Source: Rhodococcus maanshanensis NBRC 100610 (GTDB lineage: Bacteria > Actinomycetota > Actinomycetes > Mycobacteriales > Mycobacteriaceae). Taken from it: DNA of 64,000 nt. Below, piece by piece: positions 1-64,000 of the stretch; position 1 is the stretch's first letter; each line of letters opens with the position of its first letter. The position numbers and the translations under genes were made by a program. The notes beneath the pieces were generated by a model. That model was not told where the DNA came from. It did not search any database and was given only the letters and a program-made list of their open reading frames with translations. The stretch spans positions 1 to 64,000 of the forward strand of contig NZ_BCXA01000038.1 of the NCBI RefSeq assembly GCF_001894865.1, written 5' to 3'.

Positions 1-2463
1 GGGGAGCTGGCCGAGACCTTGGATCGGCTCGCCGGCGCCCGCCTGGTCACGCTGACCGGACCCGGCGGGGTGGGGAAGACGCGCCTGGCGCTGGCCGCGG
101 CCGAGGCGGCGGCCGAGGGCTTCCCCGACGGGGTGTGGCTCGTCGAGCTCGCCGAGCTGCGCAGGCCGCCGGCGCCGGAGTCGTCGTCCACCCGCGAGGT
201 GGCCGCGGCGGTGGCTGTGGCGCTCGGGCTCCGCGATGATGCGGCCGCGGGTCCACGCCCTGCGATCGAGTCCGCCGATCCGGCGGACCTCCTCGCCGGT
301 GCGCTGCGATCGAGGCGGTCGCTGTTGGTGTTGGACAACTGCGAGCATGTGGCGGACTCCGTTGCGGCCCTTGTGGATCTGCTGCTGCGTCGCGCACCCG
401 GGCTTCGGGTCCTGGCAACCAGTCAGGAACCACTGGCCGTTGAGGGGGAGGTCCTGCTGGCCGTGCCCCCGCTGCGCCTGCCCGACGTCGATTCGGACGC
501 GGAACCTTCGGCCGTGGCACGCTCCTCCGCCGTGCAGCTCTTTGCGGCGCGCGCCGCGGCCGCTGCCCCCGGGTTCGCGCTCGACGCCGGGAACGCGCGC
601 AGCGTCGCCGCGATCTGTCGCCGTCTCGACGGCATCCCGTTGGCGTTGGAGTTGGCGGCGAGCCGGGTGCGCGCGTTGGGGATCCACCAGCTAGCCGACC
701 GGCTCGACGACCGTTTCCGGTTGTTGTCCACGGGCAGGAGGGACGCCCCGGCCCGCCAGCAGACCCTCCGCGCGGTGATCGACTGGAGCTGGGGTCTCCT
801 CGACGAGCGGGAGCGAATCGTATTGCGCCGCCTTGCTGTGCACGCGGGCGGGTGCGCCCTCGATGCCGCGGAGGCCGTGTGTGCCGGTGTCGGCGTCGAC
901 ACCGTCGAGGTGCTCGATCTGCTGAGCCGTCTGGTCGACCGATCGCTCGTGGTGGTCGCGGACGACGGCGTGGAGCCGAGGTACCGGCTGCTCGAGTCGG
1001 TTGCGATCTACGGGCTCGAGCAACTGCACGAGTCCGGAGAGTTCGAACAGGTTCGACTGCAGCACAACACCTTCTACGCAGATCTTGCCGAAAGGTCGGA
1101 ATCGCGACTGCGGGGCGGAGGCCAACACGCGAGCCTGCGCCGACTCGACGCCGAGGCAGCCAACGTCCGTGCCGCGCTCGACGGCGCCGCGGAGCGCGGG
1201 GACGTGGACCTCGCGCTGCGGATCGCCGACGCGATGGCGTGGTATTGGTTTCTGCGCGGTCGGTTGTCAGAGGGACGCCGGGCGCTCGACGGGGCGCTGG
1301 CGCTCCAGGGCGAAGCCACGGCCGCCCGTGCCGCCAGGGTCGGCGCCTGGTGTGCCGGATTCTCGATGTGGGTCGGCGAGGGCGCCTACCTTGCGGAGCG
1401 GAGCCGGGCTGCGTTGCGGGCGTTCGACGGTGTCGACGATCGACGTGGGCGGGCGCGGGCGCAGTGGTTCCTGGCGTATGTCCACCTGAGGCTCGGCGCG
1501 CTGGAGGCGGGGTCCGAGCTGGTCGACGCGGCGATCGCGACGTTCCGTGAACTCGGCGATCGCTGGGGCATCGGGGCGGCGGAGCACGCCCTCGCGATAA
1601 CCGCGCTGTTCCGTGGCGAACTCGATTCGGTCGGGCGTCACGGCTCAGCAGCCGCGGCCCTGTTCGCGGAACTGGGGGACGGATGGGGACGGATACAGAC
1701 CACCGACGTGCTGGCCGCACTCGCGGAGATCGCCGGGGACTATCCGGAGGCCGCCCGCCTGCACCGCGCGGGGATCGGCCTCGCCGAGGACCTGCACCTG
1801 TGGACAGATGTCTCGTACCGCCTGTCCGGACTCGGTCGAATCGCCCTGCTCACTGGTGATTTCGATGAATCCAGGGAGCTGCACGACCGGGCGATGCGCG
1901 TCGCTGCGGAGCAGTCGCACCGGTTCGCCGAGCAGTTCGCCGAGGTCGGGCTCGCGCTGGTGGCCCGCAGGCGGGGCGATCTGGACGTGGCCAGGGCGCA
2001 TCTGCAGCGCTGGCTCGAGTGGAATCGACGGCTCGAGGCCGCCCAGGGGGTCCCGTTCTACGGGGTGGTGCTGATCCTCGCCGAACTGGGCTTCAACGCC
2101 GAGCAGCGCGGCGAGGCCGAGGAGGCCCTGGCGCTGCATCATGAGGGGCTCGCGGCCGTCCGGGAGACCGGCGATCCCCGCGCGATCGCCCTGGCGCTGG
2201 AAGGGATCGCAGGCGCGCACGCGGTTGGCGGCCGCCCCGAGCTCGCGGCGAGGCTGCTCGGAGCCGCCGCCGCGGCCAGGAGTTCGGTGGGGCAGCCGCT
2301 GCCCGAGGCCGAGCGCGGCGACGTGAACAGGATCGAGGCCCTGATCCGGGACACCGTGTCCGAGGACGTGTTCGCCGAGGAGTTCGAGCGCGGCGCCGCC
2401 CGCGGGATCGGCGATGTCCTGGGCGATCCCGAGCTCGCCGCCGGACGCGCGACGGTGCGGTAA
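1..2463 (+). CDS. AfsR/LuxR-like ATPase-TPR transcriptional regulator (5' end outside window)
   Basis: The reading frame is open from base 1, so the true start and probably an N-terminal domain lie upstream of the window. The visible part begins just before a P-loop (GPGGVGKT, about 20 codons in), with a Walker B-like LLVLDNC about 80 residues later, an NB-ARC-type ATPase followed by about 450 residues of alpha-helical, TPR-like repeats rich in Ala, Leu and Arg. No helix-turn-helix is visible at the C-terminus, where LuxR/MalT-type members carry theirs, so a DNA-binding domain, if present, should be N-terminal as in AfsR/BTAD proteins. Family knowledge: such proteins are nucleotide-dependent activators of secondary metabolism or stress genes. 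The target is unknown. Confidence 0.85.
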   Translation, partial: GELAETLDRLAGARLVTLTGPGGVGKTRLALAAAEAAAEGFPDGVWLVELAELRRPPAPESSSTREVAAAVAVALGLRDDAAAGPRPAIESADPADLLAGALRSRRSLLVLDNCEHVADSVAALVDLLLRRAPGLRVLATSQEPLAVEGEVLLAVPPLRLPDVDSDAEPSAVARSSAVQLFAARAAAAAPGFALDAGNARSVAAICRRLDGIPLALELAASRVRALGIHQLADRLDDRFRLLSTGRRDAPARQQTLRAVIDWSWGLLDERERIVLRRLAVHAGGCALDAAEAVCAGVGVDTVEVLDLLSRLVDRSLVVVADDGVEPRYRLLESVAIYGLEQLHESGEFEQVRLQHNTFYADLAERSESRLRGGGQHASLRRLDAEAANVRAALDGAAERGDVDLALRIADAMAWYWFLRGRLSEGRRALDGALALQGEATAARAARVGAWCAGFSMWVGEGAYLAERSRAALRAFDGVDDRRGRARAQWFLAYVHLRLGALEAGSELVDAAIATFRELGDRWGIGAAEHALAITALFRGELDSVGRHGSAAAALFAELGDGWGRIQTTDVLAALAEIAGDYPEAARLHRAGIGLAEDLHLWTDVSYRLSGLGRIALLTGDFDESRELHDRAMRVAAEQSHRFAEQFAEVGLALVARRRGDLDVARAHLQRWLEWNRRLEAAQGVPFYGVVLILAELGFNAEQRGEAEEALALHHEGLAAVRETGDPRAIALALEGIAGAHAVGGRPELAARLLGAAAAARSSVGQPLPEAERGDVNRIEALIRDTVSEDVFAEEFERGAARGIGDVLGDPELAAGRATVR

Positions 2464-2531
2464 CGGGACCCGGTTCCCGGCCGACAAACATACTGTCCGT
2501 GCTGTTCCACCTCTCCGAGAGGCAGTCGACG

Positions 2532-2894
2532 ATGAACCGCACCCTCCTCGCCGGGTCCGGCGCCCTGGCCATCGGTCTCGCAACCCTGCTGGCCCCGTCC
2601 GCTTCGGCCGAGCCGGACAGGGGGCAGGGTGGGCCGGAGTCGCATCCGTGCAGCGATCACTTCGTTGTGCCTCTCGACCCGCAGGCTTGGACCACCGACA
2701 AGATGGTCGTCATCAGCCCGTACGGCACGGATCGCATCTCCTGCGGCTCGTGGCACGGGTTCTTCTATGCGAGCCAGACCGATCCCCAGGGCAAGGTGCA
2801 CGCCCTGCAGAACCCGCTCGCCGCCATCGGGCTCTTCGGCTCGGGATCCGGGGCCGGGTACGGAGGCGGCAAGGTCTACGTCTGGCAACCGTAG
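2532..2894 (+). CDS. small secreted protein, function unknown
   Basis: 120 residues. The ATG is preceded by a GAGAGG-like ribosome-binding site and opens a clear Sec signal peptide: MNR, then a long hydrophobic stretch ending in APSASA, with cleavage expected near residue 26. An in-frame upstream start would add 11 residues ahead of the signal and is less likely. The mature part of about 94 residues has two cysteines (in HPCSD and ISCGSW) that could form one disulfide, and a Gly-rich C-terminus. I do not recognise the family. Small exported two-cysteine proteins of this size are common in Nocardia-type genomes. It stands alone, 68 bases after the large regulator and 44 bases before the DUF222 gene. 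Confidence 0.7.
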   Translation: MNRTLLAGSGALAIGLATLLAPSASAEPDRGQGGPESHPCSDHFVVPLDPQAWTTDKMVVISPYGTDRISCGSWHGFFYASQTDPQGKVHALQNPLAAIGLFGSGSGAGYGGGKVYVWQP

Positions 2895-2903
2895 CTCAAT
2901 CTA

Positions 2904-2941
2904 TTGATCACGAACACATGTTCGAGTATAATTCGAACATG
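2904..2941 (+). promoter_or_regulatory. SOS promoter: LexA box inside a -35/-10 spacer, leaderless start
   Basis: TTGATC (2904-2909) and TATAAT (2927-2932) are 17 bases apart, a near-consensus sigma-70-type promoter. Between them lies CGAACACATGTTCG (2911-2924), which matches the actinobacterial/Gram-positive LexA box CGAAC-N4-GTTCG. A third half-site TCGAAC (2933-2938) directly abuts the gene start. The start site expected 6-7 bases after the -10 box falls on the ATG at 2939, so the transcript is probably leaderless. LexA bound here would block RNA polymerase. Confidence 0.88.
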
Positions 2942-4321
2942 GATCTCGACGAGATGCTCACCGCGCCAAAGAAAGTGGCCGCATGGCAGCTCGTCGACGC
3001 CGATCTTCTGCGGCTGATTCCCGAGTTGTCCCTGCGGATGCGGCAGCTCGAGGCGCTGCGGGTCCGCCTCATGCACCAGGTCGATCAGCGTTGCGTGGCC
3101 GAGCAGGTCGGGGCGTCCTCGCCCGGCAACTGGCTCGCGGGCGCGACCACCATGGCCCCCGGCCAGGCGAACCGGATCGTCCGACTCGGGCGGGAGCTGG
3201 CCAAGCACCCGGAGGTGGCGGCCGAGTTCGACTCCGGAAGAACCGATTACGACCAGGTGCGCGTGATCGTCGAACTCCTCGCGAAGGTCCCCGACGGCGA
3301 CGCCCCCGCCCGCCCTGACAACAACGCCACCGGCACCACCGCGACCGAGGCCGACGGCGACACCCAAAAGGTGTTCGACATCGTCGGAGCCGACGCCACC
3401 CGAACACAGGCCTGCGCCCGCTATCTCCTCTACGCAGCCCGCACCGAAGACTCCACCACCCTCGCCCGCCGTGCGAAGGCGCTCGAGCTGATCCTCAACG
3501 GAGACAAGAAGAACCCCGACTCCGAAAACGCCGAACTCAACGAGTTCCATGCCTCACCCGGACTCGGTGGCCGCGTCCACCTCAAAGGACACCTCGACGC
3601 CGCCTCCGGCGAAGCCCTCCTCACCGCCCTGTCCGCCCTCTCCAAACCACGCCCCGGCGCCGACAACCGCGACGGAACAACCGGCAAAGACCAACGCACC
3701 CCCGCCCAACGCCGCGCCGACGCCCTCACCCACATCATCCGCACCCACCTCGACATCGCACACACACCCACCGAAGGCGGCGAAAAACCCCACATCAACG
3801 TCTTCGTCGACGCCGACGACCTCGCCGCCACCACCGACAACCACCACCAAGGCGAACGCCAACAGGGGCGACGGCGCGGCCCCGCTTGGATGCCATGGCT
3901 CGGACCGATCACCCTCGACCTCGCCGCCCGGATCTCCTGCGACGCCGACATCACCCCCATCACCATGGACCCCGACGGCAACCCCATCGACGTCGGACGC
4001 ACCACCCGGCTCATCCCACGCAAACTCCGCCGCGCCCTGAACGCCCGCGACTGCGGCTGCGCCTTCCCCGGCTGCGGCCGACCCGCCGCCTGGACCGAAG
4101 GCCACCATATTCAACACTGGTCCAACGGCGGCCCCACCAACCTGTCAAACCTGGTGCTGCTCTGCCGCTTCCACCACACCACCATCCACCGCGGCGACTG
4201 GACCGTGGCCATCAGCAAAGACGACGGGCACCCCTGGTTCACCCCACCTCCATGGGTCGACCCCCACCGACAACCCGTGCCGGCACACAACCGGCGCAAC
4301 CAACTCCCCTTCGCCGCCTGA
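2939..4321 (+). CDS. DUF222 / HNH endonuclease-like protein (13E12 repeat family)
   Basis: 460 residues. The N-terminal two thirds is the DUF222 helical region. The C-terminus is an HNH nuclease fold: two CxxC-like pairs around residues 370-380, the HHIQH motif near 387-391, the Asn-rich WSNGGPTNLSNLVLLC segment and a final RFHH near 411-414, so the catalytic and zinc positions look intact. The start at 2939 is chosen because it coincides with the predicted transcription start; an in-frame ATG at 2918 lies inside the LexA box and is unlikely. Codon use shifts in the second half to a C-rich third position (many ACC, GCC, CCC), unlike its neighbours, which suggests horizontal spread of the family. 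Several M. tuberculosis 13E12 genes are DNA-damage induced, in line with the SOS box here. The cellular role is unknown. Confidence 0.92.
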   Translation: MDLDEMLTAPKKVAAWQLVDADLLRLIPELSLRMRQLEALRVRLMHQVDQRCVAEQVGASSPGNWLAGATTMAPGQANRIVRLGRELAKHPEVAAEFDSGRTDYDQVRVIVELLAKVPDGDAPARPDNNATGTTATEADGDTQKVFDIVGADATRTQACARYLLYAARTEDSTTLARRAKALELILNGDKKNPDSENAELNEFHASPGLGGRVHLKGHLDAASGEALLTALSALSKPRPGADNRDGTTGKDQRTPAQRRADALTHIIRTHLDIAHTPTEGGEKPHINVFVDADDLAATTDNHHQGERQQGRRRGPAWMPWLGPITLDLAARISCDADITPITMDPDGNPIDVGRTTRLIPRKLRRALNARDCGCAFPGCGRPAAWTEGHHIQHWSNGGPTNLSNLVLLCRFHHTTIHRGDWTVAISKDDGHPWFTPPPWVDPHRQPVPAHNRRNQLPFAA

Positions 4322-4535
4322 GGCGATACCACCGGGTCTGCGCCCGGGGGATTGGAGCTGAGTCGAACAGGCGCGGGGCGATTGCCGTGGATCACGCTGC
4401 ATTGAAGTTGCGGTTGCCCGCCTCGCCGGCCCAGTGCACGCGGGAGCCGCGGTAGGTGACCCATGGTGTACGAGGACTACCATGCGGGCTGGTCTGCTCG
4501 ACTGACCCGCTTCATTCTCGGAAAGGTATGGCCCG

Positions 4536-5054
4536 ATGGACCCGATCGACCGACTCAGGGAAGAAATCGTGCGGACCGGGTTGCTGACGGCGCCCCAGGC
4601 GGACGACGGATTCGTCTTCGGGACCGCTCGGATGCGTGCTGTGGGAACCGATGTCAACGTGAACGTCGACCCCGAATTCGACGACCGTTCCGACATGGAC
4701 ACCGGGACGCTTCTCGCTGCCGTCGAACGGGTGCTCACGGTGACCGACGCACGATGGGGTCAGATCGTCCACTCGGTCGCCGAGGAGCTCGAGGAGGCGG
4801 TCGGCGATCAGCCCGTGGTCGAGGCGACCGACCTGCGTGATGATCTGACTCTCACCTCGATGGCAGTCTTCCACGACGCGGTACTGCTTTCCTTCGCCGC
4901 GCCGAAGCAGTTTCCCGACAGCTGGATCCGGGCCCAGCTCGACGAGGATCTCGACGTCGATGGCGTCGCCGTGGACGAGAAGGACGACGACACCGAGGTC
5001 GTCGAGTTCGAGTCGCTCGACGACCTCTTGGACCACCTGACCGACGACCGCTAG
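4536..5054 (+). CDS. acidic hypothetical protein
   Basis: 172 residues with an AAAGG ribosome-binding site about 10 bases upstream. The protein is strongly acidic, especially the last 40 residues (runs such as DEKDDDTEVVEFE), with no membrane segment, signal peptide or cysteine. The middle (residues 90-135) looks like a small alpha/beta domain. I do not recognise a family. It is a single gene: the upstream DUF222 gene ends 214 bases earlier and the next gene is convergent. The protein-like composition and GC-rich third positions support a real gene. Confidence 0.7.
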   Translation: MDPIDRLREEIVRTGLLTAPQADDGFVFGTARMRAVGTDVNVNVDPEFDDRSDMDTGTLLAAVERVLTVTDARWGQIVHSVAEELEEAVGDQPVVEATDLRDDLTLTSMAVFHDAVLLSFAAPKQFPDSWIRAQLDEDLDVDGVAVDEKDDDTEVVEFESLDDLLDHLTDDR

Positions 5055-5117
5055 GTCGTCCGCACCGGGCGACCAACCGGGCGGGCGTGCCCTCTTGTCA
5101 AGGGGGGTGCAGCGGGC

Positions 5118-5519
5118 TCAGGCACTGGTCGGCGTGGTCTGCGCGGAGGCGATTCGCCAGCGGTCGCCGTCCTCGACCATCACGTAGGTGAGCTGCCCCG
5201 AGGTCGCAGGCAGGGCCGTTGTGGCGGAATCCCTTCCGTCGAAGACCCGTTTGACGCAGGTCACGATCGCCACGTCGTCGCGGTGGAATCGGATGTCCTC
5301 GACCTCGACCGTGGTGGTCACGTCCGCGAGTGGTGTCGCCAGGGCCTGGCGCATGGCCTCGGCCAGCGCGTCCCGGCCCGAGACGCGGTGGCCACCGAAG
5401 TTGACGATGGTCACCTCGGCGGTGTGCAGCGGGATGAATCGGTCCACGTCGTTCTGGAACTCCACGGCGTCGGCGACGAGGCGGCGGATGGCGGCGAGTG
5501 CGGATGAATCGGTGCTCAT
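5118..5519 (-). CDS. SnoaL/DUF4440-like (NTF2-fold) protein
   Basis: 133 residues, last gene of a four-gene minus-strand operon (28 bases after the MarR gene). The start ATG has a GGGAG site 8 bases upstream. The pattern is that of NTF2-fold proteins: an N-terminal helix pair (ALAAIRRLVADAVEFQ), HTAEVTIVNFGGHRVSGRDAL, and a terminal strand ending GDRWRIASAQTTP. Such proteins are small cone-shaped enzymes or ligand-binding proteins acting on hydrophobic molecules. With an exporter and an NmrA-like protein in the same operon, a role in detoxifying an organic compound is a reasonable inference, but the substrate is unknown. Confidence 0.8.
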   Translation of the reverse strand: MSTDSSALAAIRRLVADAVEFQNDVDRFIPLHTAEVTIVNFGGHRVSGRDALAEAMRQALATPLADVTTTVEVEDIRFHRDDVAIVTCVKRVFDGRDSATTALPATSGQLTYVMVEDGDRWRIASAQTTPTSA

Positions 5520-5547
5520 GTCAGTGCTCCCGGTGGGGTCGTGGTGG

Positions 5548-6009
5548 TCAGGGCAGGTCCGTGCGGCCGTCCAGGTTGGCGACCATGCGCCGCAGGACAT
5601 TGACGGTCGCGACGTAGTCGGTGGTCGGTACGCCCTCACGCATCTGGCGGTGCGCCTTGGCGTTCCGCTCGTGGGCGCGGAGCCTCCCGGCCTCACCCTC
5701 GTCGGTCAGGGCCAGGGTGCCGTCGCTGCCGCCGACGCGCAGCCAGCCCCTGTCTGCCAGATCGTCGAAGACGGCGCCGAAATCTGTTCCTTCCTCGGCG
5801 AATTCGCCGAGACGCTGCGCCAGCGTCGTGCGGGTCCAGGAGTCGGGGGACCCGCTCACGTGGTTGAGGGTCCACCAGTGTGGCTGTGTGAGTCGTTCGA
5901 CCGCGAGCTGACCGCGGAGCGCCCCCATGATCGCGCGGGCGGCCAGGTCGGTCCAGTAGCCCATGGCCTGGGCGGCGATCACGTCGTCGGGGTAGTCGAT
6001 CATGGCCAT
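5548..6009 (-). CDS. MarR-like winged-helix regulator
   Basis: 153 residues. The second half has the winged-helix layout of MarR proteins: a DDLADRGWL recognition segment, then a wing with RVGGSDGTLALTDEGEAGRLRA and a C-terminal dimerisation helix. It lies inside the operon, 30 bases after the NmrA-like gene and 28 before the SnoaL-like gene, so it is co-expressed with the enzymes and exporter. Known MarR proteins repress their own operon and release DNA on binding phenolic ligands. Here a divergent LysR gene sits at the head of the operon, so control may be dual. Confidence 0.8.
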   Translation of the reverse strand: MAMIDYPDDVIAAQAMGYWTDLAARAIMGALRGQLAVERLTQPHWWTLNHVSGSPDSWTRTTLAQRLGEFAEEGTDFGAVFDDLADRGWLRVGGSDGTLALTDEGEAGRLRAHERNAKAHRQMREGVPTTDYVATVNVLRRMVANLDGRTDLP

Positions 6010-6039
6010 GTCGTTGTCCTGTCAGTGGTGGGGCACAGG

Positions 6040-6678
6040 TCAGTAGGCGGCGGTGAACCGGACGCGGTGATGCCGTGGCCGTTCCGCCTCGTCGAGCAGC
6101 GCCACCGCCAGGTCCTCCACGGAGAGCACGGAGGCACCGTCGGCGTCGACCAGCAGGTCGTCCGCGCCCAGCCGGAACAGTCCGGTCCGTGTGCCGGGCT
6201 CGAGCAGTGCGGGCGGGCTGAGGTACGTCCACTGCGCGGACGCATCGGCACGGCATACCTCGAGCTGGTCGGCGCACGCCCGCGCGATGCCCCGCAACGA
6301 GGCCGGGAAGTCGGGCTCGTCCATCACGGTCACCCCGGCCCTGCCGGGCACGGTCAGGGTCGCGGCGCCGCCGACGACCAGCAGCCGCACCCGGGTCCGG
6401 GCCAGGCCCGCGAGCAGTACCTTCGTGGTGGCGACCAGGTCGCTCTCCCGGCCCGGTGTCGGTCGGGTCGCGCTGATCACCAGGTCCTGGCCGATGCTCA
6501 GGTCGATGACGTCCTCGAGGTTCGCCGCGTCGCCGATGCGGACCTCCGCTCCCGCAGGCACCTCGTGTGCCCTGGCGGGGGTCCGCAGCACGGCCGTCAC
6601 CTCGTGGCCTCGATCCAGGGCCTCTGTCACCGCCCGGCTGCCCACCTGTCCTGCCGCGCCGAAAACTGTGATGCGCAT
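6040..6678 (-). CDS. NmrA-like NAD(P)-binding epimerase/reductase
   Basis: 212 residues. It opens with a Rossmann fold, MRITVFGAAGQVGSRAV, carrying the GxxGxxG motif of atypical SDR/NmrA proteins. The SDR YxxxK pair is not evident, so it may be a redox sensor or an NAD(P)H-dependent reductase of the flavin-reductase-like NmrA group. A GGAG site 9 bases before the ATG supports the start. It is the second gene of the operon, 62 bases after the MFS gene. Confidence 0.85.
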   Translation of the reverse strand: MRITVFGAAGQVGSRAVTEALDRGHEVTAVLRTPARAHEVPAGAEVRIGDAANLEDVIDLSIGQDLVISATRPTPGRESDLVATTKVLLAGLARTRVRLLVVGGAATLTVPGRAGVTVMDEPDFPASLRGIARACADQLEVCRADASAQWTYLSPPALLEPGTRTGLFRLGADDLLVDADGASVLSVEDLAVALLDEAERPRHHRVRFTAAY

Positions 6679-6740
6679 CGTTGTTCGCTCCTGTTCGATT
6701 TGTTTGTCAGTGGAATGTCGGATTGCCCGGGGCGGTGCGA

Positions 6741-7970
6741 TCACGCCGGAAGGACGGGGCCGCGCCTGGCGCTCACGCGTTCGGCGACCCAGACCAGGAA
6801 GGTGGCGAGGGCCAGTGCGCCGCCGAGGGCGCTCACCCCTGCCCACCCGCCGCGCACCCAGGCGACGGCGGTCAGTGCCGAGCCCGCCGCGCCACCGACG
6901 AAGAAGGCGGTCATGAACGCCGAGTTCAGCCGATTGCGGATCTCGGGGGCGAGGGCGTAGATGACGTTCTGGTTGCTGTTGAGCACGGACTGCTGCGCGA
7001 CGGTCAGGGCGATCGCTCCGGCCAGCAGCCACACCAGCGACGTCGCACCCGCGGCGATCGCCACCCAGGACACCGCCAGCAGAGCGGTGCCGATGCCGGC
7101 CACCCACTGCACGTAGCCGCGGTCGGCGAGCCTGCCCGCCACCGGGGTGGCGATCGTCCCCGCGACGCCGACCAGGCCGAAGAGACCGATCACCGCTTCC
7201 GACCACCGGTAGTGGTCCGCGACCAGCAGGAAGGTGACGGACGTCCAGAACACGTTGAACGAGGCGAGCGAGAGCGCGGCGATGACCGCCCGCCAGCGCA
7301 ACACGGGTTCGGTTCGGAACAGGACGACGGTGGAGCGCAGCAGTGCCGGGTAGGACATCCCGGCGGGGGTGTGCAGGCGGGGCAGAACGCGCCACAGCAG
7401 CACCGCCACCACGATCAGCAGCACCGCGTTGACGAAATAGACCGTGCGCCAGCCACCGAACTCCGACAACATCCCCGAGACCGTCCGCGCCAGCAGGCCG
7501 CCCAGCAGGAGGCCGCTCATCACGGTGCCCACCACCCGGCCACGATGCTCAGGATCGGCCAGCGCCACCGCGAAGGTCACCAGCACCTGCGCCGCCACCG
7601 AGGTGATGGCGGCAAGCGCGGTGCCGGCCAGCAGGACGGTTCCGTTGGGTGCGGTGGCCGACATCAGCAGGAACGCCGCGGTGGCCCCGAACAGCGCCAC
7701 CGCGAGGCCGCGCCGCTCCAGCAGGTCTCCCAATGGGAGCAGCATGATCAGGCCAAGTGCGTAGCCGGCCTGAGCGGCGGTGACGACCATCGCCGCCGTC
7801 GACGTGCTGAGTTCGAGATCCTGACGGATCACGTCCAGCAGCGGCTGCGCGAAGTAGTTGCCCGCAGCCACGAGTCCGGTCGAGACCGACATGAGCAGCA
7901 ACAGCCCTCGGCCGATCCCGGCCTCGGCAGCGTTGTCGCGCTGCGTGGTTCGCGTCATCACGTTTGTCAT
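6741..7970 (-). CDS. MFS drug-resistance-type exporter (12 TM)
   Basis: 409 residues with 12 predicted membrane segments. A motif-A variant, PLGDLLERRGL, follows TM2, and TM4-TM5 carry the Gly/Ala-rich pattern of drug:proton antiporters. The first gene of the operon, it starts 78 bases from the divergent LysR gene. The chosen ATG has only a weak AGG upstream; an ATG four codons later is possible. The context (LysR, MarR, NmrA-like, SnoaL-like) suggests export of a small organic toxin as part of a ligand-induced detoxification operon. Confidence 0.87.
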   Translation of the reverse strand: MTNVMTRTTQRDNAAEAGIGRGLLLLMSVSTGLVAAGNYFAQPLLDVIRQDLELSTSTAAMVVTAAQAGYALGLIMLLPLGDLLERRGLAVALFGATAAFLLMSATAPNGTVLLAGTALAAITSVAAQVLVTFAVALADPEHRGRVVGTVMSGLLLGGLLARTVSGMLSEFGGWRTVYFVNAVLLIVVAVLLWRVLPRLHTPAGMSYPALLRSTVVLFRTEPVLRWRAVIAALSLASFNVFWTSVTFLLVADHYRWSEAVIGLFGLVGVAGTIATPVAGRLADRGYVQWVAGIGTALLAVSWVAIAAGATSLVWLLAGAIALTVAQQSVLNSNQNVIYALAPEIRNRLNSAFMTAFFVGGAAGSALTAVAWVRGGWAGVSALGGALALATFLVWVAERVSARRGPVLPA

Positions 7971-8048
7971 GAAGGAAGCCTGGCCAGAAAAGATCAATGA
8001 GTCCAACACATGTTTGTCACCGCAGCGATCGTGATTCAAGATAGATGG

Positions 8049-8957
8049 GTGGAGCTACAGCAGATGCGGTACGTCATCGCCGTCGCGGAGGAGAAGAACT
8101 TCACCCGCGCGGCCGAACGCTGCCTGGTGGTCCAGTCCGCGCTGAGTCACCAGATCGCGCGCCTGGAGCGAGAACTCGGTGCGAAACTGTTCGACCGGAC
8201 CAGTCGCCGGGTCGAGCTCACGCCCGCGGGTGAGGCGTTTCTCCCCGAGGCCAGGCAGAGCGTGGAGGCCGCGGAACGGGCCAGGGCCGAGGTCACCGCC
8301 GCCGCGGGCGAGATCCGGGGCCGGCTCGCGATCGGTGCCATCCCCACGGTGGGGGCGATCGATCTCGCCGCGTCCCTGAAGGACTTCCGGGCGCGCCATC
8401 CGCAGGTACAGATCAGCCTGCGCATGGGGGCGAGCGGCGATCTGGTCGATCAGGTCCGGCTGGGATCGCTGGACGTCGCGTTCCTCGGACTGCGCCCCGA
8501 GACCCCGCCGACGGGCGTCTGCGGCGTCGAGCTCGCGCGCGGCGAGTTGGTCGCATTGGTCCCGGCCTCGCACCCGCTGGCAGACGAACGCGCCGTTGAC
8601 CTGAACCGGCTCGCCGACGAGGTCTTCGTCGACTTCCCGGCTGGGTCAGGAGGGCGAGCCCAGACGGACGAGGCCTTCGCCGCAGCAGGCGTCCGGCGTC
8701 GGGTCGCCTTCGAGGTGATGGCGGTTGACTTCATTGCGAGGCTGATCAGGCAGGGCCTGTGCATCGGGCTGTTGCCTGCATCCATCGTGTCGGAGTTCCC
8801 CGACCTGCGGGTCGTCGAGCTGGTCGACCCCCCGACGAGGGTGGAGCACCTGGTGTGGGGCCGGTTGCGGCCCACGCCCGCGGCCGCTGCCTACCTGTCG
8901 GGGCTCGGGGTCGCGGACGAGCAGCTCCTGTCGCCGCCGCGCCGCCGGGACGGGTAG
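8049..8957 (+). CDS. LysR family transcriptional regulator
   Basis: 302 residues, from the GTG that gives the standard LysR N-terminus MELQQMRYVIAVAEEKNFTRAA. The winged HTH covers residues 1-60 and a periplasmic-binding-type effector domain follows from about residue 90. It is divergent from the MFS operon with a 78-base gap, the classic layout in which LysR controls the neighbouring operon and itself. It ends 16 bases before the convergent Clp_N gene. An ATG at 8010 would add 13 non-conserved residues and is rejected. The ligand is unknown. Confidence 0.92.
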   Translation: MELQQMRYVIAVAEEKNFTRAAERCLVVQSALSHQIARLERELGAKLFDRTSRRVELTPAGEAFLPEARQSVEAAERARAEVTAAAGEIRGRLAIGAIPTVGAIDLAASLKDFRARHPQVQISLRMGASGDLVDQVRLGSLDVAFLGLRPETPPTGVCGVELARGELVALVPASHPLADERAVDLNRLADEVFVDFPAGSGGRAQTDEAFAAAGVRRRVAFEVMAVDFIARLIRQGLCIGLLPASIVSEFPDLRVVELVDPPTRVEHLVWGRLRPTPAAAAYLSGLGVADEQLLSPPRRRDG

Positions 8958-8973
8958 GGGTCGCGGGCCGGGC

Positions 8974-9465
8974 TCACCGCGCCAGGGCCGACTCGATCAA
9001 GCGCGGCCGGCTGATGCCAAGGAGTTCCAATGTTCTTGCGGCGGTGCCGTGCTCGAGCTCCGCGACGCCGACGACCACGTCCGCGCCGGCGATCGGCCTG
9101 CGCTCGGACTTGGCGAGCGCGGTCGCACGCCTGAAGGCGGCCTGTGCTGGTTCCGTCAGCCGCAGCGGCCCGGTCCTCGGCCGTTCCAGTGCGCCGGGCA
9201 GTGCGCCGGAGCGACCGGTTTCGCTCAAACCCGCAGCGGTGAGGGCATCTTCGTGCACGCGAGCGATCGCGTCGCGGAGAGCATCCCTCGACACCCCTTC
9301 CCGGTCGAAGACGCGCTGCGCGGATCCGTCGGGCAGGGACAGGGCCGCGAGGAGCAGATGCTCGGCTCCCGGGTTCTGATCGCCGAGACGATCGGCCTCG
9401 GCCTCGGTTTCCGCGAACAGCTGCTTCATGGTGCGCATGTCGCGTAGCGCGCGAGTGATCCTCAT
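8974..9465 (-). CDS. stand-alone Clp_N (Clp amino-terminal) domain protein
   Basis: 163 residues built from Clp_N-type repeats: FAETEAEADRLGDQNPGAEHLLLAAL is the first helix pair, and a second repeat covers roughly residues 100-160 (LTEPAQAAFRRATALA through GVAELEHGTAARTLELLG). There is no AAA+ ATPase domain. In ClpC/ClpB this domain binds adaptors and phosphoarginine-marked substrates, so a free copy may act as an adaptor, decoy or antagonist. The M. tuberculosis ClpC2 protein is a known Clp_N-only relative. It follows a small HTH gene by 3 bases and must be co-transcribed with it. Confidence 0.87.
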   Translation of the reverse strand: MRITRALRDMRTMKQLFAETEAEADRLGDQNPGAEHLLLAALSLPDGSAQRVFDREGVSRDALRDAIARVHEDALTAAGLSETGRSGALPGALERPRTGPLRLTEPAQAAFRRATALAKSERRPIAGADVVVGVAELEHGTAARTLELLGISRPRLIESALAR

Positions 9466-9468
9466 CGA

Positions 9469-9681
9469 CTACTCCTTGTCTGCTTGGCGGCCCCGTCGCC
9501 GCGCCCGTGGTGGGCCCAGTCGCTTGTGCGCCGCCTGGCCGGAAATGCCGAGCGCCAGCCCGATCTGGGCCCAGGTCCAGCCGGCGTCGAGGGCTTGTTC
9601 GACGGCCTCGATCTCGAGCTGATCCGCCCGGCGCCGAAGGGCGACCACGGACGCGAACGACTGGTCGGGACTCTCGCTCAT
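9469..9681 (-). CDS. small helix-turn-helix protein paired with Clp_N
   Basis: 70 residues. A helix-turn-helix occupies about residues 25-52 (IEAVEQALDAGWTWAQIGLALGISGQAAHKR), followed by a basic Arg/Lys tail that could contact the DNA backbone. The ATG at 9681 lies exactly where transcription should begin (-10 box TAAGTT, then 7 bases), so the mRNA is probably leaderless; upstream starts at 9687 and 9717 would lie in or before the promoter. First gene of a two-gene operon with the Clp_N protein. Two matching palindromes in its promoter suggest autorepression. Confidence 0.85.
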   Translation of the reverse strand: MSESPDQSFASVVALRRRADQLEIEAVEQALDAGWTWAQIGLALGISGQAAHKRLGPPRARRRGRQADKE

Positions 9682-9686
9682 GTCCA

Positions 9687-9727
9687 TCAACTTAAGTTGA
9701 TACGGTGAGGCTGTCAACCTTTGTTGA
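9687..9727 (-). promoter_or_regulatory. twin operators on the Clp_N/HTH promoter
   Basis: On the minus strand TTGACA (9712-9717) and TAAGTT (9689-9694) are 17 bases apart. TCAACTTAAGTTGA (9687-9700) is a perfect 14-base palindrome over the -10 box. TCAACCTTTGTTGA (9714-9727), the same half-sites TCAAC/GTTGA with a different centre, covers the -35 box. Centre-to-centre distance is 27 bases. Two repressor dimers could shut the promoter; the adjacent HTH protein is the obvious candidate. Confidence 0.85.
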
Positions 9728-9771
9728 TGGGAAGCGGTCTCGGCTACCGGTCGTTCAGTGGGCCCGGCGGC

Positions 9772-10131
9772 TCAGCGGGCCTCGACGGGTGGAGGGCTGC
9801 TCTCCTGGTCGTGCCACACGAACAGCAACCGATCCCGCTCGAGGGTCGCCCAGGCGCGGGTGGGCGTCGGGTGCGGGGACCCGCCTGCGGCCTCGCCGTC
9901 GCCGTTCCAGCGCCAGCGGTGGATCGGGCAGTCGATCGTGTCGCCCACGACGGAGCCGTGACTCAGGTCGCCGCCCATGTGCGGGCAGCGGGCGTCGAGG
10001 ACCCGGATCTCGCCGCTGCGGTCGGCGAACGCGACCAGCTTGGTGCCGAAGGCCTCGATGGCATGCGGCTTGCCGTCACGGTAGTTCTCGGCCGGTCCGA
10101 GGCAGTGCCATCCGGTCTCGACAGCGGTCAA
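9772..10131 (-). CDS. stand-alone Rieske [2Fe-2S] protein resembling the N-terminus of KshA
   Basis: 119 residues. The cluster motif is complete: CPH, 16 residues, then CPIH, giving the two Cys and two His ligands. The flanking sequence (GWHCLG, RDGKPHAIEAFGTKLV, TRAWATLERDRLLFVWHD) closely resembles the N-terminal Rieske domain of 3-ketosteroid 9-alpha-hydroxylase oxygenase KshA, but the protein stops after the FVWHD segment, so the catalytic mononuclear-iron domain is absent. It starts at TTG, with GAAGGGA 7 bases upstream. It may be a free electron carrier or a relic of a larger oxygenase. The next gene upstream encodes a truncated hemoglobin, 161 bases away. Confidence 0.86.
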   Translation of the reverse strand: MTAVETGWHCLGPAENYRDGKPHAIEAFGTKLVAFADRSGEIRVLDARCPHMGGDLSHGSVVGDTIDCPIHRWRWNGDGEAAGGSPHPTPTRAWATLERDRLLFVWHDQESSPPPVEAR

Positions 10132-10292
10132 CGCGCGTCCCTTCGTTCCTGGCGTGGGCGCGCGCAGTCCAGGGTCCGGTCGCGCGGCGCATCGACGCCC
10201 ATCCGCGCAACCGTGTCAATCCGAGGGTGGGGCGTCAATCGGTCCATCCGCTGGGCGGAACGTGCGTGGTTCGGCGGCGACTCGAGGCCTGC

Positions 10293-10748
10293 TCACCAGT
10301 CCCAGCGGGGCACTTCCTGGCAGGGATGAAGGTCGACGTCGTCGGTCGCGTGCGAGTTCTGCACCGCCACTTCGGTCCCGAAGCGGAGGTAGTCGCGCAA
10401 TGAGGTGCGGAATCGCGTGTCGGAGGGTAGTCCGGCGTCGTCGGCGGCGGTGAGGAACAGGTCGACGAACCGTTGACGCTGCTCCTCGCTGATCTGCTTG
10501 CCGCGATGGACCTCGAGGAGCGCGGGGAATCCGCCCAACTCGTCGGTGTAGGTGGTGGGCCCGCCGAACACCTCGGCGAGGAAATCCGTCAGGTGATCGA
10601 TGTGGCTGGGGCTGCCCGCACCGAACAGCGGGTGCAGGAGCGGATCGGCGAGGACCCGCGGGTACCAGGTCGCGACGAGGCGGTGCAGTCCTTCCCGGCC
10701 GCCGACATGCTCGAAAAGTGATTCGGTGGTGTTCCTGTCCGCTGTCAT
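10293..10748 (-). CDS. group II truncated hemoglobin
   Basis: 151 residues, the usual TrHb2 length with a conserved C-terminal PRWDW end. The proximal heme His is in LLEVHRGKQIS and the helix pattern FEHVGGREGLHRLVATWYPRVLADPLLHPLF is typical. Group II globins bind O2 or NO and support oxygen chemistry or nitrosative-stress defence. Two positions that I recall as Trp in relatives (the G8 Trp in RRWVDL and the EWG segment) read QRFVDL and RFG here, which could change ligand affinity. GAGGAG lies 6-7 bases before the ATG. Same strand as the Rieske gene downstream. Confidence 0.9.
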   Translation of the reverse strand: MTADRNTTESLFEHVGGREGLHRLVATWYPRVLADPLLHPLFGAGSPSHIDHLTDFLAEVFGGPTTYTDELGGFPALLEVHRGKQISEEQRQRFVDLFLTAADDAGLPSDTRFRTSLRDYLRFGTEVAVQNSHATDDVDLHPCQEVPRWDW

Positions 10749-10879
10749 GGCACTCCTCGGTTGGGAATGATTACATGATTACAGAATTACTTCCGGTCTG
10801 CGGAGGATCGAGGTGCCGCTCCGTCACCAGCGGTCGGCGACCCCGGGTGCTGTACGGCACCCGGGGTCGCCCTGATGGG

Positions 10880-11827
10880 CTAGCCGACCAGCTTGGCCTT
10901 GAGGGCCGCGATGGTCGCCGGGCTCAGCCCGAGGCCTTCGGTGAGGTAGTTGCTGACACTGCCGTAGTCGGCGGTGATCTGCGCGAGGCCGGCCTCGAGG
11001 AAGCTCTGGTCGACACCGAGGACCGGCGTCAGGTTGGCGGCGGCCTGCGCGCCCATGGCCGCGGTGATCTGCGCCAGGGTCTTCTGGTTGGTCTCCGCGA
11101 GATAGGTGTTGCTCAGCAGGTAGTCGTCCATGACGGTGGCGGCGGGGACGCCGGCGATCGACTGCAGCAGCATGGAGGTCCAGCCGGTGCGGTCCTTGCC
11201 CGAGGTGCAGTGGAAGAGCTGCGCGCCGTCACCGGTGGCGATGTCCGTCAGCACCTGTGCGAAGCCGGCCCGACGGGCGGGGTCGGTGACGAAGCTGCGG
11301 TTGGTGTCGATCATGAACTGGCGGCCCTGTTCGGGCGACTGGATGGTCTGGGCGAGCTGGACCAGGTCCGCGAACTCGATCGGGATGCTCTTGTATGCGA
11401 CGCCGTCCGGCAGCTTGTCCTGGCCGCCGACCAGCGGATTGGCGATCTCGGCCGCGCCACGCAGGTCGTAGACGTCGGCCAGTCCGAGGGTGGTGAGGGT
11501 CGCCTTGTCGGCGTCGCTGGTCTTGGTGAGCGCGTTGGAGCGGTAGATGACGCCGCGCTTGAGGTGCTTTCCGTCGGAGGTGGCGTAACCGGCGCCGTCG
11601 TTGCCCGCCACATCGCGGAAGTTGGCCACGGACGACAGCTTCGGCGTCGGTGCGAGGACCGGATTGCTCGAGCCCGGGTCGAGCAATCCGCCGAGCGAGC
11701 CGGTGTCGATCGAGCTGAGGTCGAAGGCGCCCGCGGTGGCGGGCGCGGTTAACAACAGGCCGCCTGCGAGCAGAAAGGCGGCGGCCCTCGCGGTACGGGT
11801 GGACAGCGTTCGGGAGCGTGTGGACAT
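10880..11827 (-). CDS. secreted tyrosine phosphatase-like protein (Y_phosphatase3 family)
   Basis: 315 residues. A Sec signal peptide runs to about residue 34 (ending TAGA). The phosphatase P-loop HCTSGKDRTGW (Cys about 207, Arg about 213) fits CX5R and the DKTG/DRTG type of MptpB and related dual phosphatases. Upstream, NFRDVAG and GVIYRSNAL are the conserved blocks of this family. The C-terminal 90 residues are helical (DYLLSNTYLAET), as in MptpB. Export plus this fold suggests a cell-envelope or secreted phosphatase acting on phosphoproteins or phosphoinositides; substrate unknown. Monocistronic, 87 bases upstream of the DUF7065-like gene's stop. Confidence 0.9.
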   Translation of the reverse strand: MSTRSRTLSTRTARAAAFLLAGGLLLTAPATAGAFDLSSIDTGSLGGLLDPGSSNPVLAPTPKLSSVANFRDVAGNDGAGYATSDGKHLKRGVIYRSNALTKTSDADKATLTTLGLADVYDLRGAAEIANPLVGGQDKLPDGVAYKSIPIEFADLVQLAQTIQSPEQGRQFMIDTNRSFVTDPARRAGFAQVLTDIATGDGAQLFHCTSGKDRTGWTSMLLQSIAGVPAATVMDDYLLSNTYLAETNQKTLAQITAAMGAQAAANLTPVLGVDQSFLEAGLAQITADYGSVSNYLTEGLGLSPATIAALKAKLVG

Positions 11828-11914
11828 GTGATGGAGCCTCTCTCTGTCTGCGTGGAACGGACCGACCGAAGGGATTGACGGACGGTGGTCGAGCCCGGCG
11901 AGGGCCGGGGCCGG

Positions 11915-13078
11915 TCAGGGGGCGACGTCACCGACCCCGGTGAAGCCGTAGCGCTGGTGGGGGCCGATGACCGCCACCTCGAAGAGGCCTGCGCCGGTGT
12001 GGGAGTCGCCGTCCTCGTTGACGGTGAACCGGGCGAGGTTGTCGACCGGGCACAGCATCTTCTTCCACGGCTCGATCGCCGAGACCTTCTCCCGCAGTCC
12101 CTGGACCACCAGCTCGCCCTGCCACATCCCGTGGCGCCAGTCCTGCTCGAGGCCGTAGCCGGTGCCGACGCCGAGATAGTGCGGCAGCACCGGTTCGCAG
12201 GTGACCGAGAGGATCCGGTCGGGCTCGCCCGGTGCGCCGGGGCGTCGGAAGTGCAGGGTTCCGGTGGCGACCTCCCTGGTGCCGGGAACGAAGGTCAGCT
12301 CGTGGTCGGGCCGGCCCAGCCACTCCGGCTCCCTGGTGCGGTCCGACCAGACCCGGGTCGCGTCCTCGACGATGCGACGACCCTGCTGGTCCTCCTGGAT
12401 GACCGTGACGATGGTGAAGTCGCCGAACTGCATGATCGAGTAGATCCAGAAGAAGTTCTGGCTCGCGGCGAGCGCCGGATCCGCCTTGCGCCCAGGCGGT
12501 TCCGCCTCACCGACCGGGCGGACACCCCACGAGCGGTCGCGGTTGCCTCGCCAGGTGTCCGCGGTGACGGGCAGTACCTCGCCGTCGACGGTGAGGGATC
12601 CGGACCACGAGCCTGTCTGCACGAACCGCTGGGTGTCGAACGTGACCCGCTCGAGCTGGCGGTGGAAGTGCCTGGCCTCGAGGTTGGCGGGCCCGTCGGA
12701 CTCGAAGACGAGATCGAAGCCGAGGTCGGGTGCCTCGGTGCTCGGGTCCAGCACCACCCGCAGGCGGTGCAGGCCCTCGAGGATCTCGATCCGCAGCGGT
12801 CCGACGGACAGGTCCATCCGGTCCTCGCCCAGTGCGCGGGACGCCCGGAAGACGATGTGGTCGTCCCCGCGTCGCAGCACCGCAAAGCCGTCGCACACAC
12901 CGAGATTGGGGTACTGACCGAGTCCGATGATGAGGAACAGCGGGTCGGTGTCGCCGTCGAGGCCGGGATGGCAGTTGAAGTAGTAGCGGTCGTAGAAGTT
13001 GCGGTCGGAGGTGCCGACGTGCCGGATGGTCTCGGCGATCTGGTGCACCGGGTAGTCGTCGAGCGGGGACAGCGTCAT
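11915..13078 (-). CDS. DUF7064/DUF7065-like (AttH/CrtC-like) protein
   Basis: 387 residues, no signal peptide. The fold looks like the double lipocalin-type barrel of AttH/CrtC-like proteins: beta-rich halves and the signature WRGNRDRSWGVRP at about residues 176-188. Its start overlaps the stop of the upstream phosphotransferase gene (ATGA), so the two are translationally coupled. Relatives occur beside acyl-CoA metabolism genes in Nocardia and Mycobacterium, and a role in binding or converting a lipid or terpenoid is inferred. The family assignment is from memory of sequence features only. Confidence 0.72.
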   Translation of the reverse strand: MTLSPLDDYPVHQIAETIRHVGTSDRNFYDRYYFNCHPGLDGDTDPLFLIIGLGQYPNLGVCDGFAVLRRGDDHIVFRASRALGEDRMDLSVGPLRIEILEGLHRLRVVLDPSTEAPDLGFDLVFESDGPANLEARHFHRQLERVTFDTQRFVQTGSWSGSLTVDGEVLPVTADTWRGNRDRSWGVRPVGEAEPPGRKADPALAASQNFFWIYSIMQFGDFTIVTVIQEDQQGRRIVEDATRVWSDRTREPEWLGRPDHELTFVPGTREVATGTLHFRRPGAPGEPDRILSVTCEPVLPHYLGVGTGYGLEQDWRHGMWQGELVVQGLREKVSAIEPWKKMLCPVDNLARFTVNEDGDSHTGAGLFEVAVIGPHQRYGFTGVGDVAP

Positions 13079-14256
13079 CGGGCGGATCCCGTCGCCACCG
13101 ACGACCAGTAGGTGCCGTCGAGCATGGCCTCGAGCGTCGCGCGGTGCAGGATCATCTCGTCCGGGTTCGCAGGCAGCTCGGCCTGGCCGAACGCGACGGC
13201 GCGGCACTGCACGCGGAACATGATCACGGCGTGCCGCAGCGCGGCGTAGAGGGTGTAGAAGTCCAGGTCCGCCGCTCGGTGTCCGGTCAGCTCCATGTAG
13301 GTCGCGGTCACGTCCTCGCGACGCAGGAAGTCGGGCATGCCGGGCAGGCCGGCCATACCTGCGAGGTCCTCGAAGAACCTGTGCAGGAAGATCATCCAGC
13401 TGAGGTCGAGTTCGCGCGGCCCGATCGTGGCCATCTCCCAGTCGAGCACCGCCGTCGGCTCGAAGTCTCGGAACATCATGTTGCCGATCCGAGCATCGCC
13501 CCAGCAGAGCACCGCGGGCCCTGCCTCGGTGGGCAGGTTCGACTCGACCCAGTCGAGTCCCCGCTCGATCAGCGGGGACCGGGGACCGTCGGCGGTGGCC
13601 CACTCGTAGTACCGTCGCTGCGCCGCCACGTGCGCGCGCAGTGTTGCCGCACCGGTCAGTTCGGTGCCCTCGGCGACCAGGTTCGGGCAGGCCTGCTGCG
13701 GATGAGCCATGGCGTGCAGCTCGGCCAGAACCCCGACGGAGGCCCGTTGGAGCCGGGACCGATCCTCGGCGGAGGCCTCGGAGAGCCAGGACCCGAACGT
13801 GTAGGGCATGACGTCCGGCGGGACGTCCCCGTCGAGCCGTTCCATGACGAAGAACTCGCCGCCGAGTGCCTCCGGGCGGGACTCCGACCAGTAGACCCGG
13901 GGGATCGGCACGGAGGTGTGGGCGGCGACCGCCTGCATCACCTCGTACTGCTGGTTCAGGTCGTAGGACGGGAAGAGCGGCGCCGCGCTGGCGGGCGGCG
14001 CGATCCTGGCGACCAGGCGGTACTCGGATCGGGCGCCGTCCTCGGTCCAGGTCGCATCGAACAGCACGGTCTCGTTGGACATTCCGTTCGCCGACGGGAC
14101 CTCGATTGAGGTCACCTCGGGGTTCGCGCCGAGGCCGAGCACGGTCCCGAGCCAGCGCTCGAGGCTCGCCCGCATCACGGCGGGGTCGTTGCGGGATTCG
14201 CCGGGCCGGGCGAGTTCGGCGTAGTCGGGATCTACGTCGGCAGTTTCAGAGGTCAT
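13075..14256 (-). CDS. APH-family phosphotransferase (acyl-CoA-associated type)
   Basis: 393 residues. The kinase core is clear: the catalytic loop CWGDARIGNMMF (Asp about 254, Asn about 259) and the metal-binding VLDWEMATIGP (Asp about 272). The N-lobe ERLDGDVPPDVMPY segment is typical of the ACAD10/11-like kinases rather than of aminoglycoside-resistance enzymes, so phosphorylation of a hydroxylated acyl-CoA or alcohol is the likelier reaction. ATG 14256 has GAGGAG at ideal spacing; two in-frame GTG codons precede it. First gene of the two-gene operon, divergent from a TetR gene. Confidence 0.83.
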   Translation of the reverse strand: MTSETADVDPDYAELARPGESRNDPAVMRASLERWLGTVLGLGANPEVTSIEVPSANGMSNETVLFDATWTEDGARSEYRLVARIAPPASAAPLFPSYDLNQQYEVMQAVAAHTSVPIPRVYWSESRPEALGGEFFVMERLDGDVPPDVMPYTFGSWLSEASAEDRSRLQRASVGVLAELHAMAHPQQACPNLVAEGTELTGAATLRAHVAAQRRYYEWATADGPRSPLIERGLDWVESNLPTEAGPAVLCWGDARIGNMMFRDFEPTAVLDWEMATIGPRELDLSWMIFLHRFFEDLAGMAGLPGMPDFLRREDVTATYMELTGHRAADLDFYTLYAALRHAVIMFRVQCRAVAFGQAELPANPDEMILHRATLEAMLDGTYWSSVATGSAR

Positions 14257-14300
14257 CACCACTCCTCGTGGTTCGGGTGGCGCCGATGCGCACGTGGCGA

Positions 14301-14325
14301 TAGTCGATACACGTTGTATCGACTA
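14301..14325. promoter_or_regulatory. 25-bp perfect palindrome, TetR operator
   Basis: TAGTCGATACA, three bases (CGT), then TGTATCGACTA: two perfect 11-base arms. It lies midway between the phosphotransferase gene (start 14256, minus) and the TetR gene (start 14381, plus), so the TetR protein probably controls both directions. Confidence 0.9.
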
Positions 14326-14380
14326 AAGTCGTGACAGAATGTAACGGCCATCACACGAGGACGCAAGGGGTTTGTCAGAA

Positions 14381-15004
14381 ATGCCGAAGGAAACCGAGGC
14401 CAAGCACCGTCTCGGACCGCAACGAAACCCGGCGATCGACGCGGCGGTGCTGGAGGCCACCCGACAGCTGCTGGCGGACAAGGGGTACGCAGGGACCTCC
14501 ATCGACGCCATCGCCACCCGCGCGGGCGTCGGGCGCCCGGCGATCTACCGGCGCTGGCCGTCGAAGGCCCACATCGTCAACGAGGCGATCTATCCGGTGC
14601 TCGACGCGGAGCAGGCCGCCGATCTCGGCGCCGGTCTCGGCGCCGAGGGCCCGATCGCGGACCAGGTTCGCGCGCTGGTCCATGGTGCGGTCGCCCTCTT
14701 CGCCGCACCTGCCACCCGGGCGGCCGCCCCCGGGCTGATGAGCGAGGTCCGGACAAACGCGGAGCTACGCGAGGTCCTGGTGGTGCGGATGCTCGCCGGA
14801 GTCCGGGTCGAGCTCAAGCGTCGCCTCGAGGCGGCGAAGGAACGGGGCGAGATCCGCGCGGGGGTCGATGCCGACACCCTCCTCGACATCATGGCCGGTG
14901 CGGCCATCTTCGCGATGTCCGTCCGCGATGTCGAGGACCCGGGGCCGTTCGCCGACTCGTTGGCGGACATCGTCCTGCACGGCATCATTCCCCCCGGGCA
15001 GTAG
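14381..15004 (+). CDS. TetR family regulator
   Basis: 207 residues. The N-terminal HTH (LADKGYAGTSIDAIATRAGVGRPAIYRRWPSKAHIV) is standard, and the C-terminal ligand domain resembles the TetR_C group with a SEVRTNAELR helix. The ATG at 14381 is about 10 bases after AAGGGG; a TTG at 14372 is possible but too close to that site. It is divergent from the phosphotransferase/DUF7065-like operon across a perfect 25-bp palindrome, so it most likely represses that operon and itself. Confidence 0.92.
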   Translation: MPKETEAKHRLGPQRNPAIDAAVLEATRQLLADKGYAGTSIDAIATRAGVGRPAIYRRWPSKAHIVNEAIYPVLDAEQAADLGAGLGAEGPIADQVRALVHGAVALFAAPATRAAAPGLMSEVRTNAELREVLVVRMLAGVRVELKRRLEAAKERGEIRAGVDADTLLDIMAGAAIFAMSVRDVEDPGPFADSLADIVLHGIIPPGQ

Positions 15005-15305
15005 GCGCGACAGGGTCGGGCCCTGTCCGGAATTCCGGTTTTCCTGCGTGCGCGCACCGGCCGATCGATATCCTCGAGACGAGTCCGTATGCGGTCGAGT
15101 GATCGCCGGGACCTGCGAACGCAGTCAGCGTCCGGGGCGGCCCGCTGGACGGAAATTCGGATACACCCGTCGGGAGGGTGACGAATGGATCTGTCGGAGA
15201 ACCTCGGCGCCGAGGTGGGTCCGAAAGCCAACAGTGTTGTGAAACATCGACTCTCGTGATGCCCTGAGGTGCGCGAGCGCCGGAACCTTCGCCGAAGGAG
15301 GCACG
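15005..15305. other. 301-base intergenic region
   Basis: A short hairpin (GACAGGG, 5-base loop, CCCTGTC; 15009-15027) sits just after the TetR stop and may be its terminator. The rest has no convincing reading frame. It must contain the promoter of the secreted hydrolase, which I could not place, and ends in a strong AAGGAGG site before the ATG at 15306. Confidence 0.55.
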
Positions 15306-16115
15306 ATGAGATTCACCCGATTCGCCCGAGCCGTTCTGCTGGTGCTGACCATGCTCGCGACCGCATTCGCGGCGTCCGTGGTGCCGGCCTCCGCCGCGCC
15401 ACGACCGACGATCGTGCTGGTGCACGGCGCGTTCGCCGACACCACCAGCTGGGACGGCGTCGCGGCCGACCTCCGTGGGCGTGGCTACACCGTCGTCGTG
15501 CCCGACAATCCGTTGCGCGGACCCGGCTACGACTCCGCCGCGATCGAGAAGACGCTCGCCGGGATCTCCGGCCCGATCGTCCTCGTCGGACACTCCTACG
15601 GCGGCGCCGTCATCACCAACGCCAACAACCCGAACGTGAAGGCCCTCGTCTATGTCGCGGCCTTTGCGCCGGCCCAGGGCGAGCCGGTGATGCTGGCCCT
15701 CGATCCGATCCGGTTCCCGGGCAGCCAGCTGCTCCCGCCTGCGCTACAGGTGAAGGTGGTCGACGACGCCCAGGCCATCGGTGGGAAGAACCTCGACGGC
15801 TATATCGCCGACGATGCCTTCCATCGCGTCTTCGCGCCCGACGTCAGTGACGCGACGGCCGCGACCATGCTGGCGCACCAGCGCTCGATCGCGTTGTGGG
15901 CCAACATCGAACCGTCCGGCCCCACCTCCTGGTCGGCCACGCCGAGCTGGTACCTGGTCTCCGCGGGAGACACGGTCATCCCGCCCGCCGCGCAGCGATT
16001 CATGGCCAACCGGATCGGTGCCCACACCAGCGAGGTCCAGGCCTCGCACGTCGCGTTGGTCTCCCAACCGCGGGTCGTGGCCGACGCGATCGTCGCCGCC
16101 GCCGACGCCACCTAG
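15306..16115 (+). CDS. secreted alpha/beta hydrolase
   Basis: 269 residues with a Sec signal peptide (MRFTRFARAV, hydrophobic core, cleavage after about ASA near residue 31). The mature protein starts with the hydrolase entry strand RPTIVLVHGAFADTTSW. The nucleophile elbow is GHSYGG (Ser about 97), the acid is in SAGDTVIPP and the terminal His is in ASHVALVSQP. Length and pattern match the methylesterase/salicylate-esterase-like group common in actinomycetes. The ATG follows AAGGAGG by 5-6 bases. Single gene, closed by a strong hairpin shared with rsgA. Confidence 0.9.
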   Translation: MRFTRFARAVLLVLTMLATAFAASVVPASAAPRPTIVLVHGAFADTTSWDGVAADLRGRGYTVVVPDNPLRGPGYDSAAIEKTLAGISGPIVLVGHSYGGAVITNANNPNVKALVYVAAFAPAQGEPVMLALDPIRFPGSQLLPPALQVKVVDDAQAIGGKNLDGYIADDAFHRVFAPDVSDATAATMLAHQRSIALWANIEPSGPTSWSATPSWYLVSAGDTVIPPAAQRFMANRIGAHTSEVQASHVALVSQPRVVADAIVAAADAT

Positions 16116-16124
16116 GCAGGCACG

Positions 16125-16160
16125 GGCCGTCGAGCAGGTGCCCGCACCTGCTCGACGGCC
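16125..16160. terminator. bidirectional hairpin terminator
   Basis: A perfect 16-base stem (GGCCGTCGAGCAGGTG and its complement) with a 4-base loop CCCG lies between the convergent hydrolase and rsgA genes. No T-run follows, as is usual for actinobacterial hairpin terminators. Confidence 0.85.
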
Positions 16161-16175
16161 GAGTGCCGCGCCGAC

Positions 16176-17198
16176 CTACCGGTTGCGGTAATGCTCCTTG
16201 AGCGAGCGCGACAACACCTTGACCTGGCGTGTCCGTTCGGCCTGCAGGCGCGCATCGGTGCGCGCGGCCATCCACTCGTTCTCGCGTTGCAGCTTGCGGT
16301 AGCTGTCGAGTCGGCGCTGCGGCAGCTCATCGCGCTCCACGGCCTCGCGTACAGCGCAGCCCGGTTCGGCGGCGTGGTTGCAGTCACCGAACCGGCATTG
16401 CTCGGCGAGGACGTCGATCTCGCTGAAGGCCCGGCCGATTCCGTCGGCCGCGTCCCACAACCCGACACCGCGAAGCCCAGGCGTGTCGATGAGGGTGCCG
16501 CCGCCGGGCAGCGGCACCAGCTCGCGGTGCGCGGTGACGTGACGGCCCTTGTGGTCGCCTCCCCTGACCTGGCCGGTCGCGAACAGGTCCTCGCCGAGAA
16601 GCGCGTTCGCCAGCGTCGACTTGCCCGCGCCGGACTGCCCGACGAGCGCGACGGTGCCGTCGACCGCCGCGACCAGAACGTCGAGGCCGTCCCCGGTCCT
16701 GGCGCTGACCGCGAGCACCGTTGCGCCCGGCGCGATCGCCGCGACGTCGGCGAGGGTGTGGGAGACATCCAGGGTCGCATCGGCTTTCGTCAGCACGACC
16801 ACCGGCATCGCCCCGCTCTCCCAGGCGAGGGCGAGGAAGCGTTCGATGCGGCCGAGGTCGACGTCGGTGTCGAGCGCCGCCGCGATGACGACGGTGTCCA
16901 CGTTGGCGGCGAGCACCTGACTCTCGGAGCGGATCGACGCCGAGGCGCGCACGATCGCGCTGCGTCGGGGCAGAACGTCTGTGACGGCCGAGTCTCGGAC
17001 GGTGACCCAGTCGCCGGTGCAGACCGAGTGGGCGCCGGTGTGTGCACGAATCTGCCCGGATGCGGTGACGACGTCGCATTCGCCGCGGTCGACACGGACG
17101 ATGCGGCCCGGTTCGCAATGCTCGAGATCGAGGGTGCTGAAGGCATGGGAGACCGACTCGTTCCAGCCGAAGCGGACGAGGTCATGGGGATTGGACAT
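16176..17198 (-). CDS. rsgA: ribosome small-subunit GTPase RsgA (YjeQ)
   Basis: 340 residues. It has the circularly permuted GTPase order: an N-terminal OB-like domain, G4 TKAD (137-140), then G1 GQSGAGKST (about 187-195), then G3 DTPG (238-241). A zinc finger (C268, C273, H275, C281) and a basic C-terminal helix that contacts 16S rRNA follow. RsgA checks late maturation of the 30S decoding centre and releases RbfA. In many actinobacteria the housekeeping copy sits next to aroA; this copy stands alone, so it may be a second paralogue. The upstream gap of 265 bases holds nothing recognisable. Confidence 0.93.
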   Translation of the reverse strand: MSNPHDLVRFGWNESVSHAFSTLDLEHCEPGRIVRVDRGECDVVTASGQIRAHTGAHSVCTGDWVTVRDSAVTDVLPRRSAIVRASASIRSESQVLAANVDTVVIAAALDTDVDLGRIERFLALAWESGAMPVVVLTKADATLDVSHTLADVAAIAPGATVLAVSARTGDGLDVLVAAVDGTVALVGQSGAGKSTLANALLGEDLFATGQVRGGDHKGRHVTAHRELVPLPGGGTLIDTPGLRGVGLWDAADGIGRAFSEIDVLAEQCRFGDCNHAAEPGCAVREAVERDELPQRRLDSYRKLQRENEWMAARTDARLQAERTRQVKVLSRSLKEHYRNR

Positions 17199-17463
17199 GG
17201 TGGGGTGATCCTTCGACGGGGCGCCGACCGGGTCACGTCACGTGGGGGCCTCGGTCAGGCGGGAGGGCAGGGGAGCGAGACGGCGCGCGCAGCGCCGAAC
17301 GGCCAGACGGCCATGAGGTTCGCCTCCCTGGAATCGACTGTCGGATCGGGACACCACCGATGTTGCAGGAGGCGACCGGCCTGCCGCAACCGAATTTCCG
17401 GCCGCCCGGCCGCCTCGCTGTTCGAGCATCGACGTGATCAGCCCGGTCTTCATGCGCTGTTCG

Positions 17464-18042
17464 CTATTTCAGGTGTGCGCGTACGTCGGCCCGCTCGCCT
17501 TGCGGTCCGAACAGGTGGAGGATCTCGACCGGGTGATCGCCTGCCGGGCCGAACCAGTGCGGCTCGCCGGTGTCGAACTCGGCCACCTCCCCGGGGCGCA
17601 GGACCACCTCACGTTCGCCGAGGATCAGGCGCAGGTCTCCCGCCAGGACATAGAGCCACTCGTATCCGGCGTGGGTGACGAGTTTCGGTGTGCGCGGCCC
17701 GATCACCTGTTTGAAGACCTGCACCCGGCCCGGGTAGTGGGTCAGTGCGATGACGACGCTGCCGTTGCGGCGTCGTTGCGGTGTGAGGTGGACGCGCGGA
17801 TCGCCGGTCGCGGGAGCGCCGACGAGCTGGTCGAGGGCCACCCGATGAACCCGGCACAGGGGCACGAGGAGATCCAGGGTGGGGCGCCGCTTGCCGGATT
17901 CGAGCCGTGACAGCGCGCTGATGGAGATGCCGGATGCGGCGGCGAGTTCCTCGAGGGTCATACCGCGATCGCGGCGAAGCGAGCGCAGGCGTGGCCCGAT
18001 GTCGGCGAGCATTTGCTCGAGTTCGGTGTCCATGCCGGCCAT
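17464..18042 (-). CDS. XRE-family regulator with cupin domain
   Basis: 192 residues. Residues 15-70 are an XRE helix-turn-helix (RLRSLRRDRGMTLEELAAASGISISALSRLESGKRRPTL) and residues 105-185 a cupin barrel with conserved EWLYVLAGDLRLILGE and EFDTGEPHWFG. Such proteins sense a small ligand and control catabolic or export genes. It is divergent from the DHA2 exporter gene with about 120 bases between, so that exporter is the likely target. ATG 18042 or the Met three codons later may be used. Confidence 0.9.
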   Translation of the reverse strand: MAGMDTELEQMLADIGPRLRSLRRDRGMTLEELAAASGISISALSRLESGKRRPTLDLLVPLCRVHRVALDQLVGAPATGDPRVHLTPQRRRNGSVVIALTHYPGRVQVFKQVIGPRTPKLVTHAGYEWLYVLAGDLRLILGEREVVLRPGEVAEFDTGEPHWFGPAGDHPVEILHLFGPQGERADVRAHLK

Positions 18043-18059
18043 TTTGCAGTCTTCGCAAA
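18043..18059. promoter_or_regulatory. possible XRE-cupin operator
   Basis: TTTGC, 7 bases, GCAAA: an AT-rich inverted repeat immediately upstream of the XRE start in the divergent control region. Short arms, so only suggestive. Confidence 0.4.
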
Positions 18060-18165
18060 TCTTCTACCCGGTTCGTGTGATCGACTGCGACGATCCCCTC
18101 GACGAATGGGGATCGGAGCGACGGAGTCCCGCGCCCGGTCCGGTTGACCGACCGGAGGAATGCGC

Positions 18166-19584
18166 GTGCAATCTCAGCCTGGAATCAGCACCACCGCCCC
18201 GCCCAGCCCGGTCGGCCCTGCGCCCAGTTCCAGACGGGGCTGGATCGTGCTGGCGATCTGCTGCCTGAGCCTGTTCGTGGTCGGCTTGGACACGACCATG
18301 GTCAACGTGGCCCTGCCTGCGATCGGACAGGATCTGGACGTCGGCACTCGCGGCCTCGAGTGGACGGTCAACGCCTACACGCTGGTCCTGGCGAGCCTGC
18401 TGATCTCCTCCGGTGCGGTGGCCGATCGGGTCGGGCGGCGACGGGTCTTCCAGCTCGGGCTGCTCGTGTTCGGTGCCGCGTCCGCCGCATGCGCGCTGGC
18501 GCCCTCCGTTGGTGTCCTGATCGGCGCCCGGGTCGTGCAGGGCATCGGCGGGTCGATGCTCAGCCCGGTGGCGCTGGCGATCGTGGTCAACGTGATCACC
18601 GACCCCAGGGAGCGGGCCAGGGCGATCGGTGTGTGGGCGGCGGTCTTCGGCGTCAGCATGGCCGCTGGTCCCGTGACCGGTGGCGCGCTCGTCGAGAGCC
18701 TCGGCTGGCGATCGGTGTTCTGGATCAACGTGCCGGTGGTCGTTGCCGTCCTGCTCTTGACCGCATTGTTCGTTCCGGAATCGAGAGGCCAACGGCCGAG
18801 AAGGCTCGACGTGCCCGGTCAGCTGCTGTTGGTCCTCATGGTCGGCGGTGCGGTGGCGATGCTGATCGAAGGTCCGCGAATCGGATGGGTTTCCCCGCTC
18901 GCGCTGATCGGATACGCGGTGGTCGCCGCCGCCACGGCAGGATTCGTGTGGACCGAGTCCCGGCGACCCGAACCCCTCATGGATCCGCAACTGTTCCGAC
19001 GAAAGCCGTTCACCGGGGCCGTCATCGGCGCCGTGGTGGTGTTCGTGGCGCTGAACGCGACCCTGCTGCTCGGCACGCTCTACCTGCAGGATGGGCGAGG
19101 GATGAGCGCCCTCGCCGCCGGTGCCGTCACCCTTCCGATGGCCCTCGGTGCCACGGTCTGCGCGCCGCTCTCGGGGATCCTTGTAGGACGGGTCGGTCCG
19201 CGGCGGCCCCTGCTGATCGCCGGTACCTTCACCACCCTCGGCGGCCTGTGCCTGGTGGCATTGGACGACGACACCAGCCTCCTGGTGTTGCTGCTGGCCT
19301 ACCTGCTGCTCGGCATCGGCTTCGGCTTCTCGAACGCACCGATCACCAACACCGCGGTCAACGGATTGCCTGCCGACCGTTCGGGAGTTGCGGGCGGATT
19401 GACCTCCACCGCGCGCCAATTCGGGGCCGCCCTCGGCGTTGCTCTCGCGGGCGGCATCGTCGCCACCACCGCCCCCGCCGACCTCGCGCACGCCTCCCGC
19501 CCCGGCTGGATGCTCGTCGCCTGCTGCGGACTGCTGGTACTCCTCGTCGCCCGCGTGTCGCCGACCGCGGGGAAGTCGAGTTGA
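18166..19584 (+). CDS. DHA2-type MFS multidrug exporter (14 TM)
   Basis: 472 residues with about 14 membrane segments. Motif D1-like DTTMVNVALPAIG in TM1, motif A GAVADRVGRRRVF and motif C GPVTGGALVESLGWRSVFWINVP mark the EmrB/QacA proton-antiporter family. The start is GTG 18166 because GGAGG (18154-18158) sits 7 bases before it; the in-frame ATG at 18160 is only one base after that site. It is divergent from the XRE-cupin regulator, which probably controls it. Substrate unknown. Confidence 0.9.
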   Translation: MQSQPGISTTAPPSPVGPAPSSRRGWIVLAICCLSLFVVGLDTTMVNVALPAIGQDLDVGTRGLEWTVNAYTLVLASLLISSGAVADRVGRRRVFQLGLLVFGAASAACALAPSVGVLIGARVVQGIGGSMLSPVALAIVVNVITDPRERARAIGVWAAVFGVSMAAGPVTGGALVESLGWRSVFWINVPVVVAVLLLTALFVPESRGQRPRRLDVPGQLLLVLMVGGAVAMLIEGPRIGWVSPLALIGYAVVAAATAGFVWTESRRPEPLMDPQLFRRKPFTGAVIGAVVVFVALNATLLLGTLYLQDGRGMSALAAGAVTLPMALGATVCAPLSGILVGRVGPRRPLLIAGTFTTLGGLCLVALDDDTSLLVLLLAYLLLGIGFGFSNAPITNTAVNGLPADRSGVAGGLTSTARQFGAALGVALAGGIVATTAPADLAHASRPGWMLVACCGLLVLLVARVSPTAGKSS

Positions 19585-19634
19585 TCGCCTTCGCGGCGCC
19601 CGAGCGGGATCGCTGCGAAGAAAATTCATGACGG

Positions 19635-19661
19635 TGTCGATCCACGACCTTCCCCGTTCGA
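19635..19661 (+). promoter_or_regulatory. probable ECF42 promoter
   Basis: TGTCGA (19635-19640) followed after 18 bases by CGA (19659-19661) resembles the reported ECF42 target motif, TGTCGA at -35 with a CGA/TC-type -10. It is about 50 bases before the DGPF gene whose partner is an ECF42-type sigma factor, suggesting autoregulation. The -10 assignment is uncertain. Confidence 0.6.
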
Positions 19662-19711
19662 CCTATGGATGAGAGGGTCCGAGAAGGACCTGGACACCGA
19701 GGGAGACAACG

Positions 19712-20131
19712 ATGAAGTACATGCTGGTCATGCGAGCCACCGACGAGGCCTTCGCGGGAATGATGAACACCGACTTCAACGAGATGCTCGAGACCGTCGG
19801 CCGGTACAACGACGAGATGATCAGGGCCGGGGTGCTGCTCGCCGCGGAAGGACTCGACGACGCTGCCGAGGGCGTGGTCGTCGACCACTCGTCCGAGCAG
19901 CCCGTCGTCACCGATGGTCCGTACGGCGAGACCAAGGAGCTGTTCGGCGGCTTCTACATCCTCAACGTGGCGTCGAAGGAGGAGGCCATCGAGTGGGCGA
20001 AGCGGTCGCCGATCACCGGCCCCGGCTTCAAGACCGAGATTCGCCGGGTCCCCACGATCGACGAGTTCCCACAGGAAAACGAGTGGATCCAGAAGGAGCG
20101 GGCGTGGCGTGAGGCCACCGGCCAGCTCTGA
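19712..20131 (+). CDS. DGPF/YCII-domain protein
   Basis: 139 residues. It opens MKYMLVMRATDEAF and contains VVTDGPYGETKELFGGFYIL, the DGPF signature that names the family, in a ferredoxin-like fold of the YciI group. GAGGGAG lies 6-7 bases before the ATG. It is 15 bases upstream of an ECF42-type sigma factor, the conserved partner of DGPF proteins. Their biochemical role is not established; a small enzyme or a signal-binding protein feeding the sigma factor is inferred. Confidence 0.93.
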   Translation: MKYMLVMRATDEAFAGMMNTDFNEMLETVGRYNDEMIRAGVLLAAEGLDDAAEGVVVDHSSEQPVVTDGPYGETKELFGGFYILNVASKEEAIEWAKRSPITGPGFKTEIRRVPTIDEFPQENEWIQKERAWREATGQL

Positions 20132-20146
20132 GCGGATCGACGGGCG

Positions 20147-21433
20147 ATGGCAGATCCCACCGGCCGTGAGGCCGTCGCCGCCGTCTGGCGGATCGAATCC
20201 GCGCGGATCGTCGGCGCGCTCGCGCGGTACACCGGCGACTTCGCGCTGGCCGAGGATCTCGCCCAGGAGGCGCTGGCCGAGGCGCTCGTGACCTGGCCGC
20301 GCGACGGCGAACCCCGCAACCCCGCGGGGTGGCTGCTCACAGTCGGCCGTCGCCGCGCGATCGACGCGTTCCGTCGGCGCTCCGCCCTCGACGAGCGGTA
20401 TGCCGCCCTCGCCCACGACCTGGGCGAGGGTGGCGCCGTCTCGGGGAGCGCGCCGGTCGATCCGGCCCGGGACACCGAGGACGTGCTGTGGGATCCGGAC
20501 CAGATCGACGACGACGTGCTCGCGTTGATGTTCATCTCCTGCCACCCCGTGCTGTCCCGAGAGGCGAGGGTGGCGCTCACCCTGCGGGTGGTCGGCGGTC
20601 TGACCAGCGACGAGATAGCCAGGGCGTTTCTTGTCCCGACCGCGACCGTGCAGGCCCGGATCACCAGGGCGAAGAAGACACTGGCTGCGGCCAGGGTGCC
20701 GTTCGAGGTGCCGACGGCGCAGGAGCGTGCCGAGCGGCTCGGCTCGGTGCTCAGCGTGGTCTATCTGATTTTCACGGAGGGTTCCTCGGCCAGCTCCGGT
20801 GGCGAACTGATCAGGTTCGACCTCGCGAGCGAGGCGCAGCGGCTCGCCCGGGTGCTGGCCCGGTTGGTGCCGAACGAGCCGGAGGCCCACGGCCTGTTGG
20901 CGCTGCTCGAGCTGACCGCGGCGCGCTTCCCCGCCCGCACCGGGTCGGACGGCGAACCGGTGCTGCTCGAACACCAGGACCGCCGCCGCTGGGACCGCGC
21001 CGCGATCCGTAGGGGACGCGCCGCCCTGGCCCGCGCCGAGCGGGCCGGACGGGGCCTCGGTGCCTATGGCCTGCAGGCGGCGATCGCCGAATGTCACGCC
21101 GTCGCAACGTCTGTCGACGCGACGGACTGGGGGCGGATCGTACTCATCTACGAGGCGCTGGGCCGGCTCGCGCCGTCGCCGGTGGTCGAGCTCAACCGCG
21201 CGGTGGCGGTTTCCATGGCCCAGGGGCCTGCCGCGGCGCTGCCGATCGTGGACGAGCTGGTGGCGGCCGGGGCGCTGTCGAACTCGCACCTGCTGCCGAC
21301 CGTGCGCGGGGAGTTGCTCACCCGCCTGGGACGGACCGACAAGGCGCGCGCCGAGCTGGAGCTCGCCATTCGGCTGTGCGGCAACGAGCGCGAGCGCGCG
21401 GTGTTGGAACGTAAGCTCGCCGAGCTCGGCTGA
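20147..21433 (+). CDS. ECF42-type sigma factor with long C-terminal extension
   Basis: 428 residues. Sigma region 2 lies in the first 85 residues (LAEDLAQEALAEALVTWP, PAGWLLTVGRRRAIDAFRRR). Region 4 lies at about 130-185 (SREARVALTLRVVGGLTSDEIARAFLVPTATVQARITRAKKTL). After that comes a 240-residue helical, TPR-like extension including FTEGSS and VELNRAVAVSMAQGPAAAL, the hallmark of the ECF42 group. No anti-sigma gene is nearby, in keeping with the group, where the extension itself is needed for activity. Operon with the DGPF gene (15-base gap). Confidence 0.94.
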   Translation: MADPTGREAVAAVWRIESARIVGALARYTGDFALAEDLAQEALAEALVTWPRDGEPRNPAGWLLTVGRRRAIDAFRRRSALDERYAALAHDLGEGGAVSGSAPVDPARDTEDVLWDPDQIDDDVLALMFISCHPVLSREARVALTLRVVGGLTSDEIARAFLVPTATVQARITRAKKTLAAARVPFEVPTAQERAERLGSVLSVVYLIFTEGSSASSGGELIRFDLASEAQRLARVLARLVPNEPEAHGLLALLELTAARFPARTGSDGEPVLLEHQDRRRWDRAAIRRGRAALARAERAGRGLGAYGLQAAIAECHAVATSVDATDWGRIVLIYEALGRLAPSPVVELNRAVAVSMAQGPAAALPIVDELVAAGALSNSHLLPTVRGELLTRLGRTDKARAELELAIRLCGNERERAVLERKLAELG

Positions 21434-21585
21434 CGACATGGACGAGAGTGGTGCCGGACATGTCCGGGTTGGTCCGGATTGTCGTGATTGTGCCCGGAAC
21501 CTCCACGCCGACAACATGAATCGCTCGTCGGCTGCTTCCGTCCATCGGCTGCAGTCGCGCCTGCGGTCCGGTAGGTTCGCACGAT

Positions 21586-22824
21586 GTGACGAGCACCAGT
21601 CGAGTACCTCTGTCCGTACTGATCTGTGGTGGAGGCATCGCCGGAAATGCCGTGGCGCTGCAGTTGACGCGCGCCGGCTTCCGCGTGACCGTCGTCGAAC
21701 GCGCGCCCGTCCCTCGGCCGGGGGGCCAGGCCGTCGACCTTCGCGGCCCGAGCCGGGAGGTCGCCGAACGGATGGGCCTGGTGCCGGGCATCCGTGACCA
21801 TCAGCTCGACGAGCGAGGCATGGTCTTCGTCGGCGACGACGGCCGTGAGTTGCTGCGGATGCCCGCGGAGATGTTCGGCGGCAATGGCGTTGTCGCGGAC
21901 ATCGAGATCACCCGCGGCGACCTGAACCAGGTGCTGTTGGACGCGATCGACGCCGCGGGCGGCGGGTTGGACTACCGCTATGGCGAGTGGGTGGAGGGGC
22001 TGCGGCAGGACGCGAGCGGAGTGGAGGTCACGTTCGCCTCCGGCGGCGACGCGCGGTTCGACCTGGTTGTCGGTGCCGATGGCGTGCACTCGGCGACCCG
22101 TCGGATGGTGTTCGGGGACGAGGATCAGTTCGCGACCTACCTCGACGGCTACATGTCGTTCTTCACGGTGCCGACCCCGGCCGGTATCGATCCGCACTGG
22201 TTCGCCATGCACTCGGTGCCCGGTGCCAGCAATGTCGGTCTTCGTGCCGATTTCGACCCCGCGACGTCGAAAGCCGTTGTCATGATTCGGATGCCGGCGG
22301 ATCCAGCGCTGCGCCGCGACACGGATGCCCAGCAACGGCTGATCCGCGAGCGTCTCGCCGGTGCCGGCTGGGAAGCACCGGCCATTCTCGATGCCATGGC
22401 CGTCACGCCGGACTTCTACTTCGACGAGCTGGCCCGGATCGACATGCCCTCCTGGTCGAAGGGGCGCGTGACGCTGCTCGGCGACGCCGGCTACTGCGGT
22501 TCACCGCTGTCGGGTCAGGGCACCGCGATGGCGCTGGTCGGTGCCTACGTGCTGGCCGGGGAACTCGCAGCCACCCCGGATGACCCCGCCGGGGCGCTGG
22601 CTCGCTACGAGGAGATCCTGCGGCCGTTCGTGGCCGAGGCCCAGAAACTGCCGCCGGGAGGCCTGCGGTCGATGACGCCCAAGTCCCGTTTGGGGATTCG
22701 CGCCGGACGGGTGGTCAGCAAGCTGATGATGTCCCGCCTGCTGCAGCCCGTCATGGCCAAGGCGATGACCAAGACCGAGATTTACAGCCTCCCGGAGTAC
22801 GCGAGCGCGCCCGTCGCGGAGTGA
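21586..22824 (+). CDS. FAD-dependent aromatic-type monooxygenase
   Basis: 412 residues. An N-terminal FAD site LICGGGIAGNAVALQLTRAGF (GxGxxG about 15-20), the DG motif GADGVHSATR near 165, and the second FAD motif GDAGYCGSPLSGQGTAMAL near 305 are those of PHBH-fold single-component monooxygenases, closer to the TetX/hydroxylase-like group than to epoxidases. It uses NAD(P)H and O2 to hydroxylate an organic substrate. The GTG start at 21586 has no strong ribosome-binding site; TAGGTT 8 bases upstream could be a -10 box. Single gene; substrate unknown. Confidence 0.88.
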   Translation: MTSTSRVPLSVLICGGGIAGNAVALQLTRAGFRVTVVERAPVPRPGGQAVDLRGPSREVAERMGLVPGIRDHQLDERGMVFVGDDGRELLRMPAEMFGGNGVVADIEITRGDLNQVLLDAIDAAGGGLDYRYGEWVEGLRQDASGVEVTFASGGDARFDLVVGADGVHSATRRMVFGDEDQFATYLDGYMSFFTVPTPAGIDPHWFAMHSVPGASNVGLRADFDPATSKAVVMIRMPADPALRRDTDAQQRLIRERLAGAGWEAPAILDAMAVTPDFYFDELARIDMPSWSKGRVTLLGDAGYCGSPLSGQGTAMALVGAYVLAGELAATPDDPAGALARYEEILRPFVAEAQKLPPGGLRSMTPKSRLGIRAGRVVSKLMMSRLLQPVMAKAMTKTEIYSLPEYASAPVAE

Positions 22825-22857
22825 CCGCGTCGCGCATGCGGTGACAGCCTTTGAACC

Positions 22858-22872
22858 GCAGAATGGTTCTGC
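22858..22872. promoter_or_regulatory. possible IclR operator
   Basis: GCAGAA, TGG, TTCTGC is a perfect 6-base inverted repeat 30 bases before the IclR start. TAGTGT (22890-22895) ends 6 bases before the ATG and could be a -10 box, with the right arm of the repeat at the -35 position. This fits autoregulation of a leaderless transcript. Confidence 0.5.
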
Positions 22873-22901
22873 AAAACCGGCTAGCGGTCTAGTGTGAGGT
22901 G

Positions 22902-23678
22902 ATGGCCGAAGCGGGACTGGCGGCGGGCAAGGTGGACGGCGGGGTGCGCAGCATCGCCCGGGCAGTCGACGTGCTCCAGTTGTTCGACGTCGACCACCCC
23001 CGTCGCACGCTGCGCGAGATCGTCGCGCTGACCGACCTGCCGAAGACCACCGTGGTGCGGGTACTGGCCACCCTGGACGCGCTCGGACTGATCGTCGATC
23101 AACGCGACTCCACCTACAGCCTGGGCGCGGGGTTCCTTCGCTGGGTCGATCTCGCACGGTCGTTGTGGGAGGTCGGAGCGGACGCGCGACGCGTCATGAC
23201 CCGCCTGGTCGACACCTGCGGCGAAACGGTCAACGTGTACATCCGTCAGGACCTCAGCCGGATCTCGATCGCGCAGGTCGAAGGAACCGCCACCGTGCGC
23301 AGCGTGGTGAAGACCGGCGTCCCGTACCCCCTCGAAACCGGCGCCGCGGCGAAGATCCTCCTCGGCGGGGCGCCCGAGTCGGTCCTGCGCCAACTCGTCG
23401 AGTGCCGCACGGACCTCGACGTCGACTCGCTTCGCCGCGAGGTGCTCGGCATCAGCCGGGCGGGATACGCGGTGACCCACGGCGAACGCGAACTCGGCGC
23501 GTCGGCCGTCGCGGCACCCATCCTGTCCGCCGACGGACGCGTGCTGGCGGCGCTGTCCATCGGCGGTCCCACCTCTCGATTCACCGCCGACCGGGTGGAC
23601 CGCTACGTCGATGCGGTCACCGAATCCGCGGCAGAGATCAGCAGCATCGGTCTGGGAAGTGTGGAGGCGTTCCTATGA
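22902..23678 (+). CDS. IclR family regulator
   Basis: 258 residues. The winged HTH (SIARAVDVLQLFDVDHPRRTLREIVALTDLPKTTVVRVLATL) covers about residues 15-70 and the IclR effector domain follows to the C-terminus (CGETVNVYIRQDLSRISIAQVEG, KTGVPYPLETGAAAKILLGG). GTG 22899 directly before the ATG is an alternative. The stop overlaps the start of a CoA-transferase gene (ATGA), so regulator and enzymes form one operon. IclR proteins usually sense carboxylic acids, which fits the enzymes downstream. Confidence 0.92.
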   Translation: MAEAGLAAGKVDGGVRSIARAVDVLQLFDVDHPRRTLREIVALTDLPKTTVVRVLATLDALGLIVDQRDSTYSLGAGFLRWVDLARSLWEVGADARRVMTRLVDTCGETVNVYIRQDLSRISIAQVEGTATVRSVVKTGVPYPLETGAAAKILLGGAPESVLRQLVECRTDLDVDSLRREVLGISRAGYAVTHGERELGASAVAAPILSADGRVLAALSIGGPTSRFTADRVDRYVDAVTESAAEISSIGLGSVEAFL

Positions 23679-24925
23679 ACGAAGTGCACGAACACGACAT
23701 CGGGGGCGGGGGCTCGGACGCGAGCGCCGGACTGCTCGCCGGCACCCGCGTCCTGGACATGACGAACGTCCTCGCGGGCCCCTTCGCCGGGTATCAACTC
23801 GCGCTCATGGGCGCCGACGTCATCAAGATCGAGACACCAGGAACCGGTGATCTCGCCCGCCAGCTAGGCGACAGCGCCGAGCTGAGCGGCGAGCTTCTCG
23901 GGACGTCCTTCCTGGCACAGAACTCCGGAAAGCGTTCTGTCACGGTCAACCTCAAGACCGCAGGCGGCAAGGAGGTGTTCGAGCAACTGGTGACCGGCGC
24001 GGACGTCCTGCTCGAGAACTTCCGCCCCGGTGTACTCGAACGACTCGGATTCGGTTGGGAACGACTGCATTCCATCAATCCGCGCCTCGTGTACTGCGCC
24101 GTTTCCGGATTCGGCGCCGACGGGCCCATGCGGACCAGGCCCGCCTATGACCAGGTCGTCCAGGGGCTGTCCGGGATCATGTCGGTCACCGGCACCCGCG
24201 ACACCGCGCCGCTGCGGGTCGGCTATCCGGTGTGCGACAGCTTCGGTGGGCTCGCGGCGGCCTTCGCCGTGTCCTCGGCGCTGGTACGTCAGCAGCGCAC
24301 CGGGCAGGGCGCCTACCTCGACACCTCGATGCTCGACGCCGCCCTCACCTCGATGGGATGGGTGGTCTCCGACCATCTCATCGCCGGCCGAGAACCGACT
24401 CCCATGGGGAACGAGAACATCACCTCGGCGCCGTCCGGTACCTTCCGCACCGCCGACGGCGCCCTCAACATCGCCGCCAACAAGCAGGAACAGTTCGAGA
24501 CCCTGTGCCAGATCCTCGAGCGCCCCGAACTCGTCGAGGATCCGCGCTTCGCCACCCGCGAAGACCGCAAACTCAACAGGGACGTTCTGCGCGAGGAGCT
24601 CGAAACCTCCCTCAAGGCCAAGACCGCAACGGAATGGGACGAGATCTTCCTTGGCGGCGGTGTCCCGGCGGCCCCGGTGGTGTCGGTACCTCGGGCCCTG
24701 CGCTCCGATCAGGTCGCCGGTCGCGGCCTGGTGGCCACCGTCGAGTCCCCGGCCGCGTGTGGCGGCACCGTGCAGGTCCTCGGGCTTCCCACCCATGTCG
24801 ACGGACACGCGGTGTCGCCCTCGTCGCCCGCACCGAGACTGGGTGAGCACACCGACGAGATCCTTGCCGAGGTCGGCTATTCTCGGTCCGAGATCGACAG
24901 TCTCCGTGGGGATCACGCGATATGA
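23675..24925 (+). CDS. class III (CaiB/BaiF) CoA-transferase
   Basis: 416 residues, full length for the family. GTRVLDMTNVLAGPFAGYQLALMGADVIKIE is the conserved CoA-binding N-terminus. The probable catalytic aspartate, which forms the aspartyl-CoA thioester, is in VCDSFGG (about 188), and the TGQGAYLDTSMLDAAL block follows. The reaction is transfer of CoA from a donor acyl-CoA to a carboxylic acid. A GGAGG site precedes the ATG, which overlaps the IclR stop; its own stop overlaps the next gene. Together with the citrate-lyase-like neighbour it probably activates a citrate-type acid before cleavage. Confidence 0.93.
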   Translation: MNEVHEHDIGGGGSDASAGLLAGTRVLDMTNVLAGPFAGYQLALMGADVIKIETPGTGDLARQLGDSAELSGELLGTSFLAQNSGKRSVTVNLKTAGGKEVFEQLVTGADVLLENFRPGVLERLGFGWERLHSINPRLVYCAVSGFGADGPMRTRPAYDQVVQGLSGIMSVTGTRDTAPLRVGYPVCDSFGGLAAAFAVSSALVRQQRTGQGAYLDTSMLDAALTSMGWVVSDHLIAGREPTPMGNENITSAPSGTFRTADGALNIAANKQEQFETLCQILERPELVEDPRFATREDRKLNRDVLREELETSLKAKTATEWDEIFLGGGVPAAPVVSVPRALRSDQVAGRGLVATVESPAACGGTVQVLGLPTHVDGHAVSPSSPAPRLGEHTDEILAEVGYSRSEIDSLRGDHAI

Positions 24926-25791
24926 GTAACGCGCGGGAGGACGCGCTGTCCCGCACCAGCAGCCGCGATGTCGTCGACTGGTGGTCCACCGCGGTCAGCG
25001 ACATCGAACCGGGCGTCATCCGGATGCGCGGGTATCCCATCGAGCAGCTCATCGACGGGGTCGGATTCGTCGACATGATCTGGCTCATGGTGCGGGGCGA
25101 CCTGCCGACGCGTGCGCAGGCGTCGCTGCTCGAGAAGGCACTGGTGTCCGCGGTCGACCATGGGCCGCAGGCGCCGTCGATCGCGGCGGCCCGCATGGCC
25201 GCGACCTGTGGTGTCGGCTTGCACGGCGCCATCTCCGCGGGTGTGGGCCTGCTCGGCGACGACCACGGCGGCGCAGGCCAGCAATGCGTGGAGGTCCTCG
25301 ACGGGATCCGCCGGGCCACCCTCGCGGGTGACGACCTGACGTGGGTCGTGCGGCGTACCCTCGACGAGTTCGCCGGCGATCGCCGGTACGTGCCCGGCTT
25401 CGGACACCGCTTCCATCCACGCGACCCCCGGCGCGACCCCCTGCTCGCCGCGGTGCGGAATCACGTCGACCTCGGCACGGTGTCAGGGGCGCATCTGGCC
25501 GTCGCCGAGGAGATCGAACGTCAACTCGCGGAGGGGCATACGCGCCCGGTGCCGATGAACATCGACGGGGCCACCGCGGTCATCTACGCGGAGCTCGGTT
25601 TCGCGCCCGAGTTGGCCCGCGGCCTGTTCATCCTGTCCCGATCGGTCGGGATACTCGCGCACTCATGGGAAGAACGCGTGGGAGGCCACCGCATCAAGGG
25701 GCCGATGCCGCCGCCGTTGCTCGCCGCCTATGTCGGACCTGGTGAACGGGCGGTGCCCCGCGGCGAGAATGCTGAGCACACCGCTGGCTAG
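24922..25791 (+). CDS. citryl-CoA lyase-like protein (citrate synthase fold)
   Basis: 289 residues, shorter than citrate synthase (about 370-430). The three catalytic positions of the fold are present: His in GDDHGGAG (about 115), His in PGFGHRFHP (about 162) and Asp in MNIDGAT (about 215). Short, citrate-synthase-fold proteins of this kind are annotated as citryl-CoA lyases and cleave citryl-CoA or a related 3-hydroxy-3-carboxyacyl-CoA to acetyl-CoA plus an oxo-acid. Coupled by an ATGA overlap to the CoA-transferase, which would make the CoA substrate. Whether the acid is citrate, citramalate or another analogue cannot be told. Confidence 0.85.
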   Translation: MSNAREDALSRTSSRDVVDWWSTAVSDIEPGVIRMRGYPIEQLIDGVGFVDMIWLMVRGDLPTRAQASLLEKALVSAVDHGPQAPSIAAARMAATCGVGLHGAISAGVGLLGDDHGGAGQQCVEVLDGIRRATLAGDDLTWVVRRTLDEFAGDRRYVPGFGHRFHPRDPRRDPLLAAVRNHVDLGTVSGAHLAVAEEIERQLAEGHTRPVPMNIDGATAVIYAELGFAPELARGLFILSRSVGILAHSWEERVGGHRIKGPMPPPLLAAYVGPGERAVPRGENAEHTAG

Positions 25792-25800
25792 CCTGGGTGG

Positions 25801-26355
25801 GTGGCCGGAAACTCAAGCGTTCGAATCACGCGCCTGCGAACGTTGATCGAGCATCCACGAACCGGCGCCGGTGAGCGGGCAACGGCGCAGCGGATGCTCG
25901 ATCGGATCCTGAAGAGGTCAGCCAGGGACGGCTCCGGTGACCCTGCCCACGGTGCGCGGCACGATCGAGTCGGCCGGCACGCGGGTCTCTCGCACATCGC
26001 GGACGCGATCCGCGACGACATCGCGTTCGCGCGGGTGGACTTCACGGCCGCCACAGTGCCGGGGCAGCCGGCCGTGCATGATCCGATACGCGATGCCCCT
26101 CCCGGGATCACCTACCTCGTCGAGACTCCGCACGATGCCGGCGTTGTCATCACGATCGACGACGTCCCCCGGGACTGGGGGTGGGTGTCCGAGGACGGCA
26201 TCGAGACCGTCAGCCCGGCCCTGCGGGCGCTCGCCGACGAGCTCGCCGACATCATGGACGGCTACAACCGCGGTGATGCGGACGTCGGGCACCGGTTCTT
26301 CGGAAGTGTTCGCGTGAACGGCGAGACATTGGTGTGGGGGTCACCCGGTTCCTGA
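25801..26355 (+). CDS. hypothetical protein with DUF2786-like N-terminus
   Basis: 184 residues. The first 45 residues (LRTLIEHPRTGAGERATAQRMLDRILKR) resemble the helical N-terminal motif of DUF2786-type proteins; the rest is unfamiliar. No signal peptide or membrane segment. The GTG start lies 9 bases after the lyase gene. TAGCCT (25789-25794) ends 6 bases before it, so a leaderless transcript of its own is possible. No function is assigned. Confidence 0.65.
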   Translation: MAGNSSVRITRLRTLIEHPRTGAGERATAQRMLDRILKRSARDGSGDPAHGARHDRVGRHAGLSHIADAIRDDIAFARVDFTAATVPGQPAVHDPIRDAPPGITYLVETPHDAGVVITIDDVPRDWGWVSEDGIETVSPALRALADELADIMDGYNRGDADVGHRFFGSVRVNGETLVWGSPGS

Positions 26356-26440
26356 CGCCGCAACCGCCCGCTGGAAGTGCGCGGGTGGGTAGTGCGCATC
26401 CCACGTGATGATCGCGTGGCTCTCTGTTGCGCAAGCGCTC

Positions 26441-27019
26441 TCAGGCCCGCGCACCCCACAGGTTTCGGACCAGCGACCACGGCTGTTCCTGGTCAGGGGA
26501 GCGGCCAGCGCGCAATTGGTCCGCGGCCCAGGCGTCACCCGCACGGATGACGGCGGCGGTCGCGGCGACGAGCAGGTCGCGATCGCAGTCGGCTGTGACG
26601 ATTCCGTTCGCGACTCCGTTGTCGACGACGTCGGCGACCCAGCCCGCGAACGTGCCCTGCTCGCGGAGCAGGAAGGCGGGGTCGATCAGGGCGAGATCGT
26701 CGGGGTGCTCGGCCAGATGCGCACCGAGAGCCGTCCCGGCGGCATGTATCGCAGCCCAGAATTCGTCGTGGTCGTCGATCCGCCGCCACGGCCCCAGGGC
26801 TGCCGCGAGGCGCACCGCGATGTCGTCGAGCACCGTGTGGAGAAGGTCGTCGCGGCCGTCGAAGTAGTTGTACGCGGACGATTTCGAGATGCCCGCCGCC
26901 GCGATGATCTGGTTGTACGAAGCGTGTTCGGTGCCATCGGTGGCAAAGGCGTGCTGCGCGACTTCGAGGATCTGTCGTCGTTCCTCGGCCGGCAGGCGGG
27001 TGAATCGCGGTAGGGGCAC
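26441..27019 (-). CDS. TetR family regulator of the ABC exporter
   Basis: 192 residues starting at GTG (VPLPRFTRLPAEERRQIL), the usual N-terminus of this subgroup. TACTAT ends 6 bases upstream, so the transcript may be leaderless; an in-frame start at 27040 would add 7 residues. The HTH is at about residues 25-65 (NQIIAAAGISKSSAYNYFDGRDDLL). It is divergent from a two-gene ABC exporter, with a 31-bp perfect palindrome between. A classic ligand-released repressor of an efflux pump is inferred. Confidence 0.9.
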   Translation of the reverse strand: MPLPRFTRLPAEERRQILEVAQHAFATDGTEHASYNQIIAAAGISKSSAYNYFDGRDDLLHTVLDDIAVRLAAALGPWRRIDDHDEFWAAIHAAGTALGAHLAEHPDDLALIDPAFLLREQGTFAGWVADVVDNGVANGIVTADCDRDLLVAATAAVIRAGDAWAADQLRAGRSPDQEQPWSLVRNLWGARA

Positions 27020-27056
27020 AGTCGAATAGTAGCGATTCACGCGCGGGGGTGCATAT

Positions 27057-27087
27057 CATCGGTGTGTACTAGTAGTACACACCGATG
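27057..27087. promoter_or_regulatory. 31-bp perfect palindrome, TetR operator
   Basis: Left arm CATCGGTGTGTACT (27057-27070), centre AGT, right arm 27074-27087 its exact complement: 14-base arms. It lies 16 bases before the ABC start and 38 bases from the TetR start, so binding would block the exporter promoter. Confidence 0.93.
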
Positions 27088-27102
27088 GTTGGAGGAGGGG
27101 TG

Positions 27103-28035
27103 ATGGAATCGGAACGGGAAATGGTCATCGAGGCGGCGGCGTTGTCGAAGCGGTTCGGGGAGTTCGTGGCGCTGTCGGGTCTGGACCTGTCGGTCGCGCG
27201 GGGTGAGGTACACGGGTTCCTCGGTCCCAATGGCGCCGGGAAGTCGACCACCATTCGGATCCTGCTGGGGCTGGTGCGCTCAAGCGGTGGCACTGCGCGC
27301 CTGTTCGGGCGCGACCCGTGGACCGATGCGGTCGCGCTGCACGATCGGCTCGCCTATGTCCCAGGTGACGTGTCGCTGTGGCCGGCGCTTACCGGCGGTG
27401 AGTGCCTGGACGTGCTGGCTTCGGTACACGGGGGCTTTGACCCGCGACGTCGGGTGGAGTTGATCGAGCGTTTCGAGCTCGACCCAGGGAAGCGGAGCCG
27501 GGACTATTCGAAGGGGAACCGTCAGAAGGTCGCGTTGGTGGCGGCCCTTGCCACCCGCAGCGAACTGCTGATCCTCGATGAGCCGACCTCCGGGTTGGAT
27601 CCCTTGATGGAGCAGGTGTTCCAGGACGTGGTGCGGGAACGGGCACACGATGGCGCCACCGTGCTGTTGTCGAGTCACATCCTGGCGGAGGTGGAGGCGC
27701 TGGCCGACCGGGTGAGCATCATCCGCCGTGGGCGAACGGTCTCTTGCGGCACCCTCGAGGACATGCGCCGTCGCGCCGCCACCCGTGTGCGTGCGGTGAC
27801 CGATGCGGCACCGGCGGGGCTCTCCGATGCCGCGGGGGTGACGGCGGTACACGTCGAGCGGGCAGGCGAGCGGTTCGCGGTGTCGTTCCATGTCGATGCG
27901 GACGATGTCCGGGAGGCGATGGGCGTATTGACCACTGTCGGCCTGCGCTCGATCACGGCGACCCCGCCCAGCCTCGACGAGATGTTCCTGCGCAGCTACG
28001 ACGAATCCGCCGAGCCTGCGGTGGTGCGTGGATGA
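27103..28035 (+). CDS. ABC exporter ATP-binding protein
   Basis: 310 residues. Walker A GPNGAGKST (about 41-49), Walker B LLILDEPTSGLDP and the switch His in LLSSHILAEVEAL are intact; the signature reads YSKGNRQK instead of LSGGQ, as usual for the drug-export (DrrA-like) branch. The C-terminal 90 residues form the extra domain of that branch. ATG 27103 has GGAGGAGG about 5 bases upstream; an in-frame start at 27085 would lie inside the operator. First gene of a two-gene operon with the permease (ATGA overlap). Confidence 0.93.
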   Translation: MESEREMVIEAAALSKRFGEFVALSGLDLSVARGEVHGFLGPNGAGKSTTIRILLGLVRSSGGTARLFGRDPWTDAVALHDRLAYVPGDVSLWPALTGGECLDVLASVHGGFDPRRRVELIERFELDPGKRSRDYSKGNRQKVALVAALATRSELLILDEPTSGLDPLMEQVFQDVVRERAHDGATVLLSSHILAEVEALADRVSIIRRGRTVSCGTLEDMRRRAATRVRAVTDAAPAGLSDAAGVTAVHVERAGERFAVSFHVDADDVREAMGVLTTVGLRSITATPPSLDEMFLRSYDESAEPAVVRG

Positions 28036-29681
28036 ACGGCTACCGCAGGCTGCTTGCGATCCACTGGCGCAGCAATCGCCGCGTGATCCTCGCCTGGGCC
28101 CTCGGGCTCGCGGCCGCCTTCGCCGCCACCGCGTGGTCGATCGACAGCCTTTACAGCACACCGGAAGAGCTGGCGGCCTACGCTGCGGCGACTGAGGCAG
28201 GTAGTGCCATGGAGATGATCAATGGCACACCGTACGGGGTGACCAACATCGGCGGCGTGATCGCATACGAGTTCGGTTTCGTCAGTGCAATTGCATTCCC
28301 GCTGATGGGGATTCACCTCGTGGTTTCCATGACTCGCGCAGAGGAGCAGTCGGGACGCATGGAGCTGCTGCGTGCCGCGAGGATCGGGCGGCTGGCGACG
28401 AGCGGTTCGGCAATGACGCTGGTGTCCGGCGGTCTCGCGCTGGTCGCCGCCTCGATGGCAGGGACACTGGCGCTCCTCGGCATCGGGTGGCCGGGCGTCG
28501 TGCTGTACCCGGTGTCGTCGGCGTTGCTCGGAGGGTGCTTTGCCGCGCTCGCGCTATTGGGGGCGCAGGTGGTCGCCACCCCGCGCGCGGTCACGGCGAT
28601 CGGACTCGGCGCGCTGGTATTCGGGTTCCTTGCCCGAGGGGTCGGGGACGTCAGGGACAACCTGGTGGTGTGGCTCTCGCCGATCGGGTGGGCAGAGCAG
28701 AGCCGGCCGTTCGCCGACGCGAGGTGGTGGCCGACTCTGGTATCGATCGGCTTCGTGGCGCTAGCCGTGACCGCCGCACTCTGGGCTGCGGACCGACGCG
28801 ACCTCGGGCAGGGCCTGTTCGCCTCCCGGCCCGGCCGCACCGGGGCCGCACCGAGACTGCTCGGCCCCTATGGGTTCGCCGCCCGCCAGCACAGAGCGGC
28901 CACTGTTTCATGGTGCGTCATCAGCGCGCTGGTGGGCGCCTCGTTCGGCTCGCTGGCAGACGCGCTCCGAACGATGATGGCGGACAGTGAGACGTTTCGG
29001 GAGGCGTTCGGTGGTGGCGGCACCGACCTGGACGGGTACCTCGCATACGTGGTGACCTTGTTGGCTCTGATCGGTCTCGGCTTCGGGCTGCAGAGTGTCG
29101 GCCGGATCGCGGAGGAGGAACGGGACGGCAGACTCGAGATGGTGATGGGGGCCGGGACGGCACGGAACCGATGGCTCGCCGCGCACTGCCTTGCCGTGGC
29201 GGGCGGCATGACCGCCGTCGCGCTGTCCGGTGGCCTTGCGCTCGGCATCAGCGACGCGCTCGCCGTCGGCGAGCCAGCCGCGGTGCCTCGCTTCGCCGCG
29301 GCGACGCTCGCGTACCTGCCTGCGATGTGCGCTGTGCCCGCGCTCGCGCTGGCGGCCTACTGCATCAGCCCGCGCCTACTCGGAACCGGCTGGCTGGTAT
29401 TCGTCGTCATCGCCGTCGTCGCGACTCTCGCGGATGCCCTCCAGATGCCGGACTGGATGCGCGATCTCTCACCGCTGACCTGGGTGGGACGGGTCCCCGG
29501 GGAGCCGGTGCACATGTGGGCGGTGCTCATCACGTCTGTGCTCGCGCTCGGGTTCGCCGTTCTGGCGGCGACGGGTCTGGGCCACAGGGACATTCCCGGC
29601 GGGTCGGTGCATCCGCTGCGGTATGCACTGCGCCGCGCCGGATTCGGAGGAGGCAGGAGAGAGGTGTCGTCGGTGGTGTGA
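28032..29681 (+). CDS. ABC exporter permease (tetronasin/polyketide-antibiotic type)
   Basis: 549 residues, about 12 hydrophobic segments in two similar halves, each starting with a helix then a cytoplasmic EEQSGRMELLRA or EEERDGRLEMVMGAG motif. This duplicated 12-TM form is typical of polyketide-antibiotic exporters such as TnrB3, in which one long permease replaces a dimer. Translationally coupled to the ATPase gene by an ATGA overlap. Function: efflux of a lipophilic antibiotic, probably in response to it through the TetR repressor. Confidence 0.9.
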   Translation: MNGYRRLLAIHWRSNRRVILAWALGLAAAFAATAWSIDSLYSTPEELAAYAAATEAGSAMEMINGTPYGVTNIGGVIAYEFGFVSAIAFPLMGIHLVVSMTRAEEQSGRMELLRAARIGRLATSGSAMTLVSGGLALVAASMAGTLALLGIGWPGVVLYPVSSALLGGCFAALALLGAQVVATPRAVTAIGLGALVFGFLARGVGDVRDNLVVWLSPIGWAEQSRPFADARWWPTLVSIGFVALAVTAALWAADRRDLGQGLFASRPGRTGAAPRLLGPYGFAARQHRAATVSWCVISALVGASFGSLADALRTMMADSETFREAFGGGGTDLDGYLAYVVTLLALIGLGFGLQSVGRIAEEERDGRLEMVMGAGTARNRWLAAHCLAVAGGMTAVALSGGLALGISDALAVGEPAAVPRFAAATLAYLPAMCAVPALALAAYCISPRLLGTGWLVFVVIAVVATLADALQMPDWMRDLSPLTWVGRVPGEPVHMWAVLITSVLALGFAVLAATGLGHRDIPGGSVHPLRYALRRAGFGGGRREVSSVV

Positions 29682-29763
29682 GCTCTGTGACTTCGTTACG
29701 CGGCCATGGCGGGCCTGGACTTGGATGCATTTGACCCGCTGACGGGGTAGCGGATGGGTCAGG

Positions 29764-30648
29764 ATGGTCGGTATGCGTGAGATCACCCTTGACCTGGACG
29801 AGGTCCGGTTGCGGGCCCTGACCTGGGGGCCCGCGACCGGCCGGCTGGCGCTACTGCTGCACGGCTTCCCGGACACGGCGCACACCTGGCGGTACCTGGG
29901 GCCCGCGCTGGCCGACGCGGGTTGGCGGGTGATCGCCCCGTTCACCCGCGGCTACGCCCCCTCGGGGGTGTCGGAGGACGGTAGCGGCCACATCGCCGCC
30001 CTGATGGACGACGCTGTCGCCATCCACGCCCGGCTCGGGGGCGTGTCCGACGCGGTGCTGGTCGGACACGACTGGGGGGCGATCACCGCGAACGCGCTTG
30101 CCGCCCACCCCGACAACCCCTTCGTCGCCGTGGCGGCGCTCGCCGTCCCGCCGTTCGCTTCCCTGCGGACGCCCGCCGCGCTGCGCGTGCTCCCGCGGCA
30201 GCTGCGCAACAGTTGGTACATCCTGTTCAACCAGCTCCCGGTCCTGCCCGAGCGCGCCGCGGAACCGCTGGTCCGTCGGTTGTGGGCCGACTGGTCACCC
30301 GGGTACGACGCCAGCGAGGACTTGCCGGCCGTGCTGGAGGCGATCGCCGATCCGGCGCACCGTAAAGCCGTGATCGGCTACTACCGGAACAACATCCGGC
30401 CGTTCCCGCGTCCCCCCGCGCGCTACCGGCGCTGGGCCGGAGCCGAGATGCGGCTGCCGGTGGTCCCGATGCTCTACCTCCACGGTGATACCGACGGCTG
30501 CCTGGATCCGCGGCTCGCTGCCCTGGTGGGGGCCGGTCTCCCGCCGGGCAGCGAGGCCCACCTGATCGCAGGCGCAGGCCACTTCCTCCAGCTCGAGCAG
30601 CCCGCGGCCGTCAACGCCCGCATCCTGGAGTTCCTCGCCCAGCGGTGA
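29764..30648 (+). CDS. alpha/beta hydrolase, epoxide hydrolase/dehalogenase-like
   Basis: 294 residues. The oxyanion motif HGFP (33-36), the nucleophile elbow GHDWGA with Asp about 103 (an Asp nucleophile marks epoxide hydrolases and haloalkane dehalogenases rather than esterases), and the terminal His in GAGHFLQLEQP are present. The charge relay looks complete. The start may be ATG 29764 or the ATG three codons later (29773). A single gene 82 bases after the exporter, on the same strand but with no sign of co-regulation. Confidence 0.88.
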   Translation: MVGMREITLDLDEVRLRALTWGPATGRLALLLHGFPDTAHTWRYLGPALADAGWRVIAPFTRGYAPSGVSEDGSGHIAALMDDAVAIHARLGGVSDAVLVGHDWGAITANALAAHPDNPFVAVAALAVPPFASLRTPAALRVLPRQLRNSWYILFNQLPVLPERAAEPLVRRLWADWSPGYDASEDLPAVLEAIADPAHRKAVIGYYRNNIRPFPRPPARYRRWAGAEMRLPVVPMLYLHGDTDGCLDPRLAALVGAGLPPGSEAHLIAGAGHFLQLEQPAAVNARILEFLAQR

Positions 30649-30662
30649 GGTCGCCGCGTGAT

Positions 30663-31451
30663 CTACCGGGCGAAGTCGATCTGCCGACGGCCGTTGGACA
30701 GCGCGGTGACGACGCACGTGCCGAGCGGTCCGGTGCGGTCGTAGAGGGTGGCGGTCCCGATCGAGATGCCCTCAGAGGTGACGGTGTTGTCGGCGCGGAG
30801 GCCCAGTTCATACCCGACCGGGAGTCTCGACAGCGTGAGTGTCATGTCGGTGTTGATGTAGCCGGCGCCGTGGGAACCCCAGTGGCAGACGTGATTTGTG
30901 GTGTCGCCGAGGACCGCGGCCCGCTGGAACGGCGAGATCGGTTCGCCGTCGACGAGGGGAGGGAGGCTGTGCCACGAGGTCTTGCGGTCGGCATTCTGGT
31001 TCGCCGCGAAGTCGTGCGTCCACTCGCGATCGCCGCTCTTGAACAGCGGTGGCGCACCATAGGGGGACACGCTGCCCTCCGACGGCACCGGCAGGTCGGC
31101 CTCCGGGCTCCACATCCGGCCCGCGGGCTCCGGGCCGGTGGTCAGGAACGCCGCCGAGGCACGTGCCCGCACCTGGTCGTCCTGCACGATGGAGGCGTCC
31201 GCGACGGTGATCCGGGTGCCCTGGCGGACGACCTCGCTGCGCACCTCGATCGGGGCGTTGAGGACCGGTCTGAACAGGTCAACGGTCATCCGGGCCGGGA
31301 CGAACCCGGCGGGACAGTGCGTTTCGAGGCTCCTGGCGAGCAGACCGCACACGGCGTGACCACCCACCTGGGTCGGTGTCCAGTGGCTCACCGCCAACTC
31401 TTCCGCCACGAGTAGATCTCCACGTCTGGTGAAGAAACTGACCATCGTCAC
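30663..31451 (-). CDS. acyl-CoA thioesterase-like protein (double hotdog)
   Basis: 262 residues, the length of TesB-like double-hotdog thioesterases. It starts YFF-like MVSFFTRRGDLLVAEELAVSHWTPTQVGGHAVCGLLARSLE, and the second half (NTDMTLTLSRLPVGYELGLRADNTVTSEGISIGTATLYDRTGPLGTCV) is the conserved hotdog strand region of this group, which hydrolyses acyl-CoA. GTG 31451 has GGAGGGGG 4 bases upstream; ATG 31445 is an alternative. Its 3' end converges on the hydrolase gene with a 14-base gap. Confidence 0.82.
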   Translation of the reverse strand: MTMVSFFTRRGDLLVAEELAVSHWTPTQVGGHAVCGLLARSLETHCPAGFVPARMTVDLFRPVLNAPIEVRSEVVRQGTRITVADASIVQDDQVRARASAAFLTTGPEPAGRMWSPEADLPVPSEGSVSPYGAPPLFKSGDREWTHDFAANQNADRKTSWHSLPPLVDGEPISPFQRAAVLGDTTNHVCHWGSHGAGYINTDMTLTLSRLPVGYELGLRADNTVTSEGISIGTATLYDRTGPLGTCVVTALSNGRRQIDFAR

Positions 31452-31515
31452 CGAACCCCCTCCGGATACGCGATGAGTCTAGATGCGGCGCCCGGGAACT
31501 GGCGCGGGCGGTCGG

Positions 31516-32130
31516 CTAATCGCCTGTGGGCGAGCGTGTCTGAGCGGAGATGGCGGTCCCCATCCAGCGATGCAGATAACGCCGGAGCTCGTCGTCGCTC
31601 CGCGGCGGGTTGCCGGGCGAGATGAAGAACGACTGCATCGTCCGCAGTTGGTATTCGACGAGTTCACGCAGCGCCGGCTCGTCGTATCCGTGCCGGTCCC
31701 AGTCGACGTCGAATCGCCTGATCATCGTCATGCCGAAGACGAGGGCTTCGTCGGACGTGATGCCCTCGGTGTGCGAATGCGAACCGGACAACATGATCCC
31801 CAGGTGGGGGATGCGGGGCGCCTCGTTCAGCGTGTAGATCACGGCCTCCACGACCGCTTCCCGTGGCTCCTCGATCCCTTGCAGATGGTGCGCCAGGCGG
31901 TCGAGGAACCCGCCGACGGAGGCGATGGCCGCGGCGCGCAAGAGGGCATCCGTGTTGGGGAAGTACCGATACACCGTCTGCCGGATGACGCCGAGCGATT
32001 CCGCGACGTCGGCGATGCTGACCTCCGCGCCGGTCCGCCCGATCAATTCGACCGCGGCGGACACGATTCGACGAGCCGCCTCGTCATCGTCTGCCGGCGG
32101 ACTCCCGCCCCATCCACGTCTGCGTGCCAC
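31516..32130 (-). CDS. TetR/AcrR family regulator
   Basis: 204 residues from the GTG at 32130, giving the N-terminus MARRRGWGGSPPADDDEAARRIVSAAVELIGRTG normal for the family. HTH: SIADVAESLGVIRQTVYRYFPNTDALLR. A longer frame starting at the ATG 32199 would begin inside the palindrome and add 23 unconserved residues, so it is rejected. It is divergent from the PF10118/membrane-protein operon with a 12-base-arm palindrome between, and is the likely repressor. Confidence 0.88.
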   Translation of the reverse strand: MARRRGWGGSPPADDDEAARRIVSAAVELIGRTGAEVSIADVAESLGVIRQTVYRYFPNTDALLRAAAIASVGGFLDRLAHHLQGIEEPREAVVEAVIYTLNEAPRIPHLGIMLSGSHSHTEGITSDEALVFGMTMIRRFDVDWDRHGYDEPALRELVEYQLRTMQSFFISPGNPPRSDDELRRYLHRWMGTAISAQTRSPTGD

Positions 32131-32190
32131 CGAGCGGACGGTACCAGCACCGCATCCGGCCGCGGCGCGAACAGCGGTGGATTCAACCAA

Positions 32191-32228
32191 AGTGATCATA
32201 CACAGTTCTGATTATTTGTATGATCACT
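32191..32228. promoter_or_regulatory. inverted repeat, probable TetR operator
   Basis: AGTGATCATACA (32191-32202), 14 bases, then its exact complement TGTATGATCACT (32217-32228). Each arm contains the small palindrome TGATCA. It is AT-rich against a GC-rich background and overlaps TATGAT-type -10 candidates on both strands. Confidence 0.85.
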
Positions 32229-32292
32229 CGGAATGCGGCCCCACCTGCCCTGACAGGGGTTCGCCGGCGCCAACGGAAACGAGGAATCGCGC

Positions 32293-33243
32293 ATGACAGA
32301 TCTGAAACCCCGGAAGATGGACTTCGGGTTCGAGGGCGAGGACGTCCCCTTCCTGTGGAACCCGGAGAACCCGGCGTGGTCGAGCATGTCCAACGCGGTC
32401 TCGTTCCTCGCTATCGGCTTCGAGAAGATGATCGTCAAGCTGATCCTGCAGGCGAAGCCGCTGATCACCGATCCCGAGGTCGCTGCGGAGGCGGTCGCGT
32501 TCATGCGTCAGGAGGGCCACCACTCCACCGCGCACCGCCAGCACGTGAACGCGCTGATCCGGCGGTACCCCGGCCTGCAGAACACCCTCGACGCCGTGAC
32601 CGGAGAGTTCGATCTCCTCACCGAGCGGACCTCGATCAATTACCGGCTCGCGTACACCGCCGACCTGGAGGCGACGTTCACTCCGGTGTTCAAGCTGATG
32701 CTCGACAACGAGGCCACCCTGTTCCGGCCCGGCGACGACCGGGTCGCGTCCCTGTTCCTCTGGCACTTCGTCGAGGAGGTCGAGCACCGCAGTTCGGCGC
32801 TGATCATCTACAACTCCGTCGTCGGCAACGAGCTCTACCGGATGCGGATGGCCGCGTCGATCTTCGCGCACGTGATGAAGTCGATCCGGATCGCGTGTGC
32901 CGGCTTCAACCAGCACGTTCCGCTGTCCGAGCGGAAGGTCGACTCGATGTCGATGTTCGCCAGGCACCGGGCCAAGCAGAAGGTGCTCACCGCCTTCGCG
33001 CCGTACCTGACCAAGGGGCCGATGCCGCGCGCCTTCGATGGCCTGCCGATCGGTGAGCAGCTCACCGCCCTGTCCGGCGCCATCCGCAGCCAGATGCCCG
33101 GCCACAAGCCCGAACACGAGAAACTGCCCGTACTCGCCGACGAGTGGTTCACCCGCTACGACGCCGGCTACGACTGCACGCGCTGGTACACCGGGGACTC
33201 GCAGAAGCCCGAGGCCGAGCCGGTCTCCGCGGGGGCGAACTGA
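32293..33243 (+). CDS. PF10118-type metal-dependent hydrolase (ferritin-like fold)
   Basis: 316 residues. Two iron-site motifs are visible: EGHHSTAHRQH (Glu about 74, His 77) and WHFVEEVEHR (Glu 161-162, Glu 164, His 165), the arrangement of ferritin-like dimetal carboxylate proteins. The family is annotated 'predicted metal-dependent hydrolase', but its fold suggests a diiron oxidase or oxygenase. GAGGAA is 7-8 bases before the ATG. It overlaps the next gene by one base (TGATG), so both belong to one operon under the TetR regulator. Confidence 0.87.
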   Translation: MTDLKPRKMDFGFEGEDVPFLWNPENPAWSSMSNAVSFLAIGFEKMIVKLILQAKPLITDPEVAAEAVAFMRQEGHHSTAHRQHVNALIRRYPGLQNTLDAVTGEFDLLTERTSINYRLAYTADLEATFTPVFKLMLDNEATLFRPGDDRVASLFLWHFVEEVEHRSSALIIYNSVVGNELYRMRMAASIFAHVMKSIRIACAGFNQHVPLSERKVDSMSMFARHRAKQKVLTAFAPYLTKGPMPRAFDGLPIGEQLTALSGAIRSQMPGHKPEHEKLPVLADEWFTRYDAGYDCTRWYTGDSQKPEAEPVSAGAN

Positions 33244-34403
33244 TGTCGGACCACTGCTCGCCCACCTTCTCGGATCTCGCTACCCGCCTTGGCTTCTCGT
33301 GTGAGGAGGCCGGTGGGCTCGTTGAGGTCCGTAACCCGTTCGCGCTGGAGAACTGGACCCTGCCGGTCCTCGAGTTCACCATCGTCCTCGGGGCGGTGCT
33401 AGCGCTCGTCTACGCGATCCTGCGGCTGCGCAGGCACGGTGATCCCACCAACCTGGTGCTGTGGTTCGGTGCCACCGCGTTCCTGTTCGTGATCGAGCCG
33501 CCGATCTACTTCCCGGCCACCTTCGGTACCGAGGAGTACCTGGGAACGATGTTCGCGCACAACGTGTTCACCGTGGACTTCCTGTGGGGTCGGCTGCCGC
33601 TGTACATCGTCGCCATCTATCCGCTGATGGCAACGCTGGCGTTCGAGATCGTCCGGATGCTCGGCGTGTTCCGGCGGTACGGCGTGCTCCTCGGCGCAGT
33701 GTGCGTCGGCTTCGTCCACCATGCGTTCTACGAGATCTTCGACCAGCTCGGGCCGCAGCTGCGCTGGTGGGAGTGGATGCTGGACAACAAGGTCAACCTG
33801 CCGTTCTTCGACTCGGTTCCGCTGCCGAGCGTTGTGGTGTTCGCGGCGCTGTGGCCGATGTCGTTGGCGCTGTGCGTCCAGTTCTTCGTCGGCAGGCACG
33901 TCGATGCGGGCCGGCGCTTCTCCGGCCTGCAGCTGGTGTGGCGCACCGTGGTGATCGGTCTCGCAGCCTCGGTCGGGGTGTTCGTGCTCCCGCTCCCGGC
34001 GACCGTCTTCGGCATGGGGAGCGACACGGTCCGTGGGTTCCTCTACGCCGCGGAGTTGGCCGTGCTCTCGGTCGTCGCCGTCGTGGTCCTGGTCCGGCAG
34101 TGGAGTCAGCTCCGCCGGCACCCGTCGGAGGATCCCGGCTACACCGACCGCTTCGTCCAGGTCTACGCACTCGTGTACCTCGGGGTGATGGCGGTGCTGT
34201 GGGCGACCGCGTTGCCCGACTTCTTCGGCGCCGTCGACGGTGTGACCGGCAACGGGGATCCGATCGGCAATCTCTGGTACACGATCGCCTGCTTCGCGGT
34301 CGCGATCGCGTGCGTGGCCGCCACCTTCACCGTGCCGCGCGGCCGGCCGACGGACGGCGGCGAATCCGTGCCCGGTGAGAGCGCGGTGCCGCAGTCGGCC
34401 TAG
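33243..34403 (+). CDS. polytopic membrane protein, partner of the diiron protein
   Basis: 386 residues with about nine membrane helices after a 45-residue polar N-terminus with two cysteines. Charged residues inside helices are few, but AFYEIFDQLG and VFGMGSDTVRG loops look conserved-like. No transporter or enzyme family is recognised with confidence (it may be DUF7802-like). Coupling by TGATG to the PF10118 gene suggests that the two proteins work on the same, probably lipophilic, substrate at the membrane. Confidence 0.75.
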   Translation: MSDHCSPTFSDLATRLGFSCEEAGGLVEVRNPFALENWTLPVLEFTIVLGAVLALVYAILRLRRHGDPTNLVLWFGATAFLFVIEPPIYFPATFGTEEYLGTMFAHNVFTVDFLWGRLPLYIVAIYPLMATLAFEIVRMLGVFRRYGVLLGAVCVGFVHHAFYEIFDQLGPQLRWWEWMLDNKVNLPFFDSVPLPSVVVFAALWPMSLALCVQFFVGRHVDAGRRFSGLQLVWRTVVIGLAASVGVFVLPLPATVFGMGSDTVRGFLYAAELAVLSVVAVVVLVRQWSQLRRHPSEDPGYTDRFVQVYALVYLGVMAVLWATALPDFFGAVDGVTGNGDPIGNLWYTIACFAVAIACVAATFTVPRGRPTDGGESVPGESAVPQSA

Positions 34404-34544
34404 GCCGGTTCGATGCGCTGAACGGTTCGGGGCCCGTCGCCACTGAGGGCCCCGAACCGCAAGCTCGAATCGTCGAACTCGGGCAAGCCAACCGTGCCGT
34501 CAGACGGCCGCCTCGATGCGCAGGGTGAGGAACGGGTGTGCCCG

Positions 34545-35270
34545 TCACCAGGGCACTGTTCCTGCGTCGTCGAAGAATCCGCCGGTCGGTCCGTCGTCGG
34601 GCAGGGTCGCGAGGTTGATCGCGATCGCCGCTCCCTGTTGTGGGGTGCGGACGCCTTGGAAGCCGGTGAGGTCGGTGGCGGTGAAACCGGGGCAGCCGGA
34701 GTTGATCAGGATGTTGGTGTCGCTCAGTTCCTTCACGTATTGGATGGTGACGGCGTTGAGGAAGGTCTTCGACGCCAAGTACGCAATGGGAATCGGGCCC
34801 ATGTCGATGTCGGGCGTGGTTTGCAGGGCGACCGAGCCCACGCTGCTGGACATGTTGACGATTCGCGGTGATGCCGAGCCGCGCAGCATGGGGAGCATCG
34901 CGTTGGTGACCCGGATGACGCCGATCACGTTGGTTTCCACGACAGCTCGCACGGTCGCGAGATCGACCGTGGTGGGTGTCTGTGGCATACCGCCGGTGAT
35001 CGCGGCGTTGTTGACCAGGACGTCGAGCCCACCGGCATAGTCGGCGATCAGCTCGGCCGCGGCGGCGACACTCGCGTCGTCGTCCACGTCGAGCGGCACG
35101 CCGAACGCATCGGTCCCGGCCGCGCGCAGCTTCTCCACCGCGGTGTCGCGGCGTTGTTGATCCCTCGCGCCCACACCGATTCGCCAGCCGAGGGCGCCCA
35201 GGCCCGCCGCGATCTCGTATCCGATTCCTTTGTTCGCGCCGGTCACCAGCGCGATCGTCGGTTCACTCAT
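34545..35270 (-). CDS. short-chain dehydrogenase/reductase
   Basis: 241 residues. TGANKGIGYEIA (cofactor GxxxGxG), NNAAITGG, the catalytic Ser in NMSSSVGS and the YLASK pair (Tyr/Lys) make a complete classical SDR, similar to carbonyl reductase-like proteins of the 'SDR_c ... NKGIG' type. An NADPH preference is likely from the TGANKG-R pattern. ATG 35270 is used; an upstream in-frame ATG at 35282 adds four residues. Divergent from a LysR gene (about 106 bases), which probably controls it. Confidence 0.9.
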   Translation of the reverse strand: MSEPTIALVTGANKGIGYEIAAGLGALGWRIGVGARDQQRRDTAVEKLRAAGTDAFGVPLDVDDDASVAAAAELIADYAGGLDVLVNNAAITGGMPQTPTTVDLATVRAVVETNVIGVIRVTNAMLPMLRGSASPRIVNMSSSVGSVALQTTPDIDMGPIPIAYLASKTFLNAVTIQYVKELSDTNILINSGCPGFTATDLTGFQGVRTPQQGAAIAINLATLPDDGPTGGFFDDAGTVPW

Positions 35271-35376
35271 ACCGTCGATCATGTTGCGGACTCGGGTGGG
35301 GTGTCCAAGACCGGTCGGGTTGGCGGCGATACCGCACGGGTATTGGTCGTGGTAACGCGCCGGATACGATGACATG

Positions 35377-36216
35377 GTGGAGACGCGGGAGTTGCGATAC
35401 TTCGTCGCCGTCGCCGAGGAGTTGCACTTCGGGCGGGCGGCACAACGGCTCTCGATGGCCCAACCACCGCTGTCGCGGGCGATCCAGCAGCTGGAACGGC
35501 GGCTCGGAGTCGTTCTGCTGCAACGCAGTTCGCGCGCGATCACGTTGACCGCGGCCGGGTCGGTGCTGCTGCGGGAGGCCCGGCTCGCCCTCGAAGCGGT
35601 CGAAGCCGCCGAGCGCCGCACTCGCCGCGCCGCTGCCGACCGACCCGGTGTGGTGTTGGCCGCCAAGGCAGGAGCGTCCAGCGAACTGTTGTCGAAGCTG
35701 CTGGACGCCTATGCCGCCGAACCCTGCGCCGTCGCGGTCGAGGTGGTGCTGGGCGGGCCCGGCGAACCGGAACGCCTGCTACGCAACGGGAGTGCCGACG
35801 TTGCCCTGCTCCACCGGCCCTACGACACGACGGCCGGATTCGACACCGAGGACCTGCACACCGAACAGCAGGTCGTGGTCCTGCCCGCGGGGCACCCCCT
35901 CGCCAACCGGCACCACATGTCGATGGCCGAGGTCAACGCCCTGACCGGCCTGCCCCTGCCGCGCTGGCCGCGACCGGATGGTAGTTATCCGGACGGTCCC
36001 GGCCCGCAGGTTCGCGACCATACCCAGTTGACCCAGCTGATCACGCTCGGACGGGCCTGCGCGGTCATGCCCGAGTCGCTCCGAGCCCAACTACGCGACG
36101 ATCACGCCATCGTGCCGGTGCCGGACGCACCGGCCGTCACGACCGTCATCGCCTGGCCACCACACAGCAGATCCAAATCCATCGCCGACCTCGTCCGTAC
36201 CGCGATACGCCTCTAG
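35377..36216 (+). CDS. LysR family regulator
   Basis: 279 residues from the GTG at 35377, giving METRELRYFVAVAEELHFGRAAQRL, the normal LysR N-terminus. TACGAT (35365-35370) ends 6 bases before it and TTGGTC lies 16 bases further up, so a leaderless transcript is likely; the ATG at 35374 would be one codon longer. The effector domain is of the short form with VVVLPAGHPLA. It is divergent from the SDR gene and ends at a shared terminator before the GH3 gene. Confidence 0.9.
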   Translation: METRELRYFVAVAEELHFGRAAQRLSMAQPPLSRAIQQLERRLGVVLLQRSSRAITLTAAGSVLLREARLALEAVEAAERRTRRAAADRPGVVLAAKAGASSELLSKLLDAYAAEPCAVAVEVVLGGPGEPERLLRNGSADVALLHRPYDTTAGFDTEDLHTEQQVVVLPAGHPLANRHHMSMAEVNALTGLPLPRWPRPDGSYPDGPGPQVRDHTQLTQLITLGRACAVMPESLRAQLRDDHAIVPVPDAPAVTTVIAWPPHSRSKSIADLVRTAIRL

Positions 36217-36252
36217 CCGATGACATCCGGGAATTCCGCCTATCGCGCGATG

Positions 36253-36285
36253 TGATGGGTCAAAACGAACGTTTTCGACCCATCA
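36253..36285. terminator. bidirectional hairpin terminator
   Basis: TGATGGGTCAAAACG (36253-36267), loop AA, then the complement to 36285 with one bulged C: a 15-bp stem between the convergent LysR and GH3 genes. It covers the GH3 stop codon. Confidence 0.85.
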
Positions 36286-38739
36286 AATATCCGCCCGATT
36301 TTCGGCGGATACTACGGCGACCCCGAGGGGGCAGTCGGCGGAGGAGGGTCCGAGCAGGAGGTCGTACGCACCGGGCCGGTAGGACCAGCACCTGCTCTCC
36401 TCGTCCCAGAGCTCGAAGGCTCGACGCGGCAGGGTGATTGCGGCCGTCGCTGTTTCGCCCGGATTCGCTTCCACGCTCGCGAATCCGGCCAGCGCGCGAG
36501 CGGGCCGATCTCCCGGGTCGCCCTTGGCGGCCAGGTACGCCTGCACGACCTCGCGTCCGCGCCGGGATCCGGTGTTGCGGACGCGGACCGTGACGGTCTC
36601 TCCGTCCCACTCGACGCCCTCGTACTCCCAGGTGGTGTATCCGAGGCCGTGCCCGAACGGGTATGCGGGCGCGACATCTGAGCGGTCCCAGGCGCGGTAG
36701 CCGATGAACAGGTCCTCGGTGTAGGCGAGCTTGCCGTCGACGGGGGTGACGTCGGTGACCGGGCAGTCCGCGAGTGTGGCGGGCCAGGTGGTCGGCAGCC
36801 GGCCGCCGGGCTCGGTCGACCCGACCAGGACGTCGGCCAGTGCCGCGCCCGCCTCCTGTCCGGGGAACCAGCTCAACAACACCGCCGCGACCTCGTCGCG
36901 CCACGGCATCTCCACCGGCGAGCCCGCGTTGACGACGACGACGGTTCGCGGGTTCGCCGCGGCCACGCGGGTCACCAACTCGTCCTGGCGCCCGGGCAGG
37001 TTCAGGGTGGTGCGGTCGAACCCCTCGGATTCCACCTGCTCCGTGGTCGCGACGACGACGACGGCCACGTCCGCCTGCCGCGCGGCCTCCACGGCCTCGG
37101 CCATCAGCTCCTCCGGGTCCCGCTGCGGATCGCGGTGTCCGAGGCTGAAGCTGACGATGTCGATCGGCGAGCCCTCCATCTTCACCGGCGTGTGCCTCAG
37201 GGCCACCTCGACGGGCTCCCCGGCGACCAGCTCGACGGCGCCGCGGTCCTTCGGGGCGCCGAAGAACAGCTCGAAGGGGTCGAAGCTCTCGAGCGCCTGG
37301 TCGCCGTCGAACAGGGTCTCGCCGCCGACCGTCAGGGTGAACTGCCCGAGACCCTTGGTGCCGAAGCTGTGCGAACCGCTCTCTTGCGGCGTGAACGTAC
37401 CGAGCACCTCGATCGTGTGCAGCGTCGCGTATTCGATGCCCTCCGGGAGGGTGCCCATCCAGGTGATCGCGCCGCCCGGCAGGTCGAGCTCGCGGAGCAG
37501 GGTTCCCTCGGCGTCGTAGCACCGGGCACGCAGCTCGAATCCCCTTTCGGCAGTACCCATCTGGTCGCTCACCATCGCGCCGATGCTGTAGCTGAGCGAG
37601 CCGTCGGGCAGCGCGGCCGTCAGCCCGTCGAGCGGGGAGACCACGGCCTCGGGGAAGACCATGGCGGAGCCGCCGCCGAGGACGCGGGCGTCGCGGGCGG
37701 CCAGTCCGATCAGCGCGACGGTGGTGTCGGCCGGATCGATCGGCAGGACCGGTGCATCGCCGCGGGTCGCGTTGCGCACGAGGACAAAGGAACGGCTCGC
37801 GATCTCGTGGGTGAGCGCACGGCCGTCCACGGTCTCGGGGAAGTCGGTCACGGCCGGGCGGGCGCCCTCGAGCAGGCCCGCCCTCGCTGCGAGCAGCAGG
37901 ACTCGGCGCACCGCGTCGTCGACCACCGACTCGTCGACCTCGCCGCCCCGGACCGCCTCGGCCAGGAGCTCGCCGTAGACGGAGCGCGGGCCTGGCATCG
38001 CGATGTCGAGGCCGCCCAGGATCGCGCCAACGGTCGAGTGCGTTCCCATCCAGTCGGAGACCACGCAACCGTCGAAGCCCCACTCGCCGCGGAGCACGCC
38101 GTTCAGCAGCTCGCTGTGCTCGCTCATCGTGGTGCCGTTGACGCTGTTGTATGCGGACATGATCGCCCACGGCCGCGCACTCTTGACGATCGTCTCGAAG
38201 GGAGCGAGGTAGAGCTCGCGCAGCGCGCGCTGGGAGACGATGTTGTCGACGGACATGCGGTCGGTCTCGGCATCGTTGGCGACGAAGTGCTTGACGGTGG
38301 TGCCGACGCCGCCGGACTGCACCCCGCGGACGTAGCCGGAACCGATTGCGCCCGTGAGGAACGGGTCCTCGGAGTAGGCCTCGAAATGCCGGCCGCCGAC
38401 AGGCGTGCGGTGCATGTTCACGGTCGGGGCGAGCAAGAGGTGCACGCCCTTGCGGCGTGCCTCCTGCGCGAGCAGCACCCCCGCCCGGGCGATCAGTTCC
38501 GGATCCCAGGTCGCGGCCATGGCAGTGGGCGACGGCAGCAGGATGGACGGGTCGTCGGGTCCCCAGAAGACTCCGCGCACGCCGACCGGCCCGTCGGACA
38601 TCACCAGGGAGCCGAGCCCGATCTCGGGGAGGGCGGGCAGCGTCCACATGTCCTGTCCCTGCAGCAGTCGCGCCTTCGCATCCAGATCGAGCTTGGCGAG
38701 CGCCGCTTCCACGGCCTCGCGCGTTGCGTCGTCTTCCAT
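36283..38739 (-). CDS. GH3 family beta-glycosidase (PA14-containing)
   Basis: 818 residues. The N-terminal (beta/alpha)8 domain has the family blocks SDGPVGVRG, the KHFVANDAETDR acid/base-loop region and the nucleophile Asp about 229 in VVSDWMG. The alpha/beta sandwich follows, with a PA14 insert (about residues 390-550, ELRARCYDAEGTLL to FFGAPKD), then AYPFGHGLGYT and a fibronectin-III-like end. No signal peptide, so cytoplasmic. Likely a beta-glucosidase or related exo-glycosidase; substrate unknown. ATG 38739 has AAGGAG 6 bases upstream, while the in-frame ATG at 38757 has none. A TetR gene precedes it on the same strand. Confidence 0.93.
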   Translation of the reverse strand: MEDDATREAVEAALAKLDLDAKARLLQGQDMWTLPALPEIGLGSLVMSDGPVGVRGVFWGPDDPSILLPSPTAMAATWDPELIARAGVLLAQEARRKGVHLLLAPTVNMHRTPVGGRHFEAYSEDPFLTGAIGSGYVRGVQSGGVGTTVKHFVANDAETDRMSVDNIVSQRALRELYLAPFETIVKSARPWAIMSAYNSVNGTTMSEHSELLNGVLRGEWGFDGCVVSDWMGTHSTVGAILGGLDIAMPGPRSVYGELLAEAVRGGEVDESVVDDAVRRVLLLAARAGLLEGARPAVTDFPETVDGRALTHEIASRSFVLVRNATRGDAPVLPIDPADTTVALIGLAARDARVLGGGSAMVFPEAVVSPLDGLTAALPDGSLSYSIGAMVSDQMGTAERGFELRARCYDAEGTLLRELDLPGGAITWMGTLPEGIEYATLHTIEVLGTFTPQESGSHSFGTKGLGQFTLTVGGETLFDGDQALESFDPFELFFGAPKDRGAVELVAGEPVEVALRHTPVKMEGSPIDIVSFSLGHRDPQRDPEELMAEAVEAARQADVAVVVVATTEQVESEGFDRTTLNLPGRQDELVTRVAAANPRTVVVVNAGSPVEMPWRDEVAAVLLSWFPGQEAGAALADVLVGSTEPGGRLPTTWPATLADCPVTDVTPVDGKLAYTEDLFIGYRAWDRSDVAPAYPFGHGLGYTTWEYEGVEWDGETVTVRVRNTGSRRGREVVQAYLAAKGDPGDRPARALAGFASVEANPGETATAAITLPRRAFELWDEESRCWSYRPGAYDLLLGPSSADCPLGVAVVSAENRADI

Positions 38740-38809
38740 CGTGAACTCCTTCGTCATCGAGCAGGCGTCGTCGGCTCACTGGTCCGCCGGAAGGTGATCC
38801 TGACAGCCT

Positions 38810-38827
38810 ACCTTGCGATCGCTAGGT
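38810..38827. promoter_or_regulatory. operator-like palindrome before the GH3 gene
   Basis: ACCTTGCGATCGCTAGGT is an 18-base near-perfect palindrome (8 of 9 base pairs match) in the 114-base gap between the TetR gene and the GH3 gene, 71 bases before the GH3 start. The adjacent stretch 38828-38856 is unusually AT-rich and probably holds the promoter. Confidence 0.65.
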
Positions 38828-38853
38828 GTTGTTATCTAAGCGTTATATATGGC

Positions 38854-39471
38854 CTAGTCTCGATCGGCTCGGTTCTCGACGTGGTCGCCCGCGCCGAGCA
38901 GGGCGACGAAGTTGCGGAATGCGGCGGGCATGTCCACCTCGTCCGGGGCCAGCAGCCACTGGATCTGCATGCCGTCGAGCATGGCGATGAGCAGCGGCGC
39001 CGCCTGCTCGGGCGTGAGTCCGCCCGGCAGTCGGTCGCCGAACTCCTTGCGCAGCAATTCCGCGAACACGACGCGGGCGGCGGCGTAGCGCTCGGTGAAG
39101 TACTCGCGCGCCGGGTGCTGGCCGGTGGTGCTCTCCGCGGCAAGTGCGGTGAAAGTCTGGACGATGCCGGGGCGTTCGGCGTTGAACTCCACGATCTGTT
39201 CCAGGTGGGAAAGTCGCACATCCGTCGACCTCGTGAGGAGCGCCGCGGTATCCCATTGGTCGCGGGCCTCGAGCACGCCGATCAGCAGGTGCTTCTTGCT
39301 GGGGAAGTAGTGCAGAACGCCCGGCTGCGTCAGTCCGACGCGCTCGGCCACCGCGGCGAGGGTGGTGGCGCGGTAGCCGCGCTCCGCGATCTCGGCCATC
39401 GCGGCTTCGACGATGGCCTCGCGCCTGGCTTCCGCCCTGGCTGCCCGCCCGCCCTGCTGTCGCTCCGTCAC
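38854..39471 (-). CDS. TetR family regulator
   Basis: 205 residues. HTH: MAEIAERGYRATTLAAVAERVGLTQPGVLHYFPSKKHLL; the C-terminal domain is of the type with QHPAREYFTERYAAAR. It lies directly upstream of the GH3 gene on the same strand with 114 bases between, so it may regulate the glycosidase rather than be co-translated with it. A divergent TetR operon starts about 80 bases away on the other side. Confidence 0.9.
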   Translation of the reverse strand: MTERQQGGRAARAEARREAIVEAAMAEIAERGYRATTLAAVAERVGLTQPGVLHYFPSKKHLLIGVLEARDQWDTAALLTRSTDVRLSHLEQIVEFNAERPGIVQTFTALAAESTTGQHPAREYFTERYAAARVVFAELLRKEFGDRLPGGLTPEQAAPLLIAMLDGMQIQWLLAPDEVDMPAAFRNFVALLGAGDHVENRADRD

Positions 39472-39530
39472 GAGGTGAGCCTAACGACGGGAGCGTGCTC
39501 TGGGCGCGCAGGGCGTGCGCGCCTATTAAT

Positions 39531-39542
39531 GTAACGAGTTAC
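39531..39542. promoter_or_regulatory. small palindrome before the TetR/LLM operon
   Basis: GTAAC, GA, GTTAC: a perfect 12-base palindrome 6 bases upstream of the TetR start, flanked by two ATGTAA repeats in an AT-rich stretch. A plausible autoregulatory operator overlapping the -10 region (TACTAT at 39540-39545). Confidence 0.55.
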
Positions 39543-39548
39543 TATGTA

Positions 39549-40169
39549 ATGGTGAATTCTGAGATCCCGGCCCGCGCAGGGCGTCCCCGTGACCTGAGCA
39601 AGGACCAGGCGGTGCTCGTCGCCACGCGACGACTGCTGGCGGAGGTCGGTTACCAGCAGACGACGGTCGCCGCGATCGCCAGGAGGGCGGAGGTGAACAC
39701 GCCTGCCATCTATCGGCGGTGGCCCACTCGCGAGGCGTTGATCGAGGAAGCAGTGCACGGGACCGGGGGTCACCCGCTGCCCGAGGAGTCGGGTGACCTG
39801 CGCACGGATCTCGCGACCTGGGTGCGGGTCTTCCTGGTTCGTGCCGCACGTCCCGCCGCGCGCGCCGGTGTGCCGGGCTTGCTCGCCGATTCGCAGTCCG
39901 CGGAGGCGCGCCAGCGCCTGCTCGCCATCGGGATGCCGGTGCGCAAGGCCTTCCAGGATCTTCTGGACGGCGCTGTCGCCAGGGGAGAGATCGCCGGCGG
40001 GGTGAATGCGACGTTCCTGTTCGACCTGCTCTCGGGCGCCACGACCATGCGTGGGCTCACCAGGGGAGTGGAGGACGAGGAGGAATTCGTCGACGCGCTC
40101 GCCGGCTCCCTGTATGTCCTCGCCGCGCACGCGACCGAGGCGACGGACATCAAGTCGGTGCGCCGATGA
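39549..40169 (+). CDS. TetR family regulator, first gene of an oxidoreductase operon
   Basis: 206 residues from ATG 39549, with GTG 39552 as the alternative; a longer frame would start upstream of the palindrome. HTH: LLAEVGYQQTTVAAIARRAEVNTPAIYRRWPTREALI. Its stop overlaps the start of the LLM oxidoreductase gene (ATGA), so regulator and enzymes are on one transcript. The operon TetR, LLM, enoyl-CoA hydratase, SDR looks like a pathway for an acyl-CoA-type or cyclic lipid. Confidence 0.9.
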   Translation: MVNSEIPARAGRPRDLSKDQAVLVATRRLLAEVGYQQTTVAAIARRAEVNTPAIYRRWPTREALIEEAVHGTGGHPLPEESGDLRTDLATWVRVFLVRAARPAARAGVPGLLADSQSAEARQRLLAIGMPVRKAFQDLLDGAVARGEIAGGVNATFLFDLLSGATTMRGLTRGVEDEEEFVDALAGSLYVLAAHATEATDIKSVRR

Positions 40170-41179
40170 AGGTCGACGTGCAGCTGGACGGACGACCCGA
40201 GGACGCGGCCTCGCGGGCGCGTGAGCTCGTCGCGCTCGGTGCCGACGGGCTGTTCACCTTCGAGGGTGCCCACGACGTGTTCGTCCCTCTCGTCGCCGCG
40301 TCGGGTGCGGTCGAGGCGGACCTGATGACGAACGTGGCCATCGCGCTGCCCCGAAGCCCAATGCATCTGGCCCACACCGCCAACGACCTGCAGACCCTGA
40401 GCCGGGGGCGGTTTCGTCTCGGCCTCGGTTCACAGATCCGTCCGCACATCGAGCGCCGCTACGGCGCCCAGTGGTCGAAGCCTGCCGCTCGCATGCGCGA
40501 GACGGTGCTCGCGATCAAGGCGATCTTCGCGGCGTGGGAAGGCCGGGCGCCGCTCAGGTTCCAGGGCGAGTTCACCACGCACACCCTCATGCCTCCCACC
40601 TTCGATCCCGGCCCCAACCCGTACGGGCCCCCCGAGATCTGCCTCGGGGCGCTGGGCCCGTTGATGACCCGGGCGGCCGCGGAGGTCGCAGACGGACTGC
40701 TCGTCATGCCGTTCAACAGCGCCAGGCACTTCCGGGAACGGACCCTGCCCGCGATCGAGGAGGGCCTCGAGATCGGCGGGCGGTCACGGTCGGACCTCGC
40801 GATCTACCCCCAGGTCATCGTGGGAACCGGCCGCACCCCCGAGGAGCTGGACGCGGCGGCGCGCGGTGTGCGGCGCCTGCTCGCCTTCTACGGCTCCACC
40901 CCGGCGTATCGGCCGGTGCTGGAGGTGGAGGGGTGGGCGGACGTGCAGCCGGAACTCAACGTGCTCTCCAAGCGCGGTGACGTCGCCGCGATGACGGAGT
41001 TGATCGACGCCACCATGATGACCACGCTCGCGGTACACGGGACTCCTGAGCAGTGCGCGGCGGAGATCGTCGCCCGGTTCGGCGACCACGCGGATCGGGT
41101 GTGCTGCTACTTCCCCGGCTATCCCGTCTTGAACGACCATGTCGCCGAGTTGATCTCGGCGCTGAAGGCGCCGCGATGA
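40166..41179 (+). CDS. LLM-class F420-dependent oxidoreductase
   Basis: 337 residues, close to the TIGR03617-type F420 branch: MKVDVQLDGRPEDAASRARELVALGADGLFTFEGAHDVFVPL, GRFRLGLGSQIRPHIERRYG, and PPEICLGALGPLMTRAAAEVADGLLVMPFNSARHF. The luciferase-like TIM barrel binds cofactor F420 in actinobacteria and performs hydride transfer or dehydrogenation. Coupled by ATGA overlaps on both sides. Substrate unknown; the enoyl-CoA hydratase next door suggests a CoA-linked or cyclic ketone intermediate. Confidence 0.88.
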   Translation: MKVDVQLDGRPEDAASRARELVALGADGLFTFEGAHDVFVPLVAASGAVEADLMTNVAIALPRSPMHLAHTANDLQTLSRGRFRLGLGSQIRPHIERRYGAQWSKPAARMRETVLAIKAIFAAWEGRAPLRFQGEFTTHTLMPPTFDPGPNPYGPPEICLGALGPLMTRAAAEVADGLLVMPFNSARHFRERTLPAIEEGLEIGGRSRSDLAIYPQVIVGTGRTPEELDAAARGVRRLLAFYGSTPAYRPVLEVEGWADVQPELNVLSKRGDVAAMTELIDATMMTTLAVHGTPEQCAAEIVARFGDHADRVCCYFPGYPVLNDHVAELISALKAPR

Positions 41180-41988
41180 CGGTCGGGGTGTCCGTCTCGG
41201 TCGAGCAGGGGGTCGCGGTGGTGACCCTCGACCGGCCCGAGCGGCGCAATGCGTTCACCGGTGCGATGGGCCGGGCGCTGAGCGAGGCCTATCGGACTCT
41301 CGACCAGGACGATGCGATCCGGGCCATCGTGCTCACCGGCGCGCCCCCCGCGTTCTGTGCTGGCGCCGATCTCGGCGGTGGTGGCGCCACCTTCGACGCT
41401 CCCGACGCCGAGTTCACCGCCTCGCCGGTCGATCCGCCTGCCTTCGGTCTGCGTATACCGGTGATCGCCGCGGTGAACGGGCACGCCATCGGAATCGGGT
41501 TCACCCTCGCGATGCAGGCCGACATCCGGATCGTCGCCGAGGACGCCGAGTACGCGATCCCGCAGGTTCGCCGCGGGGTGCTCCCCGACGCGATGTCCCA
41601 CTGGACCGTTCCGCATTTCGCGGGCATGGCGGCCGCGGCGGATGTGCTGTTGACGGGCCGCACCTTCGACGGCGCCGAGGCGGTCCGGCTGGGGCTGGCG
41701 AGTCGCTGCCTGCCATCCGGCGAGGTGCTGCCTGCCGCGCTGGAGGTCGCCCGTGACATCGCGGTGAACACCGCGCCGATGTCGGTCGCGTTGTCCAAAC
41801 GACTGCTGTGGCAGACCGCGCGACATGGGTACGGCCCGGATCGAGTGGCGACCCTCGAGACGGACCTGCACCTGCGGGTGATGGGCACACCCGATGCGGC
41901 CGAGGGAGTTCGCGCGTATCTGGACAGGCGCGAACCCCGGTGGACGTCGCGGCTGTCCACGGACTGGCAGGAGGATTCGCCGGAATGA
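41176..41988 (+). CDS. enoyl-CoA hydratase/isomerase family protein
   Basis: 270 residues. The crotonase blocks are complete: LDRPERRNAFTGAM, the oxyanion-hole AFCAGADLGGGG, VIAAVNGHAIGIGFTLAMQADIRI (second oxyanion Gly). At the position of the classical second Glu the sequence reads RRGVLPDAMSHWTVPHFAG, so the catalytic Glu pair is not both obvious and the reaction may be isomerisation or hydrolysis rather than hydration. Overlapped by its neighbours in the operon. Confidence 0.88.
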   Translation: MTVGVSVSVEQGVAVVTLDRPERRNAFTGAMGRALSEAYRTLDQDDAIRAIVLTGAPPAFCAGADLGGGGATFDAPDAEFTASPVDPPAFGLRIPVIAAVNGHAIGIGFTLAMQADIRIVAEDAEYAIPQVRRGVLPDAMSHWTVPHFAGMAAAADVLLTGRTFDGAEAVRLGLASRCLPSGEVLPAALEVARDIAVNTAPMSVALSKRLLWQTARHGYGPDRVATLETDLHLRVMGTPDAAEGVRAYLDRREPRWTSRLSTDWQEDSPE

Positions 41989-42941
41989 CACAACAACCCA
42001 TCCCTCCGTCGCAGGGCGCCGTCGACCGCGCGCGCACCGCGGACGAGGTCCTCGACGGCGTCGAGCTGAGCGGGCGCACGGTGCTCGTCACCGGGGTGAC
42101 GAGCGGTCTGGGCGCCGAGACCGCTCGAGCACTGGCAGGAGCGGGCGCTCACGTCGTCCTCAGCGCCCGCGACACCGCCGCGGCAGGCGCGGTGGCGACG
42201 CGGATCCGTGAGGCGCATCCCTCGTCGGAACCGGAGGTTCTCGGTGTGGACCTCGCGGACCTGGAAAGCGTTCGCGCCCTGGTCGATCGGATATCCGAGC
42301 GGCGGCTGCCGGTGGACGTCCTGATCAACAATGCCGGGGTGATGTACCCGCCGTTCGAACGCACCCGCGACGGGTTCGAGCTCCAGTTCGGTACCAACCA
42401 TCTCGGCCACTTCGCGCTCACGTCTCTTCTGCTGCCGTCGTTGACGGCCGCCGCCGATCGATCGGGTGTCCCGGCACGGGTGATCACGGTGTCCTCGGAC
42501 GCGCACCGGGCGCACCCCGTCGATCTCGTCGATCCGAACTTCGAGCGCCGTACCTACGACAAGTTCGTCGCCTACGCCCAGTCCAAGGCCGCGAACGTGC
42601 TGACGACCGTCGAGCTCGAGCGACGGTTCGGCGGACAGGGTGTGCACGCCTACGCGGTTCACCCGGGAGTGTGCGCCACCGGCCTCGCGCGCCACATGTC
42701 ACGGGACGACATGGCGGAGATGAAGCGCATGTCGGCTGGCTCACCGAACGCGCTGACAAACCTCAAGTCCGTCCCGGCCGCCGCGGCGACGTCGGTGTGG
42801 GGAGCGAGCGCACCCGAGCTCGACTCGGCCGGCGGCGCCTATCTCGCGGACTGTGGGATCGGCGCGGCCAGCGGCCACGCCACCGACCCCGCCACCGCAG
42901 CGGCGCTGTGGGAGTTGTCGGCCCAGCTGACCGCCCCGTGA
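41985..42941 (+). CDS. short-chain dehydrogenase (retinol-dehydrogenase-like)
   Basis: 318 residues, the longer SDR form. TGVTSGLGAETARALAGAG (cofactor loop), NNAGVMYPPFERTRDGFELQFGTNHLGHFALT, catalytic Ser in TVSSDAH and the YAQSK pair are intact. This type reduces or oxidises retinol-like or polycyclic alcohols in eukaryotes and lipophilic alcohols in actinobacteria. Last gene of the TetR/LLM/enoyl-CoA-hydratase operon; the following 194 bases up to the interrupted hydrolase contain no gene. Confidence 0.88.
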   Translation: MTQQPIPPSQGAVDRARTADEVLDGVELSGRTVLVTGVTSGLGAETARALAGAGAHVVLSARDTAAAGAVATRIREAHPSSEPEVLGVDLADLESVRALVDRISERRLPVDVLINNAGVMYPPFERTRDGFELQFGTNHLGHFALTSLLLPSLTAAADRSGVPARVITVSSDAHRAHPVDLVDPNFERRTYDKFVAYAQSKAANVLTTVELERRFGGQGVHAYAVHPGVCATGLARHMSRDDMAEMKRMSAGSPNALTNLKSVPAAAATSVWGASAPELDSAGGAYLADCGIGAASGHATDPATAAALWELSAQLTAP

Positions 42942-43135
42942 CAGACCGGGTGCGACCGGGTGGCGGTCGCAGCTCCCGGCGGTCCGGTCGGAGGCTCCCT
43001 GCTCCACGTCCCCAAGCCAACGAGGCGACGGTGGCATGTTCCAATGGTCGTGGAGGTTCGGTTGGGGGAAACGGACCGAGGCGGGGGCGCAGTGTGCCGA
43101 CTCGGCCGACTGCGCCACGGGGGGGAGGAGTTGCA

Positions 43136-44827
43136 GTGCGGATGGTTCTTCGGGGGCGGGCCCGGCGATCGCGTGTCGTCATCGCGGCCGGATCGGCGTT
43201 GTTCATCGGGTTCGCCGGGAGTGTCACCGCCATCGCGGCACCGACCCCGGAGCCGGGCGTCCCTCCCGGGTATGCCGAACAGGAGATCCGCTGGCATCCG
43301 TGTCCCTCGGACATCCTCGATCATGCGCTGGCCGGCGACGGTTACGTGGCGGCCCGGTCGGCGGTACTACCCGGACTCGACTGCGCCCGGATCCGAACCC
43401 CTCTCGACTGGGCGCGTCCCGCGGATGGGCGCGAGGCGACCTTCTGGATCTCGAGGCTTCCCGGCACGGGCGCCGCGTCCACGCCGCTGCTGACCAGTTC
43501 CGGCGGTTCGGGCGCCGGTAGCCTCCTTGATCCTCACAGCTTCTCCGGTGGAATGCCGAGACTCCGAGATTCGTTCGACCTCATCGGTTTCGACGCGCGG
43601 GGAACATCGACATCGTCGACGGCGCAGGTCTGTGATCCGGCCGTCTCCGGGGATCCCGCGCTTCTGGGAACCGGTCAACGGGAGGGCTATTACGTCCTCG
43701 ACTTCTCGGCACGGTCCGTTGCCCGTCAACTCGACGATGCACGGCGGTGGACCGAGCGATGCCTCGCCGGGGCGGCGAGGACCCCGGATGGCACGTCGAC
43801 GGCGCCGTACGTCACCTATTGGCAGACGGTCCGCGACCTGGACCTGGTGCGGTAGCTCCTGCACGCGGACAGGTGGAGCTACCTCGGGGTGTCGCAGGGG
43901 ACTGCGCTCGGGCGGGAGCTGGCGCGGACCTTCCCCGAACACGTCGACCGATGGGTGCTCGACTCCGTTGTCGATCCGCTCAGGAGCCCGAATGAGGTTC
44001 TGCAAGAACGGTATCAGGCTCGGCAGCAGGCGGTCGAGACCGCGTTCGCGCCCTGGGTGGCGACCCGCGGAACCGTTTTCGGCGACTCCGCGGAGCGGGT
44101 GTTGGCGTCGATGACGAAGCTCCGCGACGACCTCGCCGCCCGGCCCATCCGACTCCTCGGGGAACGGACCTTCACCTCGAACGACCTCAACCCCATCCTG
44201 TTCGGTGTCGGGAACGCCGCGAACGAGGCCGTGTTGTCGAAGCTCCTGACGATTCATGCAGCGGTGTCCGGGGATTCGTCACCCGCATCGGTCCAGGCTG
44301 CCATCTTGATGATCTCCCAGTTCCAGCTCTCGCCATTGATCGACCGCGAGCTCGGTGCCGTTCTGTCCGGCGGCCCGCGGCAGGGCTGGTGGACGGCCTA
44401 CAACTGCAACGCCGCGGAATGGAGCCACGACACGGATGTCGTCCTGGCGGAGCAGAGGCGGGCGGCCGAGCAGGCGCCGCTGACGTACCTCGGGATGGGC
44501 TTTCCGGCGGCGTGCGCATACTGGCCGTTCCCCGGGCAGGCGGATTCGCGGTCGGGCTGGGGTGAGGTGCCGGGCATGCTGCTGATCACCAACGAGGATG
44601 ACGCCGTCACGCCGGCCGGCGGCGCGCACACCCTCCGTGGCCTGGTCGCCGGCTCGCGACTGGTCACGGTGGAGGGCAAAGCCGCACACCTCGTCCTGCC
44701 TCAGCGAATGCCGCTCGGGCTTCCTGGCGGCGTGCCGGGAACCAGCTCGTGCGCCACGGACATCGCCGTCCGCTATCTGACGACCGGTGAACTGCCGCCG
44801 AAAGACCATATCTGCAAACCCGATTGA
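43136..44827 (+). pseudogene. exported TAP-like alpha/beta hydrolase interrupted by one in-frame TAG
   Basis: One continuous frame of 564 codons apart from a single TAG (43853-43855). Part 1 is a Sec signal (MVLRGRARRSRVVIAAGSALFIGFAGSVTAIA) and the entry part of a SlpD/tripeptidyl-aminopeptidase-type hydrolase (TPLDWARP, DLIGFDARGTSTS). After the TAG come LGVSQGTALG (nucleophile Ser), the TAP-like C-terminal domain with GMLLITNEDDAVTP (acid) and GKAAHLVLP (His). The stop falls about 11 codons before the nucleophile elbow, so a truncated product would lack the whole catalytic triad. No frameshift is involved. The GTG start has GGAGGAG 5-6 bases upstream. A nonsense mutation, a sequencing error or readthrough are the options. 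Confidence 0.88.
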
Positions 44828-44841
44828 GCCTGGAGGCCATC

Positions 44842-45876
44842 GTGAACGGCATGACGTCGAAGCGATCGCGGCCGCGCCGCGTCCTGCGGATGGTCGGGAG
44901 GATGTTCGTCGGTCTCGTCGCACTGGTCGTTGTCGCCGTCGCGGTCTCCGCAGGCATCCACCGGTGGCAGACTCCCCGCGACAAGGCGGCCATCGAGGCG
45001 GCGATCGGTTCCGATCATCGCTATGTCGAGGTGGACGGGCGCCGGATGAGCGTCGCGGTCCAGGGTTCGGGACCGCGGACCATCGTCCTGATGCCCGGCC
45101 TGGGCACGCCTGCACCGATCCTCGGCTTCGCCCCGCTGGCACGGCGCCTGGCGGGGAAGAACACCGTCGTCACCGTCGAGTACTTCGGGCTGGGTCTCAG
45201 CGACGGCACCGATGCCCCACGAACCAGTGAGGCGATCGTCGACGAGACCCGGGCCGCGCTCCGGGAACTTGGGCTGGACGGCCCCTACGTCCTGATGCCC
45301 CATTCGATTTCGGGTCTGTACGCGATGTGGTGGGCGACCCACCACCCGGACGAGGTCGCCGCCGTGGTTGGCCTGGACGACGAGCGCTACACCTCGGAAG
45401 GAGCCAAGGATGACCCGGACTGGCCGAGTTGGATGTCCGGCGTCAATGCCGTCGGCGGCACCCGAGACCTGATCGCCCTGGACACGAGCGCCGACTATCT
45501 CGGACTGGTGGCCGACTACCGGGAGAGCCTCGGCGAATCGGCCGACTACACCCCGGACCAGCAGGATTTGTACTTGCGTGCGTACTCGTGGGTGTTGAAC
45601 TCCACCATGTTGGACGAGATGGCACGCGAAGCGGAGAACGTGCGAGCGGTCGAGGGCGCCGTGTTCCCGCCGACACTGCCTGCCCTGTCGATCCTCGCCT
45701 CCTCCTCGCTCGAGGTGGAACCGGAATGGGAACCCTCGCACCGCGCGGCGATCAGCAATCCCGCAATCCAGCAGGTCACGGTCATGGACGGCCACCACTA
45801 TCTGTTCCACGCCCACGCCGCGGCGATCGCCGCACAGACGGAGCGCTTCCTCGACGATCACGTGAAGGCGTCCTGA
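44842..45876 (+). CDS. membrane-anchored alpha/beta hydrolase
   Basis: 344 residues from GTG 44842, chosen because GGAGG lies 6 bases upstream; a TTG overlapping the previous stop is the alternative. Residues 20-45 are one membrane helix after an Arg-rich N-terminus, so the enzyme is anchored with its catalytic part outside. Hydrolase motifs: LMPGLGTPAP, the nucleophile in PHSISGLYAMW (Ser about 155, Gly-x replaced by His-x-Ile), acid region, and His in DGHHYLFHAHA. It lies 15 bases after the interrupted hydrolase gene. Substrate unknown. Confidence 0.85.
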   Translation: MNGMTSKRSRPRRVLRMVGRMFVGLVALVVVAVAVSAGIHRWQTPRDKAAIEAAIGSDHRYVEVDGRRMSVAVQGSGPRTIVLMPGLGTPAPILGFAPLARRLAGKNTVVTVEYFGLGLSDGTDAPRTSEAIVDETRAALRELGLDGPYVLMPHSISGLYAMWWATHHPDEVAAVVGLDDERYTSEGAKDDPDWPSWMSGVNAVGGTRDLIALDTSADYLGLVADYRESLGESADYTPDQQDLYLRAYSWVLNSTMLDEMAREAENVRAVEGAVFPPTLPALSILASSSLEVEPEWEPSHRAAISNPAIQQVTVMDGHHYLFHAHAAAIAAQTERFLDDHVKAS

Positions 45877-45928
45877 GGCGCCGGAATTCTGGTATGGCTG
45901 GTTTGTCTTATTCTGGGCCTGCTGTCCA

Positions 45929-45945
45929 TGCCGCAAAGTGCGGCA
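45929..45945 (+). promoter_or_regulatory. 17-bp palindrome just before the PNPOx-like gene
   Basis: TGCCGCA, AAG, TGCGGCA: perfect 7-base arms ending 11 bases before the ATG. It could be an operator or, in RNA, a hairpin close to the start. No strong ribosome-binding site is visible between it and the ATG. Confidence 0.6.
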
Positions 45946-45956
45946 CGATTCGGTGC

Positions 45957-46592
45957 ATGGACCGGATCAGGAGATACCCAGACCTCGCCCGGAGTGATCG
46001 ATCCGATCTCGACGAGGTGCTCGACGCCGCGGCGGTCGGCACCCTCTCGACCGTGGTGGACGGATTGCCGTGGGTGGTCCCCATGCTCTACGCCCGAGAT
46101 GGCGACCGTATCGTGCTGCACGGATCGACGGGTGCAGGCGCCCTGCGGCACGTCGCGGCAGGCGCGCCGGTTGCCTTTTCCGTGACGATGCTCGACGGAA
46201 TCGTGGTGGCGGACACCCTGTTCGACTCCACGGCCAACTACCGGTCGGCCGTCGTTCGGGGCCGCCTGACCGCCTTCCATGGGGACGGTGCGGTGGACGC
46301 CCTCGACCTGTTGTCCGATTCACTGATTCCCGGCCGGAGCTCGGAGGTCCGCACCCACACGAAGAAGGAGCTCGCGGCGACCCTGGCGATCGCCCTGCCG
46401 ATCGAGCCGGGCTGCTGGACGGTCAAGGTGCGCGACGCACCGCCGCCCGCGCCGTCGGCGAATTCCGGTGAATGGGTGGGCGTGGTCCCGCTGCGCACCG
46501 TCGCCGGTGAGCCGGAACCCGCACCGTGGGTGGGTGAGGACGTCCGGGAGCCGGAATCCGTGCGCCGACTGGTAGCCGCGGCGAGGGTGTGA
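45957..46592 (+). CDS. PNPOx-like flavin-binding protein
   Basis: 211 residues. The split-barrel pattern of pyridoxamine-5'-phosphate-oxidase/NimA-like flavoproteins is clear: DEVLDAAAVGTLSTVVDGLPWVVPMLYARDGDRIVLHGSTGAGALRHVAAG, then FSVTMLDGIVVADTLFDSTANYRSAVVRGRL. Such proteins bind FMN, F420 or heme and reduce or sense small molecules. A longer frame from 45894 is possible, but the ATG at 45957 gives the family's usual N-terminus. Single gene, 24 bases before the MarR operator. Confidence 0.87.
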   Translation: MDRIRRYPDLARSDRSDLDEVLDAAAVGTLSTVVDGLPWVVPMLYARDGDRIVLHGSTGAGALRHVAAGAPVAFSVTMLDGIVVADTLFDSTANYRSAVVRGRLTAFHGDGAVDALDLLSDSLIPGRSSEVRTHTKKELAATLAIALPIEPGCWTVKVRDAPPPAPSANSGEWVGVVPLRTVAGEPEPAPWVGEDVREPESVRRLVAAARV

Positions 46593-46608
46593 TGGCCCCA
46601 TCGGTCGA

Positions 46609-46648
46609 GTCACATGTGACAGCATGCTGTCACATGTGACAGAATGCT
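46609..46648 (+). promoter_or_regulatory. duplicated MarR operator and leaderless promoter
   Basis: A 20-base unit GTCACATGTGACAGCATGCT (46609-46628) is repeated with one change (C to A) at 46629-46648. Each unit contains the perfect palindrome GTCACATGTGAC, and the two with their spacer make one 32-bp palindrome. Centres are 20 bases apart, about two helical turns. GTGACA (46616-46621) and CAGAAT (46640-46645) are 18 bases apart and could be the promoter, with transcription starting on the ATG at 46652. Confidence 0.92.
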
Positions 46649-46651
46649 GTC

Positions 46652-47278
46652 ATGAAGAAGCAAGTGGTGCACCTGGCCATCTACGACACCCTCGCGGACT
46701 GGGAGACCGGTCACGCGATCGCACACATCAACCAGCGTCAGTGGCAGCGCGAACCGGGTCGCTACTCGGTGTCCACCGTTGGGCTGACCCTGGACCCGGT
46801 GACCACCAGCGGCGGCGTGCGCATGATCCCGGACCTCGTCCTGGCCGATCTCGACCCCGGGGACAGCGCGATGTTGATCCTGCCCGGGGCCGACACCTGG
46901 ATCGGGGGCGACACTTTGGCCCCGTTCGCGGCCAAGGCGCGCAGGTTCCTCGACGCGGGCGTGCCGGTCGCGGCAATCTGCGGGGCGACCTACGGACTGG
47001 CGGGGGAGGGCCTGCTCGACGACCGTGACCACACCAGCAATGTCGCGTACTTCCTGGCCATGACCGGCTACGCGGGCGGCGGCCGGTACCGGGACGAGCC
47101 CGCGGTGACCGATCGGGATCTGATCACCGCAGGCGCGACGAACCCCGTCGAGTTCGCCCGCGAGATCCTGGGTCGCCTCGACGTCTACACCCCGGAGGTG
47201 CTCGACGCCTGGTACCGGCTGTACGCGCGCTCGGATGCGAGCGCCTTCGAGGTGTTGCAGGCGGCGACCGCGCAATGA
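46652..47278 (+). CDS. DJ-1/PfpI family protein
   Basis: 208 residues. The nucleophile Cys is in AAICGATYG (about 110) and the partner Glu in DWETG (about 18), as in DJ-1/PfpI glutamine-amidotransferase-fold proteins. These act as deglycases, chaperones or redox sensors; which applies is open. No ribosome-binding site precedes the ATG, and the promoter places the transcription start on it (leaderless). The stop overlaps the MarR gene (ATGA). A regulator plus DJ-1 pair is a common stress module. Confidence 0.92.
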   Translation: MKKQVVHLAIYDTLADWETGHAIAHINQRQWQREPGRYSVSTVGLTLDPVTTSGGVRMIPDLVLADLDPGDSAMLILPGADTWIGGDTLAPFAAKARRFLDAGVPVAAICGATYGLAGEGLLDDRDHTSNVAYFLAMTGYAGGGRYRDEPAVTDRDLITAGATNPVEFAREILGRLDVYTPEVLDAWYRLYARSDASAFEVLQAATAQ

Positions 47279-47721
47279 CCGAGCCGAAGCCGGCCGAGCT
47301 GCTCTCCGGCGCCGCCCTGACTGCGTTCCGGCTCAACGGCCAGTTCCTGGCGGTGGCGGAGCAGCTGGCTCGGCCGGCCGGTCTCACCGCCGCGTGGTGG
47401 CAGGTGCTCGGCGCTATCGTCGACGAACCCCTGCCGGTCGCGGGCATCGCACGGGCCATGGGCATCACCCGGCAAAGCGTGCAGCGGATAGCGGACCTGA
47501 TGGTGGACAAGGGGTTTGCCGAGTACCTACCCAATCCCGCCCATCGCCGGGCAAAGCTGCTGCAGTTGACCGCCGAGGGTCGGGCGGCGATGTCGCGCAT
47601 CACGCCCGACCAGCGCGCCTTCGCCGACCGGCTCGCGAATCAGCTGGGGGTCGAGGAATTCCGGCGTGCCCTGGATGCGCTGGAGAAGATGTCGGCTGCC
47701 CTCGACACGCTGGCAGATTGA
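47275..47721 (+). CDS. MarR family regulator
   Basis: 148 residues. The winged helix is standard: LTAAWWQVLGAIVDEPLPVAGIARAMGITRQSVQRIADLMVDKGFAEYLPNPAHRRAKLLQLTAEGRA. It is translated from the same mRNA as the DJ-1 gene (ATGA overlap) and is the natural candidate to bind the two palindromes upstream, repressing its own operon. No cysteine suitable for redox sensing is visible, so a small ligand is the likelier signal. Confidence 0.93.
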   Translation: MTEPKPAELLSGAALTAFRLNGQFLAVAEQLARPAGLTAAWWQVLGAIVDEPLPVAGIARAMGITRQSVQRIADLMVDKGFAEYLPNPAHRRAKLLQLTAEGRAAMSRITPDQRAFADRLANQLGVEEFRRALDALEKMSAALDTLAD

Positions 47722-47752
47722 CCCGCCGCGAGAGAGCCCGGTCCCGAATCCG

Positions 47753-48073
47753 TCAGCGCGGGGCGTCGCAGGCGTTGCGCAGTACCGCACGGTTCGACGC
47801 GATGTCCAGGCGCACCAGCGGCGGCGCCCCGTCGGCGTCGTCCTCGCGATGCATCAGGGATACCTGGCGCTGCTCGAACTCGTGGTGCTTCGAGCCCTGG
47901 AACACCGCGGTGACCTCCTCGAAGCCGGTCGCCGACACGGTGCGGCCGCCACCACGACGGGTCCACGGCAACATCCGTCCGCCGGTCACCCGATTGAACA
48001 GGGTCTCGGCGAACGCGGCCAGGACGAGCAGGCACACCAGCCCCGGAATCGTCATGGCGAACAGCATCCCCAT
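47753..48073 (-). CDS. DUF6191 small membrane protein
   Basis: 106 residues. One N-terminal membrane helix (MTIPGLVCLLVLAAFAETLF) is followed by RMLPWTRRGGGRTVSATGFEEVTAVFQGSKHHEFEQRQVSLMHREDDADGAPP, the conserved block of DUF6191. Function is unknown; relatives occur in Nocardia and Streptomyces. It is transcribed against the MarR gene with a 31-base gap and diverges from the proline iminopeptidase gene, with 122 bases between. Confidence 0.8.
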   Translation of the reverse strand: MGMLFAMTIPGLVCLLVLAAFAETLFNRVTGGRMLPWTRRGGGRTVSATGFEEVTAVFQGSKHHEFEQRQVSLMHREDDADGAPPLVRLDIASNRAVLRNACDAPR

Positions 48074-48195
48074 GCGGTCCGAGTGTAGTGACCACCCGCG
48101 GCGGGTGCGGTGACAGCGACTCTGCGTCGACCACGCGGACGCGCGACAAGGTCGAGGTCGTGGATCGGACGCCGGTGGTTGGGCATGCTGCTTCG

Positions 48196-49161
48196 ATGAG
48201 TACCCGATACCCGCCGATCGAGCCGTACGAGTCGGGCCTGTTGGAGGTGTCCGACGGTCACCTCCTCTACTGGGAGAGCGTCGGTGACCCCGGCGGGGTG
48301 CCGGTGCTGTTCCTGCACGGCGGCCCTGGCTCCGGCCGCACCGCCGGTGCCCGGCGGTATTTCGACCCGCAGCGGTGCCGGGCGGTGTTGTTCGATCAGC
48401 GTGGCTGCGGCCGCAGTCGCCCGCTCGCGGACGGACCGGACGCGGACCTCGCCTCGAACACCACAGCCCACCTGGTGGGGGACATCGAGCGACTGCGTGA
48501 ACATCTGGGCATCGACCGGTGGATCGTGAGCGGGATGTCGTGGGGAGTGTCGCTGGCACTGGCCTACGCGCAGCAGCACCGGGGCCGGGTGCTGGCGATG
48601 GTGCTCGGTGCGGTGACCGCCGGTACCCGCGTCGAGATCGACTGGATCACCCGCGCGATGGGGCGGGTGTTCCCGCAGGCGTGGGAGCGGTTTGTCGGAG
48701 GCGTCCCCGAGGCCGAGCGCGGCGGGGATCTCGCGGCGGCCTATGCGCGGCTGCTGGCCGACCCCGATGCGGCGGTCCGTGAGGAGGCGGCCAGGAGATG
48801 GTGCGAGTGGGAGGACGCGCACGTGTCCCTGGTGCCCGACTGGTCACCGAGCCGACGGTACTCGGATCCGTTGTTCCGCAGCGTCTTCGCGCGACTGGTC
48901 ACGCACTACTGGAGTCATGACTGCTTTCTCGAGGAGGGGCAGATCATGGCCTCGATGGATCGGATCGCGGCGATTCCGGCGGTTCTCGTGCACGGTCGCT
49001 ACGACGTGTCCGGTCCGTTGGACACCCCGTGGCGGATCGCCGGGGCATGGCCGGCGAGTCGGCTCGTGGTCGTCGACGACGCGGGACACGGCGGCGGTGG
49101 CTTCGTCGCGGAGTTCACAGCCGGCGTCGACGCGATGCTGGCCGGCGTTCCGCATTCCTGA
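48196..49161 (+). CDS. pip: proline iminopeptidase
   Basis: 321 residues, a family-typical length. HGGPGSGRT (oxyanion), FDQRGCGRSRP, the nucleophile elbow GMSWGVSLAL (Ser), VHGRYDVSGP (Asp) and the His in DDAGHGG are all conserved. It releases N-terminal proline from peptides in the cytoplasm (family S33). The ATG at 48196 gives the standard MSTRYPPIEPYESG N-terminus; a longer frame upstream is not supported. Single gene. Confidence 0.92.
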   Translation: MSTRYPPIEPYESGLLEVSDGHLLYWESVGDPGGVPVLFLHGGPGSGRTAGARRYFDPQRCRAVLFDQRGCGRSRPLADGPDADLASNTTAHLVGDIERLREHLGIDRWIVSGMSWGVSLALAYAQQHRGRVLAMVLGAVTAGTRVEIDWITRAMGRVFPQAWERFVGGVPEAERGGDLAAAYARLLADPDAAVREEAARRWCEWEDAHVSLVPDWSPSRRYSDPLFRSVFARLVTHYWSHDCFLEEGQIMASMDRIAAIPAVLVHGRYDVSGPLDTPWRIAGAWPASRLVVVDDAGHGGGGFVAEFTAGVDAMLAGVPHS

Positions 49162-49291
49162 GGCGGATGCCCCGGGAGTGCCCGGTGGTTTGTCCGGAAT
49201 TCGCCCCGGGATTCGGCCGCTTGTGAATTAATGGGTCGTCCCTCGAGTCGGTCGAGGCGACGGCAGATGCCAACGGCAAGAAGGAGTCTCG

Positions 49292-49375
49292 ATGCTGGTG
49301 TTCGACCCGATCTTCTCGTTGTTCAACGAGATCGCCGGTGCGCTCGGTTCTAGCGACTCGAGCGTCGAGACCTAG
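49292..49375 (+). CDS. 27-residue microprotein
   Basis: ATG 49292 has an optimal AAGGAG 6 bases upstream. The peptide is MLVFDPIFSLFNEIAGALGS followed by SDSSVET, so residues 1-19 could form an amphipathic helix (Phe and Ile on one face, Asp, Asn and Glu on the other) with a Ser-rich acidic tail. A strong hairpin terminator follows the stop by 8 bases, so the unit looks like its own transcript. I recognise no family. A secreted or membrane-active peptide, or a small envelope protein like the PorA/PorH class of mycolic-acid bacteria, is possible but unproven. Confidence 0.72.
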   Translation: MLVFDPIFSLFNEIAGALGSSDSSVET

Positions 49376-49383
49376 AACCCCTG

Positions 49384-49427
49384 CGGAAACGGTGGGCCGA
49401 GACGCAAGATTCGACCCACCGTTTCCG
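49384..49427 (+). terminator. hairpin terminator of the microprotein unit
   Basis: CGGAAACGGTGGG (49384-49396), 18-base loop, and its exact complement (49415-49427): a perfect 13-bp stem starting 8 bases after the stop codon. It also stands between this gene and the convergent MBL-hydrolase gene. Confidence 0.88.
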
Positions 49428-49463
49428 TGTCCGGGGTGTCCGCAGTCGCGTCGCCCCGAGCGC

Positions 49464-50270
49464 TCAGATGTCGAAGTACGTGCCGGGTACCGGCGTGTGC
49501 AGTCGTGCGTCGAGCCCGGCAGCCTCGAATGCCGCGGTGAACCGGTCCGCGCCCTCGGTGAAGTGTGCCCAGCCGTCGGTGTGCACGGGGATGACGACGG
49601 ACGGGTCGAGGATCCGGGCCACCTCGACGGCCTCCGCCGACGTCAGCGTTACCGGTACCGGGAAGCGTCCGGGATCCGCGGCCCCGGCGAAGAGGACGGC
49701 GATGTCCACGGGGCCCAGCCGTTCCCCGATCTCACGAGTCAGCTCGACCGACGCGTTGTCGCCCGAGATGTAGATCGTGGGAATTCCCTTGCCGCTGAGC
49801 ACGAATCCCGTGACCGTGCCGGTGATCGGTTCGCATCCGGTGGGGCCGTGCAGCGCCGGGACCGCCGTGACGGTGAGCTCACGGTCGTCCGGGGTGGTGA
49901 TCGTCGTGTGTTCCCACGGCGCGAGTCCGGTCACCCCTGGCAGTCGTCCTGCCGCCTCCGGCGTGGAGAGCACCGTCTCGACCCGGTCCAGCAGCCGCCT
50001 CCCTGCCTCGTCGAGATTGTCCGCGTGCTGATCGTGCGAGAGGAGCACGAGGTCGATGGGGCCGAGTGCCTCCGCGGGCAGTGCGGGCGGGGCCAGCTTG
50101 GTCAGGGTGACGCCGCCCTCGTAGCTGCCCGGCTCGTCGAACGTCGGATCGGTGAGGATGCTCAGCCCGGCCACCCTCAGGTGCAGGGTGGGGCCACCCA
50201 CGAGGACCGCCCGAACTCCCTGCGCCGCTGCGGAACCGGTCGATGTCGTGCTCTCTGTTGTCGAGGTCAT
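49464..50270 (-). CDS. MBL-fold metallo-hydrolase
   Basis: 268 residues. Metal site variant SHDQHADNLD (His about 79-82), with a second His in ALHGPTG, then Asp in ISGDNAS and a final His in PVHTDGW, consistent with an UlaG/RomA-like metallo-beta-lactamase fold, with an actinobacterial variation of HxHxDH. Probably hydrolyses a cyclic or ester substrate; identity unknown. It is divergent from the GlxA-type regulator (70 bases), its probable controller. Confidence 0.86.
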   Translation of the reverse strand: MTSTTESTTSTGSAAAQGVRAVLVGGPTLHLRVAGLSILTDPTFDEPGSYEGGVTLTKLAPPALPAEALGPIDLVLLSHDQHADNLDEAGRRLLDRVETVLSTPEAAGRLPGVTGLAPWEHTTITTPDDRELTVTAVPALHGPTGCEPITGTVTGFVLSGKGIPTIYISGDNASVELTREIGERLGPVDIAVLFAGAADPGRFPVPVTLTSAEAVEVARILDPSVVIPVHTDGWAHFTEGADRFTAAFEAAGLDARLHTPVPGTYFDI

Positions 50271-50340
50271 GCCACAAGCATCGGCCGATCGCCCCGGCGC
50301 GGCCAGTGGCCCGCAGGACAGGTTTCGCTAAGATCGGGCC

Positions 50341-51327
50341 ATGGTCAGATCCGTCGCGGTGATTGCCTTTCCCGATATCAGCCCGTTCCATCTCTCGGTA
50401 CCCTCGCTCGTTTTCGGGCACACGGAGTCCCCCGACACCGCGCCGCGCTATCGGGTCACCATCTGCGCCGAGGATCCGGGCATCCTGCCCACCAACGCCG
50501 GCTACGACATCGCGGTCCGGCGTTCCCTCGACGCGCTGGTCGAGGCGGACACGGTGGTGATCCCGAGCTGGGTGCCTGACAGAAGGCCGTCGGACGCGGT
50601 GCTCGAGGCGATCCGGCGGGCACACGGACGCGGGGCGCGCATCGTCGGACTGTGCCTGGGCGCCTTCCCGATTGCCGATTCCGGGATCGTCGACGGGCGG
50701 GAGGCGGCGACCCACTGGCATGCAGCGGAGACCCTGGCGCGTCGGCATCCGCAGGTGACGGTCCGGTCGGACGTGCTGTGGTCGGATCTCGGCGACGTGG
50801 TGACCTCTGCCGGTACGGCCGCGGCGCTCGACTGCTGCCTGCACCTGGTCCGATCGGACCACGGTGTCTCCGCCGCCACCGCGCTCGCCCGCCGACTGGT
50901 CCTGGCTCCGCATCGCAGCGGCACCCAGGCGCAGTTCATCCCGGTCCCCGTGCGCGAACAGGACGGTGAGGACGAGATCGAGCGGGCGATGGCGTGGGCC
51001 CGGTTGAACCTGTCCGAGCCCGTCGACCTCGATCACTGGTCGCGCGTGGTGCTGATGAGCAGGCGCACCTTCACCCGGCGGTTCCGCGAGCGCACCGGGT
51101 CGAGCCCGCAGCAGTGGTTACTCCTGCAGCGGCTGGATCGGGCGCGCCTGCTGCTGGAAACGACCGAGCTCGGTGTCGACGCGGTGGCCGTCGAGTCGGG
51201 CTTCGGATCGACGGCCTCGCTCCGGCTGCATTTCGGGCGCACGTTCGGAATCAGCCCGTCGGCGCATCGCGCCCTGTTCTCGGCCGGGAGCTCGGAGCAA
51301 TCCACTGCCGACCGGTCACGCGTGTAG
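50341..51327 (+). CDS. GlxA-type AraC regulator with DJ-1/PfpI-like N-domain
   Basis: 328 residues. Residues 1-190 form a DJ-1/PfpI-like sensor domain (GLCLGAFPIADSGI is the nucleophile elbow and retains a Cys). The C-terminal 100 residues are two AraC helix-turn-helices (MSRRTFTRRFRERTGSSPQQWLL, AVESGFGSTASLRLHFGRTFGISP). TAAGAT (50329-50334) ends 6 bases before the ATG, so a leaderless start is likely. Divergent from the MBL-hydrolase gene, which is the likely target. The family controls genes for varied metabolic responses. Confidence 0.9.
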   Translation: MVRSVAVIAFPDISPFHLSVPSLVFGHTESPDTAPRYRVTICAEDPGILPTNAGYDIAVRRSLDALVEADTVVIPSWVPDRRPSDAVLEAIRRAHGRGARIVGLCLGAFPIADSGIVDGREAATHWHAAETLARRHPQVTVRSDVLWSDLGDVVTSAGTAAALDCCLHLVRSDHGVSAATALARRLVLAPHRSGTQAQFIPVPVREQDGEDEIERAMAWARLNLSEPVDLDHWSRVVLMSRRTFTRRFRERTGSSPQQWLLLQRLDRARLLLETTELGVDAVAVESGFGSTASLRLHFGRTFGISPSAHRALFSAGSSEQSTADRSRV

Positions 51328-51386
51328 CGTTCCGGGTATCCCGCTCCGACACCCGGGGCGATGGGTCGGAGGTCAAGGGGACGACG

Positions 51387-52397
51387 GTGGACCGGGCGCG
51401 AGAACGACGGCCGACCAGCGCAGACGTCGCGCGTCACTCCGGTGTGTCGAGGGCCACGGTCTCCTACGTGCTCAACGGTCGAGACGATCACCCGATCAGT
51501 GAGCAGACCAAGCGGCGCGTGCTGGCGAGCGTCGACGCCCTCGGGTACACACCGAACCTCGCGGCGAGCGCCCTGCGCGCCGGCCGCAGCAACATCGTGC
51601 TGATGCCGATGCCTGACATCCCGCTCGGCTTCGCGGTCGACGCGATCCTGCAGGGGCTCGATCGCGGCCTGTCCGAGCGGGGGCTCCGCTTTCTCCTGCA
51701 CGGCGACCGTGGTTCGAGCGGCGTGACAGGGGCTCGTGCGTGGGCGCAGCTCCGCCCGGCCGCGGTCTTCACCGACACCGTGCGGTGCGACGCGGAGGCG
51801 GCGGCGCTGCTGCGGAGGGCCGGGGTTCGGGCCGTGCTCCTCGCCGGACCCGAGGTGGTCCCGTACGCGCCGACGGCGCGGTTCCAATTCGATTCGCTGG
51901 CCGACTGCGCGGCAAGGTATCTCGCGGGCAGTCGCGGCCATCGACGACTCGCGTGCCTGGTACCGGGCGGCGAGCTCGCCGATCTCGGCGAGCGCCGGTT
52001 CGGGGTGTTCGTGTCGGCGGCAACGCAGGAGGGGGCCTCCGTCGAACGGGTCGACTGTGCCCTCTCGATCGACACCCTGCTTCCCGTCGTCTCGGCATGG
52101 CGTGATCCGGACCGGCGCCCGGACGCGGTGTACGCCTACGACGACGAGTTCGCGTTGGTGCTGATCCAGGCCCTGCGGGAGGCGGGGCTGGAGGTGCCGC
52201 GCGACATCGCCGTCGTCGGGTCCGACAACCTGCCGCTCGGCGCGATTCTGCGGCCGCACCTGACGACGACCTGTGTCGACCTGCAGGCGATCGCGTCGGG
52301 CCTGGCGGAGTCGATTTCCCGTCTGGTCGACGGGCGACCCTTCGAACCGCTCGGCGATCTATTCGCCCCGCGGGTGCTGGTTCGGCAATCGGCCTGA
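51387..52397 (+). CDS. LacI family regulator
   Basis: 336 residues. The HTH (ADVARHSGVSRATVSYVLNGRDDHPISEQTKRRVLASVDALGYTPNLAASALRAGRSN) includes the LacI hinge. The periplasmic-binding sensor domain follows. The GTG at 51387 has AAGGGG 6 bases upstream. No sugar-metabolism gene is adjacent; the next gene is a SnoaL-like protein on the other strand, so the target is unknown. Family knowledge: usually a carbohydrate or nucleoside repressor. Confidence 0.92.
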   Translation: MDRARERRPTSADVARHSGVSRATVSYVLNGRDDHPISEQTKRRVLASVDALGYTPNLAASALRAGRSNIVLMPMPDIPLGFAVDAILQGLDRGLSERGLRFLLHGDRGSSGVTGARAWAQLRPAAVFTDTVRCDAEAAALLRRAGVRAVLLAGPEVVPYAPTARFQFDSLADCAARYLAGSRGHRRLACLVPGGELADLGERRFGVFVSAATQEGASVERVDCALSIDTLLPVVSAWRDPDRRPDAVYAYDDEFALVLIQALREAGLEVPRDIAVVGSDNLPLGAILRPHLTTTCVDLQAIASGLAESISRLVDGRPFEPLGDLFAPRVLVRQSA

Positions 52398-52446
52398 CCG
52401 GGCCCGCGTCGGTGTGCATGGCGCCGGCCGCGTTACCGGTCCGGGG

Positions 52447-52914
52447 TCACCGCGGGGTGATGACGGCGCGGTCCCCAGATTCCGCACGGACGGCGATGAC
52501 CCGGCTGGTCAACGCCCATCCGGCATCGGTCCGGGCCCACGAATCGGTGTAGTCGCCGAGGCACTCGTAGACCGCGCCCTCGTTCGCGCCCGCGCCGACG
52601 TGGAACGCGCGGAAGTACGACCGGGTTCGGGCCGCGTCTCCGTCCAGCTGCACCTGCACGTTGCCCATGAGGTGCTGGGTCGCGCCGCACACGTCGAGGT
52701 GGGCCCGGACCACGGCGAGCACCGCGTCGACGCCCTCGACGAAATACGCGCGGGCGTCCTCGGTCATCGCCGACCGGAGTCCGGGCCAGTCCTTCGCGTC
52801 GAGTCGGGCCTGGAACCTGTACAGGCTGTCGACCACCGCCAGGTGGTCTTGTAGCTGCCCGAGATCGGCAGGCGGAGTCGAGCGGAACGTCGGATCTGGC
52901 TCATCGGTTCGCAC
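52447..52914 (-). CDS. SnoaL-like / NTF2-fold protein
   Basis: 155 residues from GTG 52914, with AGGGAAGGG about 11 bases upstream. SLYRFQARLDAKDWPGLRSAMTEDARAYFVEGVDAVLAVVRAHLDVCGATQHLMGNVQVQLDGD is the standard SnoaL_4/bile-acid-dehydratase-like pattern, including the DxWPGLRS region and a His-rich THLMGN motif. Such proteins serve as small dehydratases or isomerases of polycyclic substrates. Longer starts to 53076 are not supported. Its promoter region faces that of the OYE gene. Confidence 0.83.
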   Translation of the reverse strand: MRTDEPDPTFRSTPPADLGQLQDHLAVVDSLYRFQARLDAKDWPGLRSAMTEDARAYFVEGVDAVLAVVRAHLDVCGATQHLMGNVQVQLDGDAARTRSYFRAFHVGAGANEGAVYECLGDYTDSWARTDAGWALTSRVIAVRAESGDRAVITPR

Positions 52915-53161
52915 GGTCGCGGCGCCCTTCCCTGCTCGATCGGTCAGGTTTCCCCTGGCCCAGTGGGTGACACGTGTAACAATGCATGCGCCTGCCGCCC
53001 GGCGCAGCAGGATTTCCCGCTGAGTGAGACGCGTCACACCGGGGTCGGTTGTCCGGCCGCAGTCTTGTGCACGCACCGGACCTCGGCGGCCGCCTCAGCC
53101 GTCAGTACCGCGGTCCCGCCATGGCTCCGGTCGCATTCACCCGAACACTGGAGGATCACCC

Positions 53162-54337
53162 ATGACCCACCCCGATGTCCTGGCGCCGGCGAAGCTGGGC
53201 CCGCTGACGCTGCGCAACCGGATCATCAAGTCCGCGACCTTCGAGGGCAAGACGCCGAACGCTCTCGTGACCGACGAGCTGATCGAGTTCCACCGTCGCC
53301 CGGCTGCGGGCGGGGTGGGCATGTCTACCGTCGCGTACTGCGCGGTGGCGCCGGAGGGCCGCACCGAGCGCGGGCAGTTGTGGATGCGACCGGAGGCGCT
53401 GCCGGGGTTGCGGCGGCTGACCGACGCCATTCATGCCGAGGGGGCGGCGGCGTCGGCGCAGTTGGGGCACGCCGGTCCGGTCGCGAACGAGAAGTCGACG
53501 GGACTGCCTGCGTTGGCGCCGTCGCGCTCGTTCAATCCGTTGAGCATGAGGATGATCCGGTCCGCGTCGAAGGACGACATCGAGCGGATCACCGAGGCGC
53601 ACGGGACGGCGGCGCAGCTGGCCGTCGATTCCGGTTTCGATGCGGTGGAGATCCATTTCGGGCACAACTATTTCGCGAGTTCGTTCCTGAGCCCGAAGCT
53701 CAACAAGCGCAAGGACTCCTTCGGCGGTTCGCTGGAGAACCGGGCGCGGGTGGTGCTGGACACCGCGCGCGCGGTGCGGGCGGCGGTCGGGGACAAGATC
53801 GCGATCCTGGCGAAGCTGAACATGGATGACGGTGTGCCGGGCGGCTTCTGGATCGATGAGGCGATCCAGGTGGCGCAGTGGTTGGAGGCGGACGGCAGTG
53901 TCGATGCGTTGGAGCTGACGATGGGCAGTTCGCTGCTCAATCCGATGTATCTGTTCAAGGGCGACGCCCCGGTGCGGGAGTTCGCTGCGGCGATGCCGCA
54001 GCCGGTGCGGCTCGGGGTGCAGCTGGTGGGCAAGCAGATGCTGCACGCCTATCCGTACCGGGATCTGTTCATGCTCGAGCAGGCGAGGCAGATCCGGGCG
54101 GCGGTGACGTTGCCGCTGGTGTTGCTGGGCGGGGTGACCGATCGGGCCGGGATGGACATCGCGATGGCGGAGGGTTTCGAGTTCGTCGCGATGGCCCGGG
54201 CGTTGCTGCGCGAGCCCGATCTGGTCAACCGCATCGCCGAGGACGCTCGGACGAAGTCGCTGTGCATCCACTGCAACAAGTGCATGCCGACGATCTTCTC
54301 CGGCGCACGCTGCGTGCTCGTCGAACGCGCCGGATAG
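53162..54337 (+). CDS. NADH:flavin oxidoreductase (Old Yellow Enzyme-like)
   Basis: 391 residues. FMN-barrel motifs: LGPLTLRNRIIKSATFEGKT, HAGP, EIHFGHNYFASSFLSPKLNKRKDSFGGSLENRARVV, and LLGGVTDRAG. The C-terminal 22 residues contain a cysteine-rich segment, CIHCNKCMPTIFSGARC, similar in place to the 4Fe-4S motif of 2,4-dienoyl-CoA-reductase-type enzymes, but the protein ends there, with no second reductase domain. GGAGG lies 8 bases before the ATG. Single gene, divergent from the SnoaL-like gene. Reduces an activated C=C; substrate unknown. Confidence 0.9.
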   Translation: MTHPDVLAPAKLGPLTLRNRIIKSATFEGKTPNALVTDELIEFHRRPAAGGVGMSTVAYCAVAPEGRTERGQLWMRPEALPGLRRLTDAIHAEGAAASAQLGHAGPVANEKSTGLPALAPSRSFNPLSMRMIRSASKDDIERITEAHGTAAQLAVDSGFDAVEIHFGHNYFASSFLSPKLNKRKDSFGGSLENRARVVLDTARAVRAAVGDKIAILAKLNMDDGVPGGFWIDEAIQVAQWLEADGSVDALELTMGSSLLNPMYLFKGDAPVREFAAAMPQPVRLGVQLVGKQMLHAYPYRDLFMLEQARQIRAAVTLPLVLLGGVTDRAGMDIAMAEGFEFVAMARALLREPDLVNRIAEDARTKSLCIHCNKCMPTIFSGARCVLVERAG

Positions 54338-54355
54338 TCGAGGCCGGGCCGGGGA

Positions 54356-55654
54356 TCAGATCGTTTCCTCCGTTGCCCCTGGAAGGACTGCCGGGCGCCG
54401 TTGTATCCAGGCAATGGCGATCCCGGCGACTACCACGGTGCACAGCGTGGCTCCCGTTGTCGTCCACTGCCCGGCAGTGGATGACAACGCGGTGTGCGAC
54501 GAGGTGAGCGGCGTGTATGCGGTCCACCCGAACTGGGCGACGAGTGGCACGGTGATCGCCGTGGGTGCGGCCAAGGCGATCGTGGTGGCGGGCGCCTCCG
54601 TCGAGGGCAGGCACGCCGCGATGGTGTACGCGGCAGCCAACGGCAGGAGCAGCACGACCGCGCCGATGCGCAGATTGTCCCAGGGTGGTTCGTCGAAGGC
54701 GGCCGATGCCGCGACGACCGCGAGGGCGGCGATGCCGAGGAGAGGTCGGGGCCATCGTCGACCTGCCATCACACCCAGCGCAACCATCGCAGCCGGTATC
54801 ACCAGCGCGAACCACGACCCGCCGGACCAAGCGTCATTCCCGGAAGCTGTGGCGATGAATGCCAGAGCGGCGAGTAACACCATCCCTTGACGGCGAGGGA
54901 GCCACACCGCACCGGCGACGAATAGCGGGATCATCGTGAGCCCCAGCATCCACTGACCCTGGCCCAGCGCGTCGGAATCCATCGTGTGGGTCGCGCGGAC
55001 GAGGGACCATTCGAGCAGTAGGCCGACCACCGGTACCGCGACTCCGACAGCAAGTAGGCGGGAGCGCCCGTTCTGTTCTGACCTTTCGGCCGGCCCGAAG
55101 TCGTCACGACGTATCGCTATCAGCAGCGCAATCGCAGTCGATGCCAGCAGGATCAGCATGAACATGTCGGGTGGCGACGCCGGGAGGTCGTCGGTGGGGA
55201 AGTAATCGGCGTACCGGCGGGGAGGTGCCGACTGGTACTCGCCGATCGGGTCGGCGAGGACGATGCCGCCGAGCGCGCCTGCGGCCAAGGCTGTTTGGAG
55301 CGTGAGGCGCTCGCGTGTGTTGCACAGGCCGGCGAGCGACCCCAACAGTGCGCCTGCGGCGAGGGAGCGGGGGTAGAGCTCCCACGGAGCCGAGTCGGTA
55401 AACGACACGACCGCCAGCAGCACGAGCCCCAGGGCGGCGATCGATGCCAAGGTGAGGCGACGCCGGACGAGAACGACGGTGACGGCTGCGGTGATCGCGC
55501 CAAGCGTTGCGCCTGCGGCGGTGCTGTGGAGCAGGACATCCACCCGGCTGCTGTCTGTGACGATGGCGAAGTTCTCGGCCATCGGCGAGGCCAAGGCGAG
55601 GGTGGCAGCGAAGCCGCCCAGCACCAGGAGTATGACGGCAACCGTTCGGTTCAT
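54356..55654 (-). CDS. polytopic membrane protein
   Basis: 432 residues with about 12 hydrophobic segments, starting MNRTVAVILLVLGGFAATLALA. No transporter signature is recognised. The loop SAPPRRYADYFPTDDLPASPPD is polar and may be extracellular. The longer frame reaching 56272 overlaps the FHA-ABC gene and is not used. The start sits near GAGGG, and the gene is divergent from the FHA-ABC gene with about 200 bases between. Function unknown. Confidence 0.75.
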   Translation of the reverse strand: MNRTVAVILLVLGGFAATLALASPMAENFAIVTDSSRVDVLLHSTAAGATLGAITAAVTVVLVRRRLTLASIAALGLVLLAVVSFTDSAPWELYPRSLAAGALLGSLAGLCNTRERLTLQTALAAGALGGIVLADPIGEYQSAPPRRYADYFPTDDLPASPPDMFMLILLASTAIALLIAIRRDDFGPAERSEQNGRSRLLAVGVAVPVVGLLLEWSLVRATHTMDSDALGQGQWMLGLTMIPLFVAGAVWLPRRQGMVLLAALAFIATASGNDAWSGGSWFALVIPAAMVALGVMAGRRWPRPLLGIAALAVVAASAAFDEPPWDNLRIGAVVLLLPLAAAYTIAACLPSTEAPATTIALAAPTAITVPLVAQFGWTAYTPLTSSHTALSSTAGQWTTTGATLCTVVVAGIAIAWIQRRPAVLPGATEETI

Positions 55655-55861
55655 GCCCTCAGCATCGCTCACGATTGCGAGGGCGGGGTGGTCGGCGGGC
55701 CCTCGGAGGCACGATCTACGCAGGTTGAAGCGCGCCTCGACTGCCCACGACAGCGTCCAACGGGCCCACCGGACACCGAGGAGGGGTCGACACTCTGGCC
55801 GTGCATTGCGACGATGGAGGGGTCGACGCTCTACACCCGATGCTGATCGGAGGCCGTGGCG

Positions 55862-58189
55862 ATGGACGACCGGACGAACGAAGAGCACCCGAGGGTTGTG
55901 GTCGAGACCGGACACGGCCGCACGAGCTACGGCGCGGGCACAGCCGTACGCATCGGCAGGGATCCGCAATTGGAGATCACGATCGTCGATCCGCTGGTGT
56001 CGCGCGAGCATGCGCGGCTCCGGTGGGACGAGGGATGGCAGCTCGTCGACAGCGGCAGCAAGAACGGGCTCTACGTCGACGGCAAGCGCCGAGAAACGGT
56101 CCCCGTCACGAGCGACGTCCGCGTCCGCCTGGGTGACGCGGTGGAGGGACCCGTCGTGCGGATCTCGATCGAAGATCCCGAGGCGACGCGACTGGATGTG
56201 GGCGGTCGATGGGACGAGTCGACGATCGAGGTGGGGGCCTCGACCGCCCCGCCCCCGCCCCCGGCACCGCATGATGCGGTCCCGGCGGGATCCCTCACGG
56301 TGGGACGGTCGCCCGACAGCGACATCGTTGTCCGGGACGTGCTGGCCTCACGCCATCACGCCATCGTCCACAACTTGCCGTCCGGCCTCGAGATCGACGA
56401 CCTGGGGAGCGTCAACGGAACGTTCGTCAACTGCGCCCGGGTGTCGCGCGCGCAGCTGACCGACGGCGACGTCGTCACGATCGGCAACACCGATTTCAGC
56501 GTGCAGGAAGGCCGACTCGTTTCACGGCGGGCGATGACGCCGACCGCGGGCGGTCTGCGTGTGGACGGCGTCGGACTCACCATCGAAGGCGGGCGGCGGC
56601 TGCTCGAGGACGTCACTTTCGCCGCCCAACCGGGGAGTCTCACCGCGGTGATCGGCCCCTCCGGCGCGGGAAAGACCACCGTCGCCAAGATCATCTCCGG
56701 TTCGGAAGGACCCACGGAAGGCGTGGTCGAGTTCGAGGGCCGCAGCGTGCACGTCGATTACCAGGTACTGCGTTCTCGCATCGGGATGGTTCCCCAGGAC
56801 GACGTAGTGCACCGGCAGCTGACCATCAGGCAGGCGCTCGGTTATGCCGCTGAACTGAGGCTTCCGCCGGACACGAGCCGGGCCGACCGCGAGGAGGTGA
56901 TCGCGACGGTGCTCGACGAACTGCAGCTGACCGAACACGCCGGCACCAGGGTCGACCGCCTGTCCGGCGGACAGCGCAAACGTGCATCCGTCGCGCTGGA
57001 GTTGCTGACGGGTCCATCACTACTCATCCTCGACGAACCGACCTCGGGTCTCGACCCTGCACTCGACCGGCAGATCATGGAGACTCTGCGCCGCCTCGCC
57101 GATTCGGGCCGCGTCGTCGTCATCGTCACGCATTCGCTGTCGTATCTCGAGATGTGCGATCAGGTTCTGCTCCTCGCCCCGGGCGGCAAGACCGCCTACG
57201 TCGGCCCGCCGGACCGGGTGGGGGCCGCGCTCGGCAGCACCGACTGGGCCGATATCTTCGCCCGCGTCGCATCCGACCCCGACGGGGTGTTCGCCGAGTA
57301 TCGCGCCACCCGACCGGTGGTGGAGGCGCCGCCACCGACCCCGCCCGGGCCGCTCGGCTCTCCCGCGCACACGTCGGGGCGCAAGCAGTTGAGCACCGTC
57401 GCCCGGCGCCAGCTTCGGCTGATCCGCGCCGACCGCGGCTACCTGATCTTCCTGTCGCTGCTGCCCTTCGTGCTCGGCGGCTTGGCCCTGCTGGTGCCGG
57501 GCGACACCGGTTTCGGGCCTTCTGGTGCCGACGTATCCGGCGAACTCACCCAGATCCTGGTGGTGCTGATTCTCGGCGCCGCCTTCATGGGCTGCTCGCT
57601 GACCATCCGCGACCTTGTCGGAGAGCGCATGGTCTATCAGCGCGAACGTGCCGCCGGGCTGATGCCGTCCGCCTACCTGACGGCGAAGATCGTCGTGTTC
57701 TGCGCCGCCGGGATCGTGCAGTCGGTGATCATGGTGCTGATCGTCTTCGCGGGCAAGGGTTTGCCCGGTCGCGGCAGCGTGCTCTCCTCCGGCTCCGTCG
57801 AACTGATCGTGGACATCGCAGCCACCACCTGCTGCTGTGTGCTGGTCGGATTGGCGCTGTCGTCGGTGGCGCGCTCGAACGAGCAGGTACTGCCGATGCT
57901 GGTGGTCACGATCATGGCGCAGCTGGTGATGTGCGGAGGGTTGATCACGATCACCGGACGCGCCGTGCTCGAACAGTTCGCGTGGCTCTTCCCGTCGCGC
58001 TGGGGGTTCGCGGCCGCGGCCTCGACGGTGGACCTGGTCACGAATTCCACCGGCACCGAGCCGGACACGCTGTGGCAGCACACCGCATCGTGGTGGCTGC
58101 TCAGCATCGCCATGCTGGTGCTCATCAGTTGCGTGCTCGCGGTCTTCACCTACAGCCGGCTCCGGCTGCGTCGTCCGCGCCGGGGCTGA
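55862..58189 (+). CDS. FHA-domain ABC transporter (Rv1747-like)
   Basis: 775 residues. Order: first FHA domain (about 20-95; IGRD, SREHARL, SKNGLYVDG), second FHA (about 135-215; VGRSPDSD, SRHHAIV, SVNGTFVN), ABC ATPase (GPSGAGKTT, LSGGQRKR, LLILDEPTSG), linker, then six TM segments of the ABCG type (LSLLPFVLGGLALLVPG onwards). This is the architecture of M. tuberculosis Rv1747, an exporter regulated by Ser/Thr-kinase phosphorylation through its FHA domains. ATG 55862 has GGAGG 8 bases upstream, better placed than the GTG at 55856. No kinase gene is adjacent. Its 3' end overlaps the convergent HEAT-like gene by 44 bases. Confidence 0.93.
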   Translation: MDDRTNEEHPRVVVETGHGRTSYGAGTAVRIGRDPQLEITIVDPLVSREHARLRWDEGWQLVDSGSKNGLYVDGKRRETVPVTSDVRVRLGDAVEGPVVRISIEDPEATRLDVGGRWDESTIEVGASTAPPPPPAPHDAVPAGSLTVGRSPDSDIVVRDVLASRHHAIVHNLPSGLEIDDLGSVNGTFVNCARVSRAQLTDGDVVTIGNTDFSVQEGRLVSRRAMTPTAGGLRVDGVGLTIEGGRRLLEDVTFAAQPGSLTAVIGPSGAGKTTVAKIISGSEGPTEGVVEFEGRSVHVDYQVLRSRIGMVPQDDVVHRQLTIRQALGYAAELRLPPDTSRADREEVIATVLDELQLTEHAGTRVDRLSGGQRKRASVALELLTGPSLLILDEPTSGLDPALDRQIMETLRRLADSGRVVVIVTHSLSYLEMCDQVLLLAPGGKTAYVGPPDRVGAALGSTDWADIFARVASDPDGVFAEYRATRPVVEAPPPTPPGPLGSPAHTSGRKQLSTVARRQLRLIRADRGYLIFLSLLPFVLGGLALLVPGDTGFGPSGADVSGELTQILVVLILGAAFMGCSLTIRDLVGERMVYQRERAAGLMPSAYLTAKIVVFCAAGIVQSVIMVLIVFAGKGLPGRGSVLSSGSVELIVDIAATTCCCVLVGLALSSVARSNEQVLPMLVVTIMAQLVMCGGLITITGRAVLEQFAWLFPSRWGFAAAASTVDLVTNSTGTEPDTLWQHTASWWLLSIAMLVLISCVLAVFTYSRLRLRRPRRG

Positions 58190-59429
58190 CCGCCCAACGA
58201 CGGGCCACTGCGATGGCATCGCGGACGAGGGTCTCCGGGTCCGTCGCCAGCCGGTGCAGCTCGGCGTCGTACCGCTCGCGCTGGTCCTGGGCCAGTGGCA
58301 GGTCCGCGAGCACGAACACGGCGTGCCGCCGGACCCCCGCCCACGGCGAGGCAAGTCCCGCGAACGCAGCCTCGGCCTCGTCCGTGTCGATGGTGCAGTA
58401 CCCGCTGCCGGGAGCCAGTCGATCGCACACCGCGCCGTGTAGCGCTGGATATTCGGCCAGAGCCGCCTCCAGCGGGCCGTAATCCAACGGCTCGTGGACG
58501 CCGACGTCACGGAAGGAGGTGTACGGCGCGGTGAGCCCGCGGACGGCGACCTCCGTGGGCAGCCGATCGAGCCGAGCCGTCACCAGGTCCATCCGGCCGA
58601 GGCGGGAGAGCGCGGCCGCGGCCCAGGCTCGATCGGGTTCCCCCAGCCGACGGTTGTCCACGATCGCGTCCAGCTCGGCGATCACTTCCGTTGTGGGGGT
58701 GCCGAGTTCGCCGAGAAGCTTCGCCCATGGCCACGTCTCCCGCGCGGCGGGCAGGTGCCCCAGGATCGCGGGCACCGTTTCTGGCCCCAGCTCACGGAGC
58801 CAGGCGCGGGCGCGTTCGGCACCAGGAGGCGCAGGGGTGGGGGAGTCGGCGATCGCGATCAACTCGATCACCCTCTGCTCGGGCGGCAGCACGGTCAGCC
58901 GGTCGATCGCCCGCTGCTCCTCGTCGAGTTCGGGGAAGTGCCTGCGCACCTGGGTCCTGGTCAGGCTCAGCGGAATCAGCTCCCATGCCTTGTCCATGGC
59001 CACCGCGACGAATTCTCGGTCGACGACACCCTCGTCGACCAGCGTCCGACGCGCCGCCTTGCAGGCCCTGGCGACCGCGCGCTCGAACCGGTCGTGGACG
59101 GCATGCCAGCGCTTGCCGCCGTCGGCCGTCGCGGCCGCCTCGACCCGCCCGGCCCAGCCGTCCTCCGCTTCGCCCGGGTCGAGCTGCCACGGCCAGTCGG
59201 CCGGGCTCCACCGAAGCGCGTCGGCGTCGTGGCGGTCGGTCGCGACCGACGCGAGGGACTCCTCGCTGGCGACCCCGATCGTCGGCCACGCGATCACGCC
59301 GCCGGCCTCGGCATAGAACTCGTGCACGGCGGCACCGTAGATCCGGTCGTCGGCGTGCTCCACGCGCATCCGGCGCACGAACGCGACGATCTGATCCCGC
59401 ACGGCCGCTTCCACATTCGCCCAGTCCAC
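58146..59429 (-). CDS. DUF4303-like plus HEAT-repeat protein
   Basis: 427 residues from the GTG at 59429 (longer starts are possible up to 59525). The N-terminal 190 residues are DUF4303-like, with the VRRMRVEHADDRIYGAAVHEFYAEAGGVIAWPTIGVASEESL block; the C-terminal half has HEAT-like helical repeats (ERARAWLRELGPETVPAILGHLP; LGEPDRAWAAAALSRLGRMDLVTARL; WAGVRRHAVFVLADLPL). Proteins of this kind are seen as immunity or stress proteins in polymorphic-toxin systems, but no toxin gene is adjacent. The last 44 bases overlap the convergent FHA-ABC gene. Confidence 0.75.
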   Translation of the reverse strand: MDWANVEAAVRDQIVAFVRRMRVEHADDRIYGAAVHEFYAEAGGVIAWPTIGVASEESLASVATDRHDADALRWSPADWPWQLDPGEAEDGWAGRVEAAATADGGKRWHAVHDRFERAVARACKAARRTLVDEGVVDREFVAVAMDKAWELIPLSLTRTQVRRHFPELDEEQRAIDRLTVLPPEQRVIELIAIADSPTPAPPGAERARAWLRELGPETVPAILGHLPAARETWPWAKLLGELGTPTTEVIAELDAIVDNRRLGEPDRAWAAAALSRLGRMDLVTARLDRLPTEVAVRGLTAPYTSFRDVGVHEPLDYGPLEAALAEYPALHGAVCDRLAPGSGYCTIDTDEAEAAFAGLASPWAGVRRHAVFVLADLPLAQDQRERYDAELHRLATDPETLVRDAIAVARRWAVSPGADDAAGAGCR

Positions 59430-59574
59430 CCGTCCGAGCGTAGGAGAGGCCACCGACGCCTCGGATGTGCCCCCGTCGTGCCGGTGGTGGCTCGGCGAGT
59501 GCGGAACCGGGTGAACGGACGCCACGCAGGCCCGGCGGTTTCCGCGCTGACGCGGGACCGCCGGGCCTGCGGGC

Positions 59575-60612
59575 TCAGACGATTGCGGGGAGCCGGACGA
59601 CCTGTCCGGCGTAGGCGAGTCCGGCGCCGAAGCCGAGCAGCAACGCGGTGTCGCCAGGCTTGGCGCCGCCGGACCGGAGGAGCTGTTCCATGGCCATCGG
59701 GATCGATGCCGCGCTGGTGTTGCCGGTCTCGACGATGTCCCGGGCGACCGCGACGGTCTCGGGCAGACCCAGCGTCCGGATCAGCGCGTCGGTGATGCGG
59801 CTGTTGGCCTGGTGCGGCACGAAGGCATCCAGGTCGTCGGCCGTGATCCCGGACTTCTCCAGGGCGTCGCGGCAGGCCTTCTCCAGGAAGGTCACCGCCC
59901 ACCGGAACACCGCCGCGCCGTTCATCCGGATGTAGGGCCGCTCCGTGGTGCCGCCGCTGGCTTCGGCTGCCGCGACCTCGGCGAAGTACTGCTTGAAGTC
60001 CTTGTCCTGCTTGATCGCTTCGGTCTGGGTTCCGTCCGAACCCCAGGCGACCGGACCGATTCCCTCCGCGTCGGCGGGACCGACGACAACAGCGCCCGCG
60101 CCGTCGGCGAAGATGAACGCGCAGGTCCGGTCGGTCGGATCGAGGAGGTCGGACAGCCGTTCCACGCCGATCACCAGGACATGGCGGGCCTGCCCGGCGC
60201 GGACGAGGCTCGCGGCGTTGCCGAGCGCGTAGCAGAAGCCCGCGCACCCGGCGGAGATGTCGTAGGCCGCGGTGTCGTGCATGCCGAGTTCCGTGGCGAC
60301 CACAGCGCCCGCCGACGGTCCCAGCACCATCTGCGAGGACGTCGCCAGCACCACGGCGTCGATCTGCGCGGCCTCGAGGCCCGCGGCGGCGAGTGCGTCG
60401 CGGGACGCCGCGACGCTCATCGAGACGATGGTCTCGTCGCCGTCCGCCCAGCCTCGGGACTTGATGCCGGATCGGGTCTGGATCCATTCGTCGCTGGAGT
60501 TGATGGCGTCCACGATCTCGGCGTTGGGGACGACACGTCGGGGCCGGTACGCGCCGAGGCCCAGCAGGGCCGTGTGCGTGACGGGATTGGCGGTGGCGAT
60601 GGGGGCGGGCAC
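59575..60612 (-). CDS. beta-ketoacyl-ACP synthase III (FabH-like)
   Basis: 345 residues from GTG 60612, with GAGAGG a few bases upstream; an in-frame ATG at 60657 lies beyond the operator. The KAS III triad is complete: Cys in SAGCAGFC (about 123), His in FVPHQAN (about 267), Asn in TGNTSAASIP (about 298). It condenses acetyl-CoA or another acyl-CoA with malonyl-ACP. Because it is regulated by its own TetR and is not in a fab operon, it probably serves secondary metabolism or recycling of short-chain primers rather than essential fatty-acid synthesis. Divergent from the TetR gene. Confidence 0.9.
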   Translation of the reverse strand: MPAPIATANPVTHTALLGLGAYRPRRVVPNAEIVDAINSSDEWIQTRSGIKSRGWADGDETIVSMSVAASRDALAAAGLEAAQIDAVVLATSSQMVLGPSAGAVVATELGMHDTAAYDISAGCAGFCYALGNAASLVRAGQARHVLVIGVERLSDLLDPTDRTCAFIFADGAGAVVVGPADAEGIGPVAWGSDGTQTEAIKQDKDFKQYFAEVAAAEASGGTTERPYIRMNGAAVFRWAVTFLEKACRDALEKSGITADDLDAFVPHQANSRITDALIRTLGLPETVAVARDIVETGNTSAASIPMAMEQLLRSGGAKPGDTALLLGFGAGLAYAGQVVRLPAIV

Positions 60613-60627
60613 GGCATCCTCTCCATG

Positions 60628-60679
60628 TGAACCGATCGGTCCATCAGTAGTGATCATCTAACATGAACCGATCGGTTCA
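60628..60679. promoter_or_regulatory. two TetR operators between FabH-like and TetR genes
   Basis: TGAACCGATCGGTTCA (60664-60679) is a perfect 16-base palindrome; TGAACCGATCGGTCCA (60628-60643) is the same with one mismatch. Centres are 36 bases apart. Both lie between the divergent genes, the second just upstream of the FabH-like ribosome-binding site. Confidence 0.93.
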
Positions 60680-60700
60680 CACAAGCGCGGGAGGATTCGG

Positions 60701-61309
60701 ATGACCACGGCACGACCGCGAGCTCGACTCCTCGCGAGCACCATCGCCACGGTGCAGGAGCTCGGTGTGAATGCGGCCGGGCTGACCGAGCTGCTCAAAC
60801 GCAGCAATGCGTCGCGCAATTCGCTGTATCAGCACTTCCCGGCAGGCAAGGGTCAGCTCGTGGAGACGGCGACGCGGATCGTGTCGCGAGTGGTGTATTC
60901 ACACCTGAACGTGATGGCGGACAAGCTGGCGAGCGCGCCGTCGGTGGAGCAGTGGTTGGACGAGCTGTTCGCCTTCTGGCGTGAGCCGCTCGAATCCAGC
61001 GAATACCGGCTGGGCTCGTTCATGATGGCGGCCGCGCTGGACGAGCAGAACCCGGCGGTGCAGTCCGCGGCCGGTCAGGCGTTCACCGACTGGACCTCCC
61101 GGCTCGCCGACGGCATGGTCGCGGCCGGAATCGAGGGAGCGGCCGCGCGCTCGATGGCGGGGCTGCTGCTGTCGGTGATCGAGGGCGCCATCGTGCAGAG
61201 TCGTGCGCTCGAGTCGAGCCAGCCTTTCGCCGACGCACGCACCCAGCTCAGCGTCCTGATGGAGCATCACCTCACGCTCAGAGGAGCGCCGGTGGCGCCG
61301 TCCGATTAG
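60701..61309 (+). CDS. TetR family regulator (LmrA/YxaF-like)
   Basis: 202 residues. HTH: VQELGVNAAGLTELLKRSNASRNSLYQHFPAGKGQLV; the LmrA/YxaF-like C-terminal domain includes GSFMMAAALDEQNP. GGGAGGA lies 6 bases before the ATG. Two AACCGATCGGTT-type palindromes upstream match the operator type known for this subgroup. It probably represses itself and the divergent FabH-like gene. A strong hairpin covers its stop codon. Confidence 0.93.
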   Translation: MTTARPRARLLASTIATVQELGVNAAGLTELLKRSNASRNSLYQHFPAGKGQLVETATRIVSRVVYSHLNVMADKLASAPSVEQWLDELFAFWREPLESSEYRLGSFMMAAALDEQNPAVQSAAGQAFTDWTSRLADGMVAAGIEGAAARSMAGLLLSVIEGAIVQSRALESSQPFADARTQLSVLMEHHLTLRGAPVAPSD

Positions 61310-61332
61310 CGGTATGCCGCTAATCGGACGGC
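61297..61332. terminator. bidirectional hairpin terminator
   Basis: A perfect 16-bp stem (61297-61312 with 61317-61332) closed by TATG. It overlaps the TetR stop codon and faces the stop of the convergent secreted-protein gene. Confidence 0.88.
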
Positions 61333-61340
61333 CCGGGTGA

Positions 61341-61880
61341 TTACGCCGGCACTACCGAGATCGTGCCCTTGCAGACGGCCTTCTGCGGATTGATGAACCG
61401 CAAGCCCGCCCCGGTCTCGACGGTGACGGTGAAATCGACCGCCCCGGTTCCCGTCCAGGTTCGGTTGATCGGGATTCCGGGATACTGCTGGAAAGCCGTC
61501 TCATCGCTGACGCTGCGGCCGGTGGCGCCCGTCGTCGTGTTGTGCCAGTCGACCAGCACCCGCGTGCCGTACCAGTTGACTCCGATGCTCGGAATGAGTC
61601 CGCCGGGAGGCACGGGAAGTTCGTTCCCGCCGCTCAGCAGGATTGCCGGCTCCAGCGCGTCTGCGCCCGGGCGGAGCGATGCTCCCGACGATGCCCTGAT
61701 GGTCCACGTGAACGACGGCGCCCAGAAGAGCGGGTTCGCGCTCCCGCACGTCATGTTCGTCGACGTAGGCGGCGCGGGCTGCGCGTTCGCGACGGCACCC
61801 CCACCGGTCACCACTGCTGTACTCAGCCCGACAGCAGCGAGGGTCGCAGCGCACCCACGCCGCAGCAACTGATTGCTCAT
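61341..61880 (-). CDS. secreted protein of unknown function
   Basis: 179 residues. A Sec signal peptide (MSNQLLRRGCAATLAAVGLSTAVVTGGGAVANAQP, cleavage near 33) has GGGGAG 7 bases before the ATG. The mature part of about 145 residues is beta-rich (SFTWTIRASSGASLRPGADALEPAILLSGG, GVNWYGTRVLVDWHNTTTG) and has one Cys near each end (MTCGS, AVCKG), probably a disulfide. It may be a small Ig-like exported protein. No family recognised. Single gene, divergent from the alcohol dehydrogenase gene across about 227 bases. Confidence 0.75.
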   Translation of the reverse strand: MSNQLLRRGCAATLAAVGLSTAVVTGGGAVANAQPAPPTSTNMTCGSANPLFWAPSFTWTIRASSGASLRPGADALEPAILLSGGNELPVPPGGLIPSIGVNWYGTRVLVDWHNTTTGATGRSVSDETAFQQYPGIPINRTWTGTGAVDFTVTVETGAGLRFINPQKAVCKGTISVVPA

Positions 61881-62107
61881 GATCACTCCCCTTGATCTGA
61901 GATGCGCGAACCGAGACGTCCGCCGCACCCTCCATACCGGTTGCGCAACAGAATTCGTTACAAATCGTGCAACCTGGACCATACTCGCGCAATCGAATTC
62001 GGCAATCGCGGCCACCTACGTGGTCGAGGTTCTACCCGGGGGCGATCACCTGAGGCAGGGGTTGATCCACCGCTATGGTGTCCACAGCTTCGACTGAGGA
62101 GTTGACG

Positions 62108-63268
62108 ATGAAGGCCGTTCTCTGTGCCGACGCACAGTTGAGGGTGTCCGAGATCTCGGCCCCGACGCCGAAGGCGGGGCAGGTGCTCCTCGACGTGCTG
62201 CGCTGTGGGATCTGCGGATCGGACCTGCATGCGCGCGTCCACAGCGACCAGGTGGCGGATCTGGCCGCCGAATCCGGCTACGACGGGTTCATGCGCTCGC
62301 ACCAGGATGTCGTTCTCGGCCATGAATTCTGCGGAGAGATCGTGGAGTACGGGCCGGACTGCCGGAAGCGCTGGCCCGTCGGGACCCGGGTGGTCGCCAT
62401 GCCGATCATCCGCCAGGACTCCGGCGTCCACCTGACCGGGCTCTCGGCCGCGGCGCCAGGAGGCTACGCGGAACAGGTGGTCGTCCAGGAGGCGGTGACG
62501 ATGGCGGTGCCGAACGGCCTGTCTGCCGAGAAGGCCGCCCTCACCGAGCCGATGGCGGTGGCCTGGCACGCGGTGCGCAGGGGCGAGGTCGGAAAGCGGC
62601 AGACCGCCATCGTCATCGGCTGTGGACCGATCGGCCTGGCGGTGATCAGCATGCTCAAGGCGTCGGGAGTCCGCACCGTGGTCGCCAGTGACTTCTCGCC
62701 TCGTCGGCGAAAGCTGGCCGCGCAGTGCGGAGCCGACGTCGTGGTCGACCCCGCGACGCATTCTCCTTGGACCTCGTACACCCCGCGGAACGAGGTCGGC
62801 GGGGTCCGCGACCTCCTCGATCTGGGCATCGGCACGATGGAGAGACTGCAGAAGGTGCCGAAACTGCCGTGGTGGCAGGTGTTCCGGCTCGCCGACGCGG
62901 TCGGCGCGACGCCGTCCGGTCCTGTCGTCTTCGAGTGTGTCGGCCTCCCTGGGGTCATCGACCAGATCCTGGCAAGCGCCCCGTTGCGCTCGCGGGTGGT
63001 CGTGGTCGGGGTGTGCATGGAGGTCGATCGAATACGGCCCGCGATGGCGATCAACAAGGAGGTCGACCTTCGTTTCGTGCTGGGGTACGACCCGAGCGAA
63101 TTCCGTCACGCACTGCGCCTGATCGCGGACGGCAAGGTCGACCCGTCGCCGCTGATCACAGGGACGGTCGGGTTGGCAGGAGTCGAGAACGCTTTCGCGG
63201 CGCTCGGCAATCCCGAGGAGCACGCGAAGATCCTGATCGACCCGAAGAGCCCTGCCGTCGCTCCGTAG
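62108..63268 (+). CDS. zinc-dependent alcohol dehydrogenase (MDR), lacks structural-zinc loop
   Basis: 386 residues. Catalytic zinc: Cys36 in CGICGSDLH, His72/Glu73 in LGHEFCGE. Rossmann motif GCGPIG at 171-176. The usual four-cysteine structural-zinc loop after residue 90 is missing; the region reads MPIIRQDSGVHLTGLSAAAPGGYAEQ. An extra segment of about 50 residues (WTSYTPRNEVGGVRDLLDLGIGTMERLQKVPKLPWWQVFRLAD) is inserted after the NAD domain's third strand. A zinc-binding threonine-dehydrogenase/formaldehyde-dehydrogenase-like relative, substrate unknown. GAGGAG 7 bases before the ATG. Single gene. Confidence 0.9.
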   Translation: MKAVLCADAQLRVSEISAPTPKAGQVLLDVLRCGICGSDLHARVHSDQVADLAAESGYDGFMRSHQDVVLGHEFCGEIVEYGPDCRKRWPVGTRVVAMPIIRQDSGVHLTGLSAAAPGGYAEQVVVQEAVTMAVPNGLSAEKAALTEPMAVAWHAVRRGEVGKRQTAIVIGCGPIGLAVISMLKASGVRTVVASDFSPRRRKLAAQCGADVVVDPATHSPWTSYTPRNEVGGVRDLLDLGIGTMERLQKVPKLPWWQVFRLADAVGATPSGPVVFECVGLPGVIDQILASAPLRSRVVVVGVCMEVDRIRPAMAINKEVDLRFVLGYDPSEFRHALRLIADGKVDPSPLITGTVGLAGVENAFAALGNPEEHAKILIDPKSPAVAP

Positions 63269-63319
63269 CCGGGTCCTGAGGGACGACGTCTAGGGCGGTC
63301 CGGCAGGCAAGCCGCTCGA

Positions 63320-63946
63320 TCACACCCAACCCAGAGTTCCGAAGACGATGAGGGCGAGGGCGTCGATGCCGAAGATCGTGCCGACCGTGATGGCCTTGGC
63401 GCGCACGGTCTTCATGTCGTGGACCCAGAAGCAGACGGCGAAGAACGGTACGTAGCCGATCAGCCAGATGAGGAACGGGAACTCGGGCTGCCACCAGGAC
63501 CAGTCCCAGGTCAGCACGCCCATCTTGTTCAGCACCACCTCGACGCCCACCGCGGCGGCGGAGTTGATCGCGACGAGCACCGGCCGGTTGGGCAGACCGA
63601 AGATTCGAGTCTCCTTGGGCGGCAGCATCTTCGCCGCCGCGACGCCCATGACGGCAAACATGAAGCAGATCTCGATGTTCAGCCCGATGAGCAGCTGGTA
63701 CGCCGTCGGCCCTGTCGCGGCCCACACCGGTGCCCGTCCGGTGGCGTGGAAGACCAGCGAGTTCCAGATCTCGTTGAAGAGGTCCATGCCCCACAGTGCG
63801 AGCCCGGCGAAGAATACGTTCCAGTTCCGGCGCTCCACCTCGGTCGCGTACACGTAGATGACCAGCAGTAGCAGTGGAATCACGTACCACTTGAATTGGC
63901 TACTGTCGCGCAGCAGCTCGAGCGCCATCTCGGCGTGCTCGGTCAT
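63320..63946 (-). CDS. membrane protein, function unknown
   Basis: 208 residues, about six membrane helices (YVIPLLLLVIYVYA, FFAGLALWGMDLFNEIW, YQLLIGLNIEICFMFAVMGVAA, PVLVAINSAAAVGVEVVLN, FPFLIWLIGYVPFFAVCFWV, AITVGTIFGIDALALIVFGTLGWV). GGGGAG lies 8 bases before the ATG. Acidic and aromatic residues inside helices (LFNEIWNSLVFHA, LTWDWSWWQPEF) suggest a ligand or metal site. I recognise no family. Upstream of it only 54 bases remain in the window. Confidence 0.72.
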   Translation of the reverse strand: MTEHAEMALELLRDSSQFKWYVIPLLLLVIYVYATEVERRNWNVFFAGLALWGMDLFNEIWNSLVFHATGRAPVWAATGPTAYQLLIGLNIEICFMFAVMGVAAAKMLPPKETRIFGLPNRPVLVAINSAAAVGVEVVLNKMGVLTWDWSWWQPEFPFLIWLIGYVPFFAVCFWVHDMKTVRAKAITVGTIFGIDALALIVFGTLGWV

Positions 63947-64000
63947 CTGTTCACGCTCCCCAGGACCGTCGAAAACCCTGGGGGAGTGTTACATATTGAC

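Follow-up and report, generated by a model that had tools for sequence, protein, structure and literature searches.

Does the 27-codon open reading frame that lies between a prolyl aminopeptidase gene and a convergent metallo-beta-lactamase (MBL)-fold gene encode a peptide, and if it does, where does this small gene belong? A preliminary description, made from the DNA letters, had presented it as an orphan amphipathic microprotein with a transcript of its own and a perfect terminator. Here we analysed the frame in the window, i.e. the whole stretch of 64,000 nucleotides in which it lies, in the genome that the window comes from (G000) and in further genomes, five of them from the same genus (G001 to G005). 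The explanation that we favour, and consider very likely, is that the frame arose by dispersed duplication and has stayed intact, its source being a translated microprotein gene that normally sits immediately 3' of a gene for a fadD-type acyl-CoA ligase in this Rhodococcus-like genus. The features to which we refer are, in order along the window:

48196-49161, plus strand: prolyl aminopeptidase gene, the upstream neighbour (TIGR01249, 299.6 bits, cut-off 259.75)
49190-49229, plus strand: upstream segment retained in both G000 and G003 despite different genes upstream, a putative promoter region, its identity no higher than the neutral level
49230-49242, plus strand: leader motif AATGGGTCGTCCC, shared with one arm of the hairpin found before the fadD-linked copies
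49238-49261, plus strand: small leader hairpin (GTCCCTCGA/TCGAGGcGAC), a partial counterpart of the fadD-side hairpin and weak, the z of the region being only -0.5
49278-49286, plus strand: Shine-Dalgarno (SD) sequence AAGAAGGAG, ending 5 nt before the ATG of the frame
49292-49375, plus strand: frame of the 27-residue microprotein MLVFDPIFSLFNEIAGALGSSDSSVET, from the ATG at 49292 to a TAG stop, assigned from sequence, homologues and coding tests
49383-49428, no strand assigned: strong hairpin between the convergent genes, terminator-like without a T-run, from folding, also present in G003
49464-50270, minus strand: gene for an MBL-fold protein (PF12706), downstream and convergent

A short frame with a strong ribosome-binding site and a stable hairpin

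The layout proposed at the outset, a short coding unit with a strong SD sequence and a hairpin at its 3' end, was borne out at 49292-49375 by sequence and by folding. Across the whole window and on both strands, three ATG or GTG frames of 20-40 codons carry AAGGAG within 14 nt before the start, so that an SD sequence and a frame are by themselves not decisive against a chance start; AGAAGGAG precedes the start of this frame only, among the frames of 20-40 codons on both strands of the whole window. The frame is probably overlooked by gene callers.

The hairpin at 49383-49428 has a folding energy of -31.2 kcal/mol against a shuffle mean of -15.6 (z -6.0), with 0 of 200 shuffles as stable, and is one of 11 perfect stems in the window with at least 12 bp and a loop of 3-20. 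It contains no T-run and a consensus terminator scan made no call on it, so that from the "perfect terminator" of the preliminary description we keep the strong stem and give up the intrinsic terminator. As it lies between convergent genes, the hairpin may also serve the MBL gene on the minus strand. In the interval 49100-49500 the sole terminator-like site is at 49172-49185, directly 3' of the upstream gene (one found versus 0.4 expected in shuffles), and the consensus scan of the same interval found no sigma-70-type promoter. Judging from the sequence, a transcript of its own for the frame is plausible.

Related frames behind fadD

The frame is not an orphan. Its own genome contains, at C55, a paralogue of 33 residues directly 3' of fadD, an acyl-CoA ligase gene with an AMP-binding domain (PF00501), and related peptide frames stand behind fadD in all six genomes of the genus that were examined, five of them intact and one, that of G005, frameshifted; we reject a true orphan on the strength of these homologues. 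With the window peptide alone as query, a search of 101 genomes returned an orthologue in G003 and, more weakly, G002 (E 0.002), the paralogue of the own genome (0.003), the G003 paralogue (0.012), G004 (0.43) and G001 (0.89). A further match, at E 1.5 in G082, which belongs to a different family of the order, was inside a 295-codon frame. A trained profile gave E-values of 6e-20 to 1e-21 for the five fadD copies and of 2e-15 and 4e-14 for the two of the window type, all of which were in the training set. When the window peptide was scored against four of the five intact fadD peptides (that of G003 was omitted), the scores were 70, 71, 57 and 55 with shuffle means of 7-10, and in each case 0 of 5000 shuffles did as well.

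The fadD-linked frames have 33 codons and start 78-119 nt past the fadD stop, each with a strong SD sequence of its own. The alignment of all seven intact peptides needs no internal gaps; both window-type forms are shorter by six residues at the N-terminus, and L, V, D, P, N, A, G, S, D and T are the same in every peptide. Peptide length in the family ranges from 27 to 35 residues. Altogether we counted nine copies, two of which, the frameshifted one of G005 and a tandem one of G002, are visibly degenerate and were left out of the shuffle scores, the coding tests and the protein alignments. In G005 (L157, 3' of fadD) the family motif is split between frames, with MSVYDP in one and NQVAIVLGSSDLVVQI in the other, which is either an assembly error or decay. 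In G002, a partial tandem duplicate (L041, 2835-2877, minus strand, and the next frame) consists of a remnant of the fadD C-terminus, REIAAIYS, a hairpin and an SD sequence, followed by a diverged 35-codon frame, MPNPDEIDAPIGTFDHLLAEVFSRIALALGSTDGP.

The hairpin between fadD and the frame matches AATGGGTCG..CGACCCATT in four of the six genomes and is varied in the other two. It covaries weakly: of the 16 consensus pairs, 4 are doubly changed with pairing kept, and the covariation term is unfavourable (+0.86), in an alignment that had several broken cells and included G005, which was omitted from another alignment. Beyond the peptide the sequence differs between genomes, with a convergent EspG-family gene in G000 and, in G001, G004 and G002, different stretches in which Pfam has no match. 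The EspG-family protein (PF14011, associated with ESX secretion) is encoded at L039, 2146-2931, on the plus strand, convergent with the fadD-peptide unit of the own genome.

Searching G000 and G003 for the pattern AATGGGTCGTCYC, we found it only at the leader of the window copy and in both arms of the hairpin on the fadD side; a control search with the reversed pattern had one match in G000 and one in G003. Since the window-type copy has the leader motif in common with the fadD-linked units, it is, as far as sequence can tell, a dispersed duplicate of such a unit, leader included. Our reading of the frame as a duplicate draws jointly on what the sequences show, namely homologous peptides with the SD-frame layout in six of six genomes (one frameshifted), the common leader motif and the amino-acid conservation in the family.

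Conservation of amino acids beyond the bases

Against a null in which the observed substitutions were placed at random, amino-acid similarity was higher at P <0.01 in 19 of 21 pairs, which are not independent of each other, and counting identical residues only, at P <0.05 in 14 of 21; where two sequences differed in length, the comparison covered the 26 codons that both have past the start of the window copy. One of the two failing pairs is G000-G003 at the fadD site, which has 2 differences and no power, and the other is the window copy with its G003 orthologue (8 differences, P 0.09). The G004-G001 pair, likewise with 8 differences, passes (P 0.0025), and the window copy exceeds the null in comparison to all five fadD copies (P <0.01).

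Nei-Gojobori ratios of nonsynonymous to synonymous change were calculated for the fadD-linked copies. Between G004 and G001, 5.0 of 21.7 synonymous and 3.0 of 77.3 nonsynonymous sites are changed (ratio 0.14), dN/dS is about 0.3 for G000-G002, G003-G002 and G000-G003, and the other six fadD pairs range from 0.59 to 0.82 with synonymous sites near saturation. In the +1 frame of the fadD pairs the control values were 0.44-1.11, the true frame being lower in 8 of 10 and the +1 frame as low or lower in 2 of 10, and in the +2 frame they were 1.29-2.94, the true frame being lower in all nine that could be computed. The ratios of 0.59-0.82 and the two pairs in which the +1 frame does as well count against the favoured explanation. 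The peptide evolves far faster than the ligase, with 14 of 33 versus 29 of 320 residues differing between G000 and G004.

For the window copy the picture is different. Compared with its G003 orthologue, the changes amount to 1.5 at 18.8 synonymous sites and 6.5 at 62.2 nonsynonymous sites (Nei-Gojobori dN/dS 1.34), and compared with the fadD copies dN/dS is 0.68-1.17. The preliminary description had named equally common synonymous and nonsynonymous changes in relatives as an argument against a peptide; this is what the direct orthologue pair presents, whereas similarity across the family beats the null as described. Taken as sequence evidence, these comparisons make it clear that the family is coding, with amino acids kept beyond the bases, and probable that it is a genuine, translated family. 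The coding evidence on the window copy by itself is negative or too thin. An RNA element in place of a peptide was rejected, as there is no Rfam match at the gathering threshold in the window and the great majority of pairs favour coding.

The window-type copy in the genus and its possible decay

The window-type copy is present in two of the six genomes, G000 and G003, and the two peptides are 81% identical. The block common to both genomes extends from about 49190 into the MBL gene with 88% identity; going upstream, the number of identical positions per 10-bp block is 6, 10, 10 and 8, then 2, 0, 4 and 3. The upstream gene of G003 is a 265-codon frame with a borderline alpha/beta-hydrolase match (PF12146, 27.6 bits against 27), and judging from sequence the upstream genes of the two genomes may both be of hydrolase fold, yet are different genes. 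That about 100 bp upstream of the frame were kept despite the change of neighbour is compatible with a promoter of its own, but as 88% is the neutral level (19 of 171 fourfold sites of fadD differ), the identity of the block does not demonstrate regulatory conservation. In G005 the MBL gene and an AraC-type gene (by eye) are present and the peptide is absent, and the MBL gene has no match at E 1e-40 in G001, G002 and G004. Over 26 codons, the two window-type copies have 15 and 18 residues identical to the fadD peptide of G002 and 13 and 16 identical to that of G000; as they are slightly nearer to the G002 peptide, the sequences suggest that the duplication is probably not recent.

Some further observations concern the neighbourhood. 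The MBL-fold gene is divergent from an AraC/DJ-1 regulator gene (window 49464-51327), a pair that is kept in G003 and G005 (regulator there identified by eye), and 3' of the MBL gene the next large gene is a different one in each of G000, G003 and G005. Elsewhere in the window, GTCACATGTGAC occurs twice, 8 nt apart, at 46609-46640, just 5' of a frame starting at 46652, and has an operator-like look, and the frame at 47275-47721 resembles a MarR-type regulator by eye.

The fate of the window copy is a question separate from that of the family. It may be under relaxed selection, or it could be a decaying, pseudogene-like duplicate that is intact by chance, so that only the fadD-linked copies matter. 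We regard such decay as a serious possibility, somewhat less probable than its opposite, and as compatible with either of the functions discussed below. The dN/dS values of this copy, together with its neutral-level divergence from G003, speak for decay, as do its presence in only two of six genomes and the degenerate or frameshifted state of two other copies. Against it, start, stop, SD sequence and frame are intact in both G000 and G003, an argument that is weak because a stop arises in only 13% of the null trials on the orthologue pair and an intact frame therefore says little. Also against decay, the comparisons with all five fadD copies lie above the nucleotide null, and of the 13 columns that are invariant among the five fadD-linked peptides, 10 are retained in the window copy and 12 in its G003 orthologue (by eye).

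Predicted shape of the peptide

AlphaFold2, run on the 33-residue form with seven sequences, predicts with moderate confidence a helix over residues 12-23, which starts at the Pro of Asp-Pro, ends at Ala23 and is followed by Gly25-Ser26 (mean pLDDT 73, pTM 0.35). Helices are commonly capped by Asp-Pro in front and by Gly behind. The hydrophobic moment of the window copy is 0.61 compared with a shuffle mean of 0.35 (P 0.001), and it is unusual also in the other forms of the group made up of the window copy, the window-type copy of G003 and the G000 and G002 forms (P 0.001-0.011), but not in G004 (P 0.58), G001 (P 0.89) or the tandem copy of G002 (P 0.11). The amphipathic segment suggested earlier thus stands out from shuffles in the window copy and not family-wide, and the membrane-active, amphipathic character attributed to the peptide is, by hydrophobic moment, no property of the family. 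We therefore rejected a conserved amphipathic helix, which fails in G001 and G004 (the fadD copy of G003 was outside the set for which moments were calculated). Net charge is -2 to -5 and GRAVY 0.14-1.17.

Distribution and family libraries

A profile search of 401 genomes of the family to which the genus belongs yielded seven strong matches, all within the genus, the next best having E 0.03, and many of the weaker matches were inside much longer open frames. In 298 genomes of the order, a sample that overlaps the 401, five matches outside the genus (E 0.0025-0.045) lay in open frames of 128-1287 codons and were judged to be chance, so that a wider distribution was rejected. A plasmid search returned a single match at E 4 (Paraburkholderia), phages returned none, and curated families had no match at cut-off, the best being PF04632 in Pfam (E 0.04; 13 bits, where 30.9 are required) and phrog_28212 in PHROGs (E 0.34); the peptide had no match in NCBIfam or PDB either. 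Based on these library searches, and on literature searches, which cannot find sequences, the family is apparently undescribed, and within the genomes searched it appears so far restricted to this genus of Rhodococcus-like bacteria.

Outside the genus, we read 420 nt 3' of fadD at 14 of at least 80 named loci, the 14 genes being relatives of fadD and not necessarily orthologues; SD-preceded short frames occur in three, none of them peptide-like. The nearest named relatives of fadD, among the matches listed, are those of a Rhodococcus MAG (80%), Rhodococcus RD6.2 and CH91 (73%) and R. triatomae (71%).

What the peptide may do

With a strong SD sequence before every copy, the peptide would be made in quantity, and it would fold into a short helix with Asp-Pro and Gly-Ser as its caps, ending in a small tail of Ser, Asp and Thr. 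The least certain step is its location: it could be associated with the cell envelope or the mycomembrane, in the manner of the signal-less peptides ProtX, PorH and PorA, and acylation would be possible at an invariant Ser or Thr, the Gly-Ser and the terminal Thr being candidate acceptors. A small envelope peptide with a capped helix that works like ProtX, PorH or PorA is, by analogy, our best functional guess, and a tentative one; a resemblance to the very small envelope proteins of mycolic-acid bacteria, suggested in the preliminary description, is thus possible. Against it stand the missing C-terminal Ser, the lack of amphipathicity in G001 and G004, and the nature of the Rhodococcus porins, to which we return below.

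The main rival to an envelope peptide is a FadD-associated microprotein, i.e. a small protein that binds or regulates the acyl-CoA ligase whose gene lies just upstream; of this family the window copy would be a stray duplicate. The constant position argues for it, with the peptide frame right after fadD in all six genomes (five intact) while the sequence 3' of the peptide varies. A strong hairpin, however, separates fadD from the frame, the window copy exists without fadD, and at the 14 fadD loci read outside the genus, with the reservation on orthology made above, the peptide is absent. On the sequence evidence we think such a partner possible, if on the whole unlikely.

Type I toxins are short hydrophobic peptides with stable hairpins, and a toxin-like peptide of this type, duplicated, fast-evolving and sometimes inactivated, would fit the size of the family, its pattern of duplication and degeneration and its hairpins. 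It fits poorly with acidic peptides of the charge and GRAVY given above, in which we see by eye no long uninterrupted hydrophobic segment, or with a window in which no Rfam family is found, and we hold it to be highly improbable. A leader or attenuator peptide controlling a downstream gene, for which the short frame, the strong SD sequence and the hairpin behind it might speak, is rejected as next to impossible because the next gene is convergent, and not co-directional, both at the window (49464-50270, minus strand) and at the fadD site of G000 (EspG family).

Whichever function applies, the apparent orphan frame now belongs to a small gene family whose genomic address is fixed, whose core residues are clear and whose duplication and decay are on record, so that it can be tested. 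If a mycomembrane location or acylation proved true, signal-less envelope peptides, known from Corynebacterium in the papers cited here, would extend to Rhodococcus-like bacteria; if the peptide binds the acyl-CoA ligase, fatty-acid activation would have a microprotein regulator.

Comparison with known systems

Lineage-restricted microproteins are a general class in bacteria. The family described here is like them in being confined to one genus as searched, short, fast-evolving and absent from libraries, and differs from them by its fixed address, 3' of fadD and behind a hairpin, and by its dispersed copy.

In the envelope of related bacteria, the porins PorARc, PorARr and PorBRr of Rhodococcus are, according to PMC9233653, Sec-exported, MspA-like proteins of about 200-270 residues with Sec signal peptides. 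Being envelope proteins of related bacteria is the only likeness; size and Sec signal differ, there is no resemblance to the peptides studied here, and these porins count against the envelope reading.

The peptides of Corynebacterium glutamicum are closer in kind. In PMC5310785, ProtX (cg2875) is described as having 38 residues, no classical signal sequence and no homology to known proteins, and as being mycoloylated at the penultimate Ser37, with Ser38 last. Our family resembles it in its very small size (27-35 residues, below the 38-57 of the known peptides), in an apparent lack of a signal sequence (by eye), in having no match to known protein families and in a mycolic-acid host, the comparison being one of descriptions only. 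It differs in that none of the seven aligned peptides has Ser as the last or next to last residue: the penultimate Ser of PorH (S56) and ProtX (S37) is replaced in 7 of 7 by M, M, M, N, H, E and E, respectively, and the C-terminal residue is an invariant T. PorA and PorH, of 45 and 57 residues and without a characterized signal sequence (PMC5310785), are likewise short, and the apparent lack of a signal sequence in our family (by eye) is a likeness of description; they are longer, form a co-transcribed pair and have a demonstrated channel function. PorA is modified at S15 and PorH at S56 (PMC5310785), so that a penultimate Ser is not universal among mycoloylated peptides. According to PMC11066868, acceptor sites have small residues around them and no strict consensus, and PMC11927696 reports that MytC alone was able to modify PorA in vitro. 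In our alignment, the Ser/Thr candidates are the terminal T and an invariant G-S before [SAT]-D.

Taken furthest, the envelope reading would make these peptides of a Rhodococcus-like genus a new family without signal sequences that may carry mycolate, with members smaller than ProtX, PorH and PorA (38-57 residues, PMC5310785) and a home outside Corynebacterium. The family would be tied to fadD and could spread inside a genome with leader hairpin, ribosome-binding site and peptide travelling together. This full proposal, built on analogy, is a doubtful one.
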